From Candidatus Nitrosopumilus sp. (GTDB lineage Archaea > Thermoproteota > Nitrososphaeria > Nitrososphaerales > Nitrosopumilaceae), in contig JAOUAE010000007.1 in NCBI GenBank assembly GCA_029861085.1, positions 1 through 22,013 of the forward strand: a stretch of DNA of 22,013 bases. Direction: 5' to 3'. The position numbers were made by a program, and so were the translations under genes. Of the stretch, positions 1 through 22,013 are shown piece after piece. The notes beneath the pieces are model-generated. The model was not told the DNA's origin, made no database searches, and saw only the letters and a program-made list of their open reading frames with translations. Position 1 is the stretch's first letter. Every line of letters begins with the position of its first letter.

Positions 1-28
1 TACCGAATACTTTTGTCGTAAGACTTGT

Positions 29-126
29 GCCGGGGTCGCCTAGCCTGGTAGGGCGCGCGCCTGGAAATTATTAACCATAAAGCGCGTTCTCGCAAGGGAA
101 CGGGAGTTCAAATCTCCCTCCCGGCG
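29..126 (+). tRNA. tRNA-Ser(GGA) with a short intron
   Basis: The sequence folds as a type II (long variable arm) tRNA. The acceptor stem is GCCGGGG (29-35) with TCCCGGC (119-125), closed by one G-U pair, and the discriminator is G126. The D stem is 38-41/51-54. The anticodon stem is CGCGC (56-60) with GCGCG (82-86). The anticodon GGA is at 63-65. The variable-arm stem is GTTCTC/GGGAAC with a GCAA loop. The T stem GGGAG/CTCCC encloses TTCAAAT. About 14 nt (roughly 67-80) interrupt the anticodon loop after position 37, the canonical site for archaeal introns cut by the splicing endonuclease; the exact cut sites could shift by a base or two. CCA is not encoded in full. The tRNA 3' end is the likely integration target of the recombinase that follows. 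Confidence 0.93.
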
Positions 127-128
127 CC
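100..128 (+). other. candidate left attachment site (attL) in the tRNA-Ser 3' end
   Basis: A tyrosine recombinase gene begins 12 nt after the tRNA 3' end, the usual arrangement for an archaeal element integrated into a tRNA gene, where the T arm and acceptor 3' strand form the crossover core. The limits are inferred. No second copy of this segment was found by eye in the rest of the window, so a right-hand attachment site is not demonstrated. Confidence 0.4.
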
Positions 129-138
129 TAATATTGTA

Positions 139-1458
139 ATGTATAGGCCCAATGAACAAAATTTGCCCACTTTAAATTCAAGTCATATTCGTAATACTAT
201 GAAAGACAAAAGATCTCCTGATTGGCACAATTCACAGAGACGAGTCGAGCTTGCCAAGCTAAGAATTACAAAAAGATTCTCAAAAGAAAATACTGATATC
301 GCATGCAGATTTTTAGACAAACTAAGGTTAGGCAACATGTCTTATGGGCGAATAGAGAACTATTCGGGTTCTGTTATTCGAATTTTAAAAATTAAAGATG
401 ACAAGAAAATAGAGGACTGGTCAAAAAGAGAAATCGAAAAAGTACACAAGGCAATAGCTGATTCTGCATATGAGAATTCAGTCAAAAAAGATACTCTTAC
501 AGCTTTGAAACGACTGTATCATTTTGCCATACATGATGAGATTGCCATAAAAGCAAAAGGTATTGAATATGATCCTACAGTTTCATGGATAACTCCTGGT
601 TCTTTTACTGATAAATTTGAGAAGATACAAGCAAAAGATCTACTCACTGATAGTGAAATACTACAGCTAATTCAAGCAATAAAGCAAATTGGTGGACGAT
701 TTGTCAAAAGAAACATTGCACTAGTGTTTATTTTACTTGAAGGTGCATACAGACCTGGTGAATTATTAAACATCAGAATATCTGGAATAGAGTTTGAAGC
801 TAATTTTGTACGAATTTACACCACTGGAAAGACTGGGCCCAAATCATTAACTCTAGTTGCATCATATACTCCACTAAAAGAATGGCTTTCTATTCATCCA
901 CAAAGTGATGATCCTAATGCATTTTTGTTTTATCAAGATAATAATGATAATGTGATGCGATATTGGACACTTGATTATATAATTAGACATGCAAGAAAGA
1001 AAGCTAATATCAAAAAACGTGTATGGCCCTACTTGTTTCGACATACTTCACTAACTGAATACAGCAAAAAGCTGGGGGCTGTGGCTAAAATTTATGGTAA
1101 CTGGTCAAAAGACTCACACATGCTTACTCACTATGAACATCTTGCAAATTCAGATCAGGAAGATGCAATATTGAGACTGCATAATCTCAAAAAAGAGGAC
1201 AAAGAAAATTCCGTTCTATTTCCAAAAATATGTCCTAGCTGCAAACAGCGAAATTCAAGTGACAACTCACACTGTCTTCACTGTGGAATGGAATTGGCAA
1301 AATCTTTGGTGCATCTAAGAGAAATAAGACAAAACACTCAACGTAATGATACTACTAAACTTGAAAATGTATTTTTTAAAAAGATTGAAAGTCTTGAATT
1401 ACTATTTGAGCAGCAACAGCAGCTAATTACCAGACTCGTAAATGAAAAGAATTCTTAA
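139..1458 (+). CDS. tyrosine recombinase / integrase with C-terminal zinc ribbon
   Basis: A site-specific recombinase likely to integrate or excise the surrounding element at the adjacent tRNA-Ser gene. The 439-aa protein has an N-terminal DNA-binding (SAM-like) half at about 45-145 and a catalytic domain at about 165-345. Visible catalytic residues are Arg205 in GAYRPGELL, Lys231 in the TGKTG beta hairpin, Arg301 in LFRHTS, Trp322 at the usual His/Trp position, and nucleophile Tyr332 in THYEHL. The first His of the HxxR motif appears to be Tyr298, a variation known in archaeal integrases. A zinc ribbon follows (Cys365, Cys368, Cys379, Cys382), then a Gln-rich, probably coiled-coil tail. The start at 139 is the first ATG after the tRNA; ATG199 (Met21) is an alternative that would drop a weakly structured leader. 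The gene is intact and not split by integration, unlike SSV-type integrases. Confidence 0.9.
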   Translation: MYRPNEQNLPTLNSSHIRNTMKDKRSPDWHNSQRRVELAKLRITKRFSKENTDIACRFLDKLRLGNMSYGRIENYSGSVIRILKIKDDKKIEDWSKREIEKVHKAIADSAYENSVKKDTLTALKRLYHFAIHDEIAIKAKGIEYDPTVSWITPGSFTDKFEKIQAKDLLTDSEILQLIQAIKQIGGRFVKRNIALVFILLEGAYRPGELLNIRISGIEFEANFVRIYTTGKTGPKSLTLVASYTPLKEWLSIHPQSDDPNAFLFYQDNNDNVMRYWTLDYIIRHARKKANIKKRVWPYLFRHTSLTEYSKKLGAVAKIYGNWSKDSHMLTHYEHLANSDQEDAILRLHNLKKEDKENSVLFPKICPSCKQRNSSDNSHCLHCGMELAKSLVHLREIRQNTQRNDTTKLENVFFKKIESLELLFEQQQQLITRLVNEKNS

Positions 1459-1674
1459 TTTCCACTATTCCTATATCTAGTTTCATCTGTGGTTCAAATT
1501 TGACTGGGAGCACAATGTGTACGGGGATATAGTTAAGCGGATATTTTTCGTACCCACGTGTGAAGAAGTTTTGAAAAAGAAAGAAAGAACAAAATTGAGA
1601 AAATTGCATTACATTATTTTAGATAAATGTCACGATTTGAAAAAATATTGTACCTAATTATAGATAGATCTGAA

Positions 1675-2310
1675 TTATGCAGTAATGGATTCAGTGTCTA
1701 CAAAATATCTCTTAAAAAACATGTAATATGACGGAATAAAAATCATCAAACCCATTAACATTGAAATTGGCAGATTCACTATTCCTCCAAAATTAAATGA
1801 TATAAATAATTGAACACTTATCAATACAAAAAATATGCCAAACCCAAACAAGTTTTTTCTATTAAGAAAACTACTGGATATTTGAACCGTAGATTCATGT
1901 ATTTTTTGTACTTCATCAACTGAACCGATAATAGTGAATTCATCATTATTACAATTTGGACAAATAGTTACGTCTGGAACAAATGAATTGCACTTGTTAC
2001 ATTTTTTCCTAGTAACAATTTTTTTGTTTTGTCTCTCGTGAAAAGACAAACTTCTAGTTGTATTGCGATAATAGTTTTCTACTCTAGATATTGCATAAGA
2101 CCCTGCAAGAGCAATAAGAAATGACAAAAACCAGTGAATTATTAGAAATGGTGGTGTATTGTTCAAAAAAACTACAGTACTTTCAAATACAAAAATTATG
2201 ATAAATGAAAAAATGGCATAATTGCGTTTTATAGAACGTATTCCTCGATGTTCCCTTTGAGCAAAACCCCCTATGGATAGATTTTCAGATAAAGATCTTT
2301 TGTGCTTCAT
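1675..2310 (-). CDS. four-helix membrane protein with cytosolic zinc ribbon
   Basis: I do not recognise a named family. The 211-aa protein has two hydrophobic segments near residues 31-50 and 55-76, a hydrophilic middle with a CxxC...CxxC zinc ribbon (Cys104, Cys107, Cys117, Cys120), and two more hydrophobic segments near 153-172 and 178-198. This predicts a four-pass membrane protein with the zinc ribbon and both termini on the same, probably cytosolic, side. Its ATG lies 2 nt after the stop codon of the upstream OLD-type ATPase gene, so the two are almost certainly co-transcribed. In defence operons, a membrane partner beside an ATPase-nuclease is often the effector or anchor; that role here is inference from context only. 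Confidence 0.75.
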   Translation of the reverse strand: MKHKRSLSENLSIGGFAQREHRGIRSIKRNYAIFSFIIIFVFESTVVFLNNTPPFLIIHWFLSFLIALAGSYAISRVENYYRNTTRSLSFHERQNKKIVTRKKCNKCNSFVPDVTICPNCNNDEFTIIGSVDEVQKIHESTVQISSSFLNRKNLFGFGIFFVLISVQLFISFNFGGIVNLPISMLMGLMIFIPSYYMFFKRYFVDTESITA

Positions 2311-2312
2311 TT

Positions 2313-3989
2313 CTAAGGTTCAAGATAATCAATTACTTCTTTGGAAAAAGATTTCAAATTAGAGGGGCATTTTCCATTGTCAATTTCAGTTAATGCAGGT
2401 ACAATCCACTTGTTCTTTTTTCTATTGGATTTTATCCAGCTTTCTAATTCCCCTGTAGGAACAATGAAGATACCGTGATTTTTCAAAGAATCCAATAGTT
2501 CTTTAGCACATTCTTTAATTGATAGGTCCATTGCGTCAATTCCTCCTTCTTTGATAATTTTCCAACTTGTCCCTCCAGATTCAATTCTACTTAACGCGCC
2601 TCTGAACCCTGCAAGAGTATGTTCTTCTTGATCAAGTTGTTCAATTAATTCTTTAACTTCATTCTTGCATTTTTCTAAGATTTCTTTTTCAGATGAACCA
2701 TTAATGAAATTCATAATTTTTTCTTGATCTTCTAAATAATTGGGAGGAATGTCGTCCATAAATGCAGAAAGTAGTTTTTTGAAATCATCTTTGGAATTTA
2801 ATATGTCTATATCTATTATTGTTGAAACTGAAACAGTTACTTTCTTGAGCAAATCAACTATGTCTTTAATGAGATGTTTTCCATGACTATGAATGAATAA
2901 AATATTATTAACAAAATGTTCCTTTTGAAAGACTTTTTGATAAAAAATTCTATCAGTATCAGATTCACAAACCACAACACCTTCAGAAAAAATTGCCTCA
3001 TGAACAGATTGACTTGAAAGAATAGGGGATTGAGTTAGATTAGTAATTGAAGTTGAAGTGATTTGTGAAAAAGATGTGTTGTTTCCTTTTCGATTAAGTC
3101 TAAAAACATCTACTTGATTATTTCCAGATAATATACCTGCGAGAAAATTAGCATTGTGAGTTGCAATGATAATTTGTGCATCCAACTCATTTAGATACTC
3201 TGATATCCATCGTCCTAAACCTCTAGCTTGAATGGGATGTAAAAATGCCTCTGGTTCATCTAAAAGAATTATTCGTTGCCTGCAGAGTAATATGGATAAT
3301 GCAACGCCAACAAATGATTTGTACCCATCACCTTGATCGTTCAAGGTTTCATAATTTTTAAAATAATCATATTTTTCATTCAGTTCAGAAGGTTCTTCAC
3401 CTTCAAATTTTTCTGTTATTCTAAATGAAATATCTGCAGGTTCAGCAGCTAATTTTATTTCACGGTTGAAAATATTTCTAAAAGTATCTTCTAGTTCTTT
3501 TTTTGCTCCAGTTTTATCCATGAGTAATATTTGAGATAGATTTGGAGGAGGGGTACCAATTTTTATAACATTTCGCTGGGTTGCAATTTGTAATTTACTT
3601 TGAGCATCCAAATGAGCAACATGAAATTTCCCAAGTTGCTCAAAAAAATTTGCAAGAGGAGTACCATCATACTGTTCTATAGTTTGATGATTCAGAGTTC
3701 CAGTAGTACCAGTTAACAATGTGGAATCAAGCCCATCAAAATTTAGCAATAATGAATTTCCTGTATGAGGATTTTGATAAAGACCAGCAGTTAATTTCTC
3801 AAATGTGGTAGGTTTTATGAATTCAATATTTTGAATAATTTTAGGATTCCAATTATTGGATTTTATTAAACGATTATGAATGTCCTTTAAAAATTGGGAT
3901 TTACCAACGTTGTTTGGTCCAACTAATACAGTTATTTTTTTTGGATTGATTTCAAATATGTCTGAAAGAATAATGCTCTCTATTCTCAT
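2313..3989 (-). CDS. OLD-family ATPase with TOPRIM nuclease domain
   Basis: A predicted overcoming-lysogenisation-defect (OLD) type protein: an ABC/SMC-like ATPase fused to a TOPRIM domain, usually a DNA nuclease controlled by nucleotide binding. The 558-aa protein shows a Walker A motif GPNNVGKS (24-31), a signature-like segment around 217-231, Walker B ILLDEPEAF (241-249, Asp244/Glu245) and an H-loop His278 in IIATHNANF. The TOPRIM part begins near 337 with Glu342 in CESDTD and continues to the metal-binding DID at 393-395. A conserved-looking GELESW motif lies at 513-518. The family includes P2 Old and GajA of the Gabija system, but no UvrD-like partner is visible here. The gene leads a two-gene unit with the membrane zinc-ribbon protein. 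A RecF-like repair role cannot be excluded. Confidence 0.86.
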   Translation of the reverse strand: MRIESIILSDIFEINPKKITVLVGPNNVGKSQFLKDIHNRLIKSNNWNPKIIQNIEFIKPTTFEKLTAGLYQNPHTGNSLLLNFDGLDSTLLTGTTGTLNHQTIEQYDGTPLANFFEQLGKFHVAHLDAQSKLQIATQRNVIKIGTPPPNLSQILLMDKTGAKKELEDTFRNIFNREIKLAAEPADISFRITEKFEGEEPSELNEKYDYFKNYETLNDQGDGYKSFVGVALSILLCRQRIILLDEPEAFLHPIQARGLGRWISEYLNELDAQIIIATHNANFLAGILSGNNQVDVFRLNRKGNNTSFSQITSTSITNLTQSPILSSQSVHEAIFSEGVVVCESDTDRIFYQKVFQKEHFVNNILFIHSHGKHLIKDIVDLLKKVTVSVSTIIDIDILNSKDDFKKLLSAFMDDIPPNYLEDQEKIMNFINGSSEKEILEKCKNEVKELIEQLDQEEHTLAGFRGALSRIESGGTSWKIIKEGGIDAMDLSIKECAKELLDSLKNHGIFIVPTGELESWIKSNRKKNKWIVPALTEIDNGKCPSNLKSFSKEVIDYLEP

Positions 3990-4210
3990 ATGATGGTTAT
4001 TTTGTTCAAAGATTTAAGGAGACTCATTCTGGTCATGGTAAGAATTTTGAAAATATCAATCATGTATAGGCAATATTCAACAAATCTATTTGAATGTGTA
4101 AATTAATCCATACGATCCATAATAGATTTGATGATTTAGTTCAATACTCTGATTTGAAATTATTTTATTAAAAATACGTTCATGAACTTATTTTGAATTT
4201 CAATAATATT

Positions 4211-5719
4211 CTACATCCCTTTAACAAATAATACAAAGTGCTTGACTTCTGCAAAAATTGCCATATTGGTGTCTTTGGTTAAAACACACGCATTTCTATT
4301 ATCTAAAACCGCTAACAATTTTTTATCATTTGCAACTCCGGATGCCAATAGGTGGGTGTCAAAATCATCAAATCCAATTAACCCATTTAGCTTATGTTCA
4401 CGAAGTTCAGTAATCTCTCTTTGGGCACCTCGCTTTATGTCTGGTTGTTTTTTATCCAATTCTTCATAAACAAATGAGGGTAAAAGAAAATCATTCTCCT
4501 TAAAATATTGATTTGAATTAAGATCTTTAGAAACGATTCTAGAAATTACAGTACTAGTATCCAAAGTAATTGTGTTTTTCTTGAAATGAGTCCTGAAATT
4601 AGGTACGCTGATGAGATTTGAGCATCTTGAACAATACAATTTAGTGCCACTTTTTTTATCAAACATTACATCTACACGAGATAATTCTTTAGAACAATGT
4701 TCACAAATTACAGATAATCCAGTTCTGCGTCTGGGATATTTTTCGTCAATTTTTATTATATTTACCCATTTTTTTCTCACAAATGAAGGGAATTCTGCAT
4801 CAGGTAACCTCTTTCGATATTCTTTCAAATATCTCTCAGTCATCTCATTTGAAGCAGCACCAGAACCAGGAAATATCATTTCCTTGGTTTCATTGTCAAC
4901 AAATGTATTGGTGTTATTGATATGGGTAATCTCATCTGCTCTTGCTTTACGTGCGATTAGAGATGCCAATTTGCATGCCGTGTATTGCTCATCCGCTTTA
5001 TTTTTTACAACAATGATTGTATTTTCTGAACTTATTTTTTTTAGATATTTTGCTAATTCATGTTGTACGCCATAGTCATCAATAACTACAGAAATTTTGG
5101 ATTTACCTTGTATGGCAGAATTAATCAAATTCATGTACCCTCTATCTAAAAGAACATTTTTTGAACCAGAATCAAGTTCAGATGCGGAATAAATCTTTAC
5201 ATTTCCTTCATATGAACCTGAAACTGCATTTAAAATTTGATTGAGTTCTCTTTCATTTAATCCTCGTATATTTTTTCCTTTAACTATGTCACAAATTGAC
5301 TCTAGATTTTTTTTCGGGATTACTGCACAACCTAAAAACATTGAACCAAAAGATTCCCCAACTCCAGATTCATCACATCCGATATAATATTCACTAATTA
5401 ATTCACTTTCTTCTTTTGGAACAATTTCTTCTTTTTCAATAGGAGTTATTGAAAGTATTTTTGACATGTTTTCAATAAGGATCCCATAGACACTGTTTGA
5501 AGGACTTGATTGTATCATAAATTTTCTATTCTTGTAATATGTAAAATTGATTTTCCCTTCAGTGGTTTTTATCGTAAATGCTTCTTTAGTTCCTTGTTGA
5601 ATTGGTCTTTCTATTATTGTAAATCTAGATTTGAGGTCATTTACAATTTTCATGTAATCGTCATTGCTTAAATTTTCAAAAACAGTATTTGGTTTCAATT
5701 TTGTTATTACAAGATTCAT
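4211..5719 (-). CDS. RNase HIII-like / zinc ribbon / PIN domain fusion nuclease
   Basis: A multidomain predicted nuclease of 502 aa. Residues 1-90 look like the TBP-like N-terminal substrate-binding domain of RNase HIII. Residues 110-320 form the RNase HII/HIII core: DESG (Asp116, Glu117), Asp214/Asp215 in VVIDDY, and KADEQY (Asp243/Glu244) followed by the helix ACKLASLIARKARADE, so all four acidic catalytic positions are accounted for. A zinc ribbon follows (Cys339, Cys342, Cys363, Cys366). Residues 383-500 form a PIN domain with LDTS (Asp387), Glu419/420, Asp454 and LTKD (Asp483), the four acidic positions of active PIN ribonucleases. RNase HIII-type proteins cleave RNA in RNA-DNA hybrids, and PIN domains usually cut single-stranded RNA. 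Most archaea carry a single-domain RNase HII, so this architecture is unusual. The target is unknown; the neighbouring OLD-type ATPase suggests a conflict role. Confidence 0.85.
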   Translation of the reverse strand: MNLVITKLKPNTVFENLSNDDYMKIVNDLKSRFTIIERPIQQGTKEAFTIKTTEGKINFTYYKNRKFMIQSSPSNSVYGILIENMSKILSITPIEKEEIVPKEESELISEYYIGCDESGVGESFGSMFLGCAVIPKKNLESICDIVKGKNIRGLNERELNQILNAVSGSYEGNVKIYSASELDSGSKNVLLDRGYMNLINSAIQGKSKISVVIDDYGVQHELAKYLKKISSENTIIVVKNKADEQYTACKLASLIARKARADEITHINNTNTFVDNETKEMIFPGSGAASNEMTERYLKEYRKRLPDAEFPSFVRKKWVNIIKIDEKYPRRRTGLSVICEHCSKELSRVDVMFDKKSGTKLYCSRCSNLISVPNFRTHFKKNTITLDTSTVISRIVSKDLNSNQYFKENDFLLPSFVYEELDKKQPDIKRGAQREITELREHKLNGLIGFDDFDTHLLASGVANDKKLLAVLDNRNACVLTKDTNMAIFAEVKHFVLFVKGM

Positions 5720-5753
5720 AAAATAAGAGTGTTGATTGACGCACCCTTTGCTT

Positions 5754-5831
5754 CTATGCTATTGGCGACCTCAGCGATCGAACCCATTTTTCAGGGGCCT
5801 CCAGCTCCACAAAGGTACCGAACGTCATCAT
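5754..5831 (-). other. GC-rich island with a 25-codon reading frame, upstream of the RNase HIII-like gene
   Basis: About 59% of bases at 5764-5826 are G or C, against roughly one third in the surroundings. One minus-strand frame opens with two ATG codons at 5826-5831 and ends at TAG 5754-5756, giving 25 aa including GTFVELEAPEKWVRSLRS. Parts of the sequence read like the 3' portion of a tRNA (GGGTTCGATC, then GGTCGCC), but the stems do not pair, so I do not call a tRNA. It may be a small RNA, a tRNA-derived scar, or a leader peptide. The rest of 5832-5954 shows nothing I recognise. Confidence 0.3.
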
Positions 5832-5954
5832 ATGTGCAGTTAGCCATAATTTAACTAATTCTCATGAAAAAATCCTAGTCTCTGCCTAAACAAAAATCAA
5901 TTTGTAATGTAGATCAAGCTCAAAATTCAAAAAATTCCTCTCCAGAACAAGGTT

Positions 5955-6137
5955 TTACTGTAATTTCAATAAAATATTTTCATAGATTTTAGGGATTTTT
6001 CTTTCAGTCAAGTTTTTCTGAATGTGCCATAATGTTGATTTGTTAATTCCTAATTTCTTTCTCTCTTCTGGAGTCATATTCAAAATCTTTTCCTCTAATT
6101 CTAAATTCCCTAAGATAAAATTAGATAACTGCTCATC
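5955..6137 (-). pseudogene. coding remnant resembling the C-terminal tail of archaeal Cas1
   Basis: Directly after the TGA stop of the Fic gene, in the same frame, 60 sense codons run to a TAA at 5955-5957. The peptide includes MTPEERKKLGINKSTLWHIQ, and ends with KIYENILLKLQ. From memory this matches the helical tail of archaeal CRISPR Cas1 proteins, where a KKLG(I/F)xKxTLxxxKxN pattern precedes a basic segment. No start codon is available before Leu19 (TTG) or Met21 (ATG), so it is either a 3' fragment left after the body of a gene was lost, a short ORF from ATG6075-6077, or a C-terminal extension of the Fic protein cut off by one nonsense change. The Cas1 match is unverified. Confidence 0.45.
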
Positions 6138-7019
6138 TCATACATTGTGATAAAAATCATGGTGTGCCTTGATGTATCTACTCATAAACCACCTTACAAA
6201 GTAAAAGTCATTGTCCGTAATCTGTGACTTTTCCAAAGCTGAATAATACATTACACGTTTGCCATACTCTACATCAAGCATAGGATATCCAAACTCATCT
6301 AGTATTTTATTCATTATTAATCGAGAAACTCTACCATTTCCATCACCAAATGGATGAATCGATACAAATCTGAGATGTGCACGAGCTGCTAGTTCTGCAG
6401 GATTTAGAATTTTTTTATTTTTATTGTACCATCTAAAAAACTCCTTTAACATTAATGGAATCACATTAGGATCTGGAAACTCTGTCTTGCTTTGCCCTAC
6501 TCTCACATGATAGTCTCTTATTTTTCCTGCAATGTCAGGCTTTGTCTTATCAAACATTGCCTTGTGCCAGTATAGTACCGTAGCAAGTGATATCTTGTTC
6601 TTATGGTACAACATCTCATCAAATATCTTTTTGTGCATCTCAGTCTCTACCATGTGGTCTTTGGGTTTTGTAGCTGGTGTTATACCATAAAGTAAAAGAT
6701 TTGTAGTTTCTTGCAGTGTAAGTGTAGAGCCTTCAATCTTTTGCGTGTTGTATGTAAAGATAACTGCAAAGTCCTCAATCTGTTTTTGCAGAACTGTTTT
6801 TGGTACTTTCTTTTTGTATTTTTTATATCCTGTGCTAATCTCTTTAATCTTTGATAACCAATCATTGCGATAAAACTGCATCAAAAACTCTTTTTTTATC
6901 TCCTCTATGTTATCTGGAATCTTTTTGCCCAGATAGACCTCTTTTTCTTTATCTTTGGTGTGGTGTCTGAGATAGTAAAAGTCATTGTTCCCTATTTTCT
7001 TTTTTACTATTCTTACCAT
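6138..7019 (-). CDS. Fic family protein (probable AMP-transferase), class II self-inhibited
   Basis: Fic enzymes usually transfer AMP from ATP to a hydroxyl side chain of a target protein. The 293-aa protein has the full Fic motif HPFGDGNGRVSR at 222-233 (catalytic His222, anion-binding Asp226-Gly-Asn-Gly-Arg) and an inhibitory helix motif TQKIEG at 92-97, matching the (S/T)xxxE(G/N) rule. Because this lies N-terminal to the Fic motif in the same chain, it is a class II, auto-inhibited Fic protein needing no separate antitoxin. The first 60 residues form a small basic extra domain. A GGGGGGT ribosome-binding site sits 11 nt before the ATG at 7017-7019. A reading frame of 60 codons continues past its TGA, so a longer ancestral form is possible. 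The target is unknown. Confidence 0.9.
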   Translation of the reverse strand: MVRIVKKKIGNNDFYYLRHHTKDKEKEVYLGKKIPDNIEEIKKEFLMQFYRNDWLSKIKEISTGYKKYKKKVPKTVLQKQIEDFAVIFTYNTQKIEGSTLTLQETTNLLLYGITPATKPKDHMVETEMHKKIFDEMLYHKNKISLATVLYWHKAMFDKTKPDIAGKIRDYHVRVGQSKTEFPDPNVIPLMLKEFFRWYNKNKKILNPAELAARAHLRFVSIHPFGDGNGRVSRLIMNKILDEFGYPMLDVEYGKRVMYYSALEKSQITDNDFYFVRWFMSRYIKAHHDFYHNV

Positions 7020-7027
7020 GATACAGA

Positions 7028-7036
7028 TTACCCCCC
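7028..7036 (-). promoter_or_regulatory. strong Shine-Dalgarno-like site of the Fic gene
   Basis: On the minus strand GGGGGGTAA ends about 8 nt before the ATG at 7017-7019, close to the archaeal anti-SD complement GGAGGTGA. Most genes in this window lack such a site, so this supports the chosen Fic start and a leadered transcript. Confidence 0.55.
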
Positions 7037-7121
7037 GAATTATATTAATATTTTTTACATTTACACATAAAGGGGACTAGTTTAACCTCAATAATTACCG
7101 CATCACACCTACCAAAAATAA

Positions 7122-7214
7122 CTAGTATGTTTTTAGTATCTTCTTGATATGGTGTAACTCCTTTTTTATTTTCTCACTGTTTTCATTTAATTTCTCTTCA
7201 ATACTTTGCCTCAT
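7122..7214 (-). CDS. small charged helical ORF, 30 aa, upstream of the Fic gene
   Basis: A 31-codon frame from ATG7212-7214 to TAG7122-7124 encodes a Lys/Glu-rich peptide beginning MRQSIEEKLNENSEKIKKEL. Isoleucine and leucine fall every three to four residues (5, 9, 16, 20, 23, 27), as expected for an amphipathic or coiled-coil helix. It lies between the 41-nt repeats and the Fic gene, 102 nt before the latter, on the same strand. An AT-rich TATA-like stretch (TTTTTATATAATT) precedes the ATG closely. It could be a small partner or regulator of Fic, or a chance frame. The rest of the 7020-7407 gap holds only the Fic ribosome-binding site and the repeats. Confidence 0.35.
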   Translation of the reverse strand: MRQSIEEKLNENSEKIKKELHHIKKILKTY

Positions 7215-7265
7215 ACTATAATTATATAAAAATTAAATTAAAGCCAAATAATTTGGTACAAAAAT

Positions 7266-7455
7266 TTTACACCACTTTCAAATTTGCATGATTTTTTTCT
7301 ACACCTTGATGTATCTATAATAATTTAACATACAATACATTTACACCACTTTCAAATTTACATAAAAATTTTCTACACCTGTTACTAATTATATTATTCC
7401 ATATCATCTATGCTGTTACACCCGTTTCAAATATTATATCTTTTTTATTGCACCC
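7266..7455. repeat. three 41-nt imperfect direct repeats at 74-75 nt period
   Basis: Copies lie at 7266-7306, 7340-7380 and, more diverged, 7415-7455. The first two match at 36 of 41 positions and share the first 20 bases TTTACACCACTTTCAAATTT and the last 8, CTACACCT. The third keeps TTACACC, TTTCAAAT and the closing CACC at the same offsets and runs over the last codons of the TFB-like gene. The intervening 33-34 nt segments are unrelated to each other. On the minus strand each repeat ends GAAA(G/C)(T/G)GGTGTAA. They may be operators or iterons, or tandem copies of the gene's 3' end. Confidence 0.7.
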
Positions 7456-8376
7456 ATACTTTACATCTAGTCTTGCAACAGTAAACAATTTCTTTGATAT
7501 GGAATGTTGAGTGCTATCCTCATGCTTGAAAAAATAACTGCCATTTTTTCTTGTATACATTACTCCCTCTTTGTCACATTTGAGACATCTTATCACTTCA
7601 TCTTTTATCTTTCTTATTGATTCAATCTCAAAATACTCATACATTATAGTATGTGAAAACTGGTGTTTGTGATATTTTTGCCAGTGAGAACTTACTGCTT
7701 CTCTTCTGTCTTGTTTGCAAAAACTACAATATTTTTTATATTTTTTTAACGAGTATGGGCTTCGCTTAGAGTTTGTCTTTGGTCCTGGCTTTTTTCTGTT
7801 GTATATATTCTCATATGACTCTTTTTGAAAAATTGGCCATGTTGATATGTTTTTTACATCATGTTGAGTCTTTTTTGATTTTTTCTTCTTTGTTGATTTT
7901 GAATATGGAATGTTTAATTCTTTTAGTGTATACTTTACGATCTCCTTTCTGACTTGTTTGCTTAGTAAAGAATAATTCTCATTTGACTCTGAATCTAGTC
8001 TGTTTGCTTTATTTCTAATGATGTCGCAAATTAATGTATGATTTTTCATATGCTGGTGTGTCAGTCTGCTTCTTGCATCCTTTTGCATGTCTTGTATGTG
8101 ATGCTCAAAGTTGTCATATTTTAGATTCTTTTCATCAGTTTTTGTAATTTGTTTATTTGTGGAGTAAACTTTTTTCCCAGTATAATCACGGTCATAAATT
8201 CGAGAACCCATTCCTCCATAAACTGAATCCTGTGATACCTTGCCTGTCTGCCCTTGCATCTCCATGATACTTTCATTCTCATAGCCAAAGATAATACCAC
8301 ATTTACCACACACTATCTCATCATCACTAGTTACAACTCTGTCTTTTTGCTCACATGTACACTCTTGAGAACTCAT
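7408..8376 (-). CDS. TFB-like zinc-ribbon protein with two extra zinc-finger-like motifs
   Basis: The 322-aa protein opens with a zinc ribbon like that of archaeal transcription factor B (Cys6, Cys8, Cys23, Cys26, then CGIIFGYE), followed by YGGMGSRIYDRDYTGKKV at 53-70, resembling the B-reader/linker of TFB that sits near the RNA polymerase active centre. The cyclin folds that bind TBP and DNA are not recognisable. Instead there is a basic middle with a KKKKSKK patch (163-169), then CSFC...HWQKYH (Cys217, Cys220, His231, His236) and CLKC...H...H (Cys264, Cys267, His285, His291), both plausible zinc fingers. It may therefore reach RNA polymerase through the ribbon and DNA through the fingers, as an element-specific initiation factor or a decoy; that is inference. 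It is divergent from the winged-helix gene. Its last codons lie within the third 41-nt repeat. Confidence 0.75.
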   Translation of the reverse strand: MSSQECTCEQKDRVVTSDDEIVCGKCGIIFGYENESIMEMQGQTGKVSQDSVYGGMGSRIYDRDYTGKKVYSTNKQITKTDEKNLKYDNFEHHIQDMQKDARSRLTHQHMKNHTLICDIIRNKANRLDSESNENYSLLSKQVRKEIVKYTLKELNIPYSKSTKKKKSKKTQHDVKNISTWPIFQKESYENIYNRKKPGPKTNSKRSPYSLKKYKKYCSFCKQDRREAVSSHWQKYHKHQFSHTIMYEYFEIESIRKIKDEVIRCLKCDKEGVMYTRKNGSYFFKHEDSTQHSISKKLFTVARLDVKYGCNKKDIIFETGVTA

Positions 8377-8493
8377 CTTTTCCTATATTGTATAGCACTC
8401 CCAGTAATATAAAGTATTAGATTATTACTAATACTATACATATATTATAAAAAACATAATAATAAGGTTAGCCTAGTATGAAATAAGAGAATA
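8377..8493. promoter_or_regulatory. divergent promoter region for the TFB-like and winged-helix genes
   Basis: Minus strand: TTTATATTA (8405-8413) ends 28 nt before the ATG of the TFB-like gene. Plus strand: TATATTATAAAAA (8441-8453) lies about 40 nt before ATG8494. Both are placed as archaeal TATA boxes would be for short-leader transcripts. Two divergent DNA-binding proteins sharing one control region suggests mutual or self-regulation. Confidence 0.5.
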
Positions 8494-9210
8494 ATGACTA
8501 TTGTAGGGATTTTAGAGAGGTGCTTTGAGGTGTCTGCCACATTTGGGCAGATACAAAACGATCTCAAATACAACAAGACCACTTTATCTGGGGTGCTAAA
8601 GAATTTGCTTGATACAAGGAGACTGAGACGAGTAGAGTTTGGCTTGTACCAGATTACAGAGACTGGAGCAGAATACCTTGAAGAAAAGTATTCAAAAATT
8701 GTGGATGAGCAGACTAGACGAATCACACTAGCTAGTCTGAATATTTTGAATAATCGTACCATGAGTAATTTGATTCCAGTGTGGTCAGTTGATGATAAAT
8801 TATTATCAAAACAAGAAGATAAAACCAAAGTATCTCATCTTTTTGATCTATTGTTACATGCATATGAGAGATCAGTTGGTGATGAGTATGGAGAATTTCT
8901 AGACAAGAAGACATATCACTTTGTATCAAACTATGCAGTTCTAACACATGAAAAGATGTGTCAATTGACATGGCTTTCTTTTAAAACAAAAAGTATCTCA
9001 CAAGCCATGCATAGAATTCTGAATCTGGAGATTGATGGTTTTTCAGACCTTGAAAGGATTGAAAAAATATGTGACAGGAAGATATCTGAAAAATACATTT
9101 TTAATGCATTTAGATTCTTTTCTCTCCCCGTGTTGGCTCGACGAATTTACTTGAAAAACAAATCAAAGATACTTGGGGAACTAGGAATAATGAATGATGA
9201 TTCAAAATGA
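8494..9210 (+). CDS. winged-helix DNA-binding protein, element-encoded regulator
   Basis: The first 65 residues of this 238-aa protein form a winged helix-turn-helix: helices around 5-25, a recognition-helix candidate NKTTLSGVLKNLLDT (27-41), and a beta wing RRVEFGLYQITETG (45-58). This resembles MarR/PadR-like or ArsR-like archaeal regulators. The remaining 170 residues are helical, with no motif I recognise, and may mediate dimerisation or ligand binding. The start is the first ATG after an in-frame break; the short ATG-AAA-TAA frame just upstream is not a gene. It is transcribed away from the TFB-like gene. The 538 nt that follow contain no clear gene, so it is probably a single transcription unit. 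Confidence 0.75.
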   Translation: MTIVGILERCFEVSATFGQIQNDLKYNKTTLSGVLKNLLDTRRLRRVEFGLYQITETGAEYLEEKYSKIVDEQTRRITLASLNILNNRTMSNLIPVWSVDDKLLSKQEDKTKVSHLFDLLLHAYERSVGDEYGEFLDKKTYHFVSNYAVLTHEKMCQLTWLSFKTKSISQAMHRILNLEIDGFSDLERIEKICDRKISEKYIFNAFRFFSLPVLARRIYLKNKSKILGELGIMNDDSK

Positions 9211-9748
9211 TAATAATTTAAAATAAAAAATAATTTAACAATATCTTGGTAACTAGAATTTAATTTTAATATTTTGTTAAATAGTTTCTAGATATTTTTT
9301 ATACAATGTGAAATTAAAATAATAATTTCTATTTGTATGATAGTACTAGCAAAAATTTACTTGATTTTATTTTTTTATCTTTGAATTATTCTAATATTTT
9401 AATTCAAATGAGTAGTTTGAAAAATTATATAATTTTTAATTCATTGAATGGTTTTGTATGTTGGTCAAACAACCAAATGTTTGTAGGTGATGTGTGGAGA
9501 AAAAGTTTAGTTAGTGTATTGTGTATAATTGCGGCAAATTACAATATTTCAGTATTTTTCAATAAACATGAAAAATTATGTGGAATTTTGGTTATATAAT
9601 TGTAATATATTCAAGATTTTATGATTTTTTACGGCAAGTTTACATGTATATTTTTTGATATCTCTACCGCAAATTTTGCTGCAAAATTATGATATAGAAT
9701 TGTATCTGAATTATCTTGACTTTAAATTATTCTTGAAATTATATAATT
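9211..9748. other. 538-nt very AT-rich non-coding stretch, candidate replication or partition locus
   Basis: I see no convincing gene. An 88-codon frame at 9333-9599 has AT-driven composition (mostly Ile, Asn, Phe, Leu) and no domain. The stretch contains CTAGAA/TTCTAG inverted arms around 9254-9293 and several look-alike words: GCGGCAAATT near 9532, ACGGCAAGTT near 9631, and ACCGCAAATTTTGCTGCAAAATT near 9664. High AT content, repeated words and a position beside a partition-type gene are what an origin or centromere-like site might show, but this is speculative. Confidence 0.25.
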
Positions 9749-10039
9749 ATGAAAGACAGAATATCAAACAAAAAAAGAAGACAACATGTAAGAAAGATTT
9801 TCAAGCTTGGCAACAACGGAAAAACCTCCAGTCATGTAGTAACGATCCCAAAAGACTTTCTTGAAACTTTGAGTATTGATAACAATAACAAAGTAATCAT
9901 TAGTTTGGAAAATGAAAATGATCATTTCTTTATTAAAATTCTAAAACTAGATGAAAACTTTACAGAAAGCATCTCAAAAAGTAAAATAGAAAAAAGAAAA
10001 ATTAATTTAGATTCACAGGAGTTTGAGAACTGGGATTAG
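9749..10039 (+). CDS. AbrB/MazE-type swapped-hairpin DNA-binding protein
   Basis: The 96-aa protein carries a SpoVT-AbrB-like fold at about 13-65: a strand KIFKLGNNGKTSSHVVTIPK, then FLETLSIDNNNKVIISLEN and a closing strand HFFIKILKL. The V-T-I-P-K turn followed by a helix and a strand is the family signature. Such proteins dimerise by swapping hairpins and act as repressors or as antitoxins; no toxin gene is adjacent on the same strand. The tail (68-96) is charged. ATG9749 follows an AT-rich TATA-like run. Its stop overlaps the stop of the convergent actin-like gene by 3 nt. A centromere-binding adaptor for that actin-like protein is possible, but neither orientation nor sequence proves it. 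Confidence 0.7.
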   Translation: MKDRISNKKRRQHVRKIFKLGNNGKTSSHVVTIPKDFLETLSIDNNNKVIISLENENDHFFIKILKLDENFTESISKSKIEKRKINLDSQEFENWD

Positions 10040-10866
10040 TTCATGGCACTTTTTGCATATTCTAACATACCTGTTGCATTTGAAAATACAGGATCCCCTA
10101 CAGCACATAATGAATCTGCAATCTTTCTTTTGAGATGATTGTACAAGCCTGGAACGAGTATTCCGCCACCAGACAATATTATATCATAGCTGTTATTTGC
10201 AGCTAGATTTGTCTTAAATGAAGCTAGGTTTTCAGATATTATATCAGCTAACATCTCTATTCTTTTTGGGTTTGGCTTGTTTGAATTATTAAGATACTGT
10301 AATTCATCTGAACCTAAATGTATGTAATCGCAAGCTTGAGGTATTGATCTTCCAAGAATTGGTTTTAGGTTATCAAATGCTACTAGTTCTGTAGTTCCCT
10401 GACCAATTGCAAGAACAATGCCATCTTTTTTCCTTGATGACATTAGTGTTCCAATTGTTTGCGGCACCACCATCACATCTTTGCAATTAGTTATCTTTTT
10501 GACAAAGCTGGGAAATTTTATTGCATCTTTTGCTGCATGGTATGGCAATCCAATTATGATTGATGTTTTTGGTATGGAATCATCTGAAATTTCTAATCTT
10601 TTGATTGCCTGATTTACCACTGCCACAAAGGCTGTCTTGTTTGATGGCGTGCCTTCTCGTACTGGTTGTAATAATACGGCTGATGGATGCCTTGCAATCT
10701 CTACTGCGTCATATCCTGCACCTTCAACAATTGTTGTACCTTTTTTGTTATTCTCCCAGGGATCTGCATCTCTATAGGCATAAAGAGATGGAAATCTGAC
10801 TTTTTTCTGGACAGAGCAGGCCTTTACAAAACCTGTCCCAATGTCTAGTGATATTGTTTGACTCAT
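10036..10866 (-). CDS. actin-like ATPase, ParM/Alp type (plasmid segregation)
   Basis: An actin/Hsp70-fold (ASKHA) ATPase of 276 aa. It has the phosphate-1 loop LDIGTGFVK (7-15), the phosphate-2 loop LAIGQGTTELVAF (152-164) and the adenosine motif ILSGGGILVPGL (230-241). At about 280 residues it is shorter than ParM (320) or MreB (335-345), but keeps all nucleotide-binding elements. Plasmid proteins of this type form filaments that push DNA copies apart; small archaeal relatives such as Thermoplasma Ta0583 polymerise in vitro. It is divergent from the large HerA/VirD4-type ATPase gene, sharing a 106-nt promoter, and convergent with the AbrB-type gene. This context favours plasmid partition over cell shape. 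No ParR-type adaptor is identified with confidence. Confidence 0.82.
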   Translation of the reverse strand: MSQTISLDIGTGFVKACSVQKKVRFPSLYAYRDADPWENNKKGTTIVEGAGYDAVEIARHPSAVLLQPVREGTPSNKTAFVAVVNQAIKRLEISDDSIPKTSIIIGLPYHAAKDAIKFPSFVKKITNCKDVMVVPQTIGTLMSSRKKDGIVLAIGQGTTELVAFDNLKPILGRSIPQACDYIHLGSDELQYLNNSNKPNPKRIEMLADIISENLASFKTNLAANNSYDIILSGGGILVPGLYNHLKRKIADSLCAVGDPVFSNATGMLEYAKSAMN

Positions 10867-10972
10867 GATTAATTGATGCTACATTAAATTTAAAGCAAAA
10901 ATCTCAAATTTTACAAATTATATAATTTTCAAATTTACATTTTTTCTGACTTTAAATTTAAAATATATTCAT
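10867..10972. promoter_or_regulatory. divergent promoter between the actin-like and HerA/VirD4-type genes
   Basis: The 106 nt are almost all A and T. Two palindromes are visible, TTAAATTTAA at 10884-10893 and TTTAAATTTAAA at 10951-10962, plus the related words CAAATTTTACA (10905-10915) and CAAATTTACA (10930-10939). The second lies in TTTCAAATTTACAT, a 14-mer also present in the 41-nt repeat at 7340-7380. The symmetry suggests operator sites serving both genes. Confidence 0.4.
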
Positions 10973-13900
10973 ATGTATATGGTAAGTAAATGGACTCTAG
11001 CAGTTGAATCAAAACAACTCGGGGCCCTTGATAAGATAACTGAATTTAGTTCACCAAACCAAAAAAAGAATCAAAAAGAATCATCATTACCCTTACGGGC
11101 AGTTGAGATAGTAATTCCAATTGATCAGGATATAAAAAAAGCAGTAATTACTGCTGGCAGTATCATTTCGTCTTCTGTAAGATCATTTGAGTTAATATGG
11201 GACAAAAAAGAAAACAGGCTATCATTCTGGTTGGTATCAAACATACATGACATCACTCATTATGTGGATGCCTTCAAGTCAGTATATCCCAACGCAGATT
11301 TTGAAAATCTAGATTACACCATACCAGAATGGTTTGATCCAAGAACAAACTACAAAGTATTTGATGCAAGTGTGAGACATGGAAACTTTTTTGCAGTAAT
11401 GGATCATCAAAAGACTCCTGCACTAATCACACAAATATCAAACACAATACAAATGGCACAGTACGGCTGGATTCAGTTTATCTTTCAAAGACATGACATT
11501 ACAAATTATATCAACAGTTTTTCTCAGATTCTCGATTCAATGAAAAGAAAAGTATCAAACACAAAATATCGAAGTGAGCCGGAATCCCTTTTTTCTGATT
11601 ATTTCCAATTACACAACCATCCAGAGTTTGGTGGTGACTTTGCAAGAAACTATAAGACACTAAAGCATCATGCAGAATTTAAAACCATTAATCCACAAAT
11701 GATAATGTCCATTCGTGGCCTGATAAATTCTGACGGTGATCTTGACTTTGGATTTGACGTAATTGAGAATATCTCACTTGAGAACATTCATGCACCCTTT
11801 GAGCATTGCACAAAAAACTCGTATGATAATTATAGAAAATTCTATAATTCTGACCCAAAAAAGGCACAATACATCAAGATTGGCAAAAGAAACACAAACT
11901 GTCAGAGAATTGACATGTTCTCTTTGAGGTTACTGCCAAAACCTGAAGGATTAATCCAAAAGGCATTTGATAACTATGCTGGAACTAACATGTTTGGGAG
12001 ATACCACAAAAGAAAGCCACTTCCATTTTTGCTACTAAACACGTCTGAGATGCCATTATTCATTCACCTGCCTGATGTTACGGTGAAACACTTGCGTTTA
12101 ACTCGGGGCCAAACCCTACCTAGAACATCTAGTGACAAGATTGGATTTCGTTTGGGTTTATTTGAGATTGACAAAATTAATGACAAAAAATATCCCGTAA
12201 AATACGGTGAAATTGTCTCATCAAATGACATCAGTGGAGTTACAGTTCATTATGATGATTACACACGACATCAGTATGTTGTTGCAGCTTCTGGTGCTGG
12301 AAAATCAACTTTGCTGCGTTCCATGGCAAAACACATCGAGATGGCAAATCTGAATGGAGTGTTTAATTCTGCATTTGTCTATGCTGACTTTAAGGGAGGC
12401 CGGAATCCTGACAGTATAAAATTCATCAAACAGCTAGACCAAAAGACATTACATTCAGGCAAAGTTTTGTATTTGGATCCATCTGAAACTAACTTTGCAA
12501 TAAATCCATTAGAGTTGCCAAGAAACTATGATGGAGCAAAACGTGAAGAGATTGTAGATAGATACATTGGATATTTTATGAGAATAATGGAGCAATTCTA
12601 TTCGCAAAAGCAGACGTATGTGCAAATGGAGCGAATAATGAAAGTAATATTGCAATATTTGTACTCTTTTGATGATGCGCCAACATTTCGAGATATTTAT
12701 GAAATTGTTGCAGAGCTGGAGTCAGGTGGGCAGCAAGTGTTATCTGAAATATTTGAGACTTTGGGAAAACCTGAAGCAGAACTATACAAGGCATTAACAA
12801 GTATCAGTGAGCTAAAACCTGACACATTCTCCCCACTACTAAACAGACTGGAACCATTCAGCACATCACCAATTCTAAAAAGAATCTTTACTACAAAGCA
12901 CTCTAGTGTTGATTTTAGCACCATTGTACAATCTGGCAGTTACACTGTAGTATCAATGAATGAGACCAACATGTCTTCTATTGCAGCCCCACTAGCTCAG
13001 ATGGCATTTGTCCTAAAGATATGGTTTGAGGTCCAAGAACAAAGCCGAAACAAAGAAACCAAGATGAAAGATGTCATACTGGTATTAGATGAGTTTCAAA
13101 TTATTGCAGGTCTTGATACCATACCAATGATATTGGCACAAGCTCGCTCCTTTGGACTGGGATTGTGTTTGGCTCATCAGAATCTATCACAAATTCCAAC
13201 TGAACTTTTACAGACCATAGTTGGAAATACTGCAACTCAGTTTGCAGGAAGACTCTCAGGCATTGATGCCTCAAAGATAGGTATGATCATAGACCCAAAG
13301 TATGGAAAAGACATTGCAGCAATGCTTGCAGTGCAGTCCGACTTTAGATTCTTGGCAAGAACAAGGCCCATTCTAGGTGAAGAGACCAGTCTGCCACCAC
13401 AGTTCTGGTTGGACTATCCATGTACAGAAAACATGACTGATGAACAGTTTTCACAATTCATCATGCAGCAAAAAGAAAAATATGGAAATGTTACACCTGA
13501 GGAAACATTACTCGTATCCAAAAATGTTGATAAAAACAAGTGGATGCAACAGCTAGAAAATGATATCACTACAATTCCACCAAAAACTGAATGGCAGATT
13601 CTTGTGTCATTATATTCTCATGAAAAGTTGTCATTAATGGAGATTGTCAGAATTTGCAATTTCACTCAACCACGTGATGATATATCCAAGTTGTTGAGAA
13701 ACATGAATGAACGAAAACTAATTGAAATTGCCGAAAAAATACAAAAAGGTCGTGTTACCATAATAAAATATCAATTATCTAATGAAACAAAAATAAAATA
13801 TTTTGATCTTGACTATTCAAAGATTGGAACAGCTTCTGATATTTCTGATGTTGCAAAAAATGCAGTAGAACATTATCTTAAGGAAGGACATTTTGTAAGT

Positions 13901-14170
13901 ATCGCAGTACAAGATTTTTCTAAAAAGGATGAGTTGAGAACAGATCTGATTGCGTATGACTATTCCAATGATATGGCAATATCTGTAGAAATAGAATCAC
14001 ATAGTGAGGTTGAGAGTCATCCAGAACATGTATTGCTAAACATGAAAAAATGGAAAGAGATGGGATTTTCACAATGCCATGTATGGTCTAAACATAAGCA
14101 AGTCGTAGAGATAAAAGAAAAGATTGATTTTAGTATGTGTGATAATGTGAAGGCCTTTTTAGTATCATGA
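10973..14170 (+). CDS. HerA/VirD4/TraG-type DNA-pumping ATPase with C-terminal winged helix and possible nuclease domain
   Basis: A 1065-aa protein likely to drive DNA transfer or processing. About 430 N-terminal residues, with no recognised domain, precede a RecA-fold motor of the HerA/FtsK/VirD4 group: Walker A AASGAGKST (438-446, Lys444), Walker B ILVLDEFQ (702-709, Asp706/Glu707), then ARSFGLGLCLAHQNLSQIP and GNTATQFAGR, typical of conjugative coupling and VirB4-like ATPases. A winged helix lies near 870-943. The C-terminus has Asp991 in DLIAYDY and VEIESHSE (Glu1006, Glu1008), a pattern like the D...(D/E)xK core of PD-(D/E)xK nucleases, although the usual lysine is not evident. The start could be ATG10973 or ATG10979. 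No transmembrane anchor is obvious and no relaxase or other type IV secretion gene is seen in the window. The 3' end is overlapped by a small antisense frame. Confidence 0.82.
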   Translation: MYMVSKWTLAVESKQLGALDKITEFSSPNQKKNQKESSLPLRAVEIVIPIDQDIKKAVITAGSIISSSVRSFELIWDKKENRLSFWLVSNIHDITHYVDAFKSVYPNADFENLDYTIPEWFDPRTNYKVFDASVRHGNFFAVMDHQKTPALITQISNTIQMAQYGWIQFIFQRHDITNYINSFSQILDSMKRKVSNTKYRSEPESLFSDYFQLHNHPEFGGDFARNYKTLKHHAEFKTINPQMIMSIRGLINSDGDLDFGFDVIENISLENIHAPFEHCTKNSYDNYRKFYNSDPKKAQYIKIGKRNTNCQRIDMFSLRLLPKPEGLIQKAFDNYAGTNMFGRYHKRKPLPFLLLNTSEMPLFIHLPDVTVKHLRLTRGQTLPRTSSDKIGFRLGLFEIDKINDKKYPVKYGEIVSSNDISGVTVHYDDYTRHQYVVAASGAGKSTLLRSMAKHIEMANLNGVFNSAFVYADFKGGRNPDSIKFIKQLDQKTLHSGKVLYLDPSETNFAINPLELPRNYDGAKREEIVDRYIGYFMRIMEQFYSQKQTYVQMERIMKVILQYLYSFDDAPTFRDIYEIVAELESGGQQVLSEIFETLGKPEAELYKALTSISELKPDTFSPLLNRLEPFSTSPILKRIFTTKHSSVDFSTIVQSGSYTVVSMNETNMSSIAAPLAQMAFVLKIWFEVQEQSRNKETKMKDVILVLDEFQIIAGLDTIPMILAQARSFGLGLCLAHQNLSQIPTELLQTIVGNTATQFAGRLSGIDASKIGMIIDPKYGKDIAAMLAVQSDFRFLARTRPILGEETSLPPQFWLDYPCTENMTDEQFSQFIMQQKEKYGNVTPEETLLVSKNVDKNKWMQQLENDITTIPPKTEWQILVSLYSHEKLSLMEIVRICNFTQPRDDISKLLRNMNERKLIEIAEKIQKGRVTIIKYQLSNETKIKYFDLDYSKIGTASDISDVAKNAVEHYLKEGHFVSIAVQDFSKKDELRTDLIAYDYSNDMAISVEIESHSEVESHPEHVLLNMKKWKEMGFSQCHVWSKHKQVVEIKEKIDFSMCDNVKAFLVS

Positions 14171-14252
14171 TAATATACTTTTTGTCAAGATCAATCTCTT
14201 TAACCCATTCTTTATCTTTGTATGGCCTAATCTGAATACTACATTCTCCCAT
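14130..14252 (-). other. 40-aa antisense reading frame overlapping the 3' end of the HerA/VirD4-type gene
   Basis: A 41-codon frame from ATG14250-14252 to TAA14130-14132 encodes a peptide containing IQIRPYKDKEWVKEIDLDKK. The IRPYKDKEWV part recalls the first strand and helix of GNAT acetyltransferases, so it may be the stump of a lost gene that ran on toward the left before the ATPase gene was placed there. It overlaps the ATPase gene by 41 nt. It may equally be a chance frame. The rest of 14171-14413 holds no feature I can name. Confidence 0.2.
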
Positions 14253-14413
14253 CTACATCTAAGATGAGAGAAAGAACAGAAATAATTCTGTGGTATTATC
14301 GTATTGGTTGGATGCGCTAACTTTATGTGTATAATTAATTTTTGAGTACTTTCTTGTAAATTGCAATTTTATTTTGTTTGAATATACATTTAACAGATTG
14401 CACAAAATTTTTA

Positions 14414-14629
14414 TTAAATTTTTTCTATTACGAGCTTTTTTCCTACAACCTTACAGTCAAATTCATCCCCCTCTCTCCAGTTCAATTTCTCTATCATCTC
14501 AGGCGGAATCGTAAAATCCCACCTGTACCATTCCTTTCCGTCCTTATTCTTGCGGCTAAGTTGTCTCTTTAACTTCATGAGTAATGTCTCATCAAGCGTA
14601 ATATCCATCAGTATAAATTGTTTGTACAT
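14414..14629 (-). CDS. small AbrB/MazE-like DNA-binding protein
   Basis: The 71-aa protein has a SpoVT-AbrB-like C-terminal half: YRWDFTIPPEMIEKLNWREG followed by the strands DEFDCKVVG and KKLVIEKI (residues about 35-71). The preceding 30 residues are basic. Proteins of this type are transition-state-like repressors or antitoxins. Its own first codons, MYKQ, are read from one of three TGTACATAC repeats that continue upstream, so it very likely represses itself and the divergent small operon. Met8 is a possible later start that would free that repeat from the coding region. No toxin is recognisable beside it; the 89-aa protein across the promoter has no known toxin motif. Confidence 0.7.
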   Translation of the reverse strand: MYKQFILMDITLDETLLMKLKRQLSRKNKDGKEWYRWDFTIPPEMIEKLNWREGDEFDCKVVGKKLVIEKI

Positions 14630-14680
14630 ACTGATATATAAATCGTCTGTACATACACATATAAGATAGTCTGTACATAC
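14623..14680. promoter_or_regulatory. three TGTACATAC direct repeats between divergent genes (operators)
   Basis: Exact copies of TGTACATAC lie at 14623-14631, 14648-14656 and 14672-14680. The starts are 25 and 24 nt apart, a little over two helical turns, and each contains the palindrome TGTACA. TATA-like words (GATATATAAAT, CACATATAAG) are interleaved. The first copy covers the start codon of the AbrB/MazE-like gene. This is the layout of an operator set that blocks both divergent promoters. Confidence 0.65.
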
Positions 14681-14686
14681 TACAGC

Positions 14687-14797
14687 ATGAACGTTAATTC
14701 AATTAGTATGATTGAAAATAACTTGATTCTAGCAAATGAAGAATATTGTGAAAATTACACGAGTGATTATCCGGTAGAGGTAAATATTAAAAATTGA
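14687..14797 (+). CDS. 36-aa small ORF coupled to the next gene
   Basis: A 37-codon frame from ATG14687 to TGA14795-14797. The peptide starts MNVNSISMIENNLILANEE and is acidic, with no motif I recognise. Its TGA overlaps the TTG start of the following gene as TTGA, a classic coupling arrangement, and GAGGT inside it, 12 nt before that TTG, would serve as the downstream ribosome-binding site. It starts 6 nt after the third TGTACATAC repeat, so its transcript would be nearly leaderless. Coupling and position argue that it is a real leader gene or small partner. Confidence 0.45.
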   Translation: MNVNSISMIENNLILANEEYCENYTSDYPVEVNIKN

Positions 14798-15063
14798 AGA
14801 TTCAGCTGATCAGAATCCATGAAGACGGGAAACAAAAACCAATTCGAATCTTTTCTCATTCCGAAGAGATAATCATACAGCGAACTAGAGTCAAGGTAAT
14901 GGATAGAGACACGGGAAAGGTAAATGCAATGTATGTTTTAGAGGGACTTGGTCCTACTGGATGGATGACCATAGAGACAACAGGAAACCAGGAGCTTTTT
15001 GCATACATCTATGTTGGAGATGAGAGTACTAATGAGAATGATAAATCAGACATGGTACCATGA
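14794..15063 (+). CDS. 89-aa protein of unknown function, TTG start
   Basis: I do not recognise a family. The protein begins MKIQLIRIHEDGKQKPIRIF and alternates hydrophobic and charged residues as a small beta-sheet protein would (strands near 1-8, 16-20, 26-36, 44-50 and 56-73), with a hydrophilic tail. There is no signal peptide, membrane segment or Cys/His cluster. TTG14794 is preferred because it overlaps the stop of the upstream small ORF and has GAGGT 12 nt before it. It is under the same repeat-containing promoter as the divergent AbrB/MazE-like gene, so the pair could be a regulator and its target, or an antitoxin and a novel effector; neither is shown. The 247 nt that follow to 15310 hold no gene I can support. 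Confidence 0.6.
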   Translation: MKIQLIRIHEDGKQKPIRIFSHSEEIIIQRTRVKVMDRDTGKVNAMYVLEGLGPTGWMTIETTGNQELFAYIYVGDESTNENDKSDMVP

Positions 15064-15310
15064 ATCTTTTTGATTTTGTATTGACAGATGTTCTAAGACG
15101 AGTAATTTTGTATCCTAAATCAATTCCCAGCACTTCAATGCCAATCTACGACTTAACATTCAATTTTTCTTAAGAAAATCTACATAGTCGAAAAAAAGAA
15201 AAAGGAATTTTGGTTTTGTGATGTTTGTTTTGATATGCTACTTTCAGATATGTCTAACCAGCCATCACTGCACCAAACGAATCCAGCATTCTACCATCAT
15301 TGAGCAATAT

Positions 15311-16860
15311 TTAATTCTGGTTGTACGCAGATATTGCAAAGCGGTTCTCACTTACTGCAACACAGTCTGGATACAGGTAGACTCCTTCATAGAGACAGTC
15401 AGTGTATTGTCTGTTCTTTCCATGCATGTCACCATGTGCCTTGACTGCGTTAGACCAGTTAAATGCTACCATTCCAAATTCTTTTGGAGTATGGTATTGA
15501 TTTCCATCCTTTACCATTGCTATACTCCAAAAATTGTCTGAATAATCAAACCAATCATTCTGATTGGAATCAATTAATGGTTTTGATAGTATCTGGTAGA
15601 CATTTTCATTTTGGTCATAGAGCCATTCTGCACCATCTGATAATTCTCCATCACCGTTTAAATCCAGAAATAGAGTCATGGTTCCATCATCAAGTGTTCT
15701 TGATAGTGTGACTTTTTCTCCAGTAGCATACAAATCAAATTCAGTCAAAAATGATTCATGTTGTTCTGGCCAATTTCTAATAACATTTGCGTGCTTATCA
15801 GTCATTGAGAATACTAATGGATCGCTCTTGTCAGGACCGCTCTTACCGTCATTGTTCCAATCTACTTTTTTGGTTGGATGTATCTGATCTAGATATCTTG
15901 ATGTTTCCATTTGCATCGATTGTAAAGTCCACACATCTTCCTTTTGAAAGAGAAAACTTGAATGGAGAATCAACAATATTGTCTATTTCTCTATTTCCAC
16001 TGTCTTGGTTAAATGATTCTGTTTTTGCAACAAGTTCTTTGTTCTCACATGTAACCTTAAAGTCATATGTTATTGTAAATGCTTGTAAAGGGAAACATGG
16101 ATCTATAGGGGCCCTGAAAGTAGCGACATCCTTTCCGAAAAACCATGGAAATTTTGCAGTCAAAGATGCATCATTATTATCACTGCTTCCTTTTCCAGAC
16201 AATTGTATTTTGTCATTTGGTTGATCAATAACACCATTACTCATCGGATCTTCTAAAGCATGATATGTTTTAATTATCCCGTCTTCGTTTTTCTTAATTT
16301 TGGATATAATTTCTTCACTTGATACAGATTGTATTGATGGTTCAGATGTAGGAATTGGGCTTGGAGGTGATATCTTTGGTGGTTCATTTGGATTATTCCA
16401 CGATGATGTGATTTCAAATGTTATTCTTGCAGCACCATGTGTTCCATTAAATCCACCTACTGTGTTTGTTGGATACTGTACATCACCACTCCACCTCTTT
16501 AATTTAAGATCATATGTAAAATCAAGTCTCTTTATTTCTGGGTGGACTGATGTCGACAAGATCATCGTGTTTTTTGTCATTATCCTACAATTCTATGTGT
16601 ATAAGAACCAGGGTTTTTTGATCAGTATTAACATTTTGTGTGAATTTTCAGTTGGGAAAAACCTTGATACCTTCAATTCTTCCGGTAGCTGGAAATTTGA
16701 TATTGTTTATGGATACTTTTGCATGTCACCGTTACCTTAACGATCTTTTTTTATCAGAATCTTCTTTCTGATAAATCCTTTTTATCTTTAGAGTGATTTC
16801 TTCAACGGGGGCATTTGCAGCTTCAGCAGAAGGTATTGCAACAGTTGACAAGACAAACAT
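15311..16860 (-). pseudogene. decayed gene for a secreted protein with a calcium-binding-like motif
   Basis: Reading right to left, coding starts at ATG16858-16860 with an apparent signal peptide, MFVLSTVAIPSAEAANA, followed by VEEITLKIKRIYQ. The frame breaks at a run of seven T (16746-16752), shifts again near 16700, and meets in-frame stops (TGA, TAG) before a 243-codon stretch from about 16580. That stretch breaks at a run of six T (15866-15871). Removing one base there joins IDANGNIKISRSD to VDWNNDGKSGPDKSDP in a 221-codon tail. The tail has DWNNDGKSGPDKSD and DLNGDGELSDGAEW, loops of calcium-binding type. The original protein would have been about 510 aa, exported. I recognise no named family. 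With several lesions it is more likely a pseudogene than one with sequencing errors, though two breaks are in homopolymers. Confidence 0.7.
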
Positions 16861-16968
16861 TGTCCTTCCGTGAATGTTAAGAACAAAATCCAGAGGACTG
16901 ACTATTTAATATCTACAAAAGCTACAATTACTTTAACTCTTAAATATTAATTATAAATTTATTAATTA

Positions 16969-18495
16969 ATGTCTCAAGTTACTGATCATTCTGCTGAATT
17001 AATGAAATACTTGATGTTAAAATTATACAAAACAGTAACTGGAAGCGACCAAAACATTCAGCTGGCGAGAAACAAGTTCATCACATGGCTTATGCCTGGA
17101 ATACCATTTGCTCCTAATGATTTTAATTTTTGTCATAAAGGCTTAGTTGGAGATGAAAAAAACTCAACTCAAGACCTATATCATCAAGCTTTTGTCTTAT
17201 CAAAATTATTTGATTTTATTCCAGACATACCAAACCTAGGAAGTGAAGGAAATCAATTTCAGGATACAGAGAACTTTTTGCAAACCACGTATACTACCTC
17301 ACAAGACACATTAAGTTCAGTGTGGAATGATGTTTTAAAATATAGCAGAGTAATTAATAATGAGATCAGTGAGAAGGAGAAAAAGAAATTAAAAAAATTC
17401 AGAAATTTGTTATCTGTTACCAAAGAAATAACCGATATTGTAACTGACGAAAAAAAGAAAGTTACTGAACCGGGTCCACTAACAATTGCATATACTGCTA
17501 AGATGAACGAGTATATCGAAGCAGCAGATGAATATATGAATATGTTAATTGACGCACAGGCAGGTGGTAATGATCCTGAATCCAGGAGAAAAGTTTCAGC
17601 TTGGGCAAACAAATCAAAATTTATGAGATTAAAGGTAGAGGCGGCTTGGGGAGCCTGGAATTCTCAAGGATACAAAAATGAATATGAACATATCAACGCG
17701 TACATTGAACAAGTCACGCAAAAAAGTATGGTGTTGTATAAACAAGACTTGCAAGAAAAATTCAAAAACGCATTATTGTCTAGCCCTGCAGAAGGAACCG
17801 CAGGTGATTTTTATTATACTACCTTAATTCCCGGAAATTTTGCAACCAGTCCAGGTTGGACAAAATTTTCATTTGGAGAAGGAGATATTGCAACATCTTA
17901 TTCAAAAGAAACAAAAGAATGGGGAGGAAAAGGTGGTATCAGTATTGGCTCTTTTTCTTTGGGTGGAAAAGCTTCTGGTTCAAAAACAAAAGAACTAACT
18001 AAAAACAAAACTACAAATTTCAAAGCATCGTTAGAATTTGTTCAAATCCCAATACTACGTGCATGGTTTGATCCTGGATTTTTCTCCATGAGAGCATGGA
18101 CTTTAGACAAACTTTGGGATTTAAATTTTGAAGGCAAAAAGGTTTCTGATGGAGAAATTCAACCTCAAGGTCGGTTAGTGGCCTATCCAGTAATAGCTCT
18201 CTTTGTAAGAAATGTGTCTTTTACATTTGATGATGCAGAAGAAGAAATAAAAGCATTGAAAGAAAAGATAGGCGGCGGTGGCTCACTAGGATGGGGACCG
18301 CTTAAAATTGGAGGTAGATATGAAAAAGGAAAGGAAACAAAAGATGTTCATTCTCACACAGAAAACGGTGAAGTCAAAATTGATGGTTTACAATTAATTG
18401 GATTTATAAATAATCTAATTCCAAAAGCACCTAATCCCAATCCAGATATTAGTCCTGAACAATTTGTTGGAGGGGAACAAACATCATCCGAATAA
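16969..18495 (+). CDS. 508-aa soluble protein, full-length paralogue of the inner half of the 946-aa membrane protein
   Basis: Function unknown. There is no signal peptide or membrane helix, so it is probably cytosolic. Residues 1-270 are helical. The rest is Gly/Ser-rich and strand-rich: GWTKFSF (296-302), EWGGKGGISIGSFSLGGKAS (317-336), IPILRAWFDPGFF (360-372), VSDG (392-395), GRLVAYPVIALFVRNVSF (401-418), GGGGSLGWGPLKIGG (435-449) and the ending IPKAPNPNPD (484-493). The order IxRxWF, SDG, Gr(L/I)P...hhVkN, (I/M)PK(A/S)PNPD recurs in the 946-aa protein, as do N-terminal landmarks such as YxxxF...IP(D/E) and VWNDVLK/LWDELIN. From memory, proteins with a similar C-terminal layout occur in bacteria and fungi as uncharacterised families. 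ATG16969 follows a TTAAATATT box about 25 nt earlier. The gene stands alone or leads the 946-aa gene after a 364-nt gap. Confidence 0.8.
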   Translation: MSQVTDHSAELMKYLMLKLYKTVTGSDQNIQLARNKFITWLMPGIPFAPNDFNFCHKGLVGDEKNSTQDLYHQAFVLSKLFDFIPDIPNLGSEGNQFQDTENFLQTTYTTSQDTLSSVWNDVLKYSRVINNEISEKEKKKLKKFRNLLSVTKEITDIVTDEKKKVTEPGPLTIAYTAKMNEYIEAADEYMNMLIDAQAGGNDPESRRKVSAWANKSKFMRLKVEAAWGAWNSQGYKNEYEHINAYIEQVTQKSMVLYKQDLQEKFKNALLSSPAEGTAGDFYYTTLIPGNFATSPGWTKFSFGEGDIATSYSKETKEWGGKGGISIGSFSLGGKASGSKTKELTKNKTTNFKASLEFVQIPILRAWFDPGFFSMRAWTLDKLWDLNFEGKKVSDGEIQPQGRLVAYPVIALFVRNVSFTFDDAEEEIKALKEKIGGGGSLGWGPLKIGGRYEKGKETKDVHSHTENGEVKIDGLQLIGFINNLIPKAPNPNPDISPEQFVGGEQTSSE

Positions 18496-18859
18496 AATTA
18501 TTGATAAGAATTTTAATTATTTAATAAAAAATACCATAATATGAGAAATATGATTTACTAATAATTTTAAAATAAATGGCATTAATCAAAACTGGAAAAT
18601 AAAACAACTGTTAGAAATAAAATATATGAATTAATAATGTTCTCATTTTATTAATTGTATCGAAAAATTTCAAATTTGTAGAATTTGAACATAACCACAG
18701 TTATATTTCTCTTTAATCATGTATTATCGAATTTACATTAAATAGGCTCATTAATTTTTATTGAAACATTATAACATTATTTGATTTCTAAAAACATCTT
18801 CACGTGAAAATATTTTCTATTGTTTAAAATCTTATATTAACAAACAGGATTTATAGTAT
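18496..18859. other. 364-nt AT-rich gap between the two paralogous genes
   Basis: No gene, RNA fold or repeat that I can support. It is highly AT-rich, with several T-runs after the 508-aa gene that could end transcription and TATA-like words (TTATATTT near 18700, TTATATTA near 18832) that could start it. The second lies about 20-28 nt before the GTG start of the 946-aa gene, which suggests an independent promoter. Confidence 0.4.
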
Positions 18860-21700
18860 GTGAATATTAAATTATTTTTCGTTGTTTTATTTTTGATGCT
18901 AATTGTTTCTTTTACAGAAATTAAGAATGTATCTGGACAAGTTGAGGGACTTGAATGTCCTGAATGTGAAAAACAAAAACTTCCTGTTGATTCTGATGGT
19001 GATGGAATATCAGATAACAAAGATAATTGTCCTATGAAAAAAAATTCTGAACAATTAGACTCTGATGCGGATGATGTTGGTGACATTTGTGATGATTTTC
19101 CCTCTGATCCTGATAATGATATTGATGGTGATAAGGTATCTGGTATTAGAGACAATTGTAAACAAGATTACAATCCAAATCAAGAAGATTCTGATGGTGA
19201 TATGATAGGTGACATTTGTGATGATTTTCCCTCTGATCCAAATAATGACATCGATAAAGATGGAGTATCAGGGGTCACAGACAATTGTAAACAAGATTAC
19301 AATCCAAATCAAGAAGATTCTGATGGTGATATGATAGGTGATATATGCGATTCTACTCCATTTTCCGTTATTTCACTCGATATTTCTCCTAGATTTGCAA
19401 CAATGGAGGCTGGAAATTTTTTCCAAACATCATTCAAGGTTAAAATGTCTGGAATGGTTCAACAAATCATTTTGTTGTCTTGTGATTTAGAACCTGTAGG
19501 TATGAGAGTTCTGGAAAATAGTGAAAAAATTACGTGTAGTGTGGACCCTACTAGATTTGTTTTAAATGAAAATTATCTTTCTAAAACTATTACACTAAAA
19601 ATAACCTCAGAACAGAACACTGTACCAGATACATACCCTTATGAATTAATTGCAAAAAGCAATATTGGTAATGATATAATACCCGTCCCTTTCTCCCTTA
19701 CTATTAAAGCAATTTCACCCACAGTAACAATTATCGCTCCAAATGATCAAGATGTTGATACTGAAATTGTTTTTGAAGCAAATCTGAACGATCCATCTAA
19801 CAAAATAAAAAAACTAGAGTGGGATTTTGGGGACGAGAGTCCAAAACAAATTGGCACAGTGGTAACACACATCTATAAGAGTGAGAATATTAATAGAGAC
19901 AAAACTTTTACCATTCGATTAACCTCATACTCTCAAGATCCAAATGGTAAGTATGACGAACTTGGTATGGTTTCTCATGACATCAAAATAACAAAACCAG
20001 ATTTTTTTGATCCAACAATGATATCTCTTATTGGTGTTGTAGGAAGCATAGCCATAGGACTAGTCACCCTTTTTATCACTAAACGAAAATCTAAATCCAC
20101 ATCTTCCAAATTTGAAGAAGAAAATACTGCAAAAAATATGTCCCAAGGAAATTTTTCAAGTACAGAAAAAATAATAGAAAAAGATACTGAAACAATATTG
20201 AAGGCATTATCAATAAAATTAGAAAAAATTTTTGAAACGAATGAAAAATTTCTTACATTTCCAAAAGGATTAGGATTCTCTCATAAAGAATTAGATTTTA
20301 TGAAAGATATATCAGAAAGTAATTTAACCCCAAAACAAAAATTAGATTATCAAGGACAATTCTCAAGACTGTTAAATATAATTCCTGAAGACCGTAATGT
20401 GTGGTCTCCAGATGCAAGTAGATTTTTGTGGGATGAATTAATTAATACGTTAAAAAATGCTGTTTTTGCCAAAAGTTCATTGACTCCAAAAGAACTTAAA
20501 CAATTAGATGAAGCCATAAATTTTCTACAGGACGAAAAAGTTGAGAATGAACAAAAAATTCCAATATACTCGTTACAACTCTCAAAATATTATGAATATA
20601 AAGAACTTTTCTTAAATGCTCACAGAACATATTTAGATGAAAAAATAACTGTGGAAAATTCCATAGGTCCAGAAAGCGAAAAATTACGAAAAAATTGGAC
20701 AGACTTTAGACAAAACCAACTAATTGAAACAAAAAACAAAGCAGAACAAGACTGGAAGAACTTAGGATATAAAGAAAAGGTAGAATACTGTCAATCTTTA
20801 CGGGAAAGTCTTGAACCCAAAAAATATCTAGGCATGTATAGAAATGCATATCTTAACGAGCTTAAGACATCGGAACTAACTGATTTAAATGGAGTAAGCT
20901 TTGGTTTCTTTGCCACCTTCTTTAGTCCTTCTGATGCATTTGACACAGAAGCATCTTGGAATCAATTAACGATGACAAAAAAAGAAATTGAAATACTTAC
21001 CAAGCAGGGCACTGGAATACTAGGAGATTTTAAATCTAATTTAGAAAATGTGGATTTTGAATCAATATCTATGAATTACAAGGAGATAGCCATAATACGT
21101 CCATGGTTCAAACAAGAATTTTTTACATCAAGAAATTGGAAATTACGTAATGAATCAATAATTTCTGATGGGAAGATACCTCGAAAAGGAAGAATTCCGT
21201 CATTCATAACAAGTATGATTGTAGTAAAGAATGTGAAAATTCACCGGAAGAAAACTCAGAATAGATTCTCACTCAATTCTCTTCTAAACAGATCAAATTG
21301 GAAGAAAACATTCTCTACAATGCCGATTGATAAAATAGTACCAAAGACTCCAGTGAAAAAAATTGACGTTGGAAACAAAGTTGGTTCATTGCTTGGGAGT
21401 ACTTCCTTTTTTAATGACAAGGAAAGGAAAAACGCTCAATCTAGAAATCTGAATTTAGACTCAATGTCTCATTTAGATCCAGAATTGGCTAGACAGTATA
21501 TTGAAGTAAAATACAAAGGAACAACTATTAAAACACCCATTTCTGACCTACCAATAAAATCTGAAGAATTATCAAAAAAATTCATTTCCAGTCAAGACTT
21601 AATCACAGATTCTTTTGAATTTGATGACCTCAAAATTTTAGCTTTTATTTGCAAACGAATGCCAAAATCTCCAAATCCTGATGAAAAATTGAATTGGTAG
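18860..21700 (+). CDS. 946-aa membrane-anchored protein: TSP3 repeats, Ig-like and PKD ectodomain, TM, cytoplasmic paralogue module
   Basis: A signal peptide (residues 1-27, ending VSGQ) is followed by CPEC and three thrombospondin type-3-like calcium-binding blocks (about 43-165: DSDGDGISDNKDNC, DSDADDVGDICDD and repeats). Next come an Ig-like beta domain (about 168-285) and a PKD-type domain with WDFGDES (321-327). A single transmembrane helix (about 386-407) is followed by KRKSKS, which sets the ~540 C-terminal residues inside the cell. This inner part matches the 508-aa protein end to end: KFLTFPKGLGF, YQGQFSRLLNIIPED (497-511), SWNQLTM (699-705), IAIIRPWFKQEFF (743-755), SDG (769-771), and MPKSPNPD (934-941). 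The architecture suggests an outer calcium-dependent adhesion or sensing domain coupled to an inner module. The start is GTG18860; the ATG two bases earlier is out of frame. Confidence 0.82.
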   Translation: MNIKLFFVVLFLMLIVSFTEIKNVSGQVEGLECPECEKQKLPVDSDGDGISDNKDNCPMKKNSEQLDSDADDVGDICDDFPSDPDNDIDGDKVSGIRDNCKQDYNPNQEDSDGDMIGDICDDFPSDPNNDIDKDGVSGVTDNCKQDYNPNQEDSDGDMIGDICDSTPFSVISLDISPRFATMEAGNFFQTSFKVKMSGMVQQIILLSCDLEPVGMRVLENSEKITCSVDPTRFVLNENYLSKTITLKITSEQNTVPDTYPYELIAKSNIGNDIIPVPFSLTIKAISPTVTIIAPNDQDVDTEIVFEANLNDPSNKIKKLEWDFGDESPKQIGTVVTHIYKSENINRDKTFTIRLTSYSQDPNGKYDELGMVSHDIKITKPDFFDPTMISLIGVVGSIAIGLVTLFITKRKSKSTSSKFEEENTAKNMSQGNFSSTEKIIEKDTETILKALSIKLEKIFETNEKFLTFPKGLGFSHKELDFMKDISESNLTPKQKLDYQGQFSRLLNIIPEDRNVWSPDASRFLWDELINTLKNAVFAKSSLTPKELKQLDEAINFLQDEKVENEQKIPIYSLQLSKYYEYKELFLNAHRTYLDEKITVENSIGPESEKLRKNWTDFRQNQLIETKNKAEQDWKNLGYKEKVEYCQSLRESLEPKKYLGMYRNAYLNELKTSELTDLNGVSFGFFATFFSPSDAFDTEASWNQLTMTKKEIEILTKQGTGILGDFKSNLENVDFESISMNYKEIAIIRPWFKQEFFTSRNWKLRNESIISDGKIPRKGRIPSFITSMIVVKNVKIHRKKTQNRFSLNSLLNRSNWKKTFSTMPIDKIVPKTPVKKIDVGNKVGSLLGSTSFFNDKERKNAQSRNLNLDSMSHLDPELARQYIEVKYKGTTIKTPISDLPIKSEELSKKFISSQDLITDSFEFDDLKILAFICKRMPKSPNPDEKLNW
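19151..19341 (+). repeat. 129-bp periodic repeat coding for thrombospondin type-3 units
   Basis: A 62-nt segment is identical at 19151-19212 and 19280-19341 (129 bp apart, 43 codons), encoding NCKQDYNPNQEDSDGDMIG. The adjoining GACATTTGTGATGATTTTCC segment also recurs. Identity at silent positions implies recent duplication within the 946-aa gene. Confidence 0.85.
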
Positions 21701-21854
21701 TAAAATTATTTCGTTCTCAAACTGTCATTTCTATTAATCATTTTAAATTGTGATTTTTAAAAGCAAATAATTAACATTCATAAAAAAAATAATAGGAACT
21801 TAGAAAAATTGTTTATGTAATATTTAATTATAAGTCACGAATATAGTAACTGTT

Positions 21855-22013
21855 TTGTCAGGTTCCTCAAGAGATACTGAAGACTGGCATGATGATTCCA
21901 CTCAACCAACAAGTGAAGAGGACTGGCATGATGATTCCACTCAACCAACAAGTGAAGAGGACTGGCATGATGATTCCACTCAACCAACAAGTGAAGAGGA
22001 CTGGCATGATGAT
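21855..22013 (+). CDS. 5' part of a gene for an acidic tandem-repeat protein (cut by window end)
   Basis: An open frame continues to the end of the window. No ATG or GTG is available after the upstream TAA at 21831-21833, so TTG21855 is the likely start. TTTAATTATA at 21823-21832 is well placed as a TATA box, centred 27 nt before it, implying a leaderless message. The peptide begins MSGSSRDTE and then repeats the 13-residue unit DWHDDSTQPTSEE three times and starts a fourth. It is acidic, disordered-looking and lacks a signal peptide in the visible part. A reader cannot tell the function; only 53 codons are visible. Confidence 0.55.
   Translation, partial: MSGSSRDTEDWHDDSTQPTSEEDWHDDSTQPTSEEDWHDDSTQPTSEEDWHDD
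21882..22013 (+). repeat. perfect 39-bp tandem repeat
   Basis: Units at 21882-21920, 21921-21959 and 21960-21998 are identical base for base, and a fourth begins at 21999 and is cut by the window end. Each keeps the reading frame (13 codons). Complete identity points to very recent expansion by slippage or unequal crossing-over. Confidence 0.95.

Follow-up and report, generated by a model that had tools for sequence, protein, structure and literature searches.

What do two adjacent genes encode when their products share a module of about 500 residues, one of them soluble and the other anchored in the membrane? This question is raised by the end of a stretch of 22,013 nucleotides from Candidatus Nitrosopumilus sp. 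(contig JAOUAE010000007.1), which was analysed at its full length and is here called the window. A first-pass annotation, made from the letters of the DNA, had taken the two proteins for soluble and membrane-anchored versions of one unfamiliar module that could work together, and had considered a pore-forming, filament or injection-type role conceivable.

Subunits A and B are diverged paralogues

Subunit A (P0001; 16969..18495) is a soluble protein of 508 amino acids and a whole-length member of what we call the A/B family. Subunit B (P0002; 18860..21700), which begins with a GTG start codon, has 946 amino acids and is a form predicted to be membrane-anchored. Both are open reading frames on the forward strand, as are all features of the two subunits given below, and 364 nt separate them.

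All the landmarks that the annotation had listed as shared are present in both proteins and in one order. In A they are KFITW at residue 36, VWNDVLK at 118, GWTKFSF at 296, ILRAWFDPGFF at 362, SDG at 393, GRLVAYP at 401 and IPKAPNPNPD at 484; the counterparts in B are KFLTF (463), LWDELIN (523), SWNQLTM (699), IIRPWFKQEFF (745), SDG (769), GRIPSFI (777) and MPKSPNPDE (934). The homology goes beyond chance. BLASTP aligned A 111-416 with B 516-792 (E 6e-11), together with a separate C-terminal piece, and the profile-profile comparison that the annotation had proposed, run with hhalign on alignments of 44 A and 27 B sequences, gave a probability of 99.9% and an E value of 3.9e-32 over 432 columns. 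In AlphaFold2 models of the two proteins, proposed at the same stage, helices and strands run in identical order; the mean pLDDT was 70.3 for A and 56.0 for B, the low overall value of B being due to its ectodomain and linker, as pLDDT exceeds 90 across much of residues 450-790. The homology thus extends over the whole of A and over residues ~432-946 of B, which are diverged paralogues. The description of one module in a soluble and an anchored version is not supported, since the two proteins differ in architecture and no comparable transmembrane anchor was seen in the other B proteins examined. Because A has no long variable linker like that of B, and the B of the window has neither of A's two Gly/Ser-rich segments, they are distinct paralogues.

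In a tree of 55 sequences, the branching of the window's clade is similar on the A side and on the B side. Over all 55 rows the separation of A from B is unclean, with five changes per label, three of them forced by starred branches. Six A-type rows (L038, L009, L042, L010, L045 and one from L050), some of them long-branched, fall on a weakly supported B side (60/90). It is plausible from the sequences that a single ancient duplication gave rise to A and B. The alternative that the window simply holds two copies of one module was ruled out, as the A rows and the B rows of its clade form separate, well-supported groups.

Architecture of subunit A

No hydrophobic helix was detected in A by hydropathy. 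A long helical hairpin is predicted at residues ~170-252 (17476..17724; AlphaFold2, block pLDDT 67-82). No other part of the protein is covered by at least a fifth of its structural look-alikes, all of them helical hairpins of a generic kind. Two Gly/Ser-rich, hairpin-like segments follow, at residues ~315-350 (17911..18018; low-confidence model, block pLDDT 30-52) and ~432-470 (18262..18378; block pLDDT 52-66); given these low values, their hairpin shape is a guess from sequence. After each of them comes a conserved strand block, the first (residues 352-376, 18022..18096) built around IPILRAWFDPGFFSMRAW and the second (residues 474-493, 18388..18447) consisting of a C-terminal strand and the PKAPNPNPD motif.

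Both Gly/Ser segments can be traced by eye in 25/25 A-labelled sequences tabulated, L050 having been left out of the table. The share of Gly, Ser, Thr and Asn is 0.36-0.60 in segment 1 and 0.28-0.51 in segment 2, against 0.25-0.32 in whole A proteins. Segment 1 is weakest in L041, L043 and L049, and segment 2 of L045 is barely enriched (0.28 vs 0.25). In the B of the window a short helix replaces segment 1. At the position of segment 2, B proteins of the window's clade carry the variable linker, and some distant B proteins retain a GPF-like remnant.

Subunit B and its predicted membrane anchor

The B protein of the window starts with a predicted signal peptide (residues 1-~27, 18860..18940), seen as a hydrophobic N-terminus at residues 3-21, with a hydropathy of 3.55 over 12 residues and a model helix at 2-23. 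The annotation had placed calcium-binding TSP3 and PKD repeats in an ectodomain, and both families score above their curated cut-offs. The TSP3-type calcium-binding repeats (residues ~44-165, 18989..19354; PF02412, 51.9 bits) are matched in four stretches, and their PDB matches are cartilage oligomeric matrix protein and thrombospondin chains. Within this region, positions 19043-19300 hold a 129-nt duplication of 78% identity; the calcium-binding array has therefore expanded within the B gene. A PKD-like domain (residues ~286-377, 19715..19990) comes next; PF18911 (PKD_4) matches its residues 286-341 with 28.2 bits (cut-off 27), and its strands up to residue 377 lie in a low-confidence part of the model.

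A transmembrane helix at residues 385-406 (20012..20077) is indicated by hydropathy (388-406), by the model and by the sequence, and is directly followed by a positively charged KRKSK stretch. On hydropathy and charge, the module that follows (residues 432-946, 20153..21697) is predicted to be cytoplasmic, on the inner face of the membrane, in agreement with the side that the annotation had assigned to it. The module contains the variable linker (residues ~797-924, 21248..21631). In one relative (P0139) a ricin-type lectin is inserted in this linker, and in two others (P0143 and L006) PG_binding_1 occurs at the C-terminal end of B.

None of the other B proteins examined has a comparable transmembrane anchor fused to an ectodomain. 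Over 147 proteins, the sole other one above the 19-residue hydropathy threshold was P0112, with a marginal 1.66 that lies within the module. Over 155 proteins, two more B N-termini were borderline, both within the first helix of the module. Among 52 proteins from pairs, four were flagged as hydrophobic: two L005 ORFs, the B of L045 (1.62, internal) and one L050 protein. The A and B of L005, where the hydrophobic parts are upstream extensions of the longest ORF, and the internal stretches of the L045 B and P0112 were not counted as anchors. The anchored B thus looks like a local innovation, and for this reason a receptor role cannot be the general function of the family. Of the annotation's proposal that the anchored copy senses something outside the cell, what stands is a predicted receptor-like ectodomain, seen on the B of the window only; as a general function it falls, since the other B proteins examined lack the anchor.

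Distribution and pairing of the two genes

Of 7996 candidates scored in a search with A, 194 proteins, A among them, reached E<=0.01; the 119 relatives listed besides A are 51-68% identical to it. The listed relatives include proteins from Methanomethylovorans, Bacillus thuringiensis, Paenibacillus, Sporosarcina, Sorangium, Ferruginibacter, a terriglobium and a cyanobacterium. The search with B gave 27 proteins including itself. In sampled genomes the family is rare, patchy and accessory: it was found in 3/292, 1/247, 1/246, 6/296 and 3/346 genomes of phylum samples, in 3/289 of a class-level sample, in 3/87, 1/10, 1/81 and 1/80 of family-level samples and in 1/6 of a genus-level sample, the centre genome being counted in each and the samples overlapping. 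Relatives are also found in plasmid records of Acuticoccus, Rhizobium and Sinorhizobium. A viral origin of A/B was considered and rejected, as tblastn against 50,697 phage records gave no relative of P0001 or P0153, and IMG/VR pattern scans with the A alignment (A1) and the B alignment (A2) confirmed none.

The annotation had suggested looking for the two genes in other genomes. In 19 of 21 loci outside the window (L001-L010, L050, G016, G141, G847, G961, G1002, G1040, G1067, G1299, G1373 and G1478), an A-type and a B-type gene are adjacent on one strand. The A gene comes first in 18 of these tandems and the B gene in one (L050); in G016 the order is A-B-B. The exceptions are L009, with A and no B, and L046, with a single 822-aa protein of weak match. 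In L003 and L008 the contig ends within B. The groups L002/L003, L007/L008 and L041/L043/L049 consist of close relatives rather than independent loci. The gap between A and B elsewhere is 13-156 nt, apart from -74 in L004, 511 in L007 and 507 in L008. In L040, a 117-aa ORF (6862-7215) between a trypsin-like gene and A matches the A/B profile (50.8 bits, profile positions 114-212); it may have arisen from the module and serve as a small inhibitor or regulator.

Pairwise distances of A and B are correlated, with r=0.866 in 11 pairs and r=0.823 in 16 of the 26 assembled pairs, in each case with 0/5000 permutations reaching the observed value in a test that ignores kinship. The most diverged pairs (L010, L038-L043, L045, L049 and L050) are outside this test, and for c3460, c11440, c3613, c215k, c5510 and c6937 the pairing was deduced solely from an equal length of the longest contig reported for each of the two proteins, and for Kow from consecutive locus tags as well. 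In the 11 pairs, B evolves at about double the rate of A (0.72 vs 0.36). From these data we take the pair to be transferred, and to evolve, as one unit within the clade of the window. The tandem arrangement and the correlated distances both speak for the annotation's idea that the two proteins work together.

The element that carries the pair

The window is likely one end of an integrated mobile element. A tRNA-like gene lies at positions 29-126, its anticodon region interrupted by what resembles an intron (Rfam, 40.5 bits; not reported by ARAGORN). By eye its anticodon would read GGA (Ser), and 12 nt after the gene a tyrosine integrase is encoded (139-1458). The window also encodes a TrwB/TraG-like (VirD4/TraG-like) ATPase; an IMG/VR scan for this protein confirmed no match. 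The sequence is AT-rich, and one zinc-ribbon protein resembles TFIIB by eye; together with the insertion in the tRNA-like gene, these features speak for a probable archaeal host. Integrated elements of Thaumarchaeota with VirD4 and TFIIB homologues have been described (excerpt of PMC6563490). The window resembles the elements in that excerpt in its integrase beside a tRNA-like gene and its VirD4/TraG-like ATPase, and fits their pattern of integrase, VirB4, VirD4 and TFIIB only in part; no VirB4 was recognised in it.

Other genes of the window include an OLD-like protein with AAA_21 and an OLD-like TOPRIM domain (2313-3989), an RNase HII with a sub-threshold PIN match (4211-5719) and a Fic protein (6138-7019), which together resemble a defence cargo carried by the element. 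For ORF 7408-8376 a weak match to DUF7830 was the only one obtained. An actin-like protein (10036-10866; ALP_N, a ParM/MreB relative and PHROG partition protein) is encoded beside the TraG-like ATPase gene, and the gap after the latter contains a 25-bp repeat in 2.8 copies (14612-14681), which could be an iteron or regulatory array. Upstream of A, two overlapping ORFs in different frames of the opposite strand (15311-15976 and 15849-16580, -) have no clear family and resemble a single gene broken by a frame shift. A 39-bp tandem repeat of 3.4 identical copies (21882-22013), which by eye gives a 13-residue repeat in one frame, runs past the end of the window.

Proteases and wall hydrolases beside the pair

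Neighbouring genes were picked by eye for Pfam scanning in 21 loci outside the window, and the figures are raw counts without a background rate. A protease or cell-wall hydrolase lies beside the pair in 9 of the 21 (L001, L002, L004, L039, L040, L041, L045, L046 and L049). On the strand of the pair are a papain-family peptidase (L001), a PG_binding and CHAP protein with CHAP below the curated cut-off (L002), an M15 peptidase (L004) and a PG_binding and N-acetylmuramidase protein recognised by Pfam only (L039). L040 has a caspase (C14, 108.9 bits) and a Trypsin_2 protein upstream, the latter scoring 23.7 bits and so falling short of its cut-off (27.6), with a PG_binding and N-acetylmuramidase protein downstream. 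Upstream of the pair, a CHAP and PG_binding protein is found in L041 and a Trypsin_2 protein (28.2 bits, just over the cut-off) in L045. PG_binding and GH19 accompany a lipase in L046, and SH3 and GH19 are found in L049, GH19 being below the Pfam cut-off in both. The protease neighbours come from three loci: the papain of L001, the caspase and sub-threshold trypsin of L040 and the trypsin of L045. A calcineurin-like phosphoesterase on the same strand in L005 and the PG_binding carried by B itself in L006 are outside the count of nine.

PHROG endolysin families were matched by the products of L002 (2.6e-10), L040 (2.9e-85), L041 (1.3e-11), L046 (5.1e-48) and L049 (5.5e-53), a family of tail lysozymes matching the L041 product better still (2e-29). 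No PHROG family matched the M15 peptidase of L004. By hydropathy, none of the neighbouring proteases and hydrolases has a hydrophobic N-terminus. Among the selected ORFs scanned, no protease or hydrolase was recognised in 10 of the 21 loci (L003, at a contig edge, L007-L010, L038, L042-L044 and L050). None was recognised beside the pair of the window, which ends 313 nt after B with the downstream side unseen; elsewhere many hydrolases lie on the downstream side of the pair. Genes for an injection apparatus or for secretion were not seen among the selected neighbours scanned.

On the Sinorhizobium plasmid (L050), where B precedes A, both subunits start with export-signal-like sequences, and five TIR-domain genes stand in a run (10662-13514) a few kilobases from the pair. 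The Acuticoccus plasmid has an A without a B, between two proteins having export-signal-like starts.

Comparison with known systems

The module found no credible match among known families, defence models and solved folds. A text-based literature search recognised no published description of the A/B pair, which is not proof of its being undescribed. Pfam and PADLOC contain gasdermin models, and neither P0001 and P0002 nor, by these two resources, 35 members of the A/B family matched a gasdermin. A Foldseek comparison of the A model (mean pLDDT ~70) with the gasdermin chain 7n52_D (E 1.1, TM 0.12/0.22) is without weight. As described in an excerpt of PMC9612521, bacterial gasdermins have caspase-like and other proteases as neighbours, and sometimes lysozymes or amidases that are likened to endolysins. 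The A/B loci have such neighbours in 9 of 21 cases; however, A and B are a paralogous pair of ~500 aa each.

A phage holin is a small protein with one or more transmembrane helices that makes a hole. The A/B loci resemble holin-endolysin cassettes in having endolysin-family hydrolases without a hydrophobic N-terminus beside the pair (L002, L040, L041, L046 and L049), and in L039 a muramidase without an export signal, seen by Pfam only, has the same place. In contrast to holins, A and B are large (508 and 946 aa) and mostly without transmembrane helices, the single one in the B of the window belonging to the fused anchor. The match to the alpha-pore-forming toxins Ahl, Smh and Yax/Xax is limited to the helical hairpin, where numerous helical proteins of other kinds match equally well, and unlike these toxins A and B have an additional conserved beta part. 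In the excerpt of PMC7159879, NTP-dependent conflict systems use caspase, trypsin, lysozyme and papain effectors. The partners of A/B are of similar peptidase and peptidoglycan-attacking kinds, but the NTPase cores of those systems were not seen among the A/B neighbours scanned; one of 35 A/B proteins weakly matches a domain of these systems (fvmX5, E 0.0054).

A possible role in opening the cytoplasmic membrane

The protease and wall-hydrolase neighbours suggest a cell-lysis device. Endolysin-type enzymes that lack a signal require something that opens the membrane, and so the simplest reading is that A/B opens it. Among the roles that the annotation had thought conceivable, pore formation is the most plausible, because of the endolysin and protease neighbours, and is unproven. 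Our main reading, to which we give a probability of about 0.4, is that A and B are a horizontally transferred pair whose assembly at the cytoplasmic membrane opens that membrane in a programmed-lysis or conflict cassette. The two Gly/Ser segments of A might serve as membrane-active or assembly elements. B would be a docking or targeting subunit, whose linker and ends take up lectin, peptidoglycan-binding or receptor-like parts. Caspase, trypsin or papain neighbours, where present, may activate the pair. The endolysin-type neighbours without export signals could then pass through the opening, which is how holin-endolysin cassettes work and what has been proposed for gasdermin loci. The B of the window would be pre-docked at the inner membrane surface and joined to a calcium-binding ectodomain, such that contact outside could trigger recruitment of soluble A. 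The fusion fits a lytic role in that it would fix B to the inner membrane face and link it to a domain outside.

Several observations count against lysis from within. The export-signal-like starts in Sinorhizobium and Acuticoccus favour an extracellular role in some lineages, and so does the presence of a lectin or a peptidoglycan-binding domain in certain B proteins; the loci in which no protease or hydrolase neighbour was recognised also weigh against it. A serious rival, which we nevertheless hold to be doubtful, is therefore a two-part toxin directed against other cells. It would be made without export signals and set free by lysis, or in some lineages exported, with B parts aiming, A acting and the hydrolases being co-delivered effectors. 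The lectin in the linker of P0139, PG_binding at the B end in P0143 and L006, the signal-like starts of both Sinorhizobium subunits, the relatives from Sorangium and Bacillus thuringiensis and the sparse, at times plasmid-borne distribution are all in keeping with such a toxin. However, the B module of the window is predicted to be cytoplasmic behind its transmembrane helix and could not reach another cell, caspase and trypsin neighbours better fit activation inside the producing cell, and the neighbours scanned included no secretion genes.

That A and B form an intracellular scaffold or compartment instead, such as a heteromeric filament, lattice or shell that organises enzymes and is tethered here to the membrane by the fused B, seems unlikely to us. 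The strong conservation of A among the 119 listed relatives, the heteromeric paralogues with their helical hairpin and the lack of a catalytic family match in A or the B module would suit a scaffold, but its distribution would hardly be so patchy and accessory (e.g. 3/292, 1/247, 1/246, 6/296, 3/346 and 3/289 genomes), and the recognised neighbours are mostly lytic enzymes. Very unlikely, and confined to the window, is the possibility that the fused B acts as a receptor at the cell surface and, through its module in the cytoplasm, brings in A as an adaptor for signalling, with no lytic role. Such a receptor would account for a signal peptide, a TSP3/PKD ectodomain, a transmembrane helix and an intact B module in one open frame, and the protein cluster of this fused form is reported on three contigs; yet no known signalling domain was found, and signalling is unlikely to be ancestral, as the architecture is absent from the other B proteins examined.

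If the pair does open the membrane in a lysis or conflict cassette, a wider claim may be made, which is itself open to considerable doubt: A/B would be a class of membrane executioners made of two subunits, hitherto unknown and often passed between lineages, unrelated in sequence to gasdermins and holins, working in bacteria with caspase, trypsin or papain activators and with endolysins, and would have entered archaea, where it is here coupled to a receptor by fusion of B to an ectodomain. Even without a mechanism, the pair is a good target for structure determination, as the listed relatives of A keep 51-68% identity across several phyla, the two subunits diverge in step and the module found no credible match to a named family. 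Should the lysis reading be true, bacteria and archaea would have in common an executioner without detected relatives among solved proteins, and the natural receptor-fused version in Candidatus Nitrosopumilus would make the question of its triggering testable.
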